Notes: generated by a model from the sequence alone, not told the origin. A stretch of 64,000 nucleotides of DNA from Thermanaerothrix daxensis (GCF_001306145.1 NZ_LGKO01000005.1:124001-188000); one strand, 5' to 3'. Positions 1-64,000 are shown, counted from the stretch's first letter. Program-made: numbers and translations.

Positions 1-690
1 GTAAACAATGTCGCTGGTCAGGCCGTTATAGGTCTTGATGGACTCCATGGAGACGTTATAACGGGCGGCAATGATGCTCAGGGTGTCATTGGCCGTCACC
101 GTGTAATCCAGTTTTTGGCAGGCGGCTTCGGTGGCTTCGGCCGGGCTGAGCGTGTTGGTCGGTTGCGGAGATGGGGTGGGGGTGGGTTGGGGAATGAGCA
201 ATTTTTGCCCCACCACCAGGTTATCACACGCCACCGGCAGGTTGTTCAGAGCAATGATGCTGGAGACGGAGACCCCAAACGTGTAGGCGATGGTGATGCA
301 GTTATCCCCAGAGCGGACGGTGTACTCAATGGGTGGCAGGGGGGTAAAGGTGGGCTCCAGGGTTGGGGTCGGGCTGGCGGTGGGGGTCAGGGTGATGGTG
401 GGGGTCACGGTCAGGGTAGGTGTGGCCGTGGGTTCCACCACTCGTCCGGTGCCTTGCAGTGCCGCAAAGACCGTGCCCGCGCCGATGGCCAGCAGCAGGA
501 CCATTAATCCCAACGCAATCGGGAGTGAAAGGGTGATTTCAGGAAGGCGAGGCCCCTGGAGCGGGCTGCCTTTTTTGCTTCCCTCAGGGGTAAAGGTGTG
601 GCCGCAGACCAGACAGCGGGTTGCTCCTTCACTGGTGCGCGCTCCACAAATTGGGCAAACTTTGGTTTTGGTCGTTTCCTCTGGACTCAT
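1..690 (-). CDS. Zinc-ribbon, membrane-anchored LysM protein (3' end cut by window edge)
   Basis: Reading leftwards from ATG at 690, an open frame runs off the left edge (230 codons visible). The N-terminus has two CxxC pairs (CPICG and CLVCG, about residues 12-31), a zinc-ribbon arrangement. A hydrophobic segment follows at about residues 53-82, then a Thr/Pro-rich linker, a first LysM domain (starts YTVRSGD), a second Pro/Thr linker and a second LysM domain (starts YTVTANDTL). LysM binds N-acetylglucosamine in peptidoglycan, so the C-terminal part should be extracellular and bind the wall, while the zinc ribbon stays inside. It lies downstream of an L,D-transpeptidase gene on the same strand. 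An AAGGATAAGG stretch lies just before the ATG. The C-terminal end and any enzymatic domain are outside the window. Confidence 0.8.
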   Translation of the reverse strand, partial: MSPEETTKTKVCPICGARTSEGATRCLVCGHTFTPEGSKKGSPLQGPRLPEITLSLPIALGLMVLLLAIGAGTVFAALQGTGRVVEPTATPTLTVTPTITLTPTASPTPTLEPTFTPLPPIEYTVRSGDNCITIAYTFGVSVSSIIALNNLPVACDNLVVGQKLLIPQPTPTPSPQPTNTLSPAEATEAACQKLDYTVTANDTLSIIAARYNVSMESIKTYNGLTSDIVY

Positions 691-737
691 AGACCTTATC
701 CTTAAAATATGCCGTATAAGGGTTCGCGGCAGGGGGT

Positions 738-764
738 ATTATAACATAGTCGTTTTTCTGGCAA
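738..764 (-). promoter_or_regulatory. Candidate promoter for the LysM protein gene
   Basis: On the minus strand TTGCCA (764-759) and TATAAT (743-738) are separated by 15 bases, about 50 bases before the ATG at 690. The -10 is perfect, but the spacer is shorter than usual, so the -35 assignment is uncertain. Confidence 0.4.
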
Positions 765-787
765 GGGGTGGCCTCTCGGCTGCCGGT

Positions 788-1819
788 TCAGACAACTATC
801 ACGCGTGTGCCGTAGCCTATCTTTTCGATGTCCTCCGGACCGGCTACGGGGGTTGTCCAGCGGTAAAGCCAGCGTGCTTCGGCGGTGCGCATGTTGATGC
901 AGCCGTGGCTGCGGGGGGTGCCAAAATCGGTGTGCCAGTAAGTGCCGTGAAAAGCCACGCCGGTAGCCTCAAAGAAGCACGTCCAGGGTACACCGGGTAG
1001 TTCGTAGTCTTCGGGGTTGCCCGTCAAGCGACCCTCCCCCATGTGTTTGGAGGGCATCTTGGAGTAGATGTTGAACTCCCCCTTGGGGGTTTCCCATGGA
1101 ATTTCTCCGGGAGGTGAACGGAACAACCCTGAGGAGATCTTGGTTTGGAAAACCGGCGTTTCCCCTTCGTAGCAGGTCAGGGTTTGGCGGGCAATGGAGA
1201 CTTCAATCCACTTCTGGTGAGGGGGCACATCCGGAGAGATGGGAGCAAATTCTTCCGGTCTCAGCAGGCGCAGATGCAGAGCAGGGGCGTGATACTCAAT
1301 TTCCAGCAATTCATCCTTAATGCGGTACCAGGGACTGCCATCAGGTCCTTCGTCTATTCCCACCACCCAGTGGGTGGATTCGAAGTAAAGGCGGTATAAT
1401 GGCTGCCAGCCCTGCGACCTCGTGTAGCGCAAAGCCTGGGTGTAGGGCACGGTGACTTCGGCCAGGTTGAGCGCCGCTGGCAGGTTCGTGGGGACCGGAT
1501 TATATTGAATGCGCACGCGCTGCGTGTTGGCCCGATGGATGTAACCGCCCCATACCCGATACCACACCGGATTGTAGGCAGGGCCGGCTTCCGACTCCAC
1601 CTCGGCGTAGATGTTGACCAGTTCGTCGCGGTAGCGCTGAAAGCGAATGCGGCTTTTGTCCGAAGGCTGGCTGTAGACGCTGACCGAACGCACGGTGACA
1701 CGCAGCAGATCCTCTTGGGTGGCATCGCGGAAGGTGCCCTCCCAGGGGCGGAACGCCAGTGTCCCCAGGCTGAGCGCCATCAGGCGCAAAAATTCGCGGC
1801 GCGAAAGGCGGGTGCTCAT
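788..1819 (-). CDS. L,D-transpeptidase (YkuD family), probably Tat-exported
   Basis: This is a 343-residue protein. The YkuD catalytic motif HGT...SHGCINM is near the C-terminus, with the nucleophile Cys at about residue 307. The enzyme makes 3-3 peptidoglycan cross-links or attaches proteins to the wall outside the membrane. The N-terminus has a twin-arginine-like signal (SRREFLRLMAL followed by a short hydrophobic stretch). The middle of the protein resembles wall-binding spacer domains, but I cannot name them. I use ATG at 1819; an in-frame TTG at 1825 would add two residues. A TATAAT box at 1834-1829 lies only 10 bases before the ATG, so the mRNA may be leaderless. The gene is divergent from an EamA permease. 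Confidence 0.85.
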   Translation of the reverse strand: MSTRLSRREFLRLMALSLGTLAFRPWEGTFRDATQEDLLRVTVRSVSVYSQPSDKSRIRFQRYRDELVNIYAEVESEAGPAYNPVWYRVWGGYIHRANTQRVRIQYNPVPTNLPAALNLAEVTVPYTQALRYTRSQGWQPLYRLYFESTHWVVGIDEGPDGSPWYRIKDELLEIEYHAPALHLRLLRPEEFAPISPDVPPHQKWIEVSIARQTLTCYEGETPVFQTKISSGLFRSPPGEIPWETPKGEFNIYSKMPSKHMGEGRLTGNPEDYELPGVPWTCFFEATGVAFHGTYWHTDFGTPRSHGCINMRTAEARWLYRWTTPVAGPEDIEKIGYGTRVIVV

Positions 1820-1828
1820 TTGCAAAGG

Positions 1829-1834
1829 ATTATA
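1829..1834 (-). promoter_or_regulatory. -10 box directly before the L,D-transpeptidase start
   Basis: TATAAT on the minus strand ends 10 bases before ATG 1819. A normal start point 6-8 bases downstream would leave almost no 5' leader. No convincing -35 is visible. Confidence 0.35.
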
Positions 1835-1839
1835 CCAGT

Positions 1840-2709
1840 GTGAGGGATCTCCTTTTGGCGCTTCTTTCCGCGGTGCTGGGGGCGCTAGCCAACTGGCTGG
1901 CGCGTGATCTTCTGCGCCGTTTTCGATTGCGGGAGATCTTCGGGCTCAATTTTGCCCTCATCTTTGGCATGATGTTGCCTCTGGCTCCGCTCTACTTTAG
2001 GCTGGCGTGGCAACCAGAGCCATTGGGATGGTTGGCTCTGAGCGTTGGGTTGGATGCGCTGGCCAATTATGCTTATTTTCGGGCATTTGTGGATCTGGAT
2101 GCCGTCTCCGCCTCCACGCTCCTGGCCCTCTCGCCTCTGTTCACCTTGCTGATTGCTTTGGGGTTGCCAGGCCAATCGGTGGGTCTTCAGCCATTGCAAA
2201 TGGTGGGGGTGATTGTGTGTACCGGTGGTGTGCTGGCTCTAACGCGCGTCCAGCCCCATGTGAATGAAGCGGTGCGGGGCGATGCGGGACCGACCCGAGC
2301 TTGGCTTTACCCGCTGGTTGCGGCGGCGCTTTTTGGCCTGAGCCTCTACCCGGCTCGGCTTCTCTTTACCCGCGGGTGGACCAACCCGCCCACGTACTAC
2401 CTGGTGCGCGCGGGCCTCATTGCGCTGGTGGCGAGGTGGGTGGCTCCTTCGGGTTCTTTCCGCTGGCAAGCGGAGCAAGTGGGCAGGCTAGCCCTGCGCG
2501 CCGTTCTGGTCATTGGGCAGTGGTTGGCGCTTTTATTCGCGTTGGAGGGAGGCGCCCCCGCCGCGGTCAAGGCACTGGCGGATACTTCGCCGCTCTTTGT
2601 GGTGGGGTTTAGTGCGATCCTGGGAAGGGAGAGACCTACGCGCGCCCAGGTGATGGCGGCCTTGGGAGTGGTGGCCGGGGTAGCGCTCTTGCTGCTGGGG
2701 GCAGGTTGA
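1840..2709 (+). CDS. EamA/DMT-family permease
   Basis: This 289-residue, very hydrophobic protein has about ten predicted membrane segments in two homologous halves, the layout of EamA (drug/metabolite transporter) proteins. The second half has a recognisable EamA ending (LADTSPLFVVGFSAILGRE, then a last hydrophobic helix). It probably exports or imports a small metabolite across the cytoplasmic membrane; the substrate cannot be told. The start is GTG at 1840, 20 bases from the divergent transpeptidase start. An upstream start is unlikely because that space holds the other gene's -10 box. Confidence 0.8.
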   Translation: MRDLLLALLSAVLGALANWLARDLLRRFRLREIFGLNFALIFGMMLPLAPLYFRLAWQPEPLGWLALSVGLDALANYAYFRAFVDLDAVSASTLLALSPLFTLLIALGLPGQSVGLQPLQMVGVIVCTGGVLALTRVQPHVNEAVRGDAGPTRAWLYPLVAAALFGLSLYPARLLFTRGWTNPPTYYLVRAGLIALVARWVAPSGSFRWQAEQVGRLALRAVLVIGQWLALLFALEGGAPAAVKALADTSPLFVVGFSAILGRERPTRAQVMAALGVVAGVALLLLGAG

Positions 2710-2774
2710 GATGAGCGGCGCCTTGGTGAAGGCGGGTTTACCGTCATTCTCACCGATGTAGCGAACGCCTTCGC

Positions 2775-2802
2775 TTGACAGTTTGCCAATCTTGTATATA
2801 CT
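2775..2802 (+). promoter_or_regulatory. Sigma70-type promoter
   Basis: TTGACA (2775-2780), 16-base spacer, TATACT (2797-2802). Expected start is near 2809, giving a leader of about 57 bases to ATG 2866. Confidence 0.65.
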
Positions 2803-2865
2803 GACACTGACCTTGCCAAGCATCGTGTGCAGGGTTGCGACCCCCGGCAAGAGGAGTCCTCGCGC

Positions 2866-3279
2866 ATGCGCGATAATGTTTGGAATGTGCTTACCCTCCT
2901 CGCCCTGCTGGCCACGCTGGGCGTTGTGCTTGTTTTTGTATTCATCTTCCTGAACCCCTATACTCCTCTGAATCCGTTCCCCCCTCCCACCCTGCCTCCA
3001 CGCCTGGTGCTCCCCACCAGTACCCCCACGTTGCGCCAATTGCCCCCCACCTGGACGCCAACTCCCCCCTTGGGGGCTGAGACCCCAACTTTGCGCCCAA
3101 CTTCCACCCTTCCGCCAACTTACACGCCTTACTTCATTCCCACGGCCACGCCCACTCTAACCCCAACTCGCACTCCGACCATTACCCGGACTCCCACGCT
3201 GACCCCAACCGTTACTCCCATCCCCACGGATACACCGGTTCCCCCGCCCGAACCCACCGCAACCGAGGGCAGTACGTAA
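2866..3279 (+). CDS. Small membrane-anchored Thr/Pro-rich protein
   Basis: The protein has 137 residues. After a short charged N-terminus there is one strong membrane segment (about residues 8-30), then an almost pure Pro/Thr repeat tail ([11 protein letters not shown]-like) to the end. Such tails are extended surface linkers in Chloroflexota; no folded domain follows here. The ATG at 2866 is chosen because GAGGAG lies at 2851-2856; the open frame extends further upstream to 2827 but that start lacks a site. Function unknown. It may be a surface spacer or a membrane tether. Confidence 0.6.
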
Positions 3280-3378
3280 TTTCATCCGCCCTCTCTGCGC
3301 TTTGGGAAAAGTGGGATGGTTTTTTGCCGATGCGTGGGCGGGTGGGGGTCCATGTGGATAGAACCAAGAGGTGAGTTT

Positions 3379-3702
3379 ATGCCTGCTGAAACAATTGATC
3401 CTGCAACCTTTGCGCATCTTGTGCACCTGGCTGCCCTGGAACTGGATGAGGCTCAGGCGGAGTACCTGCGCCGTGAGTTAAACCGCCAGCTTGGGGCTAT
3501 TCACGAATTGGAAGCCATTCCCCTGGATGACAGCGTGCCGATCACTTCGCACGGTGTCCCTTACACCCCTGAGATCAGCCCGCCATTGCGCGAGGATGAC
3601 TGGCAGCCTTTCTCCGATGCGGCGGAGATCCTTGGGCAGGCGCCGCAGGTTGAAGAGGGGTATGTTGTTGTGCCGGATATTCCCCACACTACTCTGGAAT
3701 AA
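3379..3702 (+). CDS. gatC: Asp-tRNA(Asn)/Glu-tRNA(Gln) amidotransferase subunit C
   Basis: A 107-residue GatC. This small subunit wraps around GatA and GatB in the amidotransferase that converts Glu-tRNA(Gln) to Gln-tRNA(Gln), or the Asp/Asn equivalent. The family pattern is present: an N-terminal helix with HLVHLAALEL, and a C-terminal region with LREDDW followed by the strand ending in VVVPDI. ATG 3379 is preceded by AGAGGTGA; the longer open frame from 3316 has no site. It is followed 18 bases later by gatA. Confidence 0.92.
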   Translation: MPAETIDPATFAHLVHLAALELDEAQAEYLRRELNRQLGAIHELEAIPLDDSVPITSHGVPYTPEISPPLREDDWQPFSDAAEILGQAPQVEEGYVVVPDIPHTTLE

Positions 3703-3720
3703 TAATGATGATGAGGTCAC

Positions 3721-5319
3721 ATGGAACTGTGTGATTTATCGGCGTATGAACTCAGTTTGCTCCTCCGCCAGCGACGCGTCTCGGCGGTGGAAATTCTGGA
3801 ATCCTGCTTGCGGCGCATTGCCCAGGTGGATGGTCGTCCTGGCAGCTTAGAGCCGGGGGAGCCCCTGCCCGAAGATGCTGAGCGCGTGCACGCGTTCATC
3901 ACCCTGACGGCAGAGCGTGCCCGTGCCCAGGCCGAAGAGGTGGACCGGCGCCTGGCAGCGGGTGAGCCGGTCGGCTTGCTGGCGGGCATTCCCTTCACGG
4001 TTAAGGACATCTTCTGCGTCAAGGGCACCCCCTCGACGGCTGGCTCGCGCATTCTGGCGAATTTTGTGGCCCCCTACACCGCAACGCCGGTTGCCCGCAT
4101 GGAAGCCGCGGGGGCGCTTATGCTGGGCAAGGTCAACCTGGATGAATTCACCTACGGCTCGTCAAATGAGTCCTCCGCTTTCCGCCCTACCCCGCGTAAC
4201 CCCTGGAATCTGGATCGCGTACCGGGTGGTTCTTCGGGTGGGAGCACGGCCAGCGTAGCCGCGGGCGAAGCTCCGCTCTCGCTTGGCACCGATACCGCGG
4301 GTTCAATTCGGCAACCGGCGGCCTTCTGCGGGGTGGTGGGCATCAAGCCCACTTATGGGCGCGTCTCGCGCTACGGTCTGATCGCTTTTGGCTCCTCGCT
4401 GGATTGCCCTGGACCGATTGCCCGCAACGTGGTGGATGCCGCGCTCATGCTCCAGGTGATTGCCGGCCCGGACCCCCACGACAGCACTGCAGCCAACTTG
4501 CCGGTACCCGATTACCTGGCGACGTTGGACGAAGGGGTGCGAGGACTGCGTATCGGTCTCTCACCGGATTACTTCCGTATCACCTTTCCCGATGCGGTGC
4601 GAGGTGAGTATGATCAGCAGCCCATCCCCGGCGAGATTGAGGCAGCGGTGCGCCGTGCTGCCGATATCCTGGCCGACCTGGGGGCCGAGATTGTCGAGGG
4701 CGTGCCCATGCCCAACACTCGCTACGGCATCCCGGCCTATTTTGTGATTAGCCGGGTGGAGGCGGCTTCGAACCTGCACCGCTACGACGGCGTCAAGTAC
4801 GGCTACCGCACCCCGCAACCCGTGCAGGACCTGCACGAAATGTATCGCAAGACGCGCAATGAGGGGTTTGGGTTGCAACCCAAATTACGCATTTTGATGG
4901 GCATGTACGTTAGTGCGGCGCAGTACAGTGCTCAGTATTATCAACGCGCTCTGCGCGTGCGCACCCTCATTCGCCGCGATTTTGAACAGGCATTTGACCC
5001 GCAGGGCAAGTACCGTTTGCATGCTCTGCTCACTCCAACCACCCCCACCACTGCCTTTCGCATGGGCGCTATCTATGGTGACTCGGTGCTCATGCAGTAC
5101 GCCGATCAGCTCACCGTCCCGGCCAATCACGCGGGCATTCCCGGCATTTCTATACCGGCCGGGCTGGATGGTGAGGGACTACCTATCGGCATTCAATTCC
5201 TTGGCCCCGATTTCAGTGAGGCATTGCTTTTGCGCATTGCGCGGGCTTTTGAGCGCGCCACCGAAGAAGCCCCCTGGCGCAAGGTCAAACCGCAGGTGTT
5301 GCAGCGCCTGGCGGCTTGA
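3721..5319 (+). CDS. gatA: Asp-tRNA(Asn)/Glu-tRNA(Gln) amidotransferase subunit A
   Basis: GatA (532 residues) is the glutaminase subunit that frees ammonia from glutamine for transamidation. The amidase signature is complete: the catalytic Lys in PFTVKD (K95), the GGSSGGS loop at about 169-175, and the nucleophile Ser in DTAGS (about S195). It is longer than the usual ~485 residues, mostly through an acidic/proline-rich insertion near residues 39-55 and a longer middle region. It sits in gatC-gatA-membrane protein-gatB, all in one direction with short gaps. Confidence 0.95.
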   Translation: MELCDLSAYELSLLLRQRRVSAVEILESCLRRIAQVDGRPGSLEPGEPLPEDAERVHAFITLTAERARAQAEEVDRRLAAGEPVGLLAGIPFTVKDIFCVKGTPSTAGSRILANFVAPYTATPVARMEAAGALMLGKVNLDEFTYGSSNESSAFRPTPRNPWNLDRVPGGSSGGSTASVAAGEAPLSLGTDTAGSIRQPAAFCGVVGIKPTYGRVSRYGLIAFGSSLDCPGPIARNVVDAALMLQVIAGPDPHDSTAANLPVPDYLATLDEGVRGLRIGLSPDYFRITFPDAVRGEYDQQPIPGEIEAAVRRAADILADLGAEIVEGVPMPNTRYGIPAYFVISRVEAASNLHRYDGVKYGYRTPQPVQDLHEMYRKTRNEGFGLQPKLRILMGMYVSAAQYSAQYYQRALRVRTLIRRDFEQAFDPQGKYRLHALLTPTTPTTAFRMGAIYGDSVLMQYADQLTVPANHAGIPGISIPAGLDGEGLPIGIQFLGPDFSEALLLRIARAFERATEEAPWRKVKPQVLQRLAA

Positions 5320-5341
5320 ATGAACGAAGGATGGTAATACC

Positions 5342-6283
5342 ATGGCAAGAGTTACCCTTTCCCCAACGTCCGGCGCTGAGCACACACTGGCCGCGCTAGC
5401 GCATGCGGCGATTCTCCTCCCTGGGTGGGGGCTACTGGCTCCCACGGCCATTTGGGCGGTCCAATCGCGCCGGGGACAGTACCTGTCCTTTCAGTCTTTG
5501 CAGGCGTTCACCTACCAGGCAGCCCAATTGTTATTCCTGATGGTGGTGGGGTTGGGGCTGGGGGTACTCTACCTGGGCGGCATCGGGGTTGTGATTTTGC
5601 TCTCTGGGCTGGTTTCCAAGGATGTGGCCTCGGTGCTCCTCCCTCTGGGACAAATTTTCTTCATCGGGAGTCTGGTGGTATTGTGGGGGCTGTGGGTCCT
5701 GGGTGGACTCGTGGCTGCCATCCTATGCCTGAGCGGCCAGGATGTGCGCTATCCCCTCTTGGGTGCTTTCCTTGAGCGGTACTTGAGCGTTGAAGCCGGT
5801 GCGGATCCCTCTTCATTTACTCCCTTTGCCCCCGAACGCGAAGCACGCTGGATGGCGGCGCTGACCTACGCGGGAGTGCTCATCAATCCTTACGGTTGGC
5901 TGATTCCGTTGATCGTGTGGCTGACGCAAAAGGAGCGCTCTGCCCTTTTGCGCTATCAGGCTCTGCAGGCGCTGCTTTACCAGGGGATTGGAACACTGGT
6001 GTTGATGGGATTGAGCCTCCTGATGGGGGGATTGGCCATCCCAATGATTCTGGTGCTGGCTTTCGTCGGCAGTTTTTCATCCAGCCTGCCCGTGCTGGTG
6101 GTGATCCCCTGGGTGGCGCTGGTGCTTTTGATTACCACGCTTTCGCTAATCTATGTATTCTTTGGGCTGTGGATGGGTATGCGGGTGGCCCAGGGGCAGA
6201 ATTTCACCTTCCCCGGTTTGGGGCCCTGGCTGCGCCGTCGTCTTGACGTTACCTCACCCGTTTATGGAGGTTCGACCCTATGA
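5342..6283 (+). CDS. Membrane protein with two DUF4870-like repeats, inside the gat operon
   Basis: The 313-residue protein consists of two similar halves (about residues 10-150 and 165-300). Each begins with a hydrophobic segment followed by a short charged loop and a SFQSLQAFTYQ / RYQALQALLYQ motif, then three more membrane segments. This is the DUF4870/Tic20-like pattern, here duplicated. About eight membrane segments are expected. ATG 5342 is preceded by GAAGGATGG. The gene ends with ATGA overlapping the gatB start, so its translation is coupled to gatB. No link between this family and tRNA amidation is established; the association may be just co-transcription. Confidence 0.75.
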   Translation: MARVTLSPTSGAEHTLAALAHAAILLPGWGLLAPTAIWAVQSRRGQYLSFQSLQAFTYQAAQLLFLMVVGLGLGVLYLGGIGVVILLSGLVSKDVASVLLPLGQIFFIGSLVVLWGLWVLGGLVAAILCLSGQDVRYPLLGAFLERYLSVEAGADPSSFTPFAPEREARWMAALTYAGVLINPYGWLIPLIVWLTQKERSALLRYQALQALLYQGIGTLVLMGLSLLMGGLAIPMILVLAFVGSFSSSLPVLVVIPWVALVLLITTLSLIYVFFGLWMGMRVAQGQNFTFPGLGPWLRRRLDVTSPVYGGSTL

Positions 6284-7737
6284 CTGAGTACGAGGCCATT
6301 ATCGGCCTGGAGACCCACATTCAGTTGAACACCCTGACCAAGATTTTCTGCGCTTGCAAGGCCGATTCCTGGTACGACCCGCCCAATACGAACATCTGCC
6401 CAGTGTGCACCGGGCTCCCCGGCGTCCTGCCGGTGCTGAACCGCGCTGCAGTGGAGAAGGCGGCCCTGCTGGCCATTGCCATGCACGCGGAGATTAACGA
6501 GATCTCATACTTCGACCGCAAAAATTACTTTTATCCCGATCTGCCCAAGGGCTACCAGATTTCGCAGTACGATCAGCCCTTGGCCTCAGGGGGATACCTG
6601 GATGTACCGATGCCGGCAACGCCGGAGCGCCCGGCCTACGTGCGTCGGGTGACCATCCGTAAGTTGCATATCGAGGAAGATGCGGGGAAGACCAAGAATG
6701 TCAACGGGCGCCGCTGGATTGATTTCAACCGCTGTGGTGTGCCCCTGGTGGAGATGGTCACCGGACCTGACCTGCGCTCGGCTGATGAGGCGGCCCAGTA
6801 CCTGATTCGTCTGCGTCAGTTGCTGCGCTGGCTGGGCATTTCCGAGGCAGATATGGAGAAGGGCCACCTGCGTTGCGACGCTAATGTCTCCATCCGCCCC
6901 AAGGGCGCCGATTATTTCAACCCCAAGACCGAGATTAAGAACGTCAATTCGATTGAGAACGTACGGGATGCCATCCAGCACGAAATCGAACGCCAGATTC
7001 GCGAGGTGGAGGCCGGGCGCACCATTGAGGCCTGGACGCTGGAATGGGATGAGGATGCAAGCGTCCTGCGCAAGATGCGCTCCAAGGAAACCGAGGCGGA
7101 TTACCGCTACTTCAAGGAGCCAGATCTGCTGCCACTGCGCATTGATGCGGCATGGAAGGCAGCCATCCTGGCCCAGCGCGTGGAATTGCCGTTGGAACGT
7201 CGTCAGCGTTTCATTGAAGCCTACGGGTTGCCGGAATACGATGCCGAAATCCTGACCGGCGAGCGTGCCCTTTCGGATTATTTTGAGCAGGCTGTGCGCG
7301 CATATGGTGGGGACCCCAAAAAGGTCTCGAACTACCTGATGAACGATGTGCTGCGCATGCTCAATGAGAGCGGCAAGAGCGCGACTGAACTGCGTCTGAC
7401 CCCGCAGTACCTGGCGGATATTCTCAGACTGGTGGATGCAGGCACCATCAATACCTCAACGGCTAAAGCCCTCTTGCAGAAAGTGGAGGAGAGTGGCCGT
7501 TCCCCGCAGGCAATTGTCGAAGCCGAGGGGCTGGCAAAGGTCAGTGATGAGAGCGCCATCCGTGCCGTGTGCCAGGAGGTGCTGGCCGAAAACCCCAAAG
7601 AGGTGGAATCCTACCGCAAGGGCAAAGTGACACTGATTGGCTGGTTCGTGGGTCAGGTGATGAAGAAAATGCGCGGCAAAGCCGATCCCACCCTGGCGCG
7701 GCAGATTTTGGAGGAACTGCTCGGCACTCAGGAGTGA
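6280..7737 (+). CDS. gatB: Asp-tRNA(Asn)/Glu-tRNA(Gln) amidotransferase subunit B
   Basis: GatB (485 residues, the normal length) binds the misacylated tRNA and phosphorylates/amidates it. It opens with EAIIGLETHIQL and carries a zinc site (CACKADS... and CPVCTGLPG, four Cys), the strongly conserved FDRKNYFYPDLPKGYQISQY region and the C-terminal YqeY-like tRNA-binding helices (about residues 335-485). The start overlaps the upstream membrane-protein stop by 4 bases. It completes the gatCAB set, which implies that this organism makes Gln-tRNA and/or Asn-tRNA indirectly. Confidence 0.96.
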   Translation: MTEYEAIIGLETHIQLNTLTKIFCACKADSWYDPPNTNICPVCTGLPGVLPVLNRAAVEKAALLAIAMHAEINEISYFDRKNYFYPDLPKGYQISQYDQPLASGGYLDVPMPATPERPAYVRRVTIRKLHIEEDAGKTKNVNGRRWIDFNRCGVPLVEMVTGPDLRSADEAAQYLIRLRQLLRWLGISEADMEKGHLRCDANVSIRPKGADYFNPKTEIKNVNSIENVRDAIQHEIERQIREVEAGRTIEAWTLEWDEDASVLRKMRSKETEADYRYFKEPDLLPLRIDAAWKAAILAQRVELPLERRQRFIEAYGLPEYDAEILTGERALSDYFEQAVRAYGGDPKKVSNYLMNDVLRMLNESGKSATELRLTPQYLADILRLVDAGTINTSTAKALLQKVEESGRSPQAIVEAEGLAKVSDESAIRAVCQEVLAENPKEVESYRKGKVTLIGWFVGQVMKKMRGKADPTLARQILEELLGTQE

Positions 7738-7889
7738 TTTGTATTTAGAATTTCGGTTGAGCCAAAGGCATAAGTTGCTGAGACCCTTGTAGGGCTTACA
7801 CGAGAATTCTTAACGGATCACTGGAAGTTCGTTGGGTTGTCATTGGCAAGGTAATTTGCAAGAGTCAAAAACCAGCCGGAGTTGTCCAA

Positions 7890-8642
7890 GTGCAAGCATA
7901 TGGAAGAGGTTTTGCCCGGGCCTATGACCTGAAATGGTCGGGTTTCGCCAGACAGATTGCCCCGTTTATCCTGGATTTTTACGCGGCTACACCGCTGGGG
8001 CAGAAGAAGAAAAGCATTCTTGACCTGTGTTGTGGTACCGGCCATCTGGCCGTTTGTTTTTTGGAAAAGGGATACCGGGTGGTGGGCCTTGACCTGTCGG
8101 CGCCCATGTTGCACTATGCACGGGAGAATGCCCGCCAATATCTCGAGTCCGGCCAGGCCGCCTTCATCCAGGCTGATGCAAGCCATTTTTCACTAAATGA
8201 GCGTTTTGGGCTGGTTGTTTCCACGTATGACGCCCTCAATCACCTCGAGGACGAAGCAGCGCTACGCAGTTGTTTTGAGTGTGTGTACAGGGTCAGTGAG
8301 GGGTATTTCATCTTTGATTTGAACACACGGCGTGGGTTAAGGCGTTGGAATAATCTCCAGATAGATGCGGATGACGATGTATTCACCCTTACTCGGGGGT
8401 TCTATGACGGACAAAGTGACCGGGCCTGGGTAAAGATCACCGGTTTTCTCCGGTTGCCCAACGGGCTCTATGAAAGGTTTGAGGAGACCGTGTTCAATAC
8501 TGCCTTTGAAATGAAAAAGGTAAAGGAAGCACTATTAGATGTGGGCTGGAAGACGGTCTATTTTGCCCGCATTCAAGACCTGAAAACTCCACTTGATGAC
8601 CCTGAAGAGGAGGGGCGGGTGTTTGTTGTGGTAAGCAAGTAA
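7890..8642 (+). CDS. Class I SAM-dependent methyltransferase
   Basis: A 250-residue protein with SAM motif I (ILDLCCGTGHLAV, about residues 46-58) and a following acidic post-I strand (VVGLDLS). The substrate is unknown. The start is GTG at 7890; no ATG near the N-terminus fits, and the preceding CCGGAG is a weak site. The region between gatB and this gene (7738-7889) has no clear feature. The gene is followed 39 bases later by a cupin, which may be in the same transcript. Confidence 0.75.
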   Translation: MQAYGRGFARAYDLKWSGFARQIAPFILDFYAATPLGQKKKSILDLCCGTGHLAVCFLEKGYRVVGLDLSAPMLHYARENARQYLESGQAAFIQADASHFSLNERFGLVVSTYDALNHLEDEAALRSCFECVYRVSEGYFIFDLNTRRGLRRWNNLQIDADDDVFTLTRGFYDGQSDRAWVKITGFLRLPNGLYERFEETVFNTAFEMKKVKEALLDVGWKTVYFARIQDLKTPLDDPEEEGRVFVVVSK

Positions 8643-8681
8643 TACAATGAGCAATGGGCAAACTTCCTGAGAGGTTTTGAA

Positions 8682-9035
8682 ATGATCCTTGCCGTCAGTA
8701 AGGCAAATGCGGAGCATTATGTCTGGGGCCAGCAATGTGATGGCTGGCACCTTCTCAACTTACCCTCGCTGAGCGTTATCCAGGAACGCGTCCCGGTGGG
8801 GGCCGGTGAGGTACGGCACTACCATCAACAGGCTCAGCAGTTCTTCTTTGTGCTTTCTGGGGTTGCCATGTTGGAAGTTGGGGGTGAGTGCACCCGGCTC
8901 AGTCGCGGGCAGGGCTGCCATGTCCCGGCGGGGGTGGCTCACCTGCTCTACAACGAAGGCCCTGAAGACCTGGAATTTCTGGTCGTGTCGGTGCCCCCTG
9001 CCCACGGGGATCGCGTGCCGGTGGCAGATGGCTGA
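8682..9035 (+). CDS. Cupin-domain protein
   Basis: A 117-residue single cupin. The metal-binding cupin motif 1 is visible as HYHQQAQQFFFVLSG and motif 2 as PAGVAHLLYN. Small cupins can be dioxygenases, isomerases or binding proteins, so no reaction is assigned. It has the same orientation as the methyltransferase before it. Confidence 0.8.
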   Translation: MILAVSKANAEHYVWGQQCDGWHLLNLPSLSVIQERVPVGAGEVRHYHQQAQQFFFVLSGVAMLEVGGECTRLSRGQGCHVPAGVAHLLYNEGPEDLEFLVVSVPPAHGDRVPVADG

Positions 9036-9188
9036 CCCGCCTCCGGAGCCCTTGCCAGGGCTTGCTGAGGGGGGCCGGAACTTACCGGCAAACCTCGGCG
9101 GTAAGCCATAGCGCATTTTGAGATTTTAAGGTATGCTTTAATCACCTTCGTTTGGGCAAACCGGGGGGTGAGGTTCCCTTTCGCCCAG

Positions 9189-9221
9189 CGGCTGCCCGGA
9201 AGGCAGCCGGAGGTGCTCCGG
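9189..9221 (+). promoter_or_regulatory. Two overlapping hairpins in the frr leader
   Basis: A first stem pairs 9189-9196 with 9202-9209 (CGGCTGCC / GGCAGCCG). A second pairs 9207-9212 with 9216-9221 (CCGGAG / CTCCGG). The two share 9207-9209, so they cannot both be complete. They lie 50-80 bases before the frr start and may be a leader control element or chance. Confidence 0.35.
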
Positions 9222-9270
9222 CGCGTGCGCGCATGATCCTGACGCTGCTAAACGGAAGGAGGTCTGGCCT

Positions 9271-9828
9271 ATGATTAAAGACGCTCTCAAAGAAGCCGAA
9301 GCCCGCATGAAAGGGGCGCTGCAAACCCTGGAAGAAGACCTTGCCGGGATTCGCACTGGCCGCGCCACACCGGCGTTGATTGAAAAGATCCCGGTAGAGT
9401 ACTATGGAGTGCCCACCCCGTTGATGCAATTGGCGGCCATCAGCGTGCCTGACCCACGTACCCTGTTGATTAAGCCATTTGACCCTTCTACCCTGCGCGC
9501 GATTGAGAAGGCGATTATTGCCTCTCCGTTGGGGCTGACCCCCTCGAATGATGGCAAGACCATGCGCCTGGTGCTCCCTCCCCTGACCGAAGAACGCCGG
9601 CGCGAACTGGTCAAAATGGTTCATGCGCGCCTGGAAGAAGCACGTGTGGCCATTCGCAACATCCGCCGCGATGTGATGAAAGATCTGCGCGAATTTGAGA
9701 AGGAAAAACTGATCTCAGAAGACGACTTGAAAAAAGGTGAGGAAGAACTGCAAAAACTCACCGACCGCATGATTGGAGAAGTGGATACGATTGGTGCCCG
9801 AAAAGAAAAGGAAATCCTGGAATTCTAA
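9271..9828 (+). CDS. frr: Ribosome recycling factor
   Basis: RRF (185 residues, the usual length) splits the post-termination ribosome together with EF-G in the cytoplasm. The family signature is complete: [23 protein letters not shown], then the long helices with [27 protein letters not shown] 9271 follows AAGGAGG. It is the first gene of the frr-uppS-cdsA-glpX run; the uppS ATG is only 4 bases after its stop. Confidence 0.96.
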
Positions 9829-9832
9829 TCCT

Positions 9833-10585
9833 ATGGAATCAACCCCTGCGGCTGTTTCAGCCCCTGAATTGACCAAAGTCCCCACCCACATTGCCATCAT
9901 TATGGACGGTAACGGACGCTGGGCGCGTCAGCGTGGTCTGCCACGCCTGGCGGGCCACCGCGCCGGCACTGAGAACCTGCGCCGTATCATTCGGGCTTGT
10001 GTGGAATTTAACATCAAATACCTGACCATTTATGCTTTCTCGACCGAAAATTGGGGACGGCCTGAAGAAGAGGTCAACGGGCTGATGGCCATTCTGGAAG
10101 AAGTGATTGACAAAGAACTGGATGAATTGCACCGTGAGGGGGTGCGCTTGCAGCATATTGGCCGTTTGGAGCGTCTCAATCCCACCCTGGTAGAGAAGGT
10201 CAAATACGCGGTTGAGTTGACTCGGGATAACGACCGTTTGATCCTCAACATCGCCTGGAATTACGGGGGACGGGATGAGATTGTCTGCGCTATTCGCAAG
10301 ATGATCGAGGATGGGATCAGGCCCGAAGAGGTGACCGACGAACTGGTCAGCCGTTACTTGTTTACGGCCGGCATTCCCGATCCCGATCTGATCATCCGCA
10401 CGTCGGGGGAGATGCGCATCAGCAATTTTCTGATCTGGCAAGCCGCTTATGCTGAATGGTATGTGACCCCGACCTTGTGGCCGGACTTTGATCGCGAGGA
10501 ATTGCTTAAAGCCCTGGTGGATTACAGCCGCCGCGAACGTCGGTTTGGCCGCCTGCCCACAGATGAGTGCTGCTCCGAGGTCTGA
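9833..10585 (+). CDS. uppS: Undecaprenyl diphosphate synthase (cis-prenyltransferase)
   Basis: This 250-residue enzyme elongates farnesyl diphosphate to the C55 lipid carrier for peptidoglycan. The catalytic MDGNGRWA motif is at about residues 24-31, followed by GHRAG; the C-terminal signature ([15 protein letters not shown] ... ALYAEWYV-like) is also present. ATG 9833 lies 4 bases after frr. An in-frame extension to 9773 overlaps frr and is ignored. It forms an operon with frr and cdsA, a layout found in many bacteria. Confidence 0.95.
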
Positions 10586-10588
10586 TAA

Positions 10589-11404
10589 ATGCTTGCCCAG
10601 CGCCTCATGGTCATCATTGTCCTGATTCCGGTGGGTGTGACTTTTGCTGTGTGGGGGGGCTGGCCCTATGCGGCGTTTATTGCCTTGATCTTAGTGGTAG
10701 CGGCCTGGGAATATTGGCGCATCTTCCGTCGGGGAGGGTATGCACCGCTGGCGGGTGTGCTTTTGCCCGGCGTGGCGATCCTGGTGTTGAGCCGTGCTGC
10801 CTGGGGATTTGATCACAGCCACCTGATCCTTTCAGCGCTCATTCTGGTGACCATGCTGGCCCACATGGTGGCGATGGCCACCACGAACACCGCCCAAGGC
10901 GTGGATTTCGCGATCACGCTGGGCGGGTTGCTCTACATTGGATGGTTGGGCAGTTATCTGATCTCGCTACGTGCCCTACCTCAGGGGTTATGGTGGCTGT
11001 TGCTGGTCATCCCGATTATCGGGATTGCGGATTCGGCGGCCTTTCTCATCGGGAGGCGTTTTGGTCAGCACAAACTGGCACCCGCCATCAGTCCAAACAA
11101 GACCTGGGAGGGTTACCTGGCCGGAGTGGCCTTTGCCATCCTGAGCGGTCTGTTGCTGGCGTGGTTGTGGCAATTGCGTTTTCCTGCTCTGCAACCCTCG
11201 CAAGGGCTCATCCTCGGGGTATTGATCGGTACGCTGGCGCCATTGGGGGATTTAGGAGAGAGCATGTTCAAGCGCCAGTTTGGGGTAAAAGAAGCCAGCC
11301 ATTTACTGCCAGGCCATGGGGGGATATTGGATCGCATTGATTCCTGGATTTGGGCGGCCGTGATCGGGTACTACCTGATCACAGGTTTGTGGTTATCCGT
11401 GTAA
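10589..11404 (+). CDS. cdsA: Phosphatidate cytidylyltransferase
   Basis: CdsA (271 residues) makes CDP-diacylglycerol from phosphatidate and CTP in the cytoplasmic membrane. Around eight membrane segments are visible. The conserved C-terminal signature is intact: ISPNKTWEG, then [13 protein letters not shown] and [11 protein letters not shown] with its metal-binding acidic residues. The ATG lies 3 bases after the uppS stop. Confidence 0.94.
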
Positions 11405-11433
11405 ACCTTATTCCCAATAGACGGAGGAAAGCG

Positions 11434-12447
11434 ATGAGTGAGGTCCCCTTACACAGCGAGATCGGTGATACCCGACCGACGCGCAACCTGGCCTTGGAAC
11501 TGGTGCGGGTGACAGAGGCGGCGGCGCTGGCGGCCGGGCGCTACGTGGGACGTGGCGATAAAGAGGCTGCCGACCGTGCGGCCGTAGATGCCATGCGCCT
11601 GATGCTCAACACCATTCAAATGGACGGGGTGGTGGTCATCGGGGAAGGAGAAAAAGATCAGGCCCCCATGCTCTACAATGGGGAGCGTCTGGGCACCGGG
11701 GATCCACCGCAGGTGGACATTGCCGTGGACCCCATTGACGGGACACGCCCCACTGCGCATGGGTTGCCCAATGCCATCTCGGTAGTGGCGCTGGCGCCGC
11801 GGGGGACCATGTTCAACCCCGGTCCGGCGGTGTACATGCATAAAATTGCCGTTGGTCCGGCAGCGCGGGATGTGATTGATATTGAGGCTCCGGTCGAGGA
11901 GAACCTGCGCCGTATTGCCAAAGCCAAAGGGGTGCCGGTTGAAAATCTCACCGTGGTAGTGCTGGACCGCCCGCGCCATGCTTCGCTGATCGCCGAAATC
12001 CGCCGGGTTGGGGCGCGCATCTCGCTCATCCCGGATGGGGATGTGGCAGGTGCACTGATGACCTGCATCCCATCTTCGGGCATTGATGTGATGATGGGAA
12101 TCGGCGGCTCGCCCGAAGGGGTCATTGCCGCCGCGGCGCTGCGGTGTGCAGGGGGCAATCTCCAGGGAAAATTGTACGCCCGAACCCCTGAAGAGCGGGC
12201 GCGCTGTGAAGAACTGGGTTATGATTTTGACAAAGTCTTAACCCTGGATGACCTGATTGCATCGGACGATGTCTTTTTTGCCGCGACCGGGGTGACCAAT
12301 GGCGATCTCCTGCGGGGGGTACAGTACTTCCCGGATGGGGCGACCACGGAGAGTCTGAGCATGCGCGGGCTGACCGGCACGGTGCGTCGCATCATTGCCA
12401 CCCACCGCCTGAGCAAACTGGCGCGCATCAGCGCGATTCCGTACTGA
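11434..12447 (+). CDS. glpX: Class II fructose-1,6-bisphosphatase
   Basis: GlpX (337 residues) hydrolyses fructose-1,6-bisphosphate in gluconeogenesis. The metal/phosphate motif [11 protein letters not shown] and the [14 protein letters not shown] motif are both present, and the C-terminal [10 protein letters not shown] region matches the family. ATG 11434 is preceded by GGAGGAAAGCG; the longer open frame from 11350 overlaps cdsA and is not used. It ends before a strong inverted repeat that separates it from a convergent gene. Confidence 0.94.
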
Positions 12448-12460
12448 ACCGCAAATCAGA

Positions 12461-12490
12461 ACGCCCCTGCGTCAATCTACGCAGGGGCGT
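12461..12490. terminator. Bidirectional terminator-like hairpin
   Basis: A perfect 11-base inverted repeat (ACGCCCCTGCG / CGCAGGGGCGT) with an 8-base loop sits between the convergent glpX and SIMPL genes. There is no T-run on either side, so it is probably a stem that ends or stabilises both transcripts rather than a classical intrinsic terminator. Confidence 0.7.
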
Positions 12491-12515
12491 GACCTCAGCA
12501 TACAGGTTTGGATAC

Positions 12516-13229
12516 CTAGCGGATAAGGTAGGTGATGTTGGCGTCGGCGCTGATAATCAATTGCCCGGCGGCGATTGGGGCGCTGCCACCACCCCCCAGG
12601 CCCATGCCCTTGGCCTCATACACCGGGATGGGGCTGCCTGAGGAGTACACACTGACATTCTGCACCTCGCCCAGGGTGACTCCAACGGTCTGGGCCAGTT
12701 CCTGAGCACGGGCCTTGGCGTTCTCGATCGCTAGGCGGCGGGCCTCCGACTCGGCTTTTTCGCGGTCGGCGACATCAAACGTGATGCCGTAAATGTTGTT
12801 GGCACCGGCCCGCACCACCGCATCCAGCAGACCGCCCAACTGGCTCAAATCGCGTGCGGTGATGAAAACGGTATTTTCCACGACAAATTTAGTGCCGAGC
12901 ACCTCACCGTTGGGACCGAAGTTCTGCTGGGGGTATACGTTGAAGGCGCTGGTCTGAATATCTTCCTGGGCAACGCCGCGTTCCTTGAGCAGATTGACGA
13001 TGGCCTGGGCTTGTTGGTTGTTCGCGTTCAGGGCACTGGCAACGTCATCGGCTTCGGTGCGCACTCCCACGTAGATGTAGGCGATGTCCGGCACCACATA
13101 TACCTTCCCGCTTCCCGAAACATTCAGGGTGCGGATTTGCTCTTGAGACGATGCTGGCACCTGGATGCAGCCGGCCAGCAATCCCAGCATGACCAGGGTC
13201 AGCAGGGCGAGCATAAGGGGCTTTCTCAT
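12516..13229 (-). CDS. SIMPL (DUF541) lipoprotein
   Basis: A 237-residue lipoprotein. A signal peptide ends in a lipobox (LLAGC, Cys at about residue 21). The rest is a SIMPL/DUF541 domain: VSGSGKVYVVPDIAYIYVGV, the alternating strands, then LRTSAFNVYPQ-like region and the end with ADANITYLIR. These proteins are periplasmic or surface β-rich oligomers; most lack a known reaction. ATG 13229 has an AAGGAGG site. It is convergent to glpX. Confidence 0.85.
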   Translation of the reverse strand: MRKPLMLALLTLVMLGLLAGCIQVPASSQEQIRTLNVSGSGKVYVVPDIAYIYVGVRTEADDVASALNANNQQAQAIVNLLKERGVAQEDIQTSAFNVYPQQNFGPNGEVLGTKFVVENTVFITARDLSQLGGLLDAVVRAGANNIYGITFDVADREKAESEARRLAIENAKARAQELAQTVGVTLGEVQNVSVYSSGSPIPVYEAKGMGLGGGGSAPIAAGQLIISADANITYLIR

Positions 13230-13353
13230 GAGGTTTCCTCCTTACAGAGAGATGAGTGAAATTGGTTTATTGACACCAATAAGACGCCCTGCTGGCGAAA
13301 AAGTTCCCTTCCGCTGGACTGGTACCTGGCTTGGGGGAAGACTCCAAACACCT

Positions 13354-14412
13354 TCACGGCGCGTAGATCACCCGCAGCCCCCCCATGGGTTGTTCTACGC
13401 TCAGGCGCTGACGCGCGTTGGTAGCGGTTGTTCCGGGCGAGTAGCAGAGGTTTTCCTGGCAGGTAAAATCTGTGGGCAGAGTCAGTGTGGACAGGGCGCG
13501 GTTAATGCGCAGTTCCAGGCGTGCTGTGCGGGGCACAATCAGGGTGGTGAAACCAATGGGATTGGCCAGTCGGCCTTCCAGTTCACCGGTGGCTGGCAGA
13601 GTCACGGTCAGGCTGCCCAAAGCCACCTCGCTTTCGAGGCGACTGAGGGAAGTGAGTGCGCTCAAATCCAGCACCTGCTCACCCAGCCCACTTTTCAGGC
13701 TGATTTCCATGGGAATTTGCGCGTTGAGGCGTAACCGCCAGAGTGATTGGCTTGGCCCTGCGCTCCAGGGGAAAACAACCGAACGGCCTTCTGCGCCGAT
13801 TCGCACCTGGGCGGTGCCGCCAACCGTCTCCATCTGGGTGGTCAGGCCTAAACCACGGGGCAGGGTGATTTCACCCTCAACCAGGGTGCGCTCGGCGGCT
13901 CCCCCGCTGAGTTCCAGGCGGCCCAGGGGTTGCTCAATCTCAATCTGAGCGCGCTGTGCCCCGGCAGGGAGCGCGTAGGTGAGCGGTTGGGCATTCGCAG
14001 GGATACGCGCCTGGCCAATGGCAAACCAGGTAATCCCACCTAGCAGAACCAACATGACTGCCATTGCCAGCGCTGAGGCCCAAGCGGGGCGCTCGCGCAC
14101 CACCAGATCCAGCCCAAGGGCGATCAGGAAGATCGGCCACAGGCGAAGAAGCAGTTCCCATCCCCCCAGGGGGAGAAAACCGAGGTTAGCCAGCAGGAAT
14201 ACCCCGCCCAACAGGATGGAAAACACTCCCCAGGTCCAGCCTTTGCCCTGGTAGATATGATCCAATCCGCCGATGATGAAAAGCAAAGGCCACAGGCGGA
14301 TCAACAGTTCCCAGCCATCTACATGGATCACCCCCAGGTTATTCAGCAAGAACACCACTCCCACGGCGATCAGCAGAAGCGGAAAAAACAAACTTGGTCG
14401 AGTTTTTTGCAT
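13354..14412 (-). CDS. LiaF-like membrane protein with C-terminal toast-rack/DUF4097-type domain
   Basis: The 352-residue protein has five or so hydrophobic segments in the first ~160 residues (two pairs of LiaI/DUF5668-like GGxxLLLRLWPLxLI repeats) followed by a β-rich, probably extracytoplasmic domain (about residues 165-352). The ATG at 14412 (MQKTRPSLF) is chosen because the longer open frame up to 14898 overlaps the next gene throughout. In Firmicutes LiaF-type proteins sense cell-envelope stress, but that role is not shown here. It is last in a minus-strand set of three paralogous proteins. Confidence 0.7.
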   Translation of the reverse strand: MQKTRPSLFFPLLLIAVGVVFLLNNLGVIHVDGWELLIRLWPLLFIIGGLDHIYQGKGWTWGVFSILLGGVFLLANLGFLPLGGWELLLRLWPIFLIALGLDLVVRERPAWASALAMAVMLVLLGGITWFAIGQARIPANAQPLTYALPAGAQRAQIEIEQPLGRLELSGGAAERTLVEGEITLPRGLGLTTQMETVGGTAQVRIGAEGRSVVFPWSAGPSQSLWRLRLNAQIPMEISLKSGLGEQVLDLSALTSLSRLESEVALGSLTVTLPATGELEGRLANPIGFTTLIVPRTARLELRINRALSTLTLPTDFTCQENLCYSPGTTATNARQRLSVEQPMGGLRVIYAP

Positions 14413-14426
14413 GACATTCCCTCCCT

Positions 14427-15071
14427 TCAGGATCGTGTTCCCCGCAAAGCGCGGTAAACCAGAAAGACTCCTACGAGGATGAGCGCCAGTGGCCAGAAGA
14501 AGCGTCCTAACGCGGTGGTGCCAAGGAACAGCAACAAAGAAAGAACCAGGAGAATACCCGCCGGGTACAGAGGCCAGGTCATGTGCGTACCGCCCGGCCC
14601 GGGCAGTAAATAGAGCACGAGGAATGTCAATCCTAAGCCGGCAAAAAACACCCAACCACCGCTGGCACCGGGGAGGAGAGACTCCGCGAGGGTGACTAGC
14701 GCCAGGGTAAGCATCGTGCCAGCCGGGATGATAGCCCACCAGAACTCCCGACGTAGCAGGTAAACCACCACAAAACTCAACCCAATGCTTCCCAGGACCA
14801 GCGCCCCACCCCAGTAGCGGGTGGCTTGCGGGGCAAACGTGCCCAGCAGGATGAGAGCGGCGATGCCCAGGAGCGGGAAAGCGGGGAAGGCGGCCCACCA
14901 GGCCTCACGATTGGAGAGCAGGACCCCCAGGAAGATCACTCCACCTACCGCCAACAAAATACCCCAGACCACGCCTGCCAGGTTGACCTCAAACCACAGA
15001 CTGACCAGGGCCAGCAATCCGGCCAGGATGAGAGCCACCCCGCCGATGATGCGCCAGCGCGATTCGGACAT
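14427..15071 (-). CDS. DUF5668/LiaI-like integral membrane protein
   Basis: A 214-residue protein with about eight hydrophobic segments and very few charged loops, in the same pairwise GGVxxLGxLL pattern as its neighbours. It has no soluble domain. It lies between two proteins with a toast-rack-type C-terminus, with a 14-base gap after it and a 61-base gap before it, so co-transcription is likely. Function unknown. Confidence 0.6.
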   Translation of the reverse strand: MSESRWRIIGGVALILAGLLALVSLWFEVNLAGVVWGILLAVGGVIFLGVLLSNREAWWAAFPAFPLLGIAALILLGTFAPQATRYWGGALVLGSIGLSFVVVYLLRREFWWAIIPAGTMLTLALVTLAESLLPGASGGWVFFAGLGLTFLVLYLLPGPGGTHMTWPLYPAGILLVLSLLLFLGTTALGRFFWPLALILVGVFLVYRALRGTRS

Positions 15072-15132
15072 GTTTCCCTCCTCAAGAGAAAGAAAATAAC
15101 GAGATCGGCCTTTTCTATCTACGTAAAATGGG

Positions 15133-15927
15133 CTAAAAGATTTCGACTGAGCCCAAACCTGTTTCTACATGGATCTCAAAGCGGTTGGTGGCTGTGGGGT
15201 AATCCGGCGATTCGTAAACCTCGCCGTTATGCGGAAACCGCTGGGTATCCACGTTGACCCCGGCCAGCCCGCTTTGCACGCGAATGCGTACGGCCAGGGT
15301 AGGAGGAACCCGAATCTTCAGGCTGGCAACCCCACTTTTGAGGTGGGCGCTGCCCTGACCCTGGGCAGGGAGGATGAGGGTGGTCTCACTGGCCCCGGTT
15401 TCCAGGTGTAGATGCCGGACCTGCAGGGCGCTGAGATCGAGGTGGCTCTGATTGGCCCCCAGGCGCAGATCCAGATTCAGCGGGACATGCGGATTGAGGC
15501 TGAGTTCCCAATGATGTCCTCCTGCGCTGCTGACCCAGGGTAGGAAAAGGGCGTCGGCTTCCACCCGCATCTGCACCGAGAGGTCCTCTCCCTGACGTTG
15601 TTGCTCCAACCTGACCGCGCTGCCCAGAATCCCGTGCAGGAGCAGATCCTCGTTTGTTTCCAGTGCCCCTAGGCGCAGATACCCCGCGCCGTGGTCCAGG
15701 CGCACAGAGGCTGTGCGGGCCCCTTCAAGGGGGAGGGTGATCTCACGGCGTGCACCCGCGGCAGCCTCGGGTCGAAACCGTAATAACAACCCAATTCCCA
15801 GGAAGATCAAGAGAAGCGGCCAGAAGATCGCCCAGGCGCTGAAGGGCAGAAGCCCCAGGTTTTCTAACAGCAAGAGCAGCCCCAGAATTAAGAGCGCTCC
15901 ACCCCAAAACAAGCGTCGTCGGTTCAT
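15133..15927 (-). CDS. LiaF-like protein: short membrane anchor plus toast-rack/DUF4097-type domain
   Basis: A 264-residue protein. Two membrane segments with the motif LPFSAWAIFWPLLLIFLGIG (about residues 8-50) precede a β-rich domain of about 200 residues made of repeated short strands. It is a shorter paralog of the 13354-14412 protein. It is first in the minus-strand set; no clear -35/-10 pair was found directly upstream. Function unknown; an envelope-stress role is only suggested by family resemblance. Confidence 0.65.
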   Translation of the reverse strand: MNRRRLFWGGALLILGLLLLLENLGLLPFSAWAIFWPLLLIFLGIGLLLRFRPEAAAGARREITLPLEGARTASVRLDHGAGYLRLGALETNEDLLLHGILGSAVRLEQQRQGEDLSVQMRVEADALFLPWVSSAGGHHWELSLNPHVPLNLDLRLGANQSHLDLSALQVRHLHLETGASETTLILPAQGQGSAHLKSGVASLKIRVPPTLAVRIRVQSGLAGVNVDTQRFPHNGEVYESPDYPTATNRFEIHVETGLGSVEIF

Positions 15928-16082
15928 GTAAAGAGTCTCCTCCCTTGGAAGACGAGTTACCAGAAGTAGATTGTTTGAGCCCCCCTCTTTATAATTTGTC
16001 TAGATATCTCTGGTTTGGTTCCATTATACCATGGATATGTGGTTTGGGAGCGCTCTCAGCATCAAGGGTGTCGGATTGAGAT

Positions 16083-16112
16083 TTGCGCTTGTCTGGGCAA
16101 ATTTTGTATAAT
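16083..16112 (+). promoter_or_regulatory. Promoter of the ABM-domain gene
   Basis: TTGCGC (16083-16088), 18-base spacer, TATAAT (16107-16112). The leader runs from about 16119 to the ATG at 16160 and contains AGGAGG ten bases before it. Confidence 0.6.
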
Positions 16113-16159
16113 GAAATTGGGCACGCTCTTCGGAGGATGGGCTGGCCCAGGAGGTTACC

Positions 16160-16453
16160 ATGTATGTAACCGTTTTGATGGGTTATGTGGCCCGTGAGAA
16201 CTGGAGCACGCTCCAAAAGGCCTTTGCCGAAGCGGTGCGCCATCCGCCGAAAGATTTGCTGCATTCGGTGCTGGTGCAGTCGGTGGATGATCCGATGCAG
16301 TGGCAGATCATCTCATTCTGGTCCTCTTACGAGGCCTACAAAGAAGCCGAAGCCAAAAAACAGACCGACACCTGTGTACAACTCTTCTGTGCTGCCGGGA
16401 GCACCCCTACCCGGCGCGGTTATCGCGTCAGTGAGCGGTTCAGTCGCATTTAA
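16160..16453 (+). CDS. ABM-domain (antibiotic biosynthesis monooxygenase-like) small protein
   Basis: A 97-residue protein with the dimeric α+β ferredoxin-like ABM pattern: first strand YVTVLMGYVA, a helix with LLHSVLVQS, QWQIISFWSSYEAYKEA as the conserved W..S.EAY motif. Family members include monooxygenases, haem degraders and quinone monooxygenases; this one cannot be narrowed. The ATG follows AGGAGGTTACC. The next gene starts 4 bases after its stop. Confidence 0.65.
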   Translation: MYVTVLMGYVARENWSTLQKAFAEAVRHPPKDLLHSVLVQSVDDPMQWQIISFWSSYEAYKEAEAKKQTDTCVQLFCAAGSTPTRRGYRVSERFSRI

Positions 16454-16456
16454 GGG

Positions 16457-17266
16457 GTGAATGTGGAAGCGTGGTTAGAGCGCTTGGTGGCGCTGGAGTC
16501 TGAAGTGGCGTATAAAACCCCACCTGCGCCGGGGGAGCGTTATTTCCGTTTCTTGCCGGGACGGTTGCCGATTCTATTATCGGCGCCACATGGCGCAGCC
16601 CATGTGCGCGAAGGCCGTCTGAAGGAAGAGGAGGATTATACTGCGGCACTGGTGCGCCTGGTGGCGGAATTGAGCGGGGCGCATGCGCTTTTCACCTGGC
16701 GCAAGGCGGATCCGGACCCGGGCTTTTATCCAGAGACGCCGTACAAACGGGCCTTACGTCAAATCGTACGCCGATACTCCGTTCGTTTTATCGTGGATGT
16801 GCACGGTTGCGCGGCCTATCGTGATTTTGGATTGGCTCTGGGCACCCTGCATGGGCAGAGTTGCCCGGGCGAACGCCGCCTAATCCTGAGTCTGCTGTCT
16901 CGTTTTGGTTTTCGCGAGTCGGGTCCCTGGCTCTCGGTCGTGGACGTGGATCACACCTTTACGGCTAACGGTCGTCTGGGGCAGGAAACCATTACCCGCT
17001 TTGCCTGGCAACGGTTGGGGGTACCGGCAGCGCAGTTTGAATTGCACCCGCAAATCCGTGTAGTGCGGCGATTGAGCGAGGCTACTGAGCGTGAGCCTTT
17101 TCAAGGCGACAGGCAGATGATTCTGCGCACGGTAGTATTCTTTCAAGCGCTGGTAGAGGCGCTGGCACTGCGGTTGGGCAAAGATGCACCAGAGCGGGAA
17201 GGGCTGGCGGCCCCTTCATCGTTTGAGGGTGAGGACGATGCGCCCTGGGTCCCCCAGGAGGATTAG
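16457..17266 (+). CDS. N-formylglutamate amidohydrolase-like protein
   Basis: A 269-residue protein. The family's signature motifs are visible: ILLSAPHGA (about residues 38-46), EEDYTAALVRLVAEL, then FIVDVHGC (about residues 113-120), in the metal-dependent hydrolase fold. It probably cleaves an N-formyl or amide bond, but the substrate is unknown. The start is GTG at 16457; GTG at 16463 is also possible. Close spacing with the ABM gene suggests one transcript. Confidence 0.65.
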   Translation: MNVEAWLERLVALESEVAYKTPPAPGERYFRFLPGRLPILLSAPHGAAHVREGRLKEEEDYTAALVRLVAELSGAHALFTWRKADPDPGFYPETPYKRALRQIVRRYSVRFIVDVHGCAAYRDFGLALGTLHGQSCPGERRLILSLLSRFGFRESGPWLSVVDVDHTFTANGRLGQETITRFAWQRLGVPAAQFELHPQIRVVRRLSEATEREPFQGDRQMILRTVVFFQALVEALALRLGKDAPEREGLAAPSSFEGEDDAPWVPQED

Positions 17267-17305
17267 TCTGCCTGCAGGGGACTGAAGTAACGGTTACGGT
17301 CGTGA

Positions 17306-17334
17306 TTGACAGCCCGCGCAGAGCGGGGTATGAT
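17306..17334 (+). promoter_or_regulatory. Consensus promoter of the SRP RNA
   Basis: TTGACA (17306-17311), 17-base spacer, TATGAT (17329-17334), placing the start at about 17341, exactly at the 5' end of the SRP RNA. The same -35/spacer/-10 recurs at 33881-33909. Confidence 0.75.
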
Positions 17335-17339
17335 TAAGG

Positions 17340-17455
17340 CGCGTTCGGGTGGGACCGGCGCGGCAGAAACCGCCGAACCCTGTCAGGTCCGAGAGGAAGC
17401 AGCAGTAAGGCGGCCCTTCTGGGCGCCGCCGGCGAACCTGCCCGACGCAATTTTT
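17340..17455 (+). ncRNA. ffs: Signal recognition particle RNA (4.5S type)
   Basis: This RNA is the scaffold of the signal recognition particle and binds Ffh. The universally conserved hairpin tip is present: TGTCAGGTCC followed by GAGAGGAAGCAGCAGTAAGG (E. coli has GGTCAGGTCC..GGAAGGAAGCAGCC). The 5' strand (GCGTTCGGGT) pairs with the 3' strand (CCCGACGC) to close a single long helix of about 105 bases. It ends in a T-run (CAATTTTTAC), acting as a terminator. It lies just downstream of a consensus promoter and directly before a methyltransferase gene. Confidence 0.92.
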
Positions 17456-17469
17456 ACACCTGTTAGCCT

Positions 17470-18354
17470 ATGGAAACTCCTCCCATTTGCAATTATGAAG
17501 GCTCAGATTATCAGCGCTCTTTCTGGGAGCAGGGCGGGCGTGCCTACGAGGATGCTGTAGAAGCCCTGGCCCTACGTCGTCTCCTGCCTCCTGAAGGCGG
17601 GCAGTGGCTGTTGGAAATCGGAGCGGGGGCAGGGCGGAATACACCGCGTTATCATGGCTACCAGCGCATTGTACTGCTGGATTATTCCCGCACCCAGTTG
17701 CAACAAGCCCAGGAACGCCTGGGGCAAGATGGGCGTTATCTTTATGTTGCGGGGGATGCGTACCGCCTGCCGTTCGTGAGCGGCTTCTTTGATGCCGCCA
17801 CGATGATCCGCACTTTGCACCACATGGTGGAGCCGCGGCGGGTGTTGGAGGAAGCCCGACGAATTTTGCGCCCGCGTGGTGTGTTTATCCTGGAGTTTGC
17901 CAATAAATGCAATCTCAAAGCCATTCTGCGCTACCTTCTGCGCCGCCAGGTATGGAGTCCTTTCACCCCGGAGCCGGTGGAATTCGCTCCCTTGAATTTC
18001 GATTTTCATCCTGCCACGGTGCGTACCTGGTTGAACCTGAGTGGCTTTGCCGTTGAGCGCCAGTTGACCGTTTCACACTTTCGGCTGGGGTTGTTTAAGC
18101 GGCTTTTGCCACTGGGATTGTTGGTAAAACTGGATGGATTGGCCCAGTGGACGGGGGACTGGTGGCAACTTTCGCCCAGTGTCTTTGTACGCGCGCGTGC
18201 CCGTGGCGAAACCCCGGCGGCTTCGACGTTTGCCTTCCGTTGTCCGGCCTGTGGTCATGAGCCCCTGGCCGATACCCCCCCTGAGATCACTTGCCCGGAA
18301 TGTGGGCGCACCTATGCGGTAGAAGACGGAATTTACGATTTTCGTCTGCGCTAG
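17470..18354 (+). CDS. Methyltransferase with C-terminal zinc-ribbon
   Basis: A 294-residue protein. Motif I (LLEIGAGAGRNTP) is at about residues 47-59. The last ~50 residues contain CPACG and CPECG, a Trm112-like zinc ribbon that can hold an inter-protein partner. The methyl acceptor is unknown. The ATG at 17470 lies only 15 bases after the SRP RNA T-run. Its stop shares the CTAG with the convergent gene (TAG 18352-18354). Confidence 0.75.
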   Translation: METPPICNYEGSDYQRSFWEQGGRAYEDAVEALALRRLLPPEGGQWLLEIGAGAGRNTPRYHGYQRIVLLDYSRTQLQQAQERLGQDGRYLYVAGDAYRLPFVSGFFDAATMIRTLHHMVEPRRVLEEARRILRPRGVFILEFANKCNLKAILRYLLRRQVWSPFTPEPVEFAPLNFDFHPATVRTWLNLSGFAVERQLTVSHFRLGLFKRLLPLGLLVKLDGLAQWTGDWWQLSPSVFVRARARGETPAASTFAFRCPACGHEPLADTPPEITCPECGRTYAVEDGIYDFRLR

Positions 18355-19112
18355 GGTGTGATCTTTTCCAGCACCCAGAAGTGTGAAAGCCCCAGGAGGC
18401 GCAGGGGGGTCTTTTCGAGCGCCTGCAGGACCGCTCTCAGGAGACGTCCCAAACGAGGGAAGCGGGCAATGATGTTATCGTAGGCGCCGAAGATGATCGT
18501 GCGTTGGACCACGCGCAGGGGCAGGCCGGCGATCAGGCGATCCAGGTCGCGGCTTGAATAAACGCGCACATGTGGGGCCAGGCGGTCGCGCCAGCGCTGG
18601 GGGAGGTAATTGACCAGCGGAATGTTGCCGAAGCGGTACCTGCCCCGCCAGTAGATGCCATGGGTCTCGAAGGGGTAGCCCCGGTTGGGGCAGAAGAGTA
18701 CCAGCCGCCCACCGGGTGCCAGTACGCGAGCAATCTCAGCCAATGTCTGACGATCGTCGGCCACGTGTTCGATTACTTCGTGGCTGAGGACGAGGTCGAA
18801 GGTGTGGGCAGGAAAGGGCAGGGCCTCGCCGGCTCCACAAACCACCCGCGGGTGACGGCCATAGGCCTCGCGGGTGCGCTCCCATTCGATATCCAGCCCC
18901 ACGGCCAAATGTGCCGACTCGCCCAGACGGGCTAAGTACTGCCCCACGCCGCAACCATCCACGAATACCCGCCCCCGTTCGCGTCCTTCGGCGGCCGCCA
19001 GGATCATGTTCAAACGGCGTTCCTGTCCGGCTCGCCAGACGTAGGAAGGGGTGCCACGCAGGGCGGCTTTGGATGCATCGGCAGGAGAACCAGGAGGATG
19101 GCGGGAGGTCAT
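18351..19112 (-). CDS. Class I SAM-dependent methyltransferase
   Basis: A 253-residue methyltransferase. Motif I is seen as VFVDGCGVGQYLA (about residues 46-58), with VGLDIEW as the acidic loop and FDLVLSHEVIEHV for post-motif II. The acceptor is unknown. The stop codon is the reverse of the CTAG that also ends the opposite methyltransferase. Its start overlaps the menG stop by 4 bases (ATGA), so it is in one operon with menG and the upstream sensor kinase. Confidence 0.75.
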   Translation of the reverse strand: MTSRHPPGSPADASKAALRGTPSYVWRAGQERRLNMILAAAEGRERGRVFVDGCGVGQYLARLGESAHLAVGLDIEWERTREAYGRHPRVVCGAGEALPFPAHTFDLVLSHEVIEHVADDRQTLAEIARVLAPGGRLVLFCPNRGYPFETHGIYWRGRYRFGNIPLVNYLPQRWRDRLAPHVRVYSSRDLDRLIAGLPLRVVQRTIIFGAYDNIIARFPRLGRLLRAVLQALEKTPLRLLGLSHFWVLEKITP

Positions 19113-19813
19113 GTATGGCCCCAGTGAATGGCGATAGTGCCCATCATTTTATACACAAAACGCACGTCTGAGAAGCCCGCTGCTTCCAGAGCGGTGGCCA
19201 ATTGGGGCGCGGAGAGAAACCCAGCGCTGGAATGCGCCAAGTACTCATAGGCCTCGCGCTTGCCGGTGAGCACGCCGCCGATCCAGGGGATCATCCTGAA
19301 CATCAATGCATCGCGGAGCGGGCGGAGGGGGTGGGGGGTAGGACGGGTTGTTTCAAGGATGGCGATCTGTCCACCGGTTTTGAGCACCCGAGCCATCTCG
19401 CGCAGGGTCTGGGGCAGGTCGGCCACGTTGCGCAGCAAAAAGGCGCAAACCAGGGCGTCGAACGTCTCGGTAGTAAAGGGCAGGGCCAGTGCGTCTGCGG
19501 CGCACCATGCGGGGGGATGTGGAAAAGTGCGGCGTTGCCCCAGCAGAAGCATGGGCAGGGTGAAATCGGCGGCCACCACCCGCACTTTGGGCACCTGGCG
19601 CATCACCTCACGGGCAAGATCGCCGGTACCACAGCCCAGATCCAGCACAATGGCCCCCGGTGGCAAATGCAGGCCGCGCACAGCCTCGCGCCGCCAGGCT
19701 AAATCTAAACCGCCTGTCATCAGGCGGTTGGTCAAATCGTAGCGTGGGGCAATCTGCCCAAACATGTGGCGGATGCGCGCGGCGCGCTCCGCCGGATCGG
19801 TGTTACTCGTCAT
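19109..19813 (-). CDS. menG: Demethylmenaquinone methyltransferase (MenG/UbiE)
   Basis: A 234-residue UbiE-type protein that does the last step of menaquinone synthesis, C-methylating demethylmenaquinone with SAM. Motif I is IVLDLGCGTGDLA and the family N-terminus (MFGQIAPRYDLTNRLMTGGLD) is characteristic. Its presence fits the complex I genes at the right end of the window, which would use menaquinone. Start ATG at 19813, overlapping the sensor-kinase end by 11 bases. Confidence 0.88.
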   Translation of the reverse strand: MTSNTDPAERAARIRHMFGQIAPRYDLTNRLMTGGLDLAWRREAVRGLHLPPGAIVLDLGCGTGDLAREVMRQVPKVRVVAADFTLPMLLLGQRRTFPHPPAWCAADALALPFTTETFDALVCAFLLRNVADLPQTLREMARVLKTGGQIAILETTRPTPHPLRPLRDALMFRMIPWIGGVLTGKREAYEYLAHSSAGFLSAPQLATALEAAGFSDVRFVYKMMGTIAIHWGHT

Positions 19814-21488
19814 TGGTCAGGGGCACCCAGGCCAGGATGGTCGTGCCCGCCCCGGGCTCGGAGATGATCTCCACCTCTCCCCCTGCTTGGCGGGCGCGAG
19901 TTTGCATGTTGGAAAGCCCGTGACCGATGGACTGACAAACCTGTTGGGGGTCGAAGCCACGTCCGTCGTCCCGGACTTCCAGCAAGACGCGGTCCGTAGT
20001 TTTCCACAAGGTGACTTCCACGTGTCGGGCGCGGGCATGTTTGGCAATGTTGGCGAGCGCCTCCTGGCAGATGTGGAAAAGCGCTACCGCCTGAATTTCG
20101 GGCAGGCCGGCCAGTTCATCTTCTGGCCCTTGCAGGTCCACATTAAGCAGAGTGTTGGCATGAAACTCCTTGACCAGGCGACGGATGCCCTGCATCAGGG
20201 TCTCGTTTTGCAACTGGCGTGGTCGCAGGTCAAGGATGTAGGCGCGGATGTCGCGAATGGTGCTGTCAATATCCCGGATGGCCTGCTCAATCCGCTGCAG
20301 GGCGGCCTGGGGGTCCTGGTGGATCAGCAGACGGGCGTGTTCCAAGGTCAGCCCTACCGCGTAGATGGACTGGATCACGCCGTCGTGCAGGTCCATGCCG
20401 ATGCGCTCGCGTTCCTCAAGCACGGCCAGGCGGCGGCCCTGCAAGTTTAGACGCACATTCTCAATGGCCAATCCCATCCAGGAACTGATGGTGGCCAGGA
20501 ACTGCATTTCCAGATCGTCCAGGGGGCGTGCATGACGGCTGGCTACGCACAATACTCCCAGCACGCCCTGGCGGCCGCGAATGGGGAGGCAGGCCACCTG
20601 CTGAAAATGCTGCAGAATCACCTGTGGATGCAGGCCTTGCCCATCGGGTGGGGCCGGCTTGAAGACAAAGGGCTGGTCGCGCTTGGCCACCTGGCCGATG
20701 ATGCTCTCGCCCAGGGCAAATTCTTCGCGCTGCCACAGCGCCTCAACCACCGAGCCGCGGTGCAACATGCGTTGCAGGGTGCGCCCGTTTTCCTGGCGCA
20801 GATAAACCTCCCCCACTTCCAGTTGCAGATAATCCAGCACCTGGGTGAGGGCTTTATCCAAAATCTGATCAATGTCCGAGGAGGTGGCCAGGGTAGATGC
20901 CAGTTCGTTGAGCAAAGCCAGGTTTTCGTTGCGGCGGGTGAGGATGCGGTCGCGCTCGACTAATTGGCGGTAGATGCGTGCGTTGGTGATGGCAACGGCG
21001 GCATATGCCGCCAGCATCTCGATCAGTTGCTCATCTTCTTCGGTAAATTCCGGAGCATCTCGCTTATTGGTCAGGTAAATCTGCCCCAGCTGGCGGTTGC
21101 CCTGGCGGATCGGCACGCCCAGGAAGGAGGTCATAAAAGGATGGTGAGGAGGAAAGCCCACACTGCGGGGGTCGCTGGTAACATCGCGCAGGCGGATGGG
21201 CTTCTCGCTGCGCATCAGCGTGCCGATGAGCCCCAGCCCACGTGGGGGGTGAGCCATGCGACGAATTTCCTCTTCGCTCATCCCCACCGGGATGAAGGCT
21301 TCTAATTCCCCGTTGGGGCCAACCACCCCGACGGCCGCATATTGGGCGTTGACCTGTTCACAGGCCAGGCGCGCGATCTTTTCCAACAGGGATTCCAGTG
21401 AAACATCGCGCACTAATTCCAGGCTGGCATGATGAAGCGCCAGCAGGCGCTCTTCCAATTGTTCGCGGGTAAGATTGACCGTGCTCAT
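19803..21488 (-). CDS. GAF-GAF-HisKA_3 sensor histidine kinase
   Basis: The 561-residue protein has two GAF domains (about residues 20-170 and 195-360), a NarL-type dimerisation/phosphoacceptor region with HDG in ERIGMDLHDGVIQSIY (about residue 390) and a HATPase with N and G boxes (EALANIAKHA; DDGRGFD; GHGLSNM). No membrane segment is seen, so it is a cytoplasmic sensor. No matching LuxR-type response regulator is next to it. It is first in an operon with menG and a methyltransferase. The ATG follows AAGGAGTGCT and a promoter at 21510-21539. Confidence 0.88.
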   Translation of the reverse strand: MSTVNLTREQLEERLLALHHASLELVRDVSLESLLEKIARLACEQVNAQYAAVGVVGPNGELEAFIPVGMSEEEIRRMAHPPRGLGLIGTLMRSEKPIRLRDVTSDPRSVGFPPHHPFMTSFLGVPIRQGNRQLGQIYLTNKRDAPEFTEEDEQLIEMLAAYAAVAITNARIYRQLVERDRILTRRNENLALLNELASTLATSSDIDQILDKALTQVLDYLQLEVGEVYLRQENGRTLQRMLHRGSVVEALWQREEFALGESIIGQVAKRDQPFVFKPAPPDGQGLHPQVILQHFQQVACLPIRGRQGVLGVLCVASRHARPLDDLEMQFLATISSWMGLAIENVRLNLQGRRLAVLEERERIGMDLHDGVIQSIYAVGLTLEHARLLIHQDPQAALQRIEQAIRDIDSTIRDIRAYILDLRPRQLQNETLMQGIRRLVKEFHANTLLNVDLQGPEDELAGLPEIQAVALFHICQEALANIAKHARARHVEVTLWKTTDRVLLEVRDDGRGFDPQQVCQSIGHGLSNMQTRARQAGGEVEIISEPGAGTTILAWVPLTNDE

Positions 21489-21509
21489 AGCACTCCTTTG
21501 GCTTTTACT

Positions 21510-21539
21510 ATTTTACTGGTCATTGTCTGTTTTCGTCAA
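21510..21539 (-). promoter_or_regulatory. Promoter of the sensor-kinase/menG operon
   Basis: Minus strand: TTGACG (21539-21534), 18-base spacer, TAAAAT (21515-21510). The start would lie about 15 bases before the ATG at 21488. Confidence 0.55.
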
Positions 21540-21607
21540 CTTTGTTACAAGGTTCACAAGAGCGATTCCCGTCCGAATGGGTTATCTTCAAGCCCTCTTC
21601 GTCAGGA

Positions 21608-21640
21608 CTTCACAAATTCTTCACACGTGTTTGCTATGAT
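21608..21640 (+). promoter_or_regulatory. PhoB/OmpR-like direct-repeat box overlapping a promoter
   Basis: CTTCACA occurs at 21608-21614 and again at 21619-21625, an exact 11-base period, and TATGAT lies at 21635-21640, nine bases after the second copy. There is no normal -35. In E. coli PhoB-type activators bind 11-base direct repeats that replace the -35. A less regular pair (TTACAAG, TTCACAAG) lies at 21545-21560. Confidence 0.4.
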
Positions 21641-21695
21641 CATGACTGCAAGCGCAAGCCAAGAACCCTTTACAAAAAGGAGGTTTTAGCGAAAG

Positions 21696-22394
21696 ATGAA
21701 ACGATTGATTTGGATAGGCGTAAGTGCCTTACTGGTACTGGGAGTGGCATTTGGGGCGGTCTCATGGGTGCATGCTCAGGCACCCACGCCGACCGAAACC
21801 CCTTCAACAACGTCCACGACCCCATCCTGGGGATGGGGCGGCTGGGGGCGTCATGGCCGCGGGATGATGGGATGGTGGGGCGGCTACCTGCAAGACGAAA
21901 TGCTGACCGCCCTGGCCAACCGATTGGGCCTCAGTGTGGATGACTTGAAGGCAAAACTTCAGGCCGGTACCACCCCAGCACAGATTGCTCAGGAAAAGGG
22001 CCTGACCCAAGATGAGTTCCGCACGCTGATGCAGGAGGCACGCAACGATGCCCTTGACCTGGCAGTGAAGAACGGCAAACTCACGGCTGAGCAAGCGGAG
22101 CAGATGAAGCAGGGTACCTGGGCGCTGGGCACCTACCTCAAGGACACGTTCTTCGCCACCCTGGCCGAAAAACTGGGGCTGACCACGGAGGAACTCCAGG
22201 CCAAAATAGATGAGGCTCGCGGTGCTACCCTGGATCGCGCCGTGCAGGACGGCAAATTAACCAGCCAGCAGGCGGAGTGGCTCAAGCAGAACGCGCCCAA
22301 GGGCTGGGGCCTGGGTGGTTTTGGCTGCCGTGGGCCATGGGGAGGTTGGGGCCTGAGCAGCTCCACGCCCACCACGACCCCCACCCAACCCTGA
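21696..22394 (+). CDS. Secreted helical-repeat protein (DUF2680-like)
   Basis: A 232-residue protein with a signal peptide (about residues 1-27, cleavage near VHA-QA), a Thr/Pro stretch, a Gly/Trp/His-rich stretch (GWGGWGRHGRG), then two similar helical repeats (about residues 67-135 and 147-200: LGLSVDDLKAKL / LGLTTEELQAKI, each ending with a ...DGKLT..QAE motif). It ends in another Gly-rich stretch and Thr/Pro tail. Function unknown; it is probably at the cell surface. AAGGAGG precedes ATG. It has its own terminator. Confidence 0.6.
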   Translation: MKRLIWIGVSALLVLGVAFGAVSWVHAQAPTPTETPSTTSTTPSWGWGGWGRHGRGMMGWWGGYLQDEMLTALANRLGLSVDDLKAKLQAGTTPAQIAQEKGLTQDEFRTLMQEARNDALDLAVKNGKLTAEQAEQMKQGTWALGTYLKDTFFATLAEKLGLTTEELQAKIDEARGATLDRAVQDGKLTSQQAEWLKQNAPKGWGLGGFGCRGPWGGWGLSSSTPTTTPTQP

Positions 22395-22420
22395 TCTCGC
22401 GTCACCCGGCTGACGCTGAA

Positions 22421-22456
22421 AGAGGGCAGAGCACGCACTCTGCCCTCTCGGTTTTT
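22421..22456 (+). terminator. Rho-independent terminator of the secreted repeat protein
   Basis: Perfect 11-base stem AGAGGGCAGAG (22421-22431) / CTCTGCCCTCT (22438-22448), 6-base loop, followed by CGGTTTTT. Confidence 0.9.
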
Positions 22457-22507
22457 ATGGAATCCCTGGTTGACCCTTACACTTCTGCAAAGCCGGGACA
22501 GGCTTGC

Positions 22508-22536
22508 TTGACATCAACCGGGGGCTGTGCTAAATT
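22508..22536 (+). promoter_or_regulatory. Promoter of the roadblock operon
   Basis: TTGACA (22508-22513), 17-base spacer, TAAATT (22531-22536). Leader of about 55 bases to the TTG start at 22598. Confidence 0.65.
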
Positions 22537-22597
22537 AGTAAACGCTAGGTATCTTCCCCGTGGTTGGATGAAATTCGCATAAAAAGGAGTTGCCGCC

Positions 22598-22969
22598 TTG
22601 ACCAAGTCTCGCACTCAACTGATGGTAGAGCGGTTACGCGAATTGCAGGCCTCCTCACCAGATATTGAAGCCTCGGCAGTGGTCAGCCTGGATGGGCTGA
22701 CAATTGCTTCGGCGCTGCCCCAGGGCGTGGAAGAGGATCGCGTTTCGGCTATGTCGGCGGCCATGCTTTCGCTGGGCGAGCGCATTGCGAATGAATTGGG
22801 GCGCGGTGCGCTGGATCAGGTGTACATCAAGGGTCAGAAGGGCTATGTGGTGCTGATGTCGGTGGGTGAAGAAGCGGTGCTTACCGCGCTGGCGCGTGAA
22901 CAGGCCAAGCTCGGTCTGATCTTTTTGGACATGCGCCGAGCCGCCGAAGACCTGGCTAAACTGATCTGA
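22598..22969 (+). CDS. Roadblock/LC7-domain protein (MglB-like)
   Basis: A 123-residue protein with the roadblock fold: helix, then ASAVVSLDGLTIASALP, the central helix with SAAMLSLGERIANELG and QVYIKGQKGYVVLMSV. Family members are GTPase-regulating or scaffolding proteins such as MglB. The start is TTG at 22598, with AAAGGAG at the right distance. It is first in a four-gene run (roadblock, V4R, response regulator, glycosyltransferase). No MglA-type GTPase is adjacent. Confidence 0.85.
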   Translation: MTKSRTQLMVERLRELQASSPDIEASAVVSLDGLTIASALPQGVEEDRVSAMSAAMLSLGERIANELGRGALDQVYIKGQKGYVVLMSVGEEAVLTALAREQAKLGLIFLDMRRAAEDLAKLI

Positions 22970-22978
22970 GACGCAACC

Positions 22979-23611
22979 ATGGAAGCGATTCCCAAGAGCG
23001 GCTATTATTACCCGAATAAAATTGCCCGCATTGCCCTGCTGGCACTGGAAGATGTGATGGGGAAGAACGGCGTTAACGCCATCCTTAACCTGGCCAACTT
23101 GCAGCACCTGATTGATAACTATCCTCCCGACAATTTGGAACGTCAGTTTGATTTTGCCGACTTCTCGGCCATTAATGGCGCGTTGGAGGAAATGTACGGC
23201 CCGCGTGGCGGTCGCGGATTGGCCCTGCGCGCCGGTCGGGCAACTTTCCAGGATGGGTTGCGTCACTTCGGTGCCCTGGCTGGCGTAGGCGATTTGGCCT
23301 TCAAGGTACTGCCTCTGCAGGCTAAACTGCGCATCGGCCTGCCCGCCATGGCGAAGATTTTCAGCACCACCAGCGATCAGTACTCCACTGTAGAAGAAAA
23401 GGACACTCATTTCGTTTATACCATCCATCGCTGCCCGGTGTGCTGGGGGCGCAAAAGTGACCGCCCTGATTGTTACATGGCAGTGGGACTGCTTCAAGAA
23501 GGCCTCAAATGGGTCTCCGGCGGGCAGGAGTTCCGGGTCAATGAGTCGAAGTGTGTGGCCATGGGGGATGCAGTGTGTGAGTTTGTGATCTTCAAAGAGC
23601 CAATTGGCTGA
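22979..23611 (+). CDS. V4R-domain (4-vinyl reductase-like) protein
   Basis: A 210-residue protein. The C-terminal half (about residues 125-205) has the V4R signature, a small-molecule binding domain with conserved Cys: VYTIHRCPVCWG and the following DCYMAVG and CVAMGDAVCEF. The N-terminal ~120 residues are an extra helical domain seen in similar proteins. V4R often binds hydrocarbons or metal/haem-like ligands, so it could be the sensory partner of the roadblock protein and the response regulator on either side. No enzymatic role is implied. Confidence 0.8.
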   Translation: MEAIPKSGYYYPNKIARIALLALEDVMGKNGVNAILNLANLQHLIDNYPPDNLERQFDFADFSAINGALEEMYGPRGGRGLALRAGRATFQDGLRHFGALAGVGDLAFKVLPLQAKLRIGLPAMAKIFSTTSDQYSTVEEKDTHFVYTIHRCPVCWGRKSDRPDCYMAVGLLQEGLKWVSGGQEFRVNESKCVAMGDAVCEFVIFKEPIG

Positions 23612-23613
23612 TC

Positions 23614-24486
23614 ATGAGTGAGATCGTTACCCCATCTACCCTGTTAATTATCGAGGATGATCTGGACGTGGCCGAAATGCTGGCCACGTTTTTCAGGGAG
23701 CAGGGCTATCGAGTGCTTACTGCGAACTGGGGAGAAGATGGGGTTCAAACGGCTACCGAGCAGATACCGCATCTGGTCATCCTGGATATTCGCCTGCCGG
23801 ATATTGATGGATTTGAAGTGGCACGACGGCTGCGTGCCCAGCGCCGCACCCGCTACATCCCGATCATTTTCCTGACCGAGAAGCGCGAACGGCGAGATAA
23901 ACTCCAGGGGTTGCAACTGGAAGCCGATGATTACATCACCAAGCCCTTTGATATCCGCGAACTGGGGCTGCGCGTGCGGAATGCGTTGAGCCGTGCCCGG
24001 CGTGAGTCGCTGACCCACCCGGTCACCGGATTGCCTCAGGGCACCCTGGTAGATGAAGCACTGGCACGCTGGTTAGCAACGCCTTCGCAGCCCCCTTTGT
24101 GGGTCATTGGGTTGCGCCACCTGGAAGCCTTTCGAGAGGCTTACGGGTTTGTGGCGGCGGATGATGCGTTACGAGCGGTGGCTTTGTTGTTAGGGCGCCA
24201 ATTGCCCGATTCGGCAGATGATGCAGTCTTTTTGGGGCATCTGGATCACACTTCCTTTGTGTTGATTGGGGCTGCCGAGCCGCAAAGTGGTGTGGGGGAG
24301 CGCCTGACCCGTCAACTGGACCAGGCCCTGCAATTGTTCTACCGCAGCGAGGACTTGCAAGAGGGGCGCTTTGAGGGGAAGCGCCTGAGCGTGATGATCC
24401 GCCCCTTTGAATCTTCCACCCTCCCCGATTCTGTTGCGGCGCTACGCACGGCGCTGCTGGCGTTGGTGGAGGCGCCGGGGGCATGA
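23614..24486 (+). CDS. Response regulator with degenerate GGDEF-like output
   Basis: The 290-residue protein has a complete receiver domain (about residues 8-125): the acidic pair EDD, phosphoacceptor Asp in LVILDIRLP (about D55), Thr in FLTEK and Lys in YITKPFD. The C-terminal ~165 residues resemble a GGDEF fold (HPVTGLPQGTLVDEAL matching the usual NRR-start, then a degenerate signature), but no GG[DE]EF is visible, so it should not make c-di-GMP and may just bind or dimerise. It overlaps the next gene by 4 bases (ATGA). Confidence 0.85.
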   Translation: MSEIVTPSTLLIIEDDLDVAEMLATFFREQGYRVLTANWGEDGVQTATEQIPHLVILDIRLPDIDGFEVARRLRAQRRTRYIPIIFLTEKRERRDKLQGLQLEADDYITKPFDIRELGLRVRNALSRARRESLTHPVTGLPQGTLVDEALARWLATPSQPPLWVIGLRHLEAFREAYGFVAADDALRAVALLLGRQLPDSADDAVFLGHLDHTSFVLIGAAEPQSGVGERLTRQLDQALQLFYRSEDLQEGRFEGKRLSVMIRPFESSTLPDSVAALRTALLALVEAPGA

Positions 24487-25238
24487 GGCTCACGCTGGTC
24501 ATCCCAACGTACAACGAAGCCGAGAACCTTCCCCTCCTGGCCGAGACGCTGTTTGCTTTACCTTTGCCCGATCTGCGCCTGCTGGTCGTGGATGATGCCA
24601 GCCCGGATGGTACCGGCCAGATTGCCGAAGGTCTCAACGAGCGCTGGCCGGGGCGGGTGCGCGTCTTGCACCGACCGGGCAAACTGGGGCTGGGCACGGC
24701 CTATATCCAGGGGTTTCGGCTGGCCATGGAAGAGGCCGATGCTGTGGGGCAGATGGATGCGGACTTTTCACACCCGCCGGCCAAGGTGGTGGAATTGGTG
24801 ACCGCCTTGGAGACCTGTGATCTGGCCATCGGCTCGCGTTATGTGCCGGGCGGGTCGCTGGATGAGCGCTGGCCGTTCTGGCGGCGCTGGCTCTCAGGAT
24901 TTGGTAATGCGTATGCGCGGGTGATTCTGGGACTGCCGGTGCGGGATGCTACGGGGGGCTTTCGCCTGTGGCGGCGAGAAGCCTTAGAGCGTCTGCCGCT
25001 GGAGCGAGTGCGCTCAAACGGCTACGTCTTCCAGGTAGAGATGGCTTACCTGGCGTACCTGCATGGGTTACGCATTCGCGAAATCCCCATTCACTTTGCC
25101 GATCGGCGCTGGGGGCAATCGAAGATGAACCTGCGCATTCAGATTGAGGCAGCCTACCGGGTGTGGTTGTTGCTACGTCAGTACGCCGATTTGCGCCATC
25201 GGCGCGTAGCCCATCAGGTCAGGTCGTCTTCTCGCTGA
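24483..25238 (+). CDS. Dolichol/polyprenol-phosphate mannosyltransferase-like GT2
   Basis: A 251-residue GT-A glycosyltransferase family 2 protein. The core motifs are clear: LVIPTYNEAENL, VVDDASPDG, GLGTAYIQGF and the DxD (QMDADFSH). It matches single-domain Dpm1-type enzymes, which transfer mannose from GDP-mannose to polyprenyl phosphate on the inner membrane face. It has no C-terminal membrane segments. The sugar is not certain. Convergent with rsmA, overlapping it by 25 bases. Its co-operonic position with signalling genes may or may not be functional. Confidence 0.85.
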   Translation: MRLTLVIPTYNEAENLPLLAETLFALPLPDLRLLVVDDASPDGTGQIAEGLNERWPGRVRVLHRPGKLGLGTAYIQGFRLAMEEADAVGQMDADFSHPPAKVVELVTALETCDLAIGSRYVPGGSLDERWPFWRRWLSGFGNAYARVILGLPVRDATGGFRLWRREALERLPLERVRSNGYVFQVEMAYLAYLHGLRIREIPIHFADRRWGQSKMNLRIQIEAAYRVWLLLRQYADLRHRRVAHQVRSSSR

Positions 25239-26089
25239 ACCTGCGTTTGGCGATAAATTTGGACCAGGCGCGCCCACTCGTCCAGCCCAAGCGTCTCGGC
25301 GCGACGCTGAGGATCAATCCCGGCTTGTTCCAGCAGAGTTTCCACCCGGGTAGAGTGCCAACCCAGGCCGGCGGTGAGGGCGTTACGCAAAGTTTTGCGG
25401 CGCTGAGCGAAACCAGCCTGCGCCAGGCGGAAGAAAAGCCCCAAGTCCTCCGTGGGGATGCGTGGCTGGGGATATAGGTCCACGCGTAAAATGGCCGAAT
25501 CCACCTTTGGCGGGGGGTAAAAAGCGCCGGCCGGAATGCGCCCAATGGGCTGGGGGTGGCCGTAAACCTGCACGCTCAGCGCTAGCAGGCTCATCTCGCC
25601 TGGAGCGGCGCAGATGCGCTCGGCAACCTCGCGCTGTACGGTCAGTACCAGGCGGAGAGGGCGCACCGGGCCCTCCAACAAGCGCCGGATGAGGGCGGAG
25701 GTGATGTAGTAGGGGATGTTTGCTACGACCAGCAACGGGTCGGCATTGCCAAGATACGGGGTCAGGTCAAGGCTCAGGATGTCACCCTGGAGCAGGGCCA
25801 CGTTGGCCGCGTTGGACAGCACCTCCCGTAAAAGGGGGATCAGGCGCTCATCCAGTTCTACGGCCACTACCTGCTTGGCGGCGCGTGCCAGATAGCGCGT
25901 CAGGGTGCCCAGGCCAGCCCCAACTTCCAGCACTGTGGCATGGGAGGGGATCTCGGCGGCGGCCACAATGCGCTGAAGGATGTTAGAATCGAAGAGGAAA
26001 TTTTGGCCCAATGACTTTTTGGGTTGCAGGCCGTGCTGGCGCAGCAACTGCGGCACGTTGAGCGGGGGCAGGTCTAGGGCAGAATCCAT
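25214..26089 (-). CDS. rsmA: 16S rRNA dimethyladenosine transferase
   Basis: KsgA/RsmA (291 residues) dimethylates two adjacent adenines in helix 45 of 16S rRNA. The motifs are intact: N-terminal KSLGQNFLFD, SAM motif LEVGAGLGTLT, and the NIPYY catalytic motif followed by ITSALIRRLL. I use ATG at 26089, 16 bases inside the preceding wall-protein gene; the longer frame up to 26143 would overlap much more. Part of a minus-strand set starting with the G5/3D protein; the rsmA/yabE pairing is known in Firmicutes. Confidence 0.95.
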   Translation of the reverse strand: MDSALDLPPLNVPQLLRQHGLQPKKSLGQNFLFDSNILQRIVAAAEIPSHATVLEVGAGLGTLTRYLARAAKQVVAVELDERLIPLLREVLSNAANVALLQGDILSLDLTPYLGNADPLLVVANIPYYITSALIRRLLEGPVRPLRLVLTVQREVAERICAAPGEMSLLALSVQVYGHPQPIGRIPAGAFYPPPKVDSAILRVDLYPQPRIPTEDLGLFFRLAQAGFAQRRKTLRNALTAGLGWHSTRVETLLEQAGIDPQRRAETLGLDEWARLVQIYRQTQVQREDDLT

Positions 26090-27480
26090 GGGATGGCGCT
26101 CGGAACGGGAGTGAGAAAATACACCGTGACGTACTGGTGCCAAGGTTGGTAGTCTTCGTCGCTGTAACCCAGATCAATCCAATAGCGCCCGGGCACACCT
26201 CCACCCACATCGGCGATCACGCCAATGCCGTAGCCGGGCACATAAAGACGTTGGCCCAACATCCACGAGTACCAGGCTCGGGTGACGGCGATGATGCCGT
26301 GTCGCAGAGGCAAGCCGCTGGCCGTAGCGGTGGAACAGCGATCCACTCCCAAACGGCAGGGAGAGTACGAAGTGGCGTACACGGTCACGGCTCGCCAGTA
26401 CTCGAGGGTCCCCTGAGGGGTCTCCAGGGTGTGAATGACCACTTTCGTGCCGTAGCCCACGCGCTGCGGTTTGGGCTCCTTGGCCACCCACCGGGCCTCT
26501 ACGGTGCGCCCCACCTCTTGCCCGTCCTCGTAGCGCACGCGCAGGCGGCTGACCTCAACCCCGTATTCGCCGGGCTCAATGATGCGACGCTGATCCAGTT
26601 CGGTTTCGGGGTCGGGCTCATACTCATTTTTGAAGGGCAGGGTCTCTTGCTCCAGCACGACTTCCTCGCGCACACGCACCACTCGGATGACCCCATCGGC
26701 GGGGAGGGGCTGGTCTTCTGGCGGCTGGCTGTAATCCAAACCCTGGAGGGCGATCCCGGCTTCGGCGAGGGCTTCGCCCACCGTGGCAGCGCTGCTGTAG
26801 AGAGTAAGGGTGTTGTCGTTTACCTGGACCCGGAGGAGGCGGGCTCGCCTCACCGTTACCTGGATTTCAGGGGTGAGCGGAGTCTCTGGTGCGGGGCTTA
26901 CCTCATCGCCGCTTTCCAGGTGCAGGGCGCATTCAGCGAGGGCTTCCCCCAGAGTGGGTGCGGCAGAGTAGCAGGTGCCGGTTTGTCCCTCATCCTGCCA
27001 GGTGAGCGGGACAGCGTGACGCACTTCCAGATGGTAGGTGGTGGCAGGGGGGAGCGGCTGATAAGGGTCAATGGGCTGACCCTGCCAGTACACACGGTCA
27101 CGGGGAAAAAGACGCACTCCTGCTTGCAGGAGCAGGTTAGCCGGAATGCGCTCGGCGCTCTTAAAGGCGAGGCCCCGGTGTTCCGGCCAGAGTGCTAGGT
27201 GCACCAGTCGGGCGTGCTCAAGGCGTAGCGGAGCGTCCCACCAGGGAGTAAGGGCGGGCCGGGCCGGAAGGAGGCGGTCCTCGGAGTGAGGGACAAGGTC
27301 GGCAGCACGCAGGAGGCTGCCCAGCGTCAGGGCACGTGTGCGTATTCCCACCCACTCCCCATCTACCTGTACCGGGACGATGCGCTCCAATCCCGCGAAA
27401 AGCAGACCGGCGCCCACCAGCCCCAGTAAAGCCGCCAGTGCCAGCAGCCAGTGAGGACGAGAATCGCGTGGTTCAGCCAT
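26074..27480 (-). CDS. Wall-associated protein with DUF348 and G5 domains and C-terminal 3D domain
   Basis: A 468-residue protein with an N-terminal membrane segment (about residues 12-32), three ubiquitin-like DUF348 repeats (VQVDGEWVGIRTRALTLGSLL at the first), a G5 domain (about residues 270-350) and a 3D domain at the C-terminus (SPCRLGVDRC, ASG, then AVTR and VIADVGG), whose three Asp give the family its name. It looks like a YabE/Rpf-type muralytic or wall-binding protein outside the membrane. Lipid A or outer-membrane parts are absent nearby, in keeping with a monoderm wall. Ends just inside rsmA. Confidence 0.85.
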   Translation of the reverse strand: MAEPRDSRPHWLLALAALLGLVGAGLLFAGLERIVPVQVDGEWVGIRTRALTLGSLLRAADLVPHSEDRLLPARPALTPWWDAPLRLEHARLVHLALWPEHRGLAFKSAERIPANLLLQAGVRLFPRDRVYWQGQPIDPYQPLPPATTYHLEVRHAVPLTWQDEGQTGTCYSAAPTLGEALAECALHLESGDEVSPAPETPLTPEIQVTVRRARLLRVQVNDNTLTLYSSAATVGEALAEAGIALQGLDYSQPPEDQPLPADGVIRVVRVREEVVLEQETLPFKNEYEPDPETELDQRRIIEPGEYGVEVSRLRVRYEDGQEVGRTVEARWVAKEPKPQRVGYGTKVVIHTLETPQGTLEYWRAVTVYATSYSPCRLGVDRCSTATASGLPLRHGIIAVTRAWYSWMLGQRLYVPGYGIGVIADVGGGVPGRYWIDLGYSDEDYQPWHQYVTVYFLTPVPSAIPWILP

Positions 27481-27514
27481 GTGTCACCAATTGTACCGCG
27501 AGGTGGCCGGGTGC

Positions 27515-29125
27515 TCAGGGGGTCAGGTAGTCACCGCGCTGCTCCACCTGAGGGGGGAGGAGGGGGGCGAAGGCGCGCAGATGGGCTTGCAGGCTTGGGA
27601 TATCTGCCTCGCGCAGCGCGTAGAACGATACGGTAGCATCCCCGCAAACGAGATTGGCGGGGATTTCCCATTCCCCCACCTTATGCCAATGGCTCGGCAA
27701 TTGGCCGGGAAACCACGAGTCGTATACGATAGCCAGATCGGCATTGGCCTGGCGAGTCACCCGATCAATGGTTGTAGCGTCCAACGTCCCGTGGAGACGT
27801 GCCTGGGCAATTTCGCGGTTAGCCAATCCCACCAAGTCCACAACGTGAGCATTGGTGAAGTAAGCCACGGCCCCGATGTCGTTAAGGGCCACCGTTCCCT
27901 GGGGGTAGAAGCGGCTCACAAAGCGCGCCATCTGCACCTGCTGCTGGTAGATGTTGGCGCTGGCACGGGGCACGGAGAGGGTGAAGTAGGTTCCAGCCAA
28001 TACCGGCACGGCTAGGATGGTTGCAGCCACCAGCGTCTGGGCAAGCGCGGCCAACCAGGGGATGGAGAACCAGCGGTGCAGATCGAGGCGCATTAGAGGA
28101 GGCACCAGCACCAACACGGCGGCGGCGATCAGATAGGCCTGGTAGCGTGCATAACCCTGCACCGACGCCAGGGTCAAATGGATCAACATAGATGCCGCCA
28201 CGACCACAAGCAAGGCTTTTTCACCCTCCATGCGCCGCTCTCGGCGCCACTCGTTCCAGAATCCAACTCCCAATCCCAGCAGCAGTAACCCCATCTGCGG
28301 GGCGTGGTTCAGGTTATCGGCCAGGCGGGCTCCCAGGGTGCTGAGCAGTTCCAGCAGACTCCGACCCGTGCCGGGTGAGCTTTTGATCAGCAGAGTGGCG
28401 GGCAAAAACCACCAGCCCTGTTGGACGAAAAACAACCCCATCAAGGTAACGGGAAGCAGGGCCAACCCTGCCAGCGCCAGCCCCAGCCGCCATCGGCGCT
28501 GCCACATTAGCAGAAGGGTTGTGACGCCAATGAGGAATAAACCCTCGTAGCGCACCAGGGGCAGAAGCATGCCCAGAGGCAGCAGGCGGGAGTGGATACC
28601 CCTTGGCGCGGAAGGGGTCAGAACGTGTTCCAGAACCCACAAGAAAACCAGGGTGAGCACGGTGTGCAGAACGTGCTCCATGCCGCTAAAGATCATCGGC
28701 AAGAGCGGCATGGCCAGGATCAGCAAGACCAGTGCCAGGCTGATTTGAAGTTGATTCAATCCGTGCCGGGCCCAATACTCATACCCCAGGATGATCATGA
28801 CCACGGCTAACCCCAGGTTGATCCAGAGAGGCAGAGTGGGGTGGTTACCGATGAGGCGCATTAGCAGTGCCAATCCTCCTGTCCACAGCAGGGAGGAAGA
28901 TGAGGAGGAAAAGGCATATGGCGTGACCCCCCAAACCCCATACTGAGCCAGACTGCGCGCCATGGCCAGGTGAATGTAGGCATCGTCCACCACGTAGGTC
29001 AGGTGACCTGCATTACGTGCCAGCACGCTGAGGCCAAGCAGAAGGGTCGAAAGCCCCAATAACGCCAGAGCGGCACCCAGTGCCCAGGCACGACGCAAAT
29101 TGAGAGGCTTTGTCTTTTGACTCAT
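27515..29125 (-). CDS. GT39-like (ArnT/PMT-type) membrane glycosyltransferase
   Basis: A 536-residue protein with about 11 membrane segments. The first external loop has the acidic pair typical of GT-C enzymes (VDDAYIHLAMARSLAQYG, about residues 45-62). The last ~140 residues are soluble and contain VALNDIGAVAYF, typical of this family in Chloroflexota. It may transfer a sugar from a polyprenyl carrier, in line with the Dpm1-like protein at 24483. ATG 29125 is chosen over the upstream 29170 start. It precedes the 29202 gene divergently. Confidence 0.7.
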   Translation of the reverse strand: MSQKTKPLNLRRAWALGAALALLGLSTLLLGLSVLARNAGHLTYVVDDAYIHLAMARSLAQYGVWGVTPYAFSSSSSSLLWTGGLALLMRLIGNHPTLPLWINLGLAVVMIILGYEYWARHGLNQLQISLALVLLILAMPLLPMIFSGMEHVLHTVLTLVFLWVLEHVLTPSAPRGIHSRLLPLGMLLPLVRYEGLFLIGVTTLLLMWQRRWRLGLALAGLALLPVTLMGLFFVQQGWWFLPATLLIKSSPGTGRSLLELLSTLGARLADNLNHAPQMGLLLLGLGVGFWNEWRRERRMEGEKALLVVVAASMLIHLTLASVQGYARYQAYLIAAAVLVLVPPLMRLDLHRWFSIPWLAALAQTLVAATILAVPVLAGTYFTLSVPRASANIYQQQVQMARFVSRFYPQGTVALNDIGAVAYFTNAHVVDLVGLANREIAQARLHGTLDATTIDRVTRQANADLAIVYDSWFPGQLPSHWHKVGEWEIPANLVCGDATVSFYALREADIPSLQAHLRAFAPLLPPQVEQRGDYLTP

Positions 29126-29201
29126 CGCTAAAATTTTACTATCATAAGGGTGTAAGCCATGCGTATTCACAAGGACTGCTCGCTGTAAAGGAGCCGCACC
29201 T

Positions 29202-29474
29202 ATGCCCCCTTTACCTTTTAACCTTCCCCCGGTTCCACCTCTCCCGTTTTATATTCACCCGCTTGTCTTCTGGAGCATCGTTTTGGTGATCGGTATCATC
29301 TTTGCGGTGGTCTTTTTGCGCTTTTTGTTTGCCCCCCCGGAAGAGCGGACAGGAGCGCTGGTCATTTTTGTGTTGATGGTGGTGGGGGTGGTTGCGCTCT
29401 ACGCAATTGCGCTGAATGCTCCGCTCATCATTTACCACTTCAAACGCTTAACCCACCCCATTTTCCGCTGGTGA
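29202..29474 (+). CDS. Small two-segment membrane protein
   Basis: A 90-residue protein with a Pro-rich N-terminus and two membrane segments (about residues 22-44 and 54-76). No family recognised. The ORF overlaps the end of the convergent SWIM gene by 27 bases. A site AAAGGAG precedes the ATG, so it is likely real but its function is unknown. Confidence 0.5.
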   Translation: MPPLPFNLPPVPPLPFYIHPLVFWSIVLVIGIIFAVVFLRFLFAPPEERTGALVIFVLMVVGVVALYAIALNAPLIIYHFKRLTHPIFRW

Positions 29475-30392
29475 GTTCCCCTCTTCACCACCCAATGTTC
29501 CCACATCTCCATAAGCCAGGAAAAGCGCCATCTGCGTCACGGCCTGGTACATGGCCTCTAACTGGGCGCTCAGGCTCAGATCGGCGGCGATTTCCGGGTC
29601 TCCCAGGCGCTTGAGCAGGGGCTGAGAGATGAGGGGGGGCTGGACGTAAAGGGGCAGGCCGCTCAAGGGGTTGCGCAACGTCCAGAAGGCTCCCCAATCT
29701 GACTCCGGGGGTCGGGGGCGTTCGCGCTTGGCAGGGGCGGGTTGCGTCCCGCGGCGCATCGCTGCCCTATCGGTCACGCCGCGGCGTTTGCGCAGTCCTT
29801 CGAGAATTTGTTCCTGGGTGCGCCCGCGCATGCGGAAGAGCAAAAAGGGGTCTTCGTCAAAGCGCTCACCCAAGATGTAGTGGGTGGCCGCAATGTGCTT
29901 GCAGGGGTTGGCTTTATCGGGGCAGGAGCAGGTAGTGTAAAGGTCACCCCGGGCCGTGGGGAAGAGGTTAACCCCTGTAGTGGCAAAGGCCTCTTCGATG
30001 TTCGGGGGCATTTCGCCAGCCAGCAGCTGGGCGGCAAAGACGGCCTGGTCGGCCAGCACGTCCAGCACTTTTTCCCACTGACGGGGGGTGAGGGGGGTGA
30101 GGCGGATGGTCACCTTGTAGGGGCGGGGGCGGGTGCCCTGCACCAATGCCTCGATCTCGCCCTCGCGCTCTTCAATACGCAGAACCTGACCGGCACGGGC
30201 GTAAGCACGTCCGCGCTGTAGCCGGCGCAGGTCGGTAATTTGCTCAAGGGCCTGGATCCAGCGGCGTGACCACCAGTTTTTGCCGAAATCGCCCCGCGCG
30301 CTGATGGCTTTGATCCCCCCTTTGGCTTTGCGCGGTGTGCGGGGTTCCCAGGCGTAAAATTCGTGATCGTCGAAATTATCGTACCGACTCAT
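29448..30392 (-). CDS. SWIM zinc-finger protein
   Basis: The 314-residue protein has a SWIM zinc finger, CxCx(n)CxH (CSCPDKANPCKHIAATHY), at about residues 175-192. SWIM domains bind DNA, RNA or proteins. It is preceded immediately (17-base overlap) by an SNF2 helicase on the same strand, and this SWIM-SNF2 pairing is common in Actinobacteria and Chloroflexota. ATG 30392 chosen (MSRYDNFD) over the upstream start at 30431. Confidence 0.85.
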   Translation of the reverse strand: MSRYDNFDDHEFYAWEPRTPRKAKGGIKAISARGDFGKNWWSRRWIQALEQITDLRRLQRGRAYARAGQVLRIEEREGEIEALVQGTRPRPYKVTIRLTPLTPRQWEKVLDVLADQAVFAAQLLAGEMPPNIEEAFATTGVNLFPTARGDLYTTCSCPDKANPCKHIAATHYILGERFDEDPFLLFRMRGRTQEQILEGLRKRRGVTDRAAMRRGTQPAPAKRERPRPPESDWGAFWTLRNPLSGLPLYVQPPLISQPLLKRLGDPEIAADLSLSAQLEAMYQAVTQMALFLAYGDVGTLGGEEGNSPAENGVG

Positions 30393-33300
30393 AGGTCTCT
30401 TTTCCGTGAGTGCGCAGCGCCACCAGATCACGCAGTTGTTCGTTGCTCAGTTCGGTGAGCCACGATTCGTCCTCGCCGATGATGGACTGAGCCAGGCCAA
30501 TCTTGGATTCGATCAACTCGTCAATCCGTTCTTCCAGGGTGCCCTGGGTGATCAGTTTGTGCACCTGCACGTTGCGTTTTTGCCCAATGCGGAAAGTGCG
30601 GTCGGTGGCCTGGTTTTCCACCGCCGGATTCCACCAACGGTCAAAGTGGAAGACGTAATTGGCACGGGTCAGGTTAAGCCCCAGACCGCCCGCTTTGAGC
30701 GAGAGGATGAAAATGGGTGGGCTGTGTTCATCCTCCTGGAAGCGGCGCACCATCTGTTCGCGCTGACGCGGCGGGGTGCCGCCGTGGAGGAAGTAAACGG
30801 GGACGCCCAGGTGCAGGGGCAGGGCTTTAGCCAGCAGGTCTCCCATCTCGGCAAACTGGGTGAAGACCAGGGCGCGGTCGCCTGAGGCGATCACCTCTTC
30901 CAGCATTTCAATCAGGCGGTTCAATTTGCCGCTTCGCCCGTTCTGAAGGGCGCTCTCCAGGCGCTCATCCAGCGGCTGATGCAGGTACTGCGCCGGGTGG
31001 TTGCATACCTGCTTCAACTGGGTGATCATGCTCAGGATCAGGCCGCGACGCTGCATTCCCTGGCTTTGCTCGATTTGCGCCAGTGTCTTATCTACCACGG
31101 CCTGGTACAGGGTTGCCTGCTCCTCGCTGAGGGTGCAGTACTGCTTGACCTCGATTTTTTCGGGCAGGTCCTGGATGACGCGCGGATCGGTTTTGACCCG
31201 GCGCAGGATGAATGGCGCTACCATGCGCCGCAGACGCTCGGCGGCGTGCTGATCGCCGAAGCGCTGGATGGGCAAGGCAAATTCACGGCGGAAGGTTTGC
31301 AGTGACCCCAGATAGCCCGGGTTGAGGAAGTGCATGATGGACCACAAATCGTCCAGGCGATTTTCGACCGGCGTGCCGGTAAGGGCCAGGCGAAATTGAG
31401 CCGAAAGGCGTCGCGCGGCCTGACTCTGACGGGCGCTGGGGTTTTTGATGTTTTGCGCTTCGTCCAATACCACCCCAAACCAGGAGACCGACTCCAGCAG
31501 GGCTTGATCCTGGCGCAACAGGGCATAACTGGTCACCACCAGGTCGGCCTGCTGGGCCGCCTCCCGGAAGGCCTCGTCCCGCAGGCGGTTTGGCCCCTGG
31601 TGAATGAGCAGGCGCAGTGAGGGGGCAAAGCGCTCGGCTTCGCGCTGCCAGTTGGTTACCACAGAGGTGGGACACACCAGCAGTACCGGCCCGGGCAGTT
31701 GCCCCGCCACTTCTTTTTCGTGTAGGAGCAGGGCCAGGGTCTGAATAGTTTTCCCCAGCCCCATATCATCGGCCAGGCAGGCTCCCAGGCCGTAGCGGCG
31801 GAAGAAGGCCAACCACGAGAACCCCAGGCGCTGGTAAGGGCGCAGTTCGCCGCGCAGGGTGCGGGGTTGGGGGAGTTCGGTTAGGCGCTGGGGCTCCTTG
31901 AGCCGCTCCAGCCATTCGGCCAGCCAGCCCTCGGCTTCCACAGCATCCACGGGCAGGTCGTGCACCTGCTCACTGCCCAGCGCCAGGCGCGTGGCTTCGA
32001 GTAGGGTAACTTCGGTGCCCTGGCGCTGTTTCTCCCAGAAGCGGATGGCCGCTTCCACCTGGGCGCTATCCAGCAGGACCCACTGGCCGCGTACCTGCAC
32101 CAAAGGCGATTTGAGGGCAACCAGGGCTTCAAATGCTTCGCGAGTCAGGGTGGTCTCGCCGAGCGCAATTTCCCACTCAAAGCGCACCAGTGCAGCGAGG
32201 TTGAGCAGGCCGCTTGCCTCGCCTGGAGCCTGAGGAGTGGCCGGTTTAAGGCGCACGCGCACCCCCAGGCGCGCCCCGCGCTGATTCCACCACGGCGGGA
32301 CCAGCACGCCAAAGCCGGCCTGTTCCAGAATGGGAGCCACTTCGCGCAGGAAGCGGTAGGCCGCTGGTGTATCCAGGCTGATGCCAGTCGGATGACGCGC
32401 TGCCAGGCTGGTGAGGATGGGCGGGAAGAAGCGCGCCGCGTACCCTAATCCGGCCAGCAGGCGCTCCTGGGGGGCAACCAGACGGTCGCTGATGCGGGCC
32501 AGTTCGTGGCTGGATCTGAACCAAACATCCTCTGCCGAGATCAGCAGGCTAGGATCGCTGCGAGATTGAAGCAGGTAATGCAGTTCCCATGTGCCATCGG
32601 CGCTGGGCTCTTCTGAGGCGGGCGGTGCTTCCAGCAGGAAGGCTACCCGGAAGTGCTCATCCCCCGCCACCTGAAGGTTGCGCAGCCAGGCTTGCAGCGT
32701 GCTGTGCAGGGCACGCACCTGGGCCAGAGAGGCCCGTACCACCGGATCGGGGCGGAAAAGGGCTTCCAACCAGCGATCCTGGATCTGATCCGAATCGGGG
32801 GGGATGAGGGGCATCTGACTGCGCCCCCAGGTGCGCACCAGGGCATCGGTAGCACTCTTTATGAAGGCATCCAGCAGGAAGCGCGCTTCGGGGAAAACCG
32901 GTGTCCCACGCGGGTTTGGCTGACGCTCCGCGCGGCAGACCGGGGGCATTGCCCGCTCCAGTTGCAGCAGGCGCTGGGCGTCGTTAGGACCATCCAGGAC
33001 GGGTTGCCAGCGCGCTAGGTACTGTCCCCGCGGCTCGGAGGGGTGCAGAAGGACGGGCAGGTACTTTTGCTGGGCCAGAACTTCCAGCACCAGGTTGCAA
33101 ACGACCTGCCAATAGCGCGCATCCTGCCCCAGGTGCACCTGCCCCGATACGCCTTCGGGGGGCAGGGTGGTCAAAATGCTGAAGGCTTTGGCAATCGGTA
33201 GCCACAGCCCTTTGACCCGCCAGGGACGCAGGCGGGGTGTGCTGGCCTGGTCCATCTCATACAGCGGGTTGAGTTCGGGCGAGGGCCAGGGGGTGTGCTC

Positions 33301-33543
33301 GTCAGAGGGAAGGCTGAGGGTAGCGGTTTCGGGTGTGGCCTCGGCCAGCGGTGTACCTTCTCCCAGGCGCTGGCGCAGTTGCTCGGGAGAGACGCAGAAG
33401 GGGTGATCTTGCGTCTTCCCTTGCCCGTTGGCCGGGGGAGAGGGTGGGGAATGGAGCCCGGCGAGGTCCTCAGCCCAGAAGAGCACCCCGCCCGCATCGG
33501 TTGGGCGCTTAGGAGGGCGCCAATGCGCGTGTAGAACCCACAT
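30376..33543 (-). CDS. SNF2-family DNA-dependent ATPase
   Basis: A 1055-residue SNF2/Rad54-type protein. The N-terminal ~550 residues contain SWIM-associated accessory regions, then the SNF2 core: Walker A in LADDMGLGKTIQT, DEAQ box (LDEAQNIKNPSA), and the helicase C half (LALTGTPVEN, ATDRTFRIGQKRNVQVHKL). It translocates on duplex DNA, remodelling protein-DNA complexes. The start ATG is at 33543. The paired SWIM protein follows with a 17-base overlap, so the two probably act together. Typical GC-rich composition. Confidence 0.92.
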   Translation of the reverse strand: MWVLHAHWRPPKRPTDAGGVLFWAEDLAGLHSPPSPPANGQGKTQDHPFCVSPEQLRQRLGEGTPLAEATPETATLSLPSDEHTPWPSPELNPLYEMDQASTPRLRPWRVKGLWLPIAKAFSILTTLPPEGVSGQVHLGQDARYWQVVCNLVLEVLAQQKYLPVLLHPSEPRGQYLARWQPVLDGPNDAQRLLQLERAMPPVCRAERQPNPRGTPVFPEARFLLDAFIKSATDALVRTWGRSQMPLIPPDSDQIQDRWLEALFRPDPVVRASLAQVRALHSTLQAWLRNLQVAGDEHFRVAFLLEAPPASEEPSADGTWELHYLLQSRSDPSLLISAEDVWFRSSHELARISDRLVAPQERLLAGLGYAARFFPPILTSLAARHPTGISLDTPAAYRFLREVAPILEQAGFGVLVPPWWNQRGARLGVRVRLKPATPQAPGEASGLLNLAALVRFEWEIALGETTLTREAFEALVALKSPLVQVRGQWVLLDSAQVEAAIRFWEKQRQGTEVTLLEATRLALGSEQVHDLPVDAVEAEGWLAEWLERLKEPQRLTELPQPRTLRGELRPYQRLGFSWLAFFRRYGLGACLADDMGLGKTIQTLALLLHEKEVAGQLPGPVLLVCPTSVVTNWQREAERFAPSLRLLIHQGPNRLRDEAFREAAQQADLVVTSYALLRQDQALLESVSWFGVVLDEAQNIKNPSARQSQAARRLSAQFRLALTGTPVENRLDDLWSIMHFLNPGYLGSLQTFRREFALPIQRFGDQHAAERLRRMVAPFILRRVKTDPRVIQDLPEKIEVKQYCTLSEEQATLYQAVVDKTLAQIEQSQGMQRRGLILSMITQLKQVCNHPAQYLHQPLDERLESALQNGRSGKLNRLIEMLEEVIASGDRALVFTQFAEMGDLLAKALPLHLGVPVYFLHGGTPPRQREQMVRRFQEDEHSPPIFILSLKAGGLGLNLTRANYVFHFDRWWNPAVENQATDRTFRIGQKRNVQVHKLITQGTLEERIDELIESKIGLAQSIIGEDESWLTELSNEQLRDLVALRTHGKETYESVR

Positions 33544-33568
33544 ATGGGCGTTCAGCCGTCCTTATATG

Positions 33569-33755
33569 AAGCATGGAGGGAAAGACCCGGTCGAACCAAG
33601 TGTTAACCCAAACGTCTATCTATGTGTGAAACCAAAACCAGGGCTTTGAAAAGCCAGTGCCTGGGGCATGCCGAGAGGAAATAATCCGTTGAATAAGTTC
33701 TGAGGCTTAAACGCAGTCTCTGACTGCGCATTATTTTCGTTCCCTTAGAGTGCTT
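33569..33755. ncRNA. Candidate 6S-like structured RNA
   Basis: This stretch has no gene but folds as one long hairpin. The ends pair in two blocks: AAGCA (33569-33573) with TGCTT (33751-33755) and AGGGAA (33577-33582) with TTCCCT (33740-33745). A 7-base hairpin (CGCAGTC 33712-33718 / GACTGCG 33722-33728) sits on one arm and an apical hairpin (GGCTT / AAGCC, 33642-33655) at the centre. This architecture and length (187 bases) resemble 6S RNA. On the minus strand a TATAAT box (33763-33758) is placed to start transcription at the end of the stem; on the plus strand a T-rich tail follows the stem. The strand therefore stays open. Confidence 0.4.
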
Positions 33756-33757
33756 TT

Positions 33758-33783
33758 ATTATACCCTACTCTGCACCTGTCAA
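33758..33783 (-). promoter_or_regulatory. Candidate promoter for the structured RNA or the SNF2 gene
   Basis: Minus strand: TTGACA (33783-33778), 14-base spacer (short), TATAAT (33763-33758). It points toward the structured RNA and, about 200 bases further, the SNF2 start. No AAGGAG-like site is at the right distance from that ATG. Confidence 0.4.
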
Positions 33784-33880
33784 GGGGACGCACACCAAGT
33801 GGATTTCCAGAAAAGCCGCCTTAGGAGACGGGTTGTGCGCTTCCGCCGCTCCGGATGCACAACCGGGCATTTGCCAAAAT

Positions 33881-33909
33881 TTGACAGAAAGCCGGTCTTC
33901 GATTATGAT
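33881..33909 (+). promoter_or_regulatory. Consensus promoter of the ArsR-type regulator
   Basis: TTGACA (33881-33886), 17-base spacer, TATGAT (33904-33909). Expected start is about 33916. Identical -35, spacing and -10 to the SRP RNA promoter. Confidence 0.75.
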
Positions 33910-33916
33910 CTATTGT

Positions 33917-33934
33917 ATTAGATAATTATCTAAT
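33917..33934. promoter_or_regulatory. Perfect palindromic operator at the transcription start of the ArsR-type gene
   Basis: The 18-base palindrome ATTAGATAATTATCTAAT begins at the predicted +1 and ends 10 bases before the ATG. It is AT-rich, as ArsR-type operators often are, so binding of the regulator here would block its own transcription. The match to a known consensus was not checked. Confidence 0.6.
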
Positions 33935-33943
33935 GGATAGTTC

Positions 33944-35008
33944 ATGACCACCCTGCTCTGGGAAAGCGGTAGCGCATACGATTTCTTCATTGCCCTCTAT
34001 GTCCTGCATCATCCGCAGGAGTTTGGGGTGCGCCCCACCTGGGCAGCGGGGATGCGGTCGCGGTTGCCGGCGGGGCAGCGGGCGCTGCTGGAGATGGCGC
34101 AAACCTTCCTGGGGGTGCCCCTGCCATGGCTGCACGGGTTGCCGGCAGAGGCCAAAGCGGCGTACCCCGCCTTGCAGGCGCTGGCGGCCCTCCCTCCTGC
34201 CCAGCGCCTTAAAGCCCTGCTTTGGCGGGGCGATTTCACCCCTGCAGCAGAGCAGGCACTGGAACACCTGATCGCTCGCGGCGAAGCCACGCCGGAGGAA
34301 CGGGAGGTGCTGCGCGAGACCTTGACCCGCCGTGGGCGTCCCTTGCGCCCCGAAGCCTTTCAGGCGCTCCTGCGCACCGCTGCCCAGGCCGAGGCGTTTG
34401 GCAGCGCCTACCTGGAGGCATTGGAGACCTTCTGGCGCGTTTTCTTCTGCGAAGAAGAAGCCCGTCTGCGCCCCTGGCTGGCCCGCGGTTTGGAGGAGGC
34501 CCAGGCTCTGGCGCGCCGTACCGACCTGCCGAACCTGCTGGACTTACTCTCGGGCGGGGTGCATTTTGAGGCCCTGGAAGGCATCCCCGAACTGGTGCTG
34601 GTGCCCTCCTACTGGAGCACGCCGCTGGTGTTCTACAGCCGGGTTGCGCCGGAGCGGTGGATGTTGGTTTTTGGCTGCCGTCCACCGCAACAATCGCTGC
34701 TGCCGGGCGAGGACCTGCCTGAAACTCTGCTCAACCGCCTCAAGGCTCTGGCCGACCCCACCCGCCTGCACATTTTGCGCTACCTGGCGCAGGGTCCTCA
34801 GACCCCCACCCAACTGGCGCGCCGGTTGCGCCTGCGTGCCCCCACCGTGGTACACCATTTGCAGGCCCTGCGCGTGGCCGGCCTGGTGCAAATCACCATC
34901 ACCCGTGAGGGCGAGCGCCTCTACGCCCTGCGCCCCGAGGCCATTCGCCAGGCCCACGCCGACCTGGTAGCCTTCCTCAATGTTTCGGATACCCCATCTG
35001 AACCTTAA
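33944..35008 (+). CDS. ArsR-family regulator with long N-terminal domain
   Basis: The 354-residue protein has a winged HTH at its C-terminus (about residues 260-345): LKALADPTRLHILRYLAQ, then PTQLARRLRLRAPTVVHHLQALRVAGLV, clearly ArsR-type. The ~250 residues before it are rich in Ala, Leu and Arg and do not resemble the usual short metal-binding ArsR (about 100 residues); they could sense an unknown ligand. No Cys-based metal site (CxC) is seen. The ATG is at 33944; no strong Shine-Dalgarno is seen. The stop overlaps the next gene as TAATG, so the two are coupled. Confidence 0.75.
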   Translation: MTTLLWESGSAYDFFIALYVLHHPQEFGVRPTWAAGMRSRLPAGQRALLEMAQTFLGVPLPWLHGLPAEAKAAYPALQALAALPPAQRLKALLWRGDFTPAAEQALEHLIARGEATPEEREVLRETLTRRGRPLRPEAFQALLRTAAQAEAFGSAYLEALETFWRVFFCEEEARLRPWLARGLEEAQALARRTDLPNLLDLLSGGVHFEALEGIPELVLVPSYWSTPLVFYSRVAPERWMLVFGCRPPQQSLLPGEDLPETLLNRLKALADPTRLHILRYLAQGPQTPTQLARRLRLRAPTVVHHLQALRVAGLVQITITREGERLYALRPEAIRQAHADLVAFLNVSDTPSEP

Positions 35009-36333
35009 TGCCCGGAGTTGCTTCGATGCCGTCTTTCATGAATCGCGTTGCCCATGTCTTGCGCCTCTACGCCGAACGCTTGCGGGCTTTCTCGCTCAAT
35101 GCCCGCCTGTACCTGCTCAGCGTCGTTCTCAGCGGCGCCGCCATGGGGGTGTTTCGCTTGCTGTTCAACTTCTACGTGCTCAGCCTGGGGTACGATGAGG
35201 CCCTGCTGGGCACGCTGATTGCCATCAGCAGTCTGACCGCCTTGCTTTCGGCTCTGCCCATGGGCTACTTGGTGGATCGCCTGGGGCACAAGCCCGCCCT
35301 GCTCCTGGGGAGCGGGTTGAGCGGGGTGGCGGTGCTGATCATGGTGCTTTTCCCATCTGCGGGGGTCTTTCTGGTCATGAATGCCTTGCTGGGGTTGGCG
35401 CAGAGCCTCAGTGGTGTGACCATGGGGCCCTTCCTGATGGAAAACAGCGGCGAACAGGAGCGCACGTATCTTTTCTCCTTTGCGTCGGGCTTGCAGACGG
35501 CTTCGGCCTTTGTGGGCAACTGGGTTGGCGGCTACCTGCCCACCTGGCTGGGGGCGCTGCGGGGGGTCTCGCCCACCAGTGCGCAGGCGTATGCGCTGGC
35601 GCTGGCGACAATTGTGGCCGGGGGCGCGCTGGGCATTGTGCCGCTGTTCTTCCTGCGACCGGTGCGCCTGGCTGTGGGGGAACGCTCGCTTTTCACCCCC
35701 CTGGCTTACCTTTACCGCCATTTGGGCACCCTGGGCAGGTTGATCCTGCCTACCTTTCTCACTTCCATCGGGGCCGGCCTGGTCATGCCTTTTATGAATG
35801 TGTTCTACCGCCAGGTGCACCATCAGCCCGACCCGGTCATTGGCACTCTGTTCGCCTGGGGCTCGCTGGCGATGGGGCTGGGACTGCTCATTGCTCCGCC
35901 CCTGGCCGACCGTTGGGGCAAGGTGCCGCTGGTGGTGGTCACCCAGGCGCTTTCCATTCCTTTCCTGTTCCTGATGGGCTTTGCGCCCTGGTTTGAGGTG
36001 AGCGCGGCGGCCTACTACATCCGCCTGACGCTGATGAACATGGGGCTGCCGGTCTATCAGGCTTTTGTGATGGAGCGCGTGGAGCCGCAAGCGCGCGGTA
36101 CGGTGGCCAGCCTGGTGAGCATGGCCAATAACTTCGGTTGGGCCTTCAGCCCCACTGTGAGCGGCTGGATTCAGGTGCGCTACGGCTTTGGGCCGGCCTT
36201 CATCGGCACGCTGGTGCTCTACTCGCTGGCGGTTTTTTGCTACTGGTACTACTTCTGGCGGCCCCAACCCCAGCCGACGCCGAACGCAGGCGCGCCTGCA
36301 ACTTTTCGGCCCCCTGTGCATCTGAATAAGTGA
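35008..36333 (+). CDS. MFS transporter coupled to the ArsR-type regulator
   Basis: The 441-residue protein has 12 membrane segments and the MFS motif A between segments 2 and 3 (LVDRLGHKPALLLG) with a charged loop, typical of antiporters. ATG 35008 shares one base with the upstream stop. The TAATG coupling to an ArsR-type repressor points to an efflux system controlled by that repressor; the substrate is unknown. The large open frame on the opposite strand (35005-36345) is a shadow. Confidence 0.85.
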   Translation: MPGVASMPSFMNRVAHVLRLYAERLRAFSLNARLYLLSVVLSGAAMGVFRLLFNFYVLSLGYDEALLGTLIAISSLTALLSALPMGYLVDRLGHKPALLLGSGLSGVAVLIMVLFPSAGVFLVMNALLGLAQSLSGVTMGPFLMENSGEQERTYLFSFASGLQTASAFVGNWVGGYLPTWLGALRGVSPTSAQAYALALATIVAGGALGIVPLFFLRPVRLAVGERSLFTPLAYLYRHLGTLGRLILPTFLTSIGAGLVMPFMNVFYRQVHHQPDPVIGTLFAWGSLAMGLGLLIAPPLADRWGKVPLVVVTQALSIPFLFLMGFAPWFEVSAAAYYIRLTLMNMGLPVYQAFVMERVEPQARGTVASLVSMANNFGWAFSPTVSGWIQVRYGFGPAFIGTLVLYSLAVFCYWYYFWRPQPQPTPNAGAPATFRPPVHLNK

Positions 36334-36373
36334 TGTTTGGCACAAATCTACGTTGAAGGGAGTTACTCAATCC

Positions 36374-36781
36374 ATGGAGATGATCATTGATTTTCCGGGC
36401 GGCGCGCGGGTGGATGCGCACTTTGGCCCTTACACGGTGAAGACCGACCAGCCCCCCATGGGCGGTGGTGCGGGTTCGGCCCCCACCCCCTTTGCGCTCT
36501 TTCTGGCTTCCCTCGGCACGTGTGCGGGGATTTACGTGCTTGGCTTTTGCCGTCAGCGTGGGTTGCCCACGGATGGCATTCGCCTCATCCAGCGTGTGCG
36601 CAGCAACCCCATGACCGGCATGGTGGAGGAGGTGGAACTGGAGATCCAGGTGCCGCCGACCTTCCCGCAGAAATACTACGAGGCGCTGGTGCGTTCGGCG
36701 GAACAGTGCGCGGTCAAGAAGCACCTGGAGCGCCCCCCGCGCTTTAACGTGCACACCGAGGTGGTGGGCCAGCCGGCCTGA
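36374..36781 (+). CDS. OsmC/YhfA-like protein
   Basis: A 135-residue OsmC-family protein. The two expected conserved Cys are present: one in LASLGTCAGIYVL (about residue 49) and one in EQCAVKKHLE (about residue 114). This is the family of thiol peroxidases acting on organic hydroperoxides, though the YhfA subgroup has no proven reaction. The ATG at 36374 follows AGGGAG; the TTG at 36353 is less likely. Confidence 0.8.
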   Translation: MEMIIDFPGGARVDAHFGPYTVKTDQPPMGGGAGSAPTPFALFLASLGTCAGIYVLGFCRQRGLPTDGIRLIQRVRSNPMTGMVEEVELEIQVPPTFPQKYYEALVRSAEQCAVKKHLERPPRFNVHTEVVGQPA

Positions 36782-36881
36782 GGCCCGCCGGCTGCCCTGC
36801 GGAGCGGCCTACCGCTTTCGGCGAGTTTTCGGTTAAAATGGCCTCATCCTTATCTGTGTAGTTGAGCGAGGAGAGGCCGTC

Positions 36882-37385
36882 ATGCGTAAACTTCTGCTGG
36901 GTGTCGCAATTGTGGTGCTGCTGGGCGTGCTCAGCGGCTGTGGGGCCAAGGTCGAGGGCGGCCGGGTGGTGGTGCCGATCAGGCTGGATGAAGCCGCCCT
37001 GCGCGCCCTGGTGGATCTGGCCGTCAAAACCTACGCCGCCCGTCAGGGCAGCAACCCGCTGACTTTGGAGGTTCAGCAGGTGACTTTCCTGCCCCCGGAG
37101 ACGGTGGTGATTGCCATGCAGGCGCAGGTGGTGGGTGGGGTGAAGATCGCGGGCAGTGCCGAGATGCGCTTTAGCGTTCAGGATGGCTTGCCCCGCGTGG
37201 AGATCACCCGCCTTGAAATCCCCGGTGCCACGATCAGCGAGGCCATGCTGAGCGAACTGAATGCCCTGCTGAGCAACCTGCTGCAGGAGCAGGTGCGCCG
37301 GGCCGGAGATCGGGTGACCCTGCGCGAGATCGCCGTGGAAGCGGACGCATTGGTGCTGAAGGTTGAGGTGCAGGTGGCGCGCTGA
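36882..37385 (+). CDS. Lipoprotein of unknown function
   Basis: A 167-residue protein: signal peptide with lipobox LSGC (Cys at about residue 20), then a compact domain alternating strands and one long helix (VEITRLEIPGATISEAMLSELNALLSNLLQEQV). I do not recognise a family. A TAAAAT box lies about 48 bases before the ATG, and GAGGAGAGG just before it. It is followed 43 bases later by cas6; link to CRISPR is not implied. Confidence 0.65.
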   Translation: MRKLLLGVAIVVLLGVLSGCGAKVEGGRVVVPIRLDEAALRALVDLAVKTYAARQGSNPLTLEVQQVTFLPPETVVIAMQAQVVGGVKIAGSAEMRFSVQDGLPRVEITRLEIPGATISEAMLSELNALLSNLLQEQVRRAGDRVTLREIAVEADALVLKVEVQVAR

Positions 37386-37428
37386 GCCACCCGGGGGGCG
37401 GATGAGGGATGTGATAGAATCAGGGGCG

Positions 37429-38307
37429 ATGACTTCTACCGCCCCTGATTTGCTCTCGCTGGTGCTCACGCTGCGCCCTGCGCCGGAAGTGGCCGCGGCT
37501 CAGCGCCCCATGCCGCGCTGGTGGGGCCGGGCGGCCCATGCGCTCTTCCTGCGCGCGGTGCAGGCGGCTGATCCTGCGCTGGCCCAGCGCCTACACGACG
37601 AAGAGGGCGTGCGACCCTTCACGGCCTCTAATCTGCTGGGTGTGTTTCCCCACGGACGCCCCGACCCCGCCCAGACCTACACCCTGCGCTTCACCGCGCT
37701 GACCGCCGAGGTGGCCGCGGTTCTGCTGTGGGCCGTGCGGGTAGGGCCGCTGACCCCCGGCGCTAGCGTGATCCTGGATGAGGTGTCTTTCGAGGTGGTT
37801 GCGGCGGCGCTGGATCCGGAGGCGCATCCCTGGGCGGCGACCACCACCTACGCCGACCTGGGGGCCGCGCACCTGCTCCCCCGTCACCATCCGCCGCGCC
37901 GCCTGAGCCTGCACCTGGCCAGCCCGACCGCCTTTCACACCAACGGCCGCACCCAGCCCCTGCCCCTGCCCGATCTGGTCTTCGGCAATCTGCTGGAGCG
38001 CTGGAATCGCTTTGCCCCGCTGGCCCTGCCCGAGGCGGCGCGTCAGTATGCCGCCGAGTGCCTGGTCATTTCGCGCTTTCACCTGCGCAGTCAGGTTGTG
38101 CCGCTCAAGGAGGGCGGCTTACGCATCGGCACGGTGGGCGAGGTGACCTACACCACGCGCAATTACGACCGCTACTGGATGGGGGTGATGAGCGCGCTGG
38201 CGGCACTGGCCCAGTTTTCGGGCGTCGGAACGGCCGTTTCGGTGGGCATGGGGCAGTGCCGCGTTCGCCCGTCAGCGGCGGTTGCGGCAGAGGATTTCCT
38301 CGCCTGA
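37429..38307 (+). CDS. cas6: CRISPR-associated endoribonuclease Cas6
   Basis: The 292-residue RAMP protein has the Cas6 C-terminal signature GEVTYT ... FSGVGTAVSVGMGQC (about residues 240-280), the Gly-rich loop that binds repeat RNA. Cas6 cuts the pre-crRNA at the base of the repeat hairpin and hands the crRNA to an effector complex. The repeat in the array at 40138 has a suitable hairpin. The start is taken as ATG 37429; ATG 37402 is also possible. TAGAAT lies 9 bases before the ATG, but no -35 is evident. Confidence 0.88.
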   Translation: MTSTAPDLLSLVLTLRPAPEVAAAQRPMPRWWGRAAHALFLRAVQAADPALAQRLHDEEGVRPFTASNLLGVFPHGRPDPAQTYTLRFTALTAEVAAVLLWAVRVGPLTPGASVILDEVSFEVVAAALDPEAHPWAATTTYADLGAAHLLPRHHPPRRLSLHLASPTAFHTNGRTQPLPLPDLVFGNLLERWNRFAPLALPEAARQYAAECLVISRFHLRSQVVPLKEGGLRIGTVGEVTYTTRNYDRYWMGVMSALAALAQFSGVGTAVSVGMGQCRVRPSAAVAAEDFLA

Positions 38308-38336
38308 GAACCGCGCTGCTGGCAAAAACCTTGCAA

Positions 38337-38360
38337 CCCTCCTGAGGGGGGAGGGCTTTT
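38337..38360 (+). terminator. Weak terminator-like hairpin between cas6 and cas1
   Basis: CCCTCC (38337-38342) pairs with GGAGGG (38350-38355), followed by a short CTTTT run. The 96-base gap could separate cas6 from cas1-cas2, but the stem is short. Confidence 0.35.
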
Positions 38361-38403
38361 CGGCCCTGTCCACTCGCTGGTAAGGAGGGAGGTAATTTCT
38401 GCC

Positions 38404-39414
38404 ATGCCGCCGTTGTATGTGGTTCATCAGGGCGCGCGCTTGCGCATTCAAAACCGCCGGCTCACCGTTGAGGCCGCTGAGGGTGACCCGCCGCCCGTGC
38501 TGGCAAATGTGCCGCTGGGGCAGGTTTCGCAGGTGGTGCTGTTCGGCAACATCGGCCTGACCACACCGGCCATCCACGCCCTGCTGGGTGAGGGGATTGA
38601 GGTGATCTTTCTCACCCAGGATGGTGATTACCGCGGTCGTTTGAGCGGCAGCCTGACCCCGCATGTGCCGCTGCGACGCGCGCAGTATCGCACGCTGGAA
38701 CAGCCCCAATTTGCCCTGCGCATGGCCCAGGGCATGGTGCGTGCCAAACTCGAGCACCAGCGCACCCTCCTGCGCCGCCACCAGCACGAAGCCGACTCTC
38801 ACGCCGTGGCCGCGGCGCTGAGCGGTTTAGACGATTTTCTGCGCCATGTGGAGCATAAGACCACCCTAGCGTCGTTACGCGGGCTGGAGGGAGCCGCGAC
38901 CGCGGCTTACTTTAGCGGCTACCGGCGCTTTTTCGACCCGGCCTGGAAATTCGAGGCCCGCCAGCGCCGTCCTCCGCCCGACCCGGTTAACGTCCTGCTC
39001 TCGCTGGGCTACACCCTGCTGGCCGAACTGGCCACCAGCGCCGTGCGCACGGTGGGGCTGGACCCTTATGCTGGCTACCTGCACGAGGTGGTTTACAACC
39101 GCCCGGCGCTGGGGCTGGACCTGATGGAGGAGTTTCGCCCGGTGGTGGATGGGCTGGTGCTGTGGGCCTGCCGCAGTGGTCAGATCACGCCGGAAGATTT
39201 CAGCCCCGGAGACGCTGAGCGTCCGGTGGTGCTGGGGGAGCGTGGGCGACGGGTGTTCCTGCAGGCTTTTGAGGAGCGTATGGAGCGGCGCTTCACTCAC
39301 CCGCTCAGCCAGCAATCGCTGACTCTGCGTCAGTGCCTGATCGAACAGGCGCGCCAGATTGCCCAGCGAATCTTGGAAGACCGACCGGGATACCAGGGCA
39401 TGGGGTTTCGTTGA
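38404..39414 (+). CDS. cas1: CRISPR-associated integrase Cas1
   Basis: A 336-residue Cas1. The metal-binding residues can be placed: Glu in RGLEGAA (about E162), His in AGYLHEV (about H227) and Glu/Asp in DLMEEFRPV (about E242-E243). It joins Cas2 to cut and insert new spacers at the leader end. ATG 38404 is preceded by AAGGAGGGAGG. Stop TGA overlaps the cas2 ATG (TGATG) at 39412-39416. Confidence 0.96.
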   Translation: MPPLYVVHQGARLRIQNRRLTVEAAEGDPPPVLANVPLGQVSQVVLFGNIGLTTPAIHALLGEGIEVIFLTQDGDYRGRLSGSLTPHVPLRRAQYRTLEQPQFALRMAQGMVRAKLEHQRTLLRRHQHEADSHAVAAALSGLDDFLRHVEHKTTLASLRGLEGAATAAYFSGYRRFFDPAWKFEARQRRPPPDPVNVLLSLGYTLLAELATSAVRTVGLDPYAGYLHEVVYNRPALGLDLMEEFRPVVDGLVLWACRSGQITPEDFSPGDAERPVVLGERGRRVFLQAFEERMERRFTHPLSQQSLTLRQCLIEQARQIAQRILEDRPGYQGMGFR

Positions 39415-39704
39415 TGAGTGACGAGCGTGCTTTTTACGTGCTGGCTTACGATATCAGTGATGACCGCCGCCGCTTGAAGATCGCGCGGTTAATGGAGAGC
39501 CTGGGTGAACGGGTGCAGGAAAGCGTTTTTGAGGCCTACCTGACCCCGCGTGAACTGGATCGCCTGCTCAGGCGGGTGGAGCGCCTGCTGGAGAGCCAGG
39601 AGGATTCGGTGCGCGTGTACCGCTTGTGTGGAGCGTGTCGGGGGATGATCCGCACGCTGGGGCGGGCGCAGTTAACCCCCCCGCCCGGGGTGATTATTGT
39701 GTAA
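39414..39704 (+). CDS. cas2: CRISPR-associated Cas2
   Basis: A 96-residue Cas2 with the ferredoxin-like fold: YVLAYDISDDRRR (the Asp at the start of strand 1) and RVQESVFEAYL, ending with a long helix. It forms the adaptation complex with Cas1. It starts at ATG 39414, overlapping the cas1 stop, and is the last cas gene before the leader. No Cas4 or effector gene follows. Confidence 0.95.
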   Translation: MSDERAFYVLAYDISDDRRRLKIARLMESLGERVQESVFEAYLTPRELDRLLRRVERLLESQEDSVRVYRLCGACRGMIRTLGRAQLTPPPGVIIV

Positions 39705-39794
39705 AAGGAGCCTCGCTTGCCGTCACGGCGGGATATGCGGTTTTTGCGCTGGCGGGGGTGCGGTCGTCTGTCCGAAAGAAGTGCCGTTTGGCAC

Positions 39795-39823
39795 TTGCAA
39801 CCCTGTGCACACCTCTTTATAAT
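39795..39823 (+). promoter_or_regulatory. Candidate promoter of the CRISPR array
   Basis: TTGCAA (39795-39800), 17-base spacer, TATAAT (39818-39823). A 5-base inverted repeat (CCTCT / AGAGG, 39813-39827) surrounds the -10, so the box sits inside a small palindrome. The start would be about 310 bases before the first repeat. Confidence 0.55.
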
Positions 39824-39938
39824 AGAGGCAACAGGTTTTTATTGCACCGCACCTTAACAAGTGGATAAGGAGCGTGGACCTGAGGAAAAGTGTTGCACCG
39901 GGTGGTAATATCCGAGGGTGGGTTGTGAAAAAAATCAC

Positions 39939-40002
39939 TTTTGCGTACCCCCCCTCAAAAATGAGCCAAAAATGGGTCAAAACGGGAGGGGGGTACGCAA
40001 AA
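39939..40002. repeat. Nested inverted repeat in the CRISPR leader
   Basis: TTTTGCGTACCCCCCC (39939-39954) followed by TC faces GAGGGGGGTACGCAAAA (39986-40002): 17-18-base arms differing by one base in the C/G run length. In the loop an imperfect second pair (TGAGCCA / TGGGTCA, 39962-39978) nests inside. Could be a protein-binding site, a small hairpin, or a terminator of something upstream. Confidence 0.75.
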
Positions 40003-40051
40003 ATTGGCGTGGGGTAGAAGGGGCGCATAAAATGCTTAAATTTACCCCCTT

Positions 40052-40116
40052 AAGTGGGAGAAAAAGTGCTGTTTTGACCCCGAAAAATGCTCTAAAATGC
40101 GAATTTCCTCCCACTT
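40052..40116. repeat. Second inverted repeat in the CRISPR leader
   Basis: AAGTGGGAG (40052-40060) and CTCCCACTT (40108-40116) are exact inverse copies; with one mismatch the match extends four bases further. The loop is about 47 bases. It ends 21 bases before the first repeat. Confidence 0.7.
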
Positions 40117-40137
40117 TCAGTTGTCTAGATGTCTGCA

Positions 40138-42066
40138 GTCTGAATCATTGAATGCCCGTAAGGGCATTAAGACCGACCATCGAACCGTCCGTACCGGCTG
40201 CGGATGGCAAGAACGGTCTGAATCATTGAATGCCCGTAAGGGCATTAAGACTCTTGAATTTCATTGGTTTTCCTACTTTAAATAAATAATTGTCTGAATC
40301 ATTGAATGCCCGTAAGGGCATTAAGACCCGACGCAATTGTGGAAAGTTTCGTTGAGGGGATAATAAAAGTCTGAATCATTGAATGCCCGTAAGGGCATTA
40401 AGACGGAATTGGCTGAGGGTCTGGCAGAATTCGGTTACAACATGTCTGAATCATTGAATGCCCGTAAGGGCATTAAGACAATTCAAGCAGCGTGCCGTTG
40501 ATGAGTTTGTACCAATCTGCGTCTGAATCATTGAATGCCCGTAAGGGCATTAAGACTAATTTTTGCTAATCTATGATTAACGAACCTTAGTGTCAGTCTG
40601 AATCATTGAATGCCCGTAAGGGCATTAAGACTCAAGCGCGCGCACGGCAATTCTCTCTTCGTGACGTCTGAATCATTGAATGCCCGTAAGGGCATTAAGA
40701 CCCACCTCAAATGTCAAAAGTTTCAATAAATAAACCGTAAGGTCTGAATCATTGAATGCCCGTAAGGGCATTAAGACAACCGATAACCCGCGATATCCGA
40801 GGCACTTAACAATGTCTGAATCATTGAATGCCCGTAAGGGCATTAAGACCTACCCAAAGGTCACTCCTGCGGGACTTGCACCCACAGTCTGAATCATTGA
40901 ATGCCCGTAAGGGCATTAAGACCCTCCTCTTTCACAATCTTCACAATGTTTAAGGGGATGAAGAGTCTGAATCATTGAATGCCCGTAAGGGCATTAAGAC
41001 AAAAAGCCGTCGCGTAAGTAACATTCGTACTCGCCTTTTGCGTCTGAATCATTGAATGCCCGTAAGGGCATTAAGACCTGATGCGACCGGGCGTACCATA
41101 CTAACGCCCGCTTATCAGTCTGAATCATTGAATGCCCGTAAGGGCATTAAGACCGATGACCTGAAGAAACTCGACGAGATTGCGGATTACATGGTCTGAA
41201 TCATTGAATGCCCGTAAGGGCATTAAGACCGAAAAGTGTCATCGCGTTGAGGAGTACCACGTTGCAAAGGGTCTGAATCATTGAATGCCCGTAAGGGCAT
41301 TAAGACCGCCGCAGCGCGCCCGCCGCGCGCTGAGCGGCGCGCGAGGTCTGAATCATTGAATGCCCGTAAGGGCATTAAGACATTATCGCATCATGGCTTG
41401 CCGGCTATCCTCAAATCCGTCTGAATCATTGAATGCCCGTAAGGGCATTAAGACGGAAACACCTGCGCCAGGCTGAGCAGGTTGATTTCGCCGTCTGAAT
41501 CATTGAATGCCCGTAAGGGCATTAAGACAGGCTTTTGGTTATTTCTTCAGGCTTGCGCAGCGAGCGGTTGCGTCTGAATCATTGAATGCCCGTAAGGGCA
41601 TTAAGACCACGTCAAAAACTCCGTTTTTCGATCAAGCCCCCCCACAAGTCTGAATCATTGAATGCCCGTAAGGGCATTAAGACAAAGCGAAATCGAGGCA
41701 GCGCTTGCGCTTGCCGACGAATGTCTGAATCATTGAATGCCCGTAAGGGCATTAAGACTCGACTTCTTCCGGCTTGAGAACATCGCGAATGTTGGGCACG
41801 TCTGAATCATTGAATGCCCGTAAGGGCATTAAGACGCGAAAACCCTTAATACTTCGTTCTTTCTCATTTTTTCACCGTCTGAATCATTGAATGCCCGTAA
41901 GGGCATTAAGACCTGTTTTTTTACCCAACCGGCCCCACCTCTCAAAAACCGCAGTCTGAATCATTGAATGCCCGTAAGGGCATTAAGACTTTCATCGTTT
42001 ATAACTTTTGCCGTCCCGATGAAAACCACCGTCTGAATCATTGAATGCCCGTAAGGGCATCTAGAT
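40138..42066 (+). CRISPR. CRISPR array, 26 repeats of 36 bases, 25 spacers
   Basis: The 36-base repeat begins GTCTGAATCATTG and ends GGGCATTAAGAC; its middle is a perfect 7-base stem (AATGCCC / GGGCATT) around GTAA, a Cas6-type hairpin. The last 8 bases (ATTAAGAC) are the likely crRNA 5' tag. Repeats 1-25 are identical; the last (42031-42066) ends CTAGAT instead of TAAGAC, so it is the old end. Spacers are 34-43 bases (mostly 39-41), and none is repeated in the window. cas2 and the leader are upstream in the same orientation, so new spacers should enter at 40138. Some spacers read in frame as protein (4: ELAEGLAEFGYN; 14: DDLKKLDEIADYM), as expected for phage genes. Confidence 0.98.
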
Positions 42067-42606
42067 GGCCGCCCAGGCCTGCACAGAAAAACGGTCCGGG
42101 TGAAAGGTGGTTCGCCCGTTCGTCTCGAGGCCTCCAAAAGCCCGCAGGGGCCATCCAACACCGCGGCCCGCCCGCCCGAGTGGCTGGGAGGGGGCATTCG
42201 AAACCAAATCACCGTTCCAGAGTTTACGCCATGACCCTGCCAATCGAAGAACTTGAAATGAATGCTGTATCGGGCATGCCGTTTGTACGTGAAGGATTGG
42301 GGCATGGATGCGCCGATCTGGATCCACATCATCGCAGGCGCAAATCCAGAATCGCCCCGATATGGCCATTGAGATGGCTCGTAAGGATGATTCCTACGAG
42401 GAAACCAATCGTGAAATTTGAGGATCAGGAATCAAGCCTTCCCCGGGATGCGGCATCGGCCGCAGAGCGGGGGCGGAGAACCCGCGGTGGGCGCCTGCCC
42501 GGGTGTGGGCGCTCCTCAGGTAGCCCCCATACCCCCGCGAGGTGCCACCTGCGCGCGTGAAAATATTGTCTTTTTGCGCCCCTGCGGGTATAATAAAAAT
42601 GCGCGT
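42067..42606. other. 540 bases without a recognisable gene after the array
   Basis: No full-length ORF with a family match or a good Shine-Dalgarno site is found on either strand. A short plus-strand open frame (42304-42421) reads plausibly as protein at its end (DMAIEMARKDDSYEETNREI, TGA at 42419-42421) but I do not recognise it. The last part (42566-42594) is the tRNA promoter. The region begins with TCTAGATG, which is also found just before the first repeat. It may be a degraded mobile element or gene remnant; nothing more can be said. Confidence 0.5.
42566..42594 (+). promoter_or_regulatory. Promoter of tRNA-Val
   Basis: TTGTCT (42566-42571), 17-base spacer, TATAAT (42589-42594). The start lies about six bases before the tRNA. 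Confidence 0.7.
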
Positions 42607-42680
42607 GGGCGGTTAGCTCAGTTGGTTAGAGCGTCGCGTTGACATCGCGGAGGTCGTAGGTTCGAGTCCTATACCGCCCA
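42607..42680 (+). tRNA. tRNA-Val (anticodon GAC)
   Basis: A 74-base cloverleaf: acceptor GGGCGGT pairs with ACCGCCC, the D arm GCTC...GAGC, an anticodon arm TCGCG/CGCGG with loop TTGACAT (anticodon GAC, reading GUC), and a T arm TAGG/CCTA with TTCGAGT. The 3' CCA is not fully encoded (CC then T). Followed by a strong terminator at 42713. Confidence 0.95.
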
Positions 42681-42712
42681 CCTCCCCCGATCCACCCCTC
42701 CATCCCCCACCA

Positions 42713-42750
42713 CCCTGCGCGGCTTTTTGCCGCGCGGGTTTTTTTATTTT
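42713..42750 (+). terminator. Rho-independent terminator after tRNA-Val
   Basis: Stem GCGCGGC / GCCGCGC with CCC/GGG extension around a TTTTT loop, then a run of seven T (42739-42745), A and four more T. Confidence 0.92.
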
Positions 42751-42809
42751 CCGCTCCCTCATTGAGGAATGCAACAAGTGCGGGGATTCCCGCTGTACTG
42801 CGTAACTTT

Positions 42810-42838
42810 TTGAGACAAAAAGCGACTTTACTTATGAA
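42810..42838 (+). promoter_or_regulatory. Candidate promoter of the DUF5666 lipoprotein gene
   Basis: TTGAGA (42810-42815), 17-base spacer, TATGAA (42833-42838). An alternative ECF-type reading (GTAAC-16-CGAC, 42802-42826) is possible but weaker in support. A GAGGAGG site precedes the ATG at 42871. Confidence 0.45.
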
Positions 42839-42870
42839 CATACCCTTATAGTCCTGAGGAGGATGGCAGA

Positions 42871-44070
42871 ATGAAATCGCAACCCTGGCGATGGCTGATG
42901 ATGGGAGTCGGCGTCCTGCTGGTATTGGCACTGGGGGGGTGTGCGACCCTGGATGCCAGTGCGGACTTTGATCTGCTGAATGGGTTGAACGGCGCAACGG
43001 CCACTGCAGAGCCCGGCGCAACCCCGACCCGCCTGCCCACCCTGGGCGTGGTTCTCTTCAAAGGCACCCTCGAAAGCCTGAACGGCGACGCGCTGGTCGT
43101 CAGCGGGGTCACCTTCCGTGTGGATGCTCAAACCCTGATACCGCCCGATCTTCAGGTCGGTGAAAGCGTGGCGGTGAAAGCGGTGCTCCTGCCGGATGGC
43201 ACCCGCTACGCCCTGGAGGTCGCTCGCCTGGACAAGACCGCCTCGGAGAGCGAATTTAAGTTCTACGGCGTGGTGGAGAGCATCTCCGACTCGACCTGGC
43301 TCATTTCCGGCGAGTCGGTTCAGGTGGATGCAGAGACCCAAATCGAGCCGGGCATCCAGGTGGGCAGTCTGGTGGAGGTAGAAGGGATTGTGCGCGAGGG
43401 TAACTTGGTGGCGCGCAAGATCCACCTGGAAGATGAGCGGGCCCAGCCGACCCCCGGTCCCAAGCGCAGTACCCCTGATGGTGAGGAGGAGTGGTTTGGC
43501 GTGGTGAGCCAGATCGAGGGCGAGATGTGGACCATCGGCGGGCGCACCGTTCAGGTCACAGCGCAGACGGAGCGCCAGGGCAACCCGGGCATGGGCGACC
43601 TGGTGAAGGTGCACGCTTCGGCCCAGGCCGACGGCACTTACCTGGCGCGCGAGATTGAGAAGATCCGTACACTGCCTACCGCGGGTGCGCCGCAAGCCCG
43701 CAACTTCGAGTTCTACGGCACCGTGCAGAGCATGGACGGAAGCACGTGGGTGATCAGCGGCGTCAGCCTGAGCGTGGATGCCAATACCCGGATCATGGGC
43801 AATCCCGTCGTGGGCAGTCAGGTGGAGGTTAAAGCGCTGGTGCAGTCCGACGGCACTTACCTGGCGGTGGCGATCAAGGTGAAGGAAGGCGGGAGCGGAC
43901 GCTTGGATTTCCGGTCCACGCCTAAGAGCGAGGACGGGCAGGATGACGATGACGATGCCAACCCCACGGTGCTGAGGCCCGGCACGGATGACCCCAAGAA
44001 GGCCGGGGGCGACCGTTCCGGTAACGGCAAAAATCGGGGTGACTCAGAGGAACACGAGGATCGCGACTAG
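42871..44070 (+). CDS. DUF5666 repeat lipoprotein
   Basis: The 399-residue protein has a lipobox (LALGGC, Cys at about residue 25), a Pro/Thr linker, then four DUF5666-type repeats, each starting F(K/Y)G.(L/V).S and containing VxxxTxIxxG..VG..V.V.(A/G) (starting about residues 64, 131, 208, 287). The last ~50 residues are highly acidic/Gly-rich and end EHEDRD. DUF5666 is a β-barrel domain of unknown ligand. It sits directly before an ECF-like sigma gene, on the same strand. Confidence 0.8.
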   Translation: MKSQPWRWLMMGVGVLLVLALGGCATLDASADFDLLNGLNGATATAEPGATPTRLPTLGVVLFKGTLESLNGDALVVSGVTFRVDAQTLIPPDLQVGESVAVKAVLLPDGTRYALEVARLDKTASESEFKFYGVVESISDSTWLISGESVQVDAETQIEPGIQVGSLVEVEGIVREGNLVARKIHLEDERAQPTPGPKRSTPDGEEEWFGVVSQIEGEMWTIGGRTVQVTAQTERQGNPGMGDLVKVHASAQADGTYLAREIEKIRTLPTAGAPQARNFEFYGTVQSMDGSTWVISGVSLSVDANTRIMGNPVVGSQVEVKALVQSDGTYLAVAIKVKEGGSGRLDFRSTPKSEDGQDDDDDANPTVLRPGTDDPKKAGGDRSGNGKNRGDSEEHEDRD

Positions 44071-44141
44071 GGCAAGGGCGGGTAGCCCGGTGCTTCCATG
44101 TTGACCTGTGGGGCGCTTTTTCTTCCGGTTTCTGCATGGGC

Positions 44142-44169
44142 GCGGCCTGTTGTACCGACAACAGGCCGC
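44142..44169 (+). terminator. Hairpin between the lipoprotein and sigma-factor genes
   Basis: A perfect 12-base stem GCGGCCTGTTGT / ACAACAGGCCGC with a 4-base loop. TCTTGC follows rather than a T-run. It may end transcription of the DUF5666 gene or be an operator for the sigma-factor gene. Confidence 0.6.
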
Positions 44170-44253
44170 TCTTGCGCGCCGGATGTGCCTCGCTGCGCTT
44201 GCATTAGGGTATACTGGAAGCGTGGTGGCCCTGCCTGTGACCCTCAAGTCCGA

Positions 44254-44793
44254 ATGGACGAATTTGGCGATCTGATCCCCCGTGCGCGTGCTCTGGATGC
44301 CGAGGCGCTGACGGCCCTGCACGATGCGCTGTACCCGGCCGTATATCGCTACGTGGCCTACCGGCTGGGGGATGGCCCGCTGAGTGAAGATCTGACGGCG
44401 GAGGTCTTTCTGCGCCTGCTAGAGGCCCTGCACGCCGGGCGTGTGCGTGGTTCTGGCTTGCGGGCGTGGTGCTTCACCACGGCGCATCATCTAGTGATGG
44501 ACCACCTGCGCCAGCGCTACCGCCGTCCACAGCAGGGGCTGGAAGATGGTCATCTGGCCGCGGAGGGCGACCCCGAGCAAACGCTGGAAGCCCAGCAGCG
44601 CCTGGAGGCCGTCCAGCGGGCCATGCGCCATCTCACCCCCGAGCAGCAGCACGTGCTCACCCTGCGCTTTTCGCAGGCGATTTCTCTCGAAGAGACCGCC
44701 GCGCTGATGGGCAAAAGCGTCAATGCTGTCAAGGTTTTGCAGTTTCGCGCCCTGGCGGCACTGCGGCGCTGGCTGGAGCGGGAGGAAGCATGA
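44254..44793 (+). CDS. ECF-like RNA polymerase sigma factor
   Basis: A 179-residue sigma-70-family protein. Region 2 (about residues 21-90: YPAVYRYVAYRLGD, DLTAEVFLRLLEAL, RAWCFTTAHHLVMDHLR) recognises the -10 box and core polymerase. Region 4 (about residues 125-175) contains LTPEQQHVLTLRF and SLEETAALMGKSVNAVK for -35 binding. The ATG at 44254 is chosen because the upstream extension lies in the palindrome region. It overlaps the next gene by 4 bases (ATGA at 44790). No self-regulating promoter was found. Confidence 0.88.
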   Translation: MDEFGDLIPRARALDAEALTALHDALYPAVYRYVAYRLGDGPLSEDLTAEVFLRLLEALHAGRVRGSGLRAWCFTTAHHLVMDHLRQRYRRPQQGLEDGHLAAEGDPEQTLEAQQRLEAVQRAMRHLTPEQQHVLTLRFSQAISLEETAALMGKSVNAVKVLQFRALAALRRWLEREEA

Positions 44794-45986
44794 GCGCTAA
44801 ACGCGGTGTGACCCCCGAGATGCTGGAAGCGTGTCTGCGCGCTCTGGAGCAGGGACAGGCGGTAGAGGCAATTCTGGCGCGCTACCCCGCCGAGCAGGCC
44901 GAGGAACTGGCGGCGCTTCTGCGCGTGGCTCAGCACAGCCGCCAGGCCGCTGCCAACCTGCGGGTGCCGCTGGCGGGCCGCGCACGCAGCCGTGCGCTTC
45001 TTTTGGATCGGGCGGCTCGAGAAGCCCTGGCCCCCTCTCGCCCACGCCTGCACCTGGCCTGGGGAAGCCTGGCGGTCCTGCTGGTGCTTTTGCTGAGCCT
45101 GGTGGTCACCACTTTTGCCTCGGCACAGGCCCTTCCGGGCCAGCCGCTCTACCCGCTCAAGCGGGCGGCCGAAGCAGTGCAGTACAACCTGACCACCCGT
45201 CCGGAGGCACGCCTGGCGTTGGCCGAAGCCCTGGATCAGCGCCGCGCCCAGGAGGTGCAGGCCCTCATCCGGCAGGGGCAGAGCGTCGAGGTGCGGTTTG
45301 CCGGCTTTCTGATGCAAGGAGAGACCGGGCTGTGGGAGGCTAACCGCATCCCCCTGCTGTTCTCGCCCAGCCAGGAGGCCCTGGCGCGCTCGCTGGAGGG
45401 GGCTTACGTGGATGTGGAAGGGGTGGTGGAGCCGTTCCTGGGCGTGCGGGTGCAGCGCCTGGAACTGCAACTTTTGAGAGTGCACGGCACCCTGGCCGAG
45501 GTGACCCCGGACTACCTACGCCTGGATGGCCTCACTCTCTGGCTCGGCCCGGCCACCCAGCACCGCGGCACGCTGCGGGTGGGGCAGAGCGTCTCGGCGA
45601 CGGTGGTGCGCCTGGCCGAGGATCGCTTTCTGGCGCTGGTGGTTCAGGGTCAGGGGGAGCGTGCCGGGCCCACTCCGGATTTCTCGGCCACCCCCTGGCG
45701 CGAGTTCCGCCAAAGCCTGCCGAAGGAGTTGCCCACGCGTCCGGCCCAGCTTCCGCCCGCTCAGCGTATCTCACCGCCGGGCCAGGGTAAATCAACGCCT
45801 CAACCCGGCCCCTCGCCGCGCTTTGAAGCCACCCGCGAGCGCACCCAAGAGGCTGAGAAATCGCCGGAGCCGACGCGTACACTGCGCCCCAGCAAGACGC
45901 CAAAGCCCACTGAGGAAAAATCCGAGGCGCACGAAACACCGCGACCCACCAACCCCGAAGCGGGTGATCACGAGGAGCGGGATTGA
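44790..45986 (+). CDS. Membrane anti-sigma factor with DUF5666-like extracellular repeats
   Basis: A 398-residue protein: cytoplasmic part (residues 1-93, no HxxxCxxC zinc motif), one membrane segment (about residues 94-118), then an extracellular part with DUF5667-like PLKRAAEAVQ, two DUF5666-like repeats (about residues 170-215 and 229-290) and a long Pro/Ser/Thr/Lys tail ending GDHEERD. Its ATG overlaps the sigma stop, so it should hold that sigma factor at the membrane. Family assignment of the N-terminus is inferred from context only. Confidence 0.75.
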   Translation: MSAKRGVTPEMLEACLRALEQGQAVEAILARYPAEQAEELAALLRVAQHSRQAAANLRVPLAGRARSRALLLDRAAREALAPSRPRLHLAWGSLAVLLVLLLSLVVTTFASAQALPGQPLYPLKRAAEAVQYNLTTRPEARLALAEALDQRRAQEVQALIRQGQSVEVRFAGFLMQGETGLWEANRIPLLFSPSQEALARSLEGAYVDVEGVVEPFLGVRVQRLELQLLRVHGTLAEVTPDYLRLDGLTLWLGPATQHRGTLRVGQSVSATVVRLAEDRFLALVVQGQGERAGPTPDFSATPWREFRQSLPKELPTRPAQLPPAQRISPPGQGKSTPQPGPSPRFEATRERTQEAEKSPEPTRTLRPSKTPKPTEEKSEAHETPRPTNPEAGDHEERD

Positions 45987-45998
45987 AGGAAGGGTGCC

Positions 45999-46505
45999 CT
46001 AGCGCGCTGCCCCGGGCGGGAAAAGGCGTTCCCACCCTTCGCGCAGACGGCGGTAGGTGTCTTCCAGGGCTTCGGGCAAAACCCGCGTTCCGGCCAGGGT
46101 GGACATGAAGTTGGTATCGCCCGCCCAGCGCGGCACCACATGAAAGTGCACGTGATCGGCAATGCCCGCTCCGGCGACCGTGCCGATGTTGGCCCCAATG
46201 TTGAAGCCCTCGGGCCGGTACACCTCCCGAATCACCTGCACGCTGGCAGTGATCAATTCAAAAATTTCGCTCCGTGTGGGGGCATCCAGGGCTTCCAGCA
46301 TTGCCGTGTGCTGGTAAGGCACTACCATCAGATGTCCGCTGGTATAAGGAAAGCGGTTTAAGATGACGAAGGCGAACTGACCGCGCGCCACCACCAGATT
46401 CTGCTCACCATCCGATTGCTGCGCGGCTTCGCAAAAGACACAGCCTTGATTGCGATTGGTTTGCTCGATGTACTGGCTACGCCAGGGGGACCATAATCGT
46501 TCCAT
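45999..46505 (-). CDS. HIT-family hydrolase
   Basis: A 168-residue HIT protein. The histidine triad is HVHFHVVPRW (about residues 116-125, HxHxH plus VP). An N-terminal CVFCE resembles part of a zinc site seen in some members. HIT proteins cleave nucleotide phosphoramidates or dinucleoside polyphosphates; the exact substrate is unknown. ATG 46505 follows GGGAGCG; a further ATG at 46535 is ignored. Convergent with the anti-sigma gene with a 12-base gap. Confidence 0.88.
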   Translation of the reverse strand: MERLWSPWRSQYIEQTNRNQGCVFCEAAQQSDGEQNLVVARGQFAFVILNRFPYTSGHLMVVPYQHTAMLEALDAPTRSEIFELITASVQVIREVYRPEGFNIGANIGTVAGAGIADHVHFHVVPRWAGDTNFMSTLAGTRVLPEALEDTYRRLREGWERLFPPGAAR

Positions 46506-46688
46506 GCATCGCTCCCAACTGTAAAGGGATTTCAACCCACGCGCGATGTTGTTATCGGTAAGCCTAAACGCACCCCCGCGAGCAGGCTCTTGGTTGCCCT
46601 GATTTTATCACAAGTTGCCTGCCATTTTCTCATCCCGTTGAATGGGCTGGACGCTTCCAAAGATCGGGCCTTAGCCTGCGACACCCAG

Positions 46689-46717
46689 TTGCACGAAGCC
46701 CCTGCCCCTGGTATGAT
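46689..46717 (+). promoter_or_regulatory. Promoter directly before tsaC
   Basis: TTGCAC (46689-46694), 17-base spacer, TATGAT (46712-46717). The ATG at 46726 is 9 bases after the -10, so the mRNA would be leaderless or nearly so. Confidence 0.65.
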
Positions 46718-46725
46718 TGGGGGCG

Positions 46726-47787
46726 ATGATCACGACCCGCCTGATTCGCGTCAATGCTCAAGACCCAGAGCCGGCGGCCATTGCCGAAGCGGCGGCCTTA
46801 CTGCGCCAGGGCGAACTGGTGGCCTTTCCCACCGAGACTGTTTACGGGCTGGGGGCCAATGCGCTGGATGCTCATGCCGTGCGCCGCATTTTTGAGGCCA
46901 AGGGGCGCCCCGCCAATGATCCCCTGATCGTGCACCTGGCCAGCGCAGCCTGGCTGCCGCGGGTGGTAGCGGCGCTTCCCGCTCCTGTGGAGACGCTGGC
47001 GGCGCGTTTCTGGCCCGGCCCGCTGACGCTCATCCTGCCCCGTGCCCCCGCCGTGCCCCTGGAGGTCACCGCCGGCCTGGAGACGGTCGCCGTACGGGTG
47101 CCGGCTCACCCGGTAGCGCTGGCGTTGCTGCACGCCAGTGACCTGCCCATTGCGGCCCCCTCGGCCAATCGCTTTGGTGGGGTCAGCCCAACCACCGCGG
47201 AGCACGTCTGGCATGACTTGGCGGGGCGGGTGGCGTGTATTCTGGATGGTGGCCCCACCCCCATCGGGGTGGAATCCACCGTGCTTGATCTGACCGCGTC
47301 GCCGCCGCGCATTCTGCGCCCGGGGGGCACCCCCCGGGAAGCGCTTGAGGCTGTTCTGGGCACGGTGGAGGTGTGGGAGGGCAGCGCTGCCAGCGCGGCT
47401 CAGCCTTCGCCGGGGTTGCTGGCCAAGCACTATGCCCCACGCGCCCGCTTGACGCTGGTATTGGGCGAGGATGCCGAGGCTCTGCTCATGCGGGTAGTGG
47501 AGGAGGCACAAGCCCTCTGCGCCCGGGGTGAGCGAGTGGGTGTCTTGCTGGCCGATGAGGACGCGCGCCAGGTAGAAGCCCTTCTCCCCGGCGTGACCCT
47601 GTTGGCGCTGGGGCCGCGCGACGATCTGGCCGAAATTGCCCGCAACCTTTATGCGGCGTTGCGTCATTTAGATGCGCAGGGCGTGACAGCCATTGTGACG
47701 CGCGAGTTCGGTCGCCGTGGTCTGGGCCTTGCCATTCGCGATCGCCTGCGCCGCGCCGCCTCACAGATCATTACGCTTGACTCCTGA
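46726..47787 (+). CDS. tsaC: L-threonylcarbamoyladenylate synthase (TsaC/Sua5, long form)
   Basis: A 353-residue Sua5-type protein that uses Thr, bicarbonate and ATP to make threonylcarbamoyl-AMP for the t6A base in tRNA. YrdC-domain motifs are clear: PTETVYGLGANA, KGRPANDPLIVHL, SAPSANRFG-like region and the STVLDLT motif. The C-terminal ~130 residues form the extra Sua5 domain. ATG 46726 (MITTRLIRV) is used; three codons earlier is another ATG (46717) but it lies in the -10 box. Confidence 0.9.
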   Translation: MITTRLIRVNAQDPEPAAIAEAAALLRQGELVAFPTETVYGLGANALDAHAVRRIFEAKGRPANDPLIVHLASAAWLPRVVAALPAPVETLAARFWPGPLTLILPRAPAVPLEVTAGLETVAVRVPAHPVALALLHASDLPIAAPSANRFGGVSPTTAEHVWHDLAGRVACILDGGPTPIGVESTVLDLTASPPRILRPGGTPREALEAVLGTVEVWEGSAASAAQPSPGLLAKHYAPRARLTLVLGEDAEALLMRVVEEAQALCARGERVGVLLADEDARQVEALLPGVTLLALGPRDDLAEIARNLYAALRHLDAQGVTAIVTREFGRRGLGLAIRDRLRRAASQIITLDS

Positions 47788-47803
47788 AACCCGGAGAGCA
47801 CGG

Positions 47804-49075
47804 ATGGCCTCTTCAATTTCCCCGTCCCCTGAGACCCTGGGTAGGACCCTGTTGCCTGGTTTACCACTGGCTCCCGAACGCGTTTTTCCCGCTTACGCCG
47901 GGTATTCGATTGCCAATTTGCCCGCTACCATCTGTGCCTGGCTGGGTGTTCCGCCGCCGGATGGGGCGGCACCATCTCTGGCCGAACCCTACCGGCAGGC
48001 GCTCCACTCGCGGTATCGGCGGGTGGTACTGCTGGTGGTGGATGGGCTGAGCTGGCATTTTGCCCATCAGCGGGGTGGGTTGGCACCCGGGGGAGCGGCG
48101 CCGGTTTTGGGCCTGCCGCTCACCAGCGTGGTGCCCAGCACCACCGCCACCGCCCTGACCACTCTGTGGACGGCGGCCTATCCTGCGCGCCATGGCGTCC
48201 TGGGCTATGAGATGTGGCTGAAGGAGTACGGCCTCATCGCCAACATGATTCTGCATAATCCGGCGTCATTTAGCGGCGATTTTGGATCGCTGCGCCTGGC
48301 AGGTTTTGACCCGGAAACTTTTCTGCGGGTGCCCGTGCTGGCCCCCCACCTGGCGGCCTACGGGGTGCGCACCCTGGGGCTGATGCACGTTGCGATAGCC
48401 CGCTCCGGCCTCTCGCAGATGCTGATGCGCGGTAGTGAGATTCTGCCTTTCCGCAACAGCAGTGACCTCTGGGTGACCTTGGAACACCTGCTGGATGAAC
48501 CCGCAACGCGCACCAGTTACATCTATGCTTATTGGGGGGATCTGGACGAACTTGCGCATCGCTTTGGGCCGGAGGACGAGCGGGTTAATCTCGAATTCAA
48601 CGTTTTGCGCCTCTTGTTGCAGCGTTTGCTCCAGCCTCGCCTGGGGCGAGGGCGCGAGGATACGCTCTTCCTGGTGGTGTCGGACCACGGCTTTGTGCCG
48701 ACGCCCCGTCAGGCGCTTTACGAACTGCGCCAGCACCCCGAATTCATGCGCCATTTGCTCATGCCCCCCTCGGGCGAAAACCGCCTGCCCTATCTGTTCC
48801 CGTACCCCGGGCACGAGGCCGACCTGCGCGATTATATTGAATCCACCTGGCCCGAGACCTTTGACTTGATCTCAGCGCGTCAGGCCGTGCAGAGCGGTCT
48901 GTTTGGGCCGGGAGAGCCTGACCCCATGGTGTATGATCGTCTGGGGGAATGGGTGCTCTTGCCTCGCGGAACAGCCTACCTGTGGTGGGCAAACAAGGAA
49001 AACAGCCTGTTGGGACGGCATGGTGGACTGCATCCCCATGAAATGCTGGTTCCCCTGTATGCCTGGTGTTTGTGA
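47804..49075 (+). CDS. Alkaline phosphatase/type I phosphodiesterase family protein
   Basis: A 423-residue protein with type I phosphodiesterase/nucleotide pyrophosphatase metal motifs: VVDGLSW (first metal Asp, about residue 79), VPSTTATALTTLWTA with the likely catalytic Thr, GDLDELAHRFG and VVSDHGF. It hydrolyses an unknown phosphoester, nucleotide or sulfate ester. No signal peptide is seen, so it is probably cytoplasmic. ATG 47804 follows CCGGAGAG at a good distance. Confidence 0.8.
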   Translation: MASSISPSPETLGRTLLPGLPLAPERVFPAYAGYSIANLPATICAWLGVPPPDGAAPSLAEPYRQALHSRYRRVVLLVVDGLSWHFAHQRGGLAPGGAAPVLGLPLTSVVPSTTATALTTLWTAAYPARHGVLGYEMWLKEYGLIANMILHNPASFSGDFGSLRLAGFDPETFLRVPVLAPHLAAYGVRTLGLMHVAIARSGLSQMLMRGSEILPFRNSSDLWVTLEHLLDEPATRTSYIYAYWGDLDELAHRFGPEDERVNLEFNVLRLLLQRLLQPRLGRGREDTLFLVVSDHGFVPTPRQALYELRQHPEFMRHLLMPPSGENRLPYLFPYPGHEADLRDYIESTWPETFDLISARQAVQSGLFGPGEPDPMVYDRLGEWVLLPRGTAYLWWANKENSLLGRHGGLHPHEMLVPLYAWCL

Positions 49076-49076
49076 G

Positions 49077-49472
49077 ATGAATGTCCCGTTGTATGTCTTC
49101 TATGATGGTGAGTGTCCGCTGTGCCTGCGGACGGCCCGATGGTTGCGCCGCCTGGATTGGCAACGACGCCTGGTGTGGGTTTCGTTCCGTGCCCCCGGAG
49201 TGGTGACGCGCTTCGGGTTAGACCCGGTTCGTGCCGAGGCGCGTTTGCAGGTTCAGGCTGACGGGCGCACCCTGGAAGGCATTGCGGCAGTGGAGGCGAT
49301 TGTCGCGCGTTTGCCCGCGCTTTGGCCGTTGTGGCCCTGGCTGGTGCTGGCCCGGTGGGTGGGGCTTGGCCAGAGGCTCTATGATTGGGTGGCGCGCCAT
49401 CGCTGGCGCCTGGGAGCGCGACAGACCTGCGCGGGCGTCTGTATCCGTCCTGACCCCTCCCATGAGGGGTAG
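49077..49472 (+). CDS. DCC-family thiol-disulfide protein (DUF393)
   Basis: A 131-residue protein. The DCC motif DGECPLC appears at about residues 10-16 and the rest (a Thr/Leu-rich helix around WLRRL, long middle helix) matches DUF393, which has a thioredoxin-like fold. It may exchange disulfides. ATG 49077 starts one base after the preceding stop. No partner can be named. Confidence 0.8.
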   Translation: MNVPLYVFYDGECPLCLRTARWLRRLDWQRRLVWVSFRAPGVVTRFGLDPVRAEARLQVQADGRTLEGIAAVEAIVARLPALWPLWPWLVLARWVGLGQRLYDWVARHRWRLGARQTCAGVCIRPDPSHEG

Positions 49473-49603
49473 GGGGCGCCAGGGTTGCCCCTGCTTCATG
49501 GGGTGGGAGCTTTGTCTTGTAGGGCTGAGGCGGACGCGAAATTTTTCTGCTCCATGGGCTCTTTCCCTACCCTGGGGATTTGCTCCGGAGCCTTGCGCGC
49601 GGA

Positions 49604-52600
49604 CTAGGCCGGGGTGATCTCGGCGATAGGTACCGTGAAATGGAAGGTTGTGCCCTTGCGGTATTCGGATTCGAACCAGATTTTGCCGCCCTGCATTTCC
49701 ACCAGGCTGCGAGTGATGTTGAGCCCCAGGCCACTGCCGGGCACTTCGCGGGTTTTCGGGTCTTCAGAACGGAAGAACTTTTGGAAGATCTTGGGCTGAT
49801 CGGCGGGGGCGATGCCGATGCCAGTATCCTGCACCCAGATGTGCACCACCTCTCGTGGGCCGTTGGGATCCCAGTGATTCGGGGTTTGCTCCGCCCCCAG
49901 GAGGATCTGCCCGCCGGGGTCGGTGTACTTGTGGGCGTTGTTGACCAGGTTGACCAGAATTTGTATCAGGCGGGTGCGGTCGGCCCATACCGGCGGCAGG
50001 TCGGGCGGCAGATGCAGGGTGAAGGTCTGCTGTTTTTCTTCGATCTGGCGGCGCGTGGAACGCTCCACTTCGCCCACGATCTCGGCCAGATTCAGGGCGG
50101 CAAACTCCAGGCGCATGCGCCCGGCCTCAATCTTGGAAAGATCGTTCAAATCCGAGACCAGCGTGCTCATGCGGTCCACGTTTGAGCGAATCACGTTAAG
50201 GAAACTGGCCTGCGCCTCGCTCACGGGTCCCACCGCGCCGGCGATGAGCAGTTCGGTGTAGCCCTTGATGGAGGTCATGGGGTTTTTGAGTTCGTGGGCT
50301 ACGAACGAGACAAACTCACTCTTGGCCAGGTTGGCAGCTCGCACGGCAGCGTAAAGTTGCGCGTTGGCAAGCGCAATGGCGGCATGGTCACACAGGCGCT
50401 GGAGAAATTCCAATACATCCGGTGGAACGAAATCGGGGTCAGCGGATTCGAGGATCAACAGACTGCTCACGCTCTCCTCGCGGCGGATGGGCAGAAGCAC
50501 CTGGACGCGGCTTTCGGGGTGCAGGCGCAGGGTCCCGGCGTCCAGGTTGCGGCGCATGGCTTTGCCGCTCGCCAGTAAGGCGGTCAGGGGCAGGGCCGCC
50601 TGGAGATCTGCGGGCGCGGGGAGGGCTTCTTCTTCGATACCTTGCCACGCCATGGGGCGCAGACCCATCTCGTCTATTGGCCCGATCAGGCCTGCGCTGG
50701 CTCGCGAGCGACGCATGGCCCAGTTCAGGGTAATGGCCATAGCCTGGCTGAGATCAAGGGTGGCGTTTAACTCGCGGTCAATGCGTTGCATAACCGAGAG
50801 TTCTTCCACACGCGCCGCCAGAGCCTGATCGGTCAGGGTGTAGAGGCGGGCGTTCTCAATGGCAATGGCGGCTTGCGCTGCAAAGGCGCTCAACAATTCC
50901 GCATCTTCTGGGGTGAAGTTGCCGCCGTCTTTGCGGTTGACCACCTCCAGCACCCCAATGGGGCGTTCCTTGACCACCAGCGGGACAGCCAGCACGGCAC
51001 GGGTGACGAAACCGGTCATTTCGTCCGGCAGACGGAACCACTCCGGCGAAGTGCTGACGTCATTGACGATCTGGGGTTGACGGGTCTGGAAGGTCTTGCC
51101 AGCCAACCCGCGATTGGAGGGCATGCGCTGGTTGAGCAGGCTTTGAGCCACTGGCCCCAGCACAACACGGAAGACCAGTTCATCGCTCGGTTCGTCCCAG
51201 AGCAAAAGGCTGCCGGCTTCGCAGGCGAGGATATCCACGGCGTTTTCCAGAATGGTATGCAGCAGGGGCTCCAGGTCGAGCGTGGAGGAGAGTTTTTGAG
51301 TGACATCATGCAAGGTTTTCAACTGGCGAGCGCGGCGTTCTGCTTCATTCAGCAGGCGGGCTTTCGCAATGGCGCCGGCTGCCTGGTCGGCAATGGCCTG
51401 CAGCAGGTTGACCTGTTCCTGGGTGTAGTGCACGTCGGGGCGCTGTGACCCCACACTCAAGACCCCGATGGTTTCGGCCCCGGTGTTCAGTGGAACTCCA
51501 ACCCAGGCGTAGAGGTCGGCCTGGGGGCTTAAAATGCCGCGCGCCCGGCACTCGCGGGTGTAATCCCCGGTCAGAATGGGCTTGCGCTGGCGCAGTACGA
51601 TTCCCTCCAGGCTGCTCCCCAGGGGGATGAGGCGGTTCTCCCGTTCGCTCAGGCGCTCGTCGCGCCACACCTCAAAGACCACGCGCATAGCCTCGCTTTG
51701 GGTTTCGTGTAGTACCAATTGAAAAGCCTCAACCGGGATGACCTGGGCGGTTTGTGCGTAGATCAACTCGTAGATATCTTCCAGGGCCAGGGTCACGTTA
51801 ACCCCCTGAGCTACCCGGATGAGGACATTCATCTGGTGCACCCGCTGGTTGAGATCTGCGATGACCTGAGCACGTTCGATGGCCAGGCTGGCCTGATCGG
51901 CCAGGGCGCTCAAGAAGGTGTAATCGCGGGTGGTGTAGGTTTGGCCCGAGGCAGGGAACCCCAGGGCAATCCATCCGCTCAGGTGGGTGCGGGTCTTGAG
52001 CGGGTAGTAAACACGTGCTCCCAGAAGCGCCAGGCGAGCCTGTTCCCCGTAGAGGGCGTTGGGCATGCGTGCAGGGTTGCTGATATAAAAGGGACCAGAC
52101 TGCTGGTGCAGAGCGTGCACTAGGGCGCTGTTGGCGGGGAAGCGCAGGTCGCTGCTGGGCTGGCCACTTGCATCCGGGGTGGCCACATACTGATCACCCA
52201 GGGGATCATAGAGGTATATGTGGAGAAGGGAGGGTTGCAGGGTTTCTTGGATCGTTGTGCGCAGGATGCTGAGAATCTGCGGTAATTCCACCGCGTGGGT
52301 CAGATCGCGGATGAAACGATTGAGGCGCTCCTGGAGGGCCTTCTCACCGGGGAGGAAAAGGGCATCCAGGCTTTTTTCGATCCCGTGGTAGATGGGCAGC
52401 AGGCTCAAGGCTACCAGCGCAAACAAGACACCGGTCAGGATTGGGCGCGAGGTGAGGTTGAGGGTGTTAAGAATCGTCATTCCACCAGCGACTATCAGCC
52501 CGTACCCAATCCCCACCAGGGCATACAGCAGCACCTGCCACAACAGGTGATTAGGCGAGGTGATCAGGGAGCGACTCTGATTTAGCCCTGCCGTGAGGGG

Positions 52601-53617
52601 TAACGCCAGAGTGAGGCCTGCCAGAACGGGCGTGGCTTCACCGGGTTGTCTCAGGTTGAGCAGTAAACCAGCGGCCCACAGGTAGAGAGCAGGTAGAGTG
52701 AGCAGCATGCTTGCCAGCAGGCCCAGGGCGCGGTTGCGCTGGGGCGCTGTTTCGGCCTGACGGGCCGCTAAAACCAGCAGGGCCGATCCTGCCAGCCCGT
52801 AGATGCCGAGCAATGTAAACAGCACCTGCCAGATGAAAATGGACTGGCGGGCGGAGTTAAACAGGAAAATGCCATCCAATGCCACGGCAGTGCTCAGAGC
52901 CAGGGCATAGCCTCCGCGGCGCAGACGCGAGCTCCATGGGGGTGGGAGCACCGTGTCGGCGACGCTGATCAGGAGGTCGAGCAAGGCTGCAAGCGCCAGG
53001 GCAAAGGTGAGCACCCACACGGGAACCAGGCGATGCGTTTGCCAGAGATCGGTGCTACCAGCCAGGACAAAGCCGAGCGACGCTGTCAGCAGGACCAGTG
53101 CCCGATTGGCGGAGTGATCGGGAAGGCGCAGGCAGACCAACCAGGCCAATGCCACTAACAGGATACCCAGAGCATGGGGAATGTCGTTCAGGCGCACCTG
53201 CCAGCGCCGCGGCCAGGGTTGCAGCACCTGAATCCGGGTGGTGTAATCCCCGCTTGCGCTTTCCACGCTGAGGAAGACTTCCTGGCCAATCTTTTTCCCT
53301 TCCAGGCTGGCCAATAGAGCGCTTCCATGGGGGGTGGCGCGCCCATCCACCCGCAGGATGTGATCGCCGAGTTGTAATTGAGCACGGCTGGGGTTGGCGG
53401 TGTCAGCGGTTGGGTGGAAGGAGGCTCCCACACGCATCCCCGGCAGGACAAGCACACCCAGCGAAGGGCGCGAAAGCCAGGCGTGGCTTGCAAAGGGCAA
53501 GCTAAGCATGATCATGGTCAGGAAGATCAGCCAGAGCAGGAGTGTGGCTCTGATTCCGCGTTGGGCGTGGATACCTGCGAATGGGGCGGAGGGGGTCTGG
53601 ATGTCAGATTCGACCAT
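49604..53617 (-). CDS. Large multi-domain sensor kinase (PDZ, membrane region, four GAF, HisKA)
   Basis: A 1337-residue hybrid sensor. N-terminus: one membrane segment (about residues 24-48), an extracellular PDZ domain (about residues 70-135, LQLGDHILRVDGR), then a multi-helix membrane block (about eight segments, residues 145-420). Four GAF domains follow (about residues 440-1080 in total). The end has HisKA with the His in FVAHELKNPMTSI (about residue 1110) and a HATPase with N (NLVNNAHKY), D, F and G boxes. It probably reads intracellular ligands and membrane signals. It lies behind a NusG/RfaH-like gene; no response regulator is adjacent. Confidence 0.88.
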   Translation of the reverse strand: MVESDIQTPSAPFAGIHAQRGIRATLLLWLIFLTMIMLSLPFASHAWLSRPSLGVLVLPGMRVGASFHPTADTANPSRAQLQLGDHILRVDGRATPHGSALLASLEGKKIGQEVFLSVESASGDYTTRIQVLQPWPRRWQVRLNDIPHALGILLVALAWLVCLRLPDHSANRALVLLTASLGFVLAGSTDLWQTHRLVPVWVLTFALALAALLDLLISVADTVLPPPWSSRLRRGGYALALSTAVALDGIFLFNSARQSIFIWQVLFTLLGIYGLAGSALLVLAARQAETAPQRNRALGLLASMLLTLPALYLWAAGLLLNLRQPGEATPVLAGLTLALPLTAGLNQSRSLITSPNHLLWQVLLYALVGIGYGLIVAGGMTILNTLNLTSRPILTGVLFALVALSLLPIYHGIEKSLDALFLPGEKALQERLNRFIRDLTHAVELPQILSILRTTIQETLQPSLLHIYLYDPLGDQYVATPDASGQPSSDLRFPANSALVHALHQQSGPFYISNPARMPNALYGEQARLALLGARVYYPLKTRTHLSGWIALGFPASGQTYTTRDYTFLSALADQASLAIERAQVIADLNQRVHQMNVLIRVAQGVNVTLALEDIYELIYAQTAQVIPVEAFQLVLHETQSEAMRVVFEVWRDERLSERENRLIPLGSSLEGIVLRQRKPILTGDYTRECRARGILSPQADLYAWVGVPLNTGAETIGVLSVGSQRPDVHYTQEQVNLLQAIADQAAGAIAKARLLNEAERRARQLKTLHDVTQKLSSTLDLEPLLHTILENAVDILACEAGSLLLWDEPSDELVFRVVLGPVAQSLLNQRMPSNRGLAGKTFQTRQPQIVNDVSTSPEWFRLPDEMTGFVTRAVLAVPLVVKERPIGVLEVVNRKDGGNFTPEDAELLSAFAAQAAIAIENARLYTLTDQALAARVEELSVMQRIDRELNATLDLSQAMAITLNWAMRRSRASAGLIGPIDEMGLRPMAWQGIEEEALPAPADLQAALPLTALLASGKAMRRNLDAGTLRLHPESRVQVLLPIRREESVSSLLILESADPDFVPPDVLEFLQRLCDHAAIALANAQLYAAVRAANLAKSEFVSFVAHELKNPMTSIKGYTELLIAGAVGPVSEAQASFLNVIRSNVDRMSTLVSDLNDLSKIEAGRMRLEFAALNLAEIVGEVERSTRRQIEEKQQTFTLHLPPDLPPVWADRTRLIQILVNLVNNAHKYTDPGGQILLGAEQTPNHWDPNGPREVVHIWVQDTGIGIAPADQPKIFQKFFRSEDPKTREVPGSGLGLNITRSLVEMQGGKIWFESEYRKGTTFHFTVPIAEITPA

Positions 53618-53640
53618 GAGGGTGCTCCACCTGAAGAGAG

Positions 53641-54159
53641 TCAGGAGGATTGCGTCGGCTTACGCAACTGGTGCGGGTCAAGTTCCAGAGGCACACGGCG
53701 CTCCCCCAGGAATTTGAGCAAGACACGGACGCGCTCTCTGCCGGGCAGGTGGGCATCAAAAATGGCCTCATACCCTGCAAAGGGACCTGTTTCGATTTGT
53801 ACCTCTTCGCCTTTCCGAAAGGGTTCCGCAGGGGCGTGGGCTTCTGCGCGGTTAAGCCGCTCAAGGTGCGCTTTGAGCGACAAAATCAAGGAATCGGGTA
53901 CAATGGCCGGCTCGCCCCCGAATGAAACCAGGCCGGTGGCAAAGGGCATCCATTGGAAAAGCGAATGGCCGGTTTGTTCCAGATCGGCACGTACGAAAAC
54001 GTAGCCTGGAAAGTAGGCGCGAATGCGACGCGAACGTGGGTTGACCGGCGAGACTCGCAGATGCGGGTAAAACACTTCCAGGCCGCTTTCTTCCATGTAG
54101 CGGGCCAGGCTCTCTTCTCGATGAGGATGGCTATGGACAGCATACCAATGCGGGGGCAT
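53641..54159 (-). CDS. NusG/RfaH-like transcription elongation factor
   Basis: The 172-residue protein has an N-terminal NGN domain (WYAVHSHPHREESLARYM; PGYVFVRAD) and a C-terminal KOW domain (FRKGEEVQIETGPFAGYEAIF). This is the length and style of specialised NusG paralogs like RfaH/LoaP rather than core NusG. Such factors relieve pausing at selected operons. It is immediately before the large kinase gene (gap 23 bases) and may help transcribe this long gene. No ops-like element was identified. Confidence 0.82.
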   Translation of the reverse strand: MPPHWYAVHSHPHREESLARYMEESGLEVFYPHLRVSPVNPRSRRIRAYFPGYVFVRADLEQTGHSLFQWMPFATGLVSFGGEPAIVPDSLILSLKAHLERLNRAEAHAPAEPFRKGEEVQIETGPFAGYEAIFDAHLPGRERVRVLLKFLGERRVPLELDPHQLRKPTQSS

Positions 54160-54254
54160 AAGGCATCTCGCAGGTCAGGAGGTAACCTTATTATAATGAG
54201 ATTCCCTCTGCGCTGGCGGGGGGCTCTGGTTTACAGTTTTCTTAAGTGTGGGGA

Positions 54255-55982
54255 CTAGCCGGCCCCGCTGGCGCCTCCTCCACCACCCCCTGCTCCTACG
54301 CCACCATCGGCCCCGGTGGAGGTGATCACACTGGTTGCGGCGATTGCCCCGAGCAAGTCGTCCATGTTGCCGGCGCCCGCGGGGGTGAGCAGCCAGGAAA
54401 TGGCAGGAGCAAAACCCTGATCGCGAAATGCCTCGGTCCATTGGAGTCCGTTACCAAAAGCCACCGCATAGGGCAGGTAGGCTTCTAACCACTCTCCTTG
54501 CAGCCCGCTGCGTTGCTTGATCAGATTGTCCAGGTAGTGTTTGAAGCCCTTCCAGCGTGCGGCGTGCGTTTCGCCTTGGGGGGTGAGCAACAGCCAGCCA
54601 TAGGTGAAGAGAATCATGCCAATTCCGGCGATCATCAGGCCGCCAGCCAGTCCCAGTGCTAGTGTCCCCACACCGACCAGCGCATCACTGCCCAGGACCA
54701 GGACCAGACCCAGGATTAGCAGGGGAATTTCCAACAAGAAGGTCAGTGTGGTCAGGACATTCAGACGCTGGCGCTCGCTCAAGCGCTGGGCATCCAGGAA
54801 GCCCAGCCCGAGCAGCTCACGGGTCAGGGCCTGCTTGAAGGGGGTGATGAGGCGGGGAAGTTTACCGCCCAGAGTGCTCAGCCGTACCGAGGATTGGAGT
54901 CCCTGGCGGGTGGTAAAAAGTCCCTCGAAGAGCACCTGTTCGTGCTCTTTCAGCCCCCCTGTATCGCGCAGGCGTTGCAGCGCGTAATCACGGCTTTTGA
55001 AGAGCCCTCGCCCTCCGTGGGTAGCTTCCAAGCGTAGCCAGCCCTTTTGAGCCAGGTGAACCAGGGTAGCGGCTACCTGAGCAGGAGTGACTGCTGTGGG
55101 GTTGAGCAGGAAAGCAGCCTGGGCTGGGGCAAGGTTATCAGGCGGGTTGGTGACAATCCCCGGCGGGATGATCACCGTGGGGCGTTGGTGTTGACGGCGG
55201 TACGTCCAGAGGGCCACCAGTGCCGCGAGCCCCACCAGTAATCCCAGCCCAATGGCCCAGGGGGCCATCTGACGGGCCTGTGCTCCGCGTGCCAGCAGCC
55301 GCGCCTGCCAGTCCGGAGGTTGAGCAATCAGGCTGCCGCGGGGGAACAGGATTTCAATGGTGACGCCCTGGTTGGCGGGAATATTGTAAGCGGTGAAGAT
55401 AAGCCCTCCGGGTATCGGGGTGGTTGTGTACTGCGCGCCGCGCAGTTGGGGCCGCTCAGCCGGGGTCAAATGAGCCGGATAGTGCACCGTGATTTGGGCC
55501 TGGCGGATGACGTATTCGTGTTCTTCAGGGATGGCCTGCCAAAAGATCCCTTCGGCATTATCTCGCAGGTGAATGTGTCCGTGGACCTGATATTGCAAGC
55601 CAAGGGTGCGAGTGTCGTCCTGAGTGGGTGGAAAATGCCAGGTGATCTCGATTGGATCGGCGCTTCGTTTGATCTCGACCTGGTTGGGTTGATCTCCTTC
55701 GGGCAGTTGTACCCCATCTAGCGTGGCGCCCTGGATTTCAATCCCTTCCAGTTGGTCCAGGGCCAGTTGACGAAAAGCATAGGTGTAGGGTCCCCCCTCA
55801 AAGCGGAACGTCACCGTTTCTTCAACCTGGATGCGGTTGTTGCTCAGGATTTGGAGTGACACATCGTAGCGCTCGGCAAAATAGGAGCGGGCCGCGGCAT
55901 GGGTGGCCGGCGGGAGTGCCAGCACGAACAGGAGAACCGCCAGGATGACCAGTCCAAATGGAAGTGTTTTGCGTGCGAGCAT
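54255..55982 (-). CDS. DUF2207-domain membrane protein
   Basis: The 575-residue protein has a signal peptide (about residues 1-30), a DUF2207 extracellular domain with repeated strands (about 35-220), a membrane segment (about 240-262), a long cytoplasmic/peripheral region, two further membrane segments (about 425-475) and a very Gly-rich tail (GADGGVGAGGGG). The tail is a common ending of DUF2207 proteins. Function unknown. Start ATG 55982; no partner is clearly linked, but the next minus-strand gene is a CPBP protease only 16 bases upstream. Confidence 0.85.
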   Translation of the reverse strand: MLARKTLPFGLVILAVLLFVLALPPATHAAARSYFAERYDVSLQILSNNRIQVEETVTFRFEGGPYTYAFRQLALDQLEGIEIQGATLDGVQLPEGDQPNQVEIKRSADPIEITWHFPPTQDDTRTLGLQYQVHGHIHLRDNAEGIFWQAIPEEHEYVIRQAQITVHYPAHLTPAERPQLRGAQYTTTPIPGGLIFTAYNIPANQGVTIEILFPRGSLIAQPPDWQARLLARGAQARQMAPWAIGLGLLVGLAALVALWTYRRQHQRPTVIIPPGIVTNPPDNLAPAQAAFLLNPTAVTPAQVAATLVHLAQKGWLRLEATHGGRGLFKSRDYALQRLRDTGGLKEHEQVLFEGLFTTRQGLQSSVRLSTLGGKLPRLITPFKQALTRELLGLGFLDAQRLSERQRLNVLTTLTFLLEIPLLILGLVLVLGSDALVGVGTLALGLAGGLMIAGIGMILFTYGWLLLTPQGETHAARWKGFKHYLDNLIKQRSGLQGEWLEAYLPYAVAFGNGLQWTEAFRDQGFAPAISWLLTPAGAGNMDDLLGAIAATSVITSTGADGGVGAGGGGGGASGAG

Positions 55983-55998
55983 CTCTCCCTCCCCGGAG

Positions 55999-56880
55999 TC
56001 ACAGACCTTCAGCGGGTTGGATGGGGGTGCGTGGCCAGCGGGCGAGCACCCCTAGATAAATAAGGGCCATCAGAATAAAGGCGATTAACCCCACCACGGG
56101 ATCATAAGTGCGCATTTGGATCAGCGCCGGCGAAGGGAGTGCCGAGGCTGGAAAGGTGACCACTAGCGCGGCATAAAAGTTATTGGCCGCATGCATGCCC
56201 AGCGCATATTCCAACCCTCCGCTCTGAAGAGTGGCCCAGGAAAGGACCAGGCCGATGCCAAAGTAGAGCGGCAATGTCAGCCAGGCTCCGTAGGTCTGAA
56301 CTTCAGGATTTAGCCCGTGAAGCAGAGCAAAGATGAGGTTGGGAAGGATCAGTGTGGCCCAAAAGCCCAGGCGCGAGCGCCCGATCCACTGGGTTAGATA
56401 ACCGCGAAAGATCAGTTCCTCGGTGCTGGTCTGGAAGGGAATAAGCAGGGTTGCCAGCAACGCGTATGGCAAAAAGCGCGACCAATCCGCTGCCCAGATG
56501 TAATTGGAAGGATGGATGAGCCATAAAATTAGATCGGTCAATGCGCACAGAAGCAGCCACAAGCCAAAGGAGCGCCAGAGGTAGGCCCAACGTACGCGCC
56601 CCGCAGGGTTGATGAGCGAAAGCAGAGAACGGTGATGAAACAGGCGCAATCCGATGACCAGCCCCAGGAGGCCGCCCAGCGGAAATGGCAGCATGGCGAT
56701 AACCAGCACCAGCAGGGGTGGGAGGGCATTGAGGTCAGTGGTGCCGGTAAGGATCACGGCTACCAGGCTGGCCATCAACGAGACGCTGATGAAGAGCCAG
56801 ATCACCAGGGCCAGAGTGGCGATATATCGCCACGTCTCATGTCGTCCTTCACGGGCGGTAGAGAGATAAGAGGAAACCAT
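55999..56880 (-). CDS. CPBP intramembrane metalloprotease
   Basis: A 293-residue membrane protein with about eight membrane segments. The CPBP/Abi signature is present: TSTEELIFRGYLT (EExxxR, about residues 160-168), then a His in HAANNFYAAL (about residue 230). It is an intramembrane protease, likely processing prenylated or membrane peptides. ATG 56880 follows AAGGAG at 5 bases; the longer frame up to 56952 has no site. It is possibly in one transcript with the DUF2207 gene. Confidence 0.88.
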   Translation of the reverse strand: MVSSYLSTAREGRHETWRYIATLALVIWLFISVSLMASLVAVILTGTTDLNALPPLLVLVIAMLPFPLGGLLGLVIGLRLFHHRSLLSLINPAGRVRWAYLWRSFGLWLLLCALTDLILWLIHPSNYIWAADWSRFLPYALLATLLIPFQTSTEELIFRGYLTQWIGRSRLGFWATLILPNLIFALLHGLNPEVQTYGAWLTLPLYFGIGLVLSWATLQSGGLEYALGMHAANNFYAALVVTFPASALPSPALIQMRTYDPVVGLIAFILMALIYLGVLARWPRTPIQPAEGL

Positions 56881-57003
56881 CTCGACTCCTTTGCGATGCG
56901 GGCTTGGGTTGAGAGCGAATGAAGCGGGTGAGATGATGGGGGTGTGTTTCACCTATTATAATAATCCTGGCAGGTTAACGGCATATCAAAGGGATTTCAA
57001 CAG

Positions 57004-58875
57004 GTGATTAACTCTCCGCTTTCTCTGCTGATCCTGGCGGCACTGGCGGTGCTCTTTGTGCCGGGGGCGATTTGGGTGGTCTGGCGCACCCCTGTCGGTC
57101 AAGATGTACTGGAACAACTGGCTGAAGCCTTGGGGCTCTCAGTAGCATTGACGGCGCTGGGCGGGTTGCTGCTTTTTACCGTACAAACTCCCCTGACCGC
57201 GGGTGATTTACGCGCCGGGTATGCGGCGCTGGCCCTGGTGGCCTTGGGAGGGTTGGGATGGCGCCGTGGGCAGATGGGCAGACGGATTTCACTCCGATCT
57301 GTAATGGGGGGACTGGTGGGTGGGGTTGTGCTGGTGGCGGTGGTACTTTGGCGCTTCTACCAGGCGCGGGGCATGGTTTTCCCGGCCTGGGTGGATTCGG
57401 TTCACCATGCGTTTATCGTGCGTAAAATCCTGGAGGTGGGAGGCATCCCGGCCACTTTGCAACCCGAGATTTCCACCTTCTTCTCGTATCATTACGGCTT
57501 TCACCTGATCACGGCCTGGTTTGCTAGCCTCAGCCATCTGGAAGCGGCGTCAGCCGTATTGTGGTTGGGGCAGGTCCTGAATGCATTGGTGGCGCTTTCG
57601 GTGTATCGGCTTGGCAAGGCGGTATGGGGTGAGCCATTACGCGCCGGGTTGGCGGCGCTCCTGGTGGGGTTTGCCTTTCAAATGCCGGCCTATTACCTGG
57701 CCTGGGGGCGCTACACGCTTCTGACCGGGTTGATCATGTTGCCCCTGGCCATGGCAGCAATACTGGATCTTTTGCGCAATCCCCAATCGGTGGAAGCATT
57801 TATGCGCCTGGGGGTGCTCACGGCAGGCGTGGCACTATCGCATTACACGGCCTTGCTGTTGCTGGCTTTGTTTGGGGGAGCCTTGATCCTGGTCAGAGGC
57901 TGGGGAATTTGGCGGCGTTTGGACCGGGCGGCGCGAATGCAACGGGTCTTGCCGCTGGGAGCGGTGGTGCTAGGGTTGGGGCTGGGGGTTGGGCTGGCGA
58001 TGCCCTGGCTGTGGCGAGTGGCATGGCACCTGGGTGCGCAAGCCACAGTGCGGGTGGTTTCTCCTCTGGATACTTCTCAAATGGGTTATTTCCGTTATAT
58101 TCTGGATTTGCTGGGGCCGCGCCACAATCATATCCTGATGATTGCAGCGGGTATGGCTGGAGTCCATGGGCTGACCCGTGTGCACAGCCGTCTTTTGGCG
58201 GGATGGGGGCTGGTGTTGGCCCTGCTGATGCTGCCATGGGGAGTGCGTCTGGGACCTTTTCGCCCAGACCACATGGCGATTGTGCTTTTTCTGCCCGCGG
58301 CGCTTTGCCTGGCGGACGGTGGGGTGAGTTTTTGGGGCTGGCTGATGGGCCGTGTGCCCGCTCCCCTTTGGCGTCGGGTGGGTTGGGTAGCAGGGGGGCT
58401 GCTGGCGCTGGGGGTATTGGGTTGGGGCGCCTGGTCCACACGCACGGTGACCCATCCGGCTACACAGCTGGCCGATGCAGTGGATAAGATGGCCCTGGAT
58501 TGGGTGCGTGAGAACTTGCCGGAGAACGTGCGTTTCTTTATCAATGTGACCGCATGGCAGGGAGGTACCTATCGGGGTGTGGATGGGGGGTACTGGTTGC
58601 TCCCGTATGCCGGGCGTGCCAGTTTGTTGCCGCCTGTGCTATATGCCTGGGGTGAACCAGTGGCGGCGGCGCACATTAGCCGCTGGGCTGCCCAAGCGGC
58701 GCAGTTAAAGGATTGCGATGCAGCGTTCTGGGCCCTGGTTGAGGAGGCTGAGTTAACCCATGTGTATGTCCGTGAGGGGGTAGGCAGTTTACAACCGACA
58801 GCGCTCAACCAGTGTACGGGGGTGGTGCCGATTTACCGGCGCGCGGGGGTGTACATCTATGCATTGGAGCGGTGA
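57004..58875 (+). CDS. Large GT39-like/DUF6541-type membrane protein
   Basis: The 623-residue protein has about 14 membrane segments and a soluble C-terminal domain (about residues 485-623). The first external loop after segment 4 contains AWVDSVHHAFIVRKI, a pattern seen in GT-C type transferases using polyprenyl-phosphate sugars. No catalytic pair can be confirmed. GTG at 57004 is used. It is flanked on the left by divergent CPBP and on the right by the nuo operon. Function unknown beyond a likely lipid-linked sugar role. Confidence 0.65.
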   Translation: MINSPLSLLILAALAVLFVPGAIWVVWRTPVGQDVLEQLAEALGLSVALTALGGLLLFTVQTPLTAGDLRAGYAALALVALGGLGWRRGQMGRRISLRSVMGGLVGGVVLVAVVLWRFYQARGMVFPAWVDSVHHAFIVRKILEVGGIPATLQPEISTFFSYHYGFHLITAWFASLSHLEAASAVLWLGQVLNALVALSVYRLGKAVWGEPLRAGLAALLVGFAFQMPAYYLAWGRYTLLTGLIMLPLAMAAILDLLRNPQSVEAFMRLGVLTAGVALSHYTALLLLALFGGALILVRGWGIWRRLDRAARMQRVLPLGAVVLGLGLGVGLAMPWLWRVAWHLGAQATVRVVSPLDTSQMGYFRYILDLLGPRHNHILMIAAGMAGVHGLTRVHSRLLAGWGLVLALLMLPWGVRLGPFRPDHMAIVLFLPAALCLADGGVSFWGWLMGRVPAPLWRRVGWVAGGLLALGVLGWGAWSTRTVTHPATQLADAVDKMALDWVRENLPENVRFFINVTAWQGGTYRGVDGGYWLLPYAGRASLLPPVLYAWGEPVAAAHISRWAAQAAQLKDCDAAFWALVEEAELTHVYVREGVGSLQPTALNQCTGVVPIYRRAGVYIYALER

Positions 58876-58929
58876 AATGTCCAGACAAGGCGACTTACGG
58901 GTGATTTTTGTACAATTATTTTGTGAAAA

Positions 58930-58958
58930 TTGCCACCAGACCACACTTGTGATATACT
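58930..58958 (+). promoter_or_regulatory. Promoter of the nuo operon
   Basis: TTGCCA (58930-58935), 17-base spacer, TATACT (58953-58958); start about 58965, with a 45-base leader to nuoA. It lies 54 bases after the stop of the membrane-protein gene. Confidence 0.75.
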
Positions 58959-59009
58959 AGGGCAAGATTGTGCCGGTCAGATAGACATCTTCTGTCGTGA
59001 GGACCGCTC

Positions 59010-59366
59010 ATGCTTCAAGACTATCTCCCCCTATTTGTTATTCTGGTTGTTGGGTTTGCTGTTGCGCTGATTGCCGTTTTGCTGGGGATGCTTTTTGGCC
59101 CCCGGCGGCCAACGCCACGGAAAGCAGCCCCCTATGAATCGGGAATTGTGCCCTATGGACCAGGACGGCGACGAATGTCCATTCGGTTTTATCTCGTAGC
59201 CGTCCTTTTTATTCTCTTTGATGTCGAAGTAGTTTTTGTAATTTTTTGGGCGGCGGCTGCCCGCCAACTTGGGTGGCTGGGCTTTCTGGCGATGCTGGTG
59301 TTCCTGATTGTTTTAGAGGTAGCCCACGTGTATGCGTGGAAGAAAGGAGCGCTGGAATGGGATTAG
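59010..59366 (+). CDS. nuoA: NADH-quinone oxidoreductase subunit A
   Basis: NuoA (118 residues, normal length) has three membrane segments and the conserved loop [34 protein letters not shown]. It is in the membrane arm near the quinone site. First gene of the cluster; the following nuoB overlaps its end by 10 bases. Confidence 0.96.
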
Positions 59367-59839
59367 AGCAAAAAACCGCACAAATGGGGGTGGTTACCAC
59401 CACCCTGGAGCAGATGGTCAACTGGGCGCGCACGCGCTCGATGTGGCCGATGTTGTTTGGGTTGGCCTGCTGTGCCATTGAGATGATGGCAGCGCAGGCT
59501 TCTAGTTACGACTTGAGCCGCTTTGGAATGGAACTGATGCGTGCCAGCCCGCGCCAATCCGACTTAATGATTGTGGCGGGGCGGGTTTCGCGTAAGATGG
59601 CGCCGGTGCTGCGCCTGCTTTACGACCAAATGCCTGAGCCCAAGTGGGTAATTGCCATGGGGGATTGCGCCTCTTGCGGCGGTATTTTCAACAACTACGC
59701 CATTGTGCAGGGCGTAGATGAAGTGGTGCCGGTAGACGTTTACGTGGCGGGTTGTCCCCCGCGTCCTGAGGGACTGATTCACGGCATTCTGACTTTGCAC
59801 GACAAGGTGCAAAGAGAAAAACTGACTAAGTGGGCTTAG
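59357..59839 (+). CDS. nuoB: NADH-quinone oxidoreductase subunit B
   Basis: NuoB (160 residues) holds the last Fe-S cluster N2 next to quinone. The four Cys ligands are visible: LACCAIEM (two), GDCASCGG and [12 protein letters not shown] 59357 overlaps the nuoA end; the longer open frame from 59246 is a shadow of nuoA. Confidence 0.96.
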
Positions 59840-59924
59840 GGCAAAGCGCCTGGCTCACTGGCTCCCATATACACCCGACCATGGGGGTGCCGGTTTGGAG
59901 AGTTGCGAGGACGAGGTCAAAGCG

Positions 59925-60449
59925 ATGGCAAACACAAACACTGAGGTGTTGGAAGAGGCGGTACGGGTCATCAAAGAGCGTTTTGGCGCCAGTGAACATC
60001 GCTTCCGGGATGAGGTCACGCTGATCATCCCCCCCGAAAACATCATTGAAGCCGCCCAGACGCTTAAGGAGACCTTCGGGTTCAATGTGTTGATTGATGA
60101 GACAGCGGTGGACTACTGGCCCCAGCAAACTCCGCGCTTTCATGTGGTCTATCATCTCTATTCCATGCCCCATAACCTGATATTGCGCTTGCGGGTGCCG
60201 CTCAACGGCAACGCCCCCCACCTGGAAACGATGGAGAGGGTCTTCCCCAACGCCAACTGGAAAGAGCGCGAAATCTGGGACATGTTTGGAATCGTTTTCG
60301 ATGGGCATTCCGATTTACGGCGCATCCTGATGCCCGCGGACTGGCAGGGACATCCCCTGCGTAAAGATTATCCGCTAGGTTACGAGGAAGTGCAGTTCTC
60401 TTTCAACGCGGAAGAGATTGATCGCCGCAAGCCGTATGCCAAGTCTTAA
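59925..60449 (+). CDS. nuoC: NADH-quinone oxidoreductase subunit C
   Basis: NuoC (174 residues) is a peripheral-arm subunit. The family end ERDVWDMFG-like region is seen as KEREIWDMFGIVFDGH, then HPLRKDYPLGYE. ATG 59925 is preferred to TTG 59895. The 85-base gap after nuoB is unusually long for this operon. Confidence 0.92.
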   Translation: MANTNTEVLEEAVRVIKERFGASEHRFRDEVTLIIPPENIIEAAQTLKETFGFNVLIDETAVDYWPQQTPRFHVVYHLYSMPHNLILRLRVPLNGNAPHLETMERVFPNANWKEREIWDMFGIVFDGHSDLRRILMPADWQGHPLRKDYPLGYEEVQFSFNAEEIDRRKPYAKS

Positions 60450-60463
60450 GGGTGGAGCCGGCT

Positions 60464-61693
60464 ATGGTAATGTTACGTGAAGTTTCTGTAGATGAGTTGC
60501 GCCATCTGGTTTCAGAACGCGCGTTGGCGGGCGAGACCATGCTGTTGAACATGGGGCCTCAGCACCCCAGCACGCACGGGGTACTGCGCCTGCTGCTGGA
60601 ACTGGATGGGGAGATTGTGGTGAATTGCATCCCCGATATCGGCTTTCTGCACACGGGCGTTGAGAAGAACATGGAAGCCAAGACCTATCAGAAAGCCGAG
60701 GTGATGACGGATCGGTTGGACTATCTCAACCCCATCGGCAATAATCTGGTTTACTGCCTGGCAGTGGAAAAACTGGTGGGGTTGGACGTGCCGCCACGGG
60801 CGCAGGCCATTCGGGTCATTCTGGCTGAATTGACGCGTATTGCATCGCATTTGCTCTGGCTGGGCACCAGTTCGCTGGATCTGGCGGCCATGTCCACTTT
60901 CCTCTACACCATGCGCGAACGCGAGATGATCCTGGATATCTTCGAAATGTGCTCTGGGCAGCGCATGATGACCACCTACGTCCGCCCGGGCGGGCTGTGG
61001 CGGGATGTGCCGGTGGAGTTTGAGGATGCCGTGCGTCGTGTGCTGGAGATCATGCCGCGGCGCATTGATGAATACGAACGCTTGCTGACCACCAATGAAC
61101 TTTTCCTGGATCGCACGCGTGGTATTGGGGTGATCACGGCTGAGGAATGCATTCAGTGGGGCATCTCGGGGCCGGTGGCGCGCGCTGCGGGCCTCAAGTA
61201 TGACTTGCGCAAAGTGCGCCCCTACAGCGGTTACGAGCAGTATGAATTTGATATTCCAACTCAGCCCGATGGCGATGTGTACTCACGCTACCGCGTGCGT
61301 GTGGAGGAAATGCGTCAATCCTTGCGCATCATCCGACAGGCATTGGATAAACTGCCTTACGGCCCGGTGCGCAGCAACAACCGCAAATTTGTACCGCCCC
61401 CGCGATCCGAACTGGGGGTGAGCATGGAAGCGGTGATCCATCATTTCAAGTTGTGGACCGAGGGATTTGTGGCACCCAAGGAGTCGGTTTATGCGGCCAT
61501 TGAAAGTCCGCGTGGGGAACTGGGTGTCTTCCTGGAAGGGGATGGAGGCCCCAAGCCCTATCGGGTGCACTACGTGACGCCGTCCTTTGCCAACCTGCAA
61601 ATTATGCCTTTGCTGACTCGCAATCACTTTATCGCCGATGTGGTGGGGATCATCGGCAGCATTGACATTGTCTTGGGAGATTGTGATCGGTGA
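60464..61693 (+). CDS. nuoD: NADH-quinone oxidoreductase subunit D
   Basis: NuoD (409 residues, usual length) forms the quinone pocket with NuoB. The MGPQHPSTHGVLRLLLELDGE signature (split here at MLLNMGPQHPSTHG), HTGVEKN and LGTSSLDL are all present. ATG 60464 follows GGAG by six bases; GTG 60452 is the alternative and lies within the site. It ends with TGA overlapping the nuoE GTG. Confidence 0.96.
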   Translation: MVMLREVSVDELRHLVSERALAGETMLLNMGPQHPSTHGVLRLLLELDGEIVVNCIPDIGFLHTGVEKNMEAKTYQKAEVMTDRLDYLNPIGNNLVYCLAVEKLVGLDVPPRAQAIRVILAELTRIASHLLWLGTSSLDLAAMSTFLYTMREREMILDIFEMCSGQRMMTTYVRPGGLWRDVPVEFEDAVRRVLEIMPRRIDEYERLLTTNELFLDRTRGIGVITAEECIQWGISGPVARAAGLKYDLRKVRPYSGYEQYEFDIPTQPDGDVYSRYRVRVEEMRQSLRIIRQALDKLPYGPVRSNNRKFVPPPRSELGVSMEAVIHHFKLWTEGFVAPKESVYAAIESPRGELGVFLEGDGGPKPYRVHYVTPSFANLQIMPLLTRNHFIADVVGIIGSIDIVLGDCDR

Positions 61694-62211
61694 ACACGCT
61701 ACGCGCCAAATACGCCGATGAAATTCAAGCCATCCTGGCTAAGTATCCGCCGGAACACAAGCGCTCAGCGGTCATGCCCCTGCTCTACCTGGCCCAGCGC
61801 GAAGCGGGCTATGTAACGGTGCAGGCCATGGCTGAAATCGCCGAGATTCTGGAGATTTCGATCACGGATGTAGCCTCCATTGTGGGCTTTTACACACTTT
61901 ATTACGACCAGCCGCATGGGCGCTACCACATTCAGGTTTGCACGGACCTTCCCTGTGCCCTACGCGGCGCAGAAGATTTTCTGAAAGCCCTCTGCCAGGC
62001 GCTGGGGGTAGAGGTGGGGCAGGTCACGCCAGATGGGCTCTTCGTCATCGAAGAAGTGAAGTGCATTGGGGCCTGTCATCGGGCGCCGGTTTTCCAGGTG
62101 CAGGGAGATGGGGAAATTGTCTTTCACGAAAATCAGACCCTGGAGACGGCCCTGGCGGTCATTGAAGCCTTAAGGCAAAAAGCCCAGCAGGAGAAGGAGG
62201 GCACAGCATGA
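61690..62211 (+). CDS. nuoE: NADH-quinone oxidoreductase subunit E
   Basis: NuoE (173 residues) carries the [2Fe-2S] cluster N1a; the ligands are CTDLPC and CIGAC. It starts with GTG at 61690, overlapping the nuoD stop. It is next to nuoF, with which it forms the NADH-binding head. The ATG of nuoF overlaps its stop by 4 bases. Confidence 0.96.
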   Translation: MNTLRAKYADEIQAILAKYPPEHKRSAVMPLLYLAQREAGYVTVQAMAEIAEILEISITDVASIVGFYTLYYDQPHGRYHIQVCTDLPCALRGAEDFLKALCQALGVEVGQVTPDGLFVIEEVKCIGACHRAPVFQVQGDGEIVFHENQTLETALAVIEALRQKAQQEKEGTA

Positions 62212-63473
62212 GCGAGTATCTCATCCTACGTCACCGCGCCATCCCGGGCCTGGAGCGCCTGCCGGTGTACCTGGAGCACCAGGGGTTTGCGGCCTTCAAA
62301 AAGGCCGTGATGGAGTTGCCGCCAGCGCAGGTCATCCAGATGGTTAAAGACTCGGGATTACGCGGGCGCGGTGGGGCGGGCTTTCCAACGGGCTTAAAGT
62401 GGTCATTTTTGCCCAATGATCTCTGGCCGCACTATGTGGTAGCCAATGCGGATGAATCTGAACCGGGCACCTTCAAGGACCGTGAGATCATGGAATCCAA
62501 CCCCTTCCAGTTTTTGGAGGGGTTGATGATTGCCGCGTATGCGGTGCAGGCCAATGTGGCCTATATCTATATTCGGGGCGAGTACTGGCACATTGCCAGG
62601 TGGTTGGATCAAAAGATTGCCGAATTGGAACAGGCCGGGTTGCTGGGGGAGCGTCTTTTTGGCACCGACTACTCCCTTCGCATTTACACCCATTTGGGGG
62701 CGGGTGCGTACATCTGTGGCGAAGAAACGGCGTTGTTGGAATCGCTGGAGGGCAAACTGGGCCAGCCGCGCCTGCGCCCGCCCTTCCCGGCTACGGCGGG
62801 GCTGTACAATCGCCCAACGGTAGTCAATAATGTAGAGACTCTGGCAAACGTTCCGCTAATTGTGCTTAACGGACCGGCCTGGTATCACAATTACGGCACG
62901 GATAAGAGCCCCGGCACCAAGGTTTTCAGCCTTTCAGGATGTGTTAACCGGCCGGGTAATTACGAGTTGCCTTTTGGGGTCACCTTCCGCGAGTTGATTT
63001 TTGAGCATGGGGGAGGCGTGCCGGAGGGACGCACGCTCAAAGCCGTGATGACGGCCGGGGCATCCTCGGTGCTAATTCCAATGGACGAAAGCGTGCTGGA
63101 TACCCCAATGGATTACGAATCCCTGAACAAATTCGGCGGTTCATTGGGATCGGCTTCGGTGATTGTGCTGGATGATTCGGTCAACATGGCGTGGTTGACC
63201 CAGAAGACGGTCAATTTCTTCAAACATGAGTCATGTGGCAAGTGCACGCCCTGCCGCGAGGGTACCTATTGGATGAATCGCCTGGCCGAACGCATTGTGC
63301 GCGGCAAGGCCGGCCTCCGTGAGGTGGAGTTGCTCTACCAGGTGGCGCGTCAGATGCAGGGCAAGTGCCTGTGCGCGTTGGGAGAGTTTTCTACACTGGC
63401 TGTGGTTTCCAGCATTGATCGCTTCCGAGCCGATTTTGAAGCCGTTGTGACGAAGGAGCCGATTTATGGGTAA
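62208..63473 (+). CDS. nuoF: NADH-quinone oxidoreductase subunit F
   Basis: NuoF (421 residues) binds NADH and FMN and holds the N3 [4Fe-4S] cluster. Seen: GLRGRGGAGFPTG (FMN/NADH loop), NADESEPGT, and the cluster motif SCGKCTPCREG with the fourth Cys in CLCALGEF. ATG 62208 overlaps the nuoE stop (ATGA). Confidence 0.97.
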   Translation: MSEYLILRHRAIPGLERLPVYLEHQGFAAFKKAVMELPPAQVIQMVKDSGLRGRGGAGFPTGLKWSFLPNDLWPHYVVANADESEPGTFKDREIMESNPFQFLEGLMIAAYAVQANVAYIYIRGEYWHIARWLDQKIAELEQAGLLGERLFGTDYSLRIYTHLGAGAYICGEETALLESLEGKLGQPRLRPPFPATAGLYNRPTVVNNVETLANVPLIVLNGPAWYHNYGTDKSPGTKVFSLSGCVNRPGNYELPFGVTFRELIFEHGGGVPEGRTLKAVMTAGASSVLIPMDESVLDTPMDYESLNKFGGSLGSASVIVLDDSVNMAWLTQKTVNFFKHESCGKCTPCREGTYWMNRLAERIVRGKAGLREVELLYQVARQMQGKCLCALGEFSTLAVVSSIDRFRADFEAVVTKEPIYG

Positions 63474-64000
63474 GATGGTCACCCTCACCATTGATGGCCA
63501 GGTGATCAGCGTCCCGCAGGGAATGCTGATTGTGGATGCTGCCAAAAAGGCGGGAATTGACATCCCAGTCTTTTGCTATCACCCCAAGATGGAACCGGTG
63601 GGAATGTGCCGCATGTGCCTGGTGGAGGTGGGGCGACCCGTGATTGACCGCACCACCGGGCAGCCCATTTTGGAAGCCGACGGTACACCGAAGATTCAGT
63701 TCGGGCCTAAGCTTGAAACCGCCTGCACGACGCCGGTGAGCGAGGGCATGGTTGTGCGCACTCAAACCCAGGTGGTCGCGGAGGCGCGCCGGGGTATCAT
63801 TGAGTTTCTCCTCACCTCGCACCCCCTAGATTGCCCGATTTGCGATAAGGGCGGTGAATGCCCGTTGCAGAATCTGACCATGGCTTACGGGCCGGGGGAG
63901 TCGCGCTTTCAGTATGAAGATAAAATGCACCTGGCCAAGCACGTACCGCTGGGTGAGTTGATTTATCTGGATCGTGAGCGCTGCATTTTATGTGGCCGGT
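63466..64000 (+). CDS. nuoG: NADH-quinone oxidoreductase subunit G (cut by window edge)
   Basis: The first 178 codons of NuoG are present. The [2Fe-2S] cluster site (FCYHPKMEPVGMCRMCLVE and ETACTTP), the HPLDCPICDKGGECPLQ [4Fe-4S] region and the start of the next CILCG motif are seen. ATG 63466 overlaps the nuoF stop by 8 bases. The molybdopterin-like C-terminal part is beyond the window. Confidence 0.95.
   Translation, partial: MGKMVTLTIDGQVISVPQGMLIVDAAKKAGIDIPVFCYHPKMEPVGMCRMCLVEVGRPVIDRTTGQPILEADGTPKIQFGPKLETACTTPVSEGMVVRTQTQVVAEARRGIIEFLLTSHPLDCPICDKGGECPLQNLTMAYGPGESRFQYEDKMHLAKHVPLGELIYLDRERCILCGR

What the first reader, a model, noticed from the sequence alone, without database searches (positions are those of the whole stretch)
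42871..45986. Sigma/anti-sigma pair with DUF5666 lipoprotein sharing domain and C-terminal tail
The lipoprotein (4 DUF5666 repeats) ends in EHEDRD; the adjacent anti-sigma factor has two DUF5666-like repeats outside the membrane and ends DHEERD. Shared domains and nearly the same last six residues suggest that the two interact, compete for the same ligand, or are cut by the same protease. This could be an envelope sensor circuit not described before.
Basis: partly seen in the sequence, partly recalled or inferred. Interest (0 to 1): 0.6.

Follow-up and report, generated by a model that had tools for sequence, protein, structure and literature searches.

The report
Sigma-factor circuit with a look-alike lipoprotein
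In Anaerolineae bacteria, an envelope-sensing gene switch (a sigma factor and its membrane-bound inhibitor) appears to turn on a neighbouring surface lipoprotein that is built from the same small folded domains and carries the same kind of floppy tail as the inhibitor, which suggests that the switch's product and its sensor deal with the same thing outside the cell.

Summary
A lipoprotein with four DUF5666 domains (42871-44070), an ECF sigma factor (44254-44793) and a membrane anti-sigma factor (44790-45986) lie in a row. The anti-sigma factor has DUF5667 and two predicted OB-fold (DUF5666-like) domains outside the membrane. The tails EHEDRD and DHEERD are real, and HE[DE]RD-stop occurs nowhere else in the 3.0-Mb genome.

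The literal tail is not conserved, even in the same genus. The broader pattern is: across 57 lipoprotein/anti-sigma pairs in Anaerolineae the two tails co-vary (permutation p = 5e-5). In the three other genomes tested, the shared tail repeat was confined to these two genes.

New finding: a promoter CGTAACTTTT-N12-CGACT lies 44 nt before the lipoprotein and is the only exact copy in the genome. Its -35 element and spacer equal those of the Streptomyces sigma-BldN promoter (CGTAAC-N16-CGTTGA), and sigma-BldN is this sigma's nearest solved relative. The motif precedes 43 of 57 lipoprotein genes upstream of such operons. The lipoprotein is therefore very probably the sigma factor's own target.

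Best reading: a BldN-like circuit whose output shares domain and tail with its sensor, as in RsgI/cellulosome systems, allowing ligand-titration feedback. The feedback step is inferred.

The parts
42801..42827 (+). Predicted sigma-dependent promoter of the lipoprotein gene: CGTAACTTTT-N12-CGACT (-35 CGTAAC, N16, -10 CGACT)
   Evidence: Only exact copy in the 3.0-Mb genome. Same motif before 43 of 57 lipoprotein homologues. -35 and spacer equal the BldN motif CGTAACN16CGTTGA (PMC2375139).
42871..44070 (+). Lipoprotein with four DUF5666 (OB-fold) domains
   Evidence: Pfam DUF5666 1.3e-53, four stretches; lipobox LALGGC at residues 19-24; model with four beta barrels matching CusF
43060..43221 (+). 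DUF5666 repeat 1
   Evidence: 48.4 bits
43264..43422 (+). DUF5666 repeat 2
   Evidence: 56.5 bits
43498..43659 (+). DUF5666 repeat 3
   Evidence: 49.7 bits
43714..43878 (+). DUF5666 repeat 4
   Evidence: 54.6 bits
43903..44067 (+). Disordered, hydrophilic, mainly acidic tail of the lipoprotein; ends EHEDRD (44050-44067)
   Evidence: pLDDT under 55 from about residue 341; most hydrophilic last 30 residues among 407 ORFs sampled from this genome
44142..44169 (+). 12-bp perfect hairpin between lipoprotein and sigma genes (possible terminator or attenuator; no T-run)
   Evidence: Fold z-score -4.6; not flagged by the terminator scan
44254..44793 (+). ECF sigma factor, BldN-like
   Evidence: Sigma70 r2/r4; best NCBIfam match BldN family TIGR02952, 154.7 bits, below its 206.45 cut-off; nearest solved structure 6dxo_A, sigma-BldN, E 1.7e-27
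44790..45986 (+). Membrane anti-sigma factor (inferred): helical N-terminal domain, TM helix, DUF5667, two OB domains, disordered tail
   Evidence: gene overlap with sigma and conserved order in 90 non-redundant operons
45048..45125 (+). Transmembrane helix (residues 87-112)
   Evidence: Long hydrophobic helix in the model and in the sequence
45129..45284 (+). DUF5667 helices with the LPGxxLYPxKRAxE motif
   Evidence: 44.4 bits, over cut-off; P116, G117, Y121, K124, E128, R152 and E155 invariant in 18 homologues
45288..45467 (+). OB-fold domain 1 (DUF5666-like)
   Evidence: Model strands 167-226; SSB/PriB-type matches, Z about 8
45471..45650 (+). OB-fold domain 2 (DUF5666-like)
   Evidence: Sub-threshold Pfam DUF5666; a profile made mainly from the lipoprotein repeats finds one DUF5666 stretch in this protein; CusF 2vb2 Z 8.4 over 61 residues
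45687..45983 (+). Disordered P/T/E-rich tail of the anti-sigma; ends DHEERD (45966-45983)
   Evidence: pLDDT about 45-60 from residue 300; HE[DE]RD-stop found in the genome only here and at 44053-44070

Best explanation
This is a self-contained envelope-sensing sigma circuit of Anaerolineae (Chloroflexota). The sigma factor, a relative of Streptomyces sigma-BldN, is held at the membrane by the anti-sigma factor's cytoplasmic helices. An outside event sensed through the anti-sigma's DUF5667/OB-domain/tail part releases it. The freed sigma reads a CGTAAC-N16-CGAC promoter whose main, and in this genome only detectable, target is the adjacent lipoprotein. That product carries the same OB domains and the same kind of disordered tail as the sensor, so it probably binds the same envelope ligand or partner. 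It would act on that ligand and, as it accumulates, titrate it away from the anti-sigma and shut the response off. In some relatives the lipoprotein gene touches the sigma gene, which would also give positive autoregulation. Shown by sequence evidence: gene order, shared fold, promoter, tail co-variation. Inferred: anti-sigma activity, sigma recognition of this promoter, the shared ligand, and the feedback.
For: Promoter: [CT]GTAAC-N16-CGAC lies just before 43 of 57 lipoprotein homologues upstream of such operons. TTTT directly after the -35, which was not part of that search pattern, is also nearly invariant in those 43 sites: 36/43, 43/43, 43/43, 42/43. It is the only exact copy in the own genome at the strict pattern. 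BldN motif CGTAACN16CGTTGA (PMC2375139); sigma nearest to 6dxo_A sigma-BldN and to the BldN family model. Where no lipoprotein gene is present, the motif lies upstream of the sigma gene in 14 of 33 operons. Shared domain. Tail co-variation: 57 pairs, dipeptide cosine 0.57 against 0.40 permuted, p 5e-5; own anti-sigma beats that of the nearest relative, p 0.002, 35 pairs. Tail repeats confined to these two genes: HE[DE]RD, NENENE in two sister genomes, DDNSGK in Bellilinea caldifistulae.
Against: No sequence match of the anti-sigma N-terminus to any known anti-sigma domain. In 14 of 57 lipoproteins the exact motif was not found, partly because of mis-called starts. In some relatives the same motif also precedes unrelated envelope genes: a haem-binding protein and an S8 protease. 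So the regulon is not always this one gene. No ligand is known for DUF5666, and the OB fold binds many things. Tail co-variation could be neutral recombination between low-complexity DNA 2-4 kb apart.
Confidence: 0.6

Rival explanations
1. The lipoprotein is simply an output (an envelope or surface structural protein) of the sigma circuit, with no feedback. The anti-sigma recruited the same OB domain as a generic spacer or sensor, and the tails are alike only because low-complexity repeats spread by recombination between nearby genes.
For: Other envelope genes carry the same promoter in relatives. In the NENENE genomes the two tails share 20-21 nt of identical DNA; over 35 pairs the longest common DNA stretch averages 12.0 against 9.6 for mismatched pairs. 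OB and low-complexity segments are common building blocks.
Against: Tail kinds co-vary in many genomes without long identical DNA (only 8 nt in the window pair). Tail repeats are confined to these two genes although they were sought genome-wide.
Confidence: 0.3
2. The lipoprotein is a co-regulator that contacts the anti-sigma ectodomain directly (RseB-like): it shields the anti-sigma from a site-1 protease until it is drawn off by a ligand.
For: Genetic linkage and shared OB domains that could pair edge to edge. RseB-like protection is a known arrangement for sigma-E (own knowledge).
Against: 33 of 90 operons lack the lipoprotein. The lipoprotein appears to be sigma-induced rather than made with the anti-sigma. 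Both tails are mostly acidic. No RseB-type domain was found.
Confidence: 0.15
3. The shared EHEDRD/DHEERD hexapeptide is a specific C-terminal signal for a shared protease, sorting factor or binding partner.
For: The pattern is found only at these two genes in this genome.
Against: Not conserved in the same genus (G001: GRGDKD and KDNDDDD) or in the other relatives examined; both tails are predicted disordered.
Confidence: 0.03

Closest known systems
sigma-BldN / RsbN of Streptomyces (RsbN is the type of the ASDIII anti-sigma class)
   Same: Closest solved sigma relative (6dxo); promoter with the same -35 and 16-nt spacer; membrane-anchored anti-sigma encoded next to the sigma gene; surface proteins among the targets (chaplins and rodlins for BldN, PMC4255298)
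   Different: -10 element CGAC(T) instead of CGTTGA; anti-sigma carries DUF5667 and OB domains and shows no detectable sequence match to RsbN; DUF5667 is absent from the 14 control genomes, whose list is not printed
sigma-I / RsgI of Clostridium thermocellum
   Same: The anti-sigma ectodomain is a relative of domains in the proteins the sigma turns on: RsgI1, 2 and 4 carry CBM3-like modules and RsgI6 carries a GH10 resembling the target xylanase Xyn10D (PMC4711584)
   Different: Unrelated sigma family, promoter and domains; here the target is a lipoprotein, the domain is an OB fold, and tails co-vary as well
sigma-E / RseA / RseB
   Same: An envelope protein near the anti-sigma gene that may modulate it (own knowledge)
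   Different: No RseB domain; lipoprotein absent from a third of operons; probably downstream of the sigma factor
CusF / SilB copper-binding OB proteins
   Same: OB fold of similar size outside the cytoplasm (Z 8.4 over 61 residues)
   Different: No conserved His/Met metal ligands seen in the repeats; a shared fold shows no shared function

Membership tests
ECF (group 4) sigma-70 factor, BldN-like | Regions 2 and 4 only, with BldN-family similarity | tested here: met
   Sigma70_r2 and r4 over cut-off; 6dxo_A sigma-BldN E 1.7e-27
BldN equivalog family TIGR02952 | Score above the curated cut-off 206.45 | tested here: not met
   154.7 bits: a relative, not a BldN equivalog
sigma-BldN promoter class | CGTAAC-N16-CGTTGA upstream of targets | tested here: inconclusive
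   -35 and spacer identical, -10 differs (CGAC): CGTAAC-N16-CGAC before the lipoprotein gene in 43 of 57 loci
ASDIII anti-sigma factors (RsbN class) | Three-helix cytoplasmic domain that binds sigma 2 and sigma 4, as in 6dxo | tested here: inconclusive
   Helical N-terminus predicted but no sequence match; the structure comparison covered only the OB part
Membrane anti-sigma factor | Gene next to sigma; cytoplasmic N-terminus, one TM helix, extracytoplasmic C-terminus | tested here: met
   ATGA overlap with the sigma gene; TM helix 87-112; arrangement kept in 90 operons; orientation in the membrane inferred
Membrane anti-sigma factor | Inhibits its sigma factor | not testable with these tools
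   Needs a reporter or binding assay
DUF5667 (PF18915) | Above gathering score 27 | tested here: met
   44.4 bits
DUF5666 (PF18914), lipoprotein | Above gathering score 27 | tested here: met
   179.5 bits, four stretches
DUF5666 (PF18914), anti-sigma factor | Above gathering score 27 | tested here: not met
   13.7 bits; anti-sigma homologues exceed it, e.g. G059, G053 and G042, and the model shows two OB folds: a divergent relative
RsgI-type sensor (works like) | Anti-sigma ectodomain homologous to domains of the regulon's products | tested here: met
   OB/DUF5666 in the anti-sigma and in the promoter-linked lipoprotein; functional analogy only
RsgI family | RsgI N-terminal domain and sigma-I partner | tested here: not met
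   No such Pfam or NCBIfam match

The most novel reading that the evidence does not exclude
A sigma circuit in which the output lipoprotein is an evolved mimic of its own sensor: the lipoprotein and the anti-sigma ectodomain share OB domains and a disordered tail, and the tails co-evolve genome by genome (tail type as a private code between the two). The sigma-induced lipoprotein would compete with the sensor for one envelope ligand and so close a negative-feedback loop.
Probability: 0.3. Interest if true: 0.75.

Novelty: new variant of a known kind. Interest (0 to 1): 0.5.

Why it matters
No paper in the searched library mentions DUF5667, and only four mention DUF5666, the two whose passages were read merely listing it. 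This work gives these domains a regulatory context in a large environmental phylum. It supplies a testable promoter and regulon motif for an uncharacterised BldN-like sigma group that is present in cultured type strains (Bellilinea caldifistulae, Longilinea arvoryzae). It also raises a concrete question: do a sensor and its target protein co-evolve disordered tails because they compete for one ligand, or because repeats spread by recombination?

Tried and rejected
1) Exact tail as a conserved signal: rejected, absent even in the same genus. 2) Acidic tails as a general habit of this genome: rejected. Among 407 ORFs from 464 kb of this genome these two have the most hydrophilic ends, and HE[DE]RD-stop is found nowhere else. 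3) Tail repeats as a genome-wide habit in relatives: rejected for the repeats tested. The one outside NENENE hit in G270 is internal to a queG-like gene; DDNSGK in Bellilinea is confined to the two genes. 4) CusF-like copper binding: fold only, no conserved ligands in the repeats. 5) Match of the anti-sigma N-terminus to RsbN by sequence: none; RsbN did not appear in the structure comparison either, which covered only the OB part. 6) Best profile hits of A1 in the PDB come from its acidic tail and are spurious. 7) A genome-contig scan with the anti-sigma protein found nothing; the sigma alignment worked. 8) Paper PMC6101532 (RsbN structure) is not held.

Full report
WHAT IS THERE. The window lies in a 3.0-Mb genome. 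It is therefore an Anaerolineaceae-type member of the Chloroflexota (inference). The locus runs tRNA-Val (42607-42682), a terminator (42714-42738), then the lipoprotein gene (42871-44070), a strong hairpin (44142-44169), the sigma gene (44254-44793) and the anti-sigma gene (44790-45986).

CHECK OF THE OBSERVATION. All the stated features are present. The lipoprotein has four DUF5666 copies, the only ones found in the genome. The anti-sigma's two 'DUF5666-like' repeats are too divergent for Pfam (13.7 bits). They appear as two confident beta domains in an AlphaFold2 model (pLDDT mostly above 90 between residues 101 and 280), and structure comparison places both in the OB fold: CusF Z 8.4 for 226-288, SSB/PriB Z about 8 for 163-228. 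The lipoprotein repeats match CusF as well. Z values near 8 mean a common fold, not a function.

THE TAILS. HE[DE]RD followed by a stop is encoded at exactly two places in the genome, the ends of these two genes. A shuffle of each tail's own residues gives at least 4 identities of 6 with a chance of about 5e-4. In the same-genus relative G001 neither tail ends this way, so the hexapeptide is not a conserved signal. I then asked whether the two tails resemble each other in other genomes. In 35 pairs, and again in 57 non-redundant pairs, the tails of one genome's lipoprotein and anti-sigma are more alike in dipeptide content than mismatched pairs: 0.52 against 0.33, and 0.57 against 0.40, p 5e-5 in both. 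The result holds within single families. The own anti-sigma is also closer than that of the nearest relative (25 of 35, p 0.002). Three whole-genome controls show that the shared repeat is private to the two genes: NENENE in G110 (all 9 hits) and G270 (17 of 18, the last internal to an unrelated gene), and DDNSGK in Bellilinea (all 7 hits). Permutation tests ignore phylogeny, so the p-values are optimistic; the nearest-relative contrast and the genome-wide searches are the sturdier evidence.

THE PROMOTER. Upstream of the lipoprotein is CGTAACTTTTTGAGACAAAAAGCGACT (42801-42827). CGTAAC-N16-CGAC occurs twice in the genome, the other copy lying inside a coding region. The longer CGTAACTTTT-N12-CGACT occurs once exactly. 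In relatives the same element lies just before the lipoprotein homologue in 43 of 57 loci. The TTTT that follows the -35 was not part of that search pattern, yet it is almost invariant in those 43 sites, which argues against chance. The published BldN motif is CGTAACN16CGTTGA (PMC2375139), and sigma-BldN is the nearest solved relative of this sigma. The simplest reading is that this sigma reads this promoter. In G001 and Bellilinea the lipoprotein and sigma genes are 14 nt apart or overlapping, so the promoter would also drive the sigma operon there. In the window a hairpin separates them.

OTHER TARGETS. In relatives the motif also precedes a haem-binding (Haem_bd) protein in Bellilinea and an S8 protease in G039. 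Several other motif hits lie inside or far from genes and may be chance: over 61 genomes the reversed control pattern was found about as often as the motif itself, so only hits placed just before a gene carry weight. In many members of family f12 a conserved 490-510 aa membrane protein gene (no Pfam match in the one scanned) sits between the lipoprotein and sigma genes.

MECHANISM. Shown: gene order, shared fold, promoter, tail co-variation. Inferred from BldN/RsbN and from ECF systems in general: the anti-sigma holds the sigma at the membrane and releases it on an outside signal. Inferred from shared domains and tails: the lipoprotein and sensor see the same ligand or partner, giving titration feedback. 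The nearest working analogy is RsgI of Clostridium thermocellum, whose ectodomains are relatives of domains in the proteins it controls (PMC4711584).

LIMITS. Gene starts are mechanical. Anti-sigma function is inferred from topology and gene order. The N-terminal domain was not matched to any known anti-sigma class. The tail patterns searched were chosen after seeing the tails. DNA-level recombination is a live explanation for tail similarity in at least the NENENE genomes, which share 20-21 nt of identical DNA.

VERDICT. Ordinary as a sigma/anti-sigma pair, unusual in its promoter-linked look-alike lipoprotein and in the tail co-variation. New variant of a known kind, interest 0.5.

Noticed in passing
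window 40138-42066: A CRISPR array: 26 copies of a 36-nt repeat (GTCTGAATCATTGAATGCCCGTAAGGGCATTAAGAC) at about 76-nt spacing, the last copy degenerate.
   Followed up: no
L146 4952-6058 (G000:C1:204952-206058, minus strand): A second DUF5667 anti-sigma gene in the same genome (81.2 bits) with a P-rich tail, and a two-mismatch relative of the promoter (CGTATC-N16-CGTC) at C1:206616-206642, just upstream of where its sigma gene should lie.
   Followed up: partly
L100 6965-6990 and 5270-5295; L105 8405-8430 and 6845-6870: A related but distinct promoter type, TGTAAC-N16-CGTC, upstream of the sigma gene and again after the anti-sigma gene, upstream of a small lipoprotein, in G047 and G049: perhaps a sister specificity.
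   Followed up: partly
L164 3829-5313, L165 3343-4827, L189 3004-4518 and others; L106 8225-9694: A conserved 490-510 aa membrane protein (DNDGYYHIK...YDHHFLFH motif, no Pfam match, possibly a PMT/STT3-like glycosyltransferase) sits between lipoprotein and sigma genes. In G039 it has its own motif copy, back to back with the one facing the sigma gene.
   Followed up: partly
L125 958-1461 (Bellilinea, G004:C21), minus strand: A Haem_bd protein with a CxxCH motif and an acidic tail (RENGEDDD) has the sigma-type promoter 39 nt before its start.
   Followed up: partly
window 44142-44169: A perfect 12-bp hairpin between the lipoprotein and sigma genes, without a T-run; might set the ratio of lipoprotein to sigma mRNA.
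   Followed up: partly
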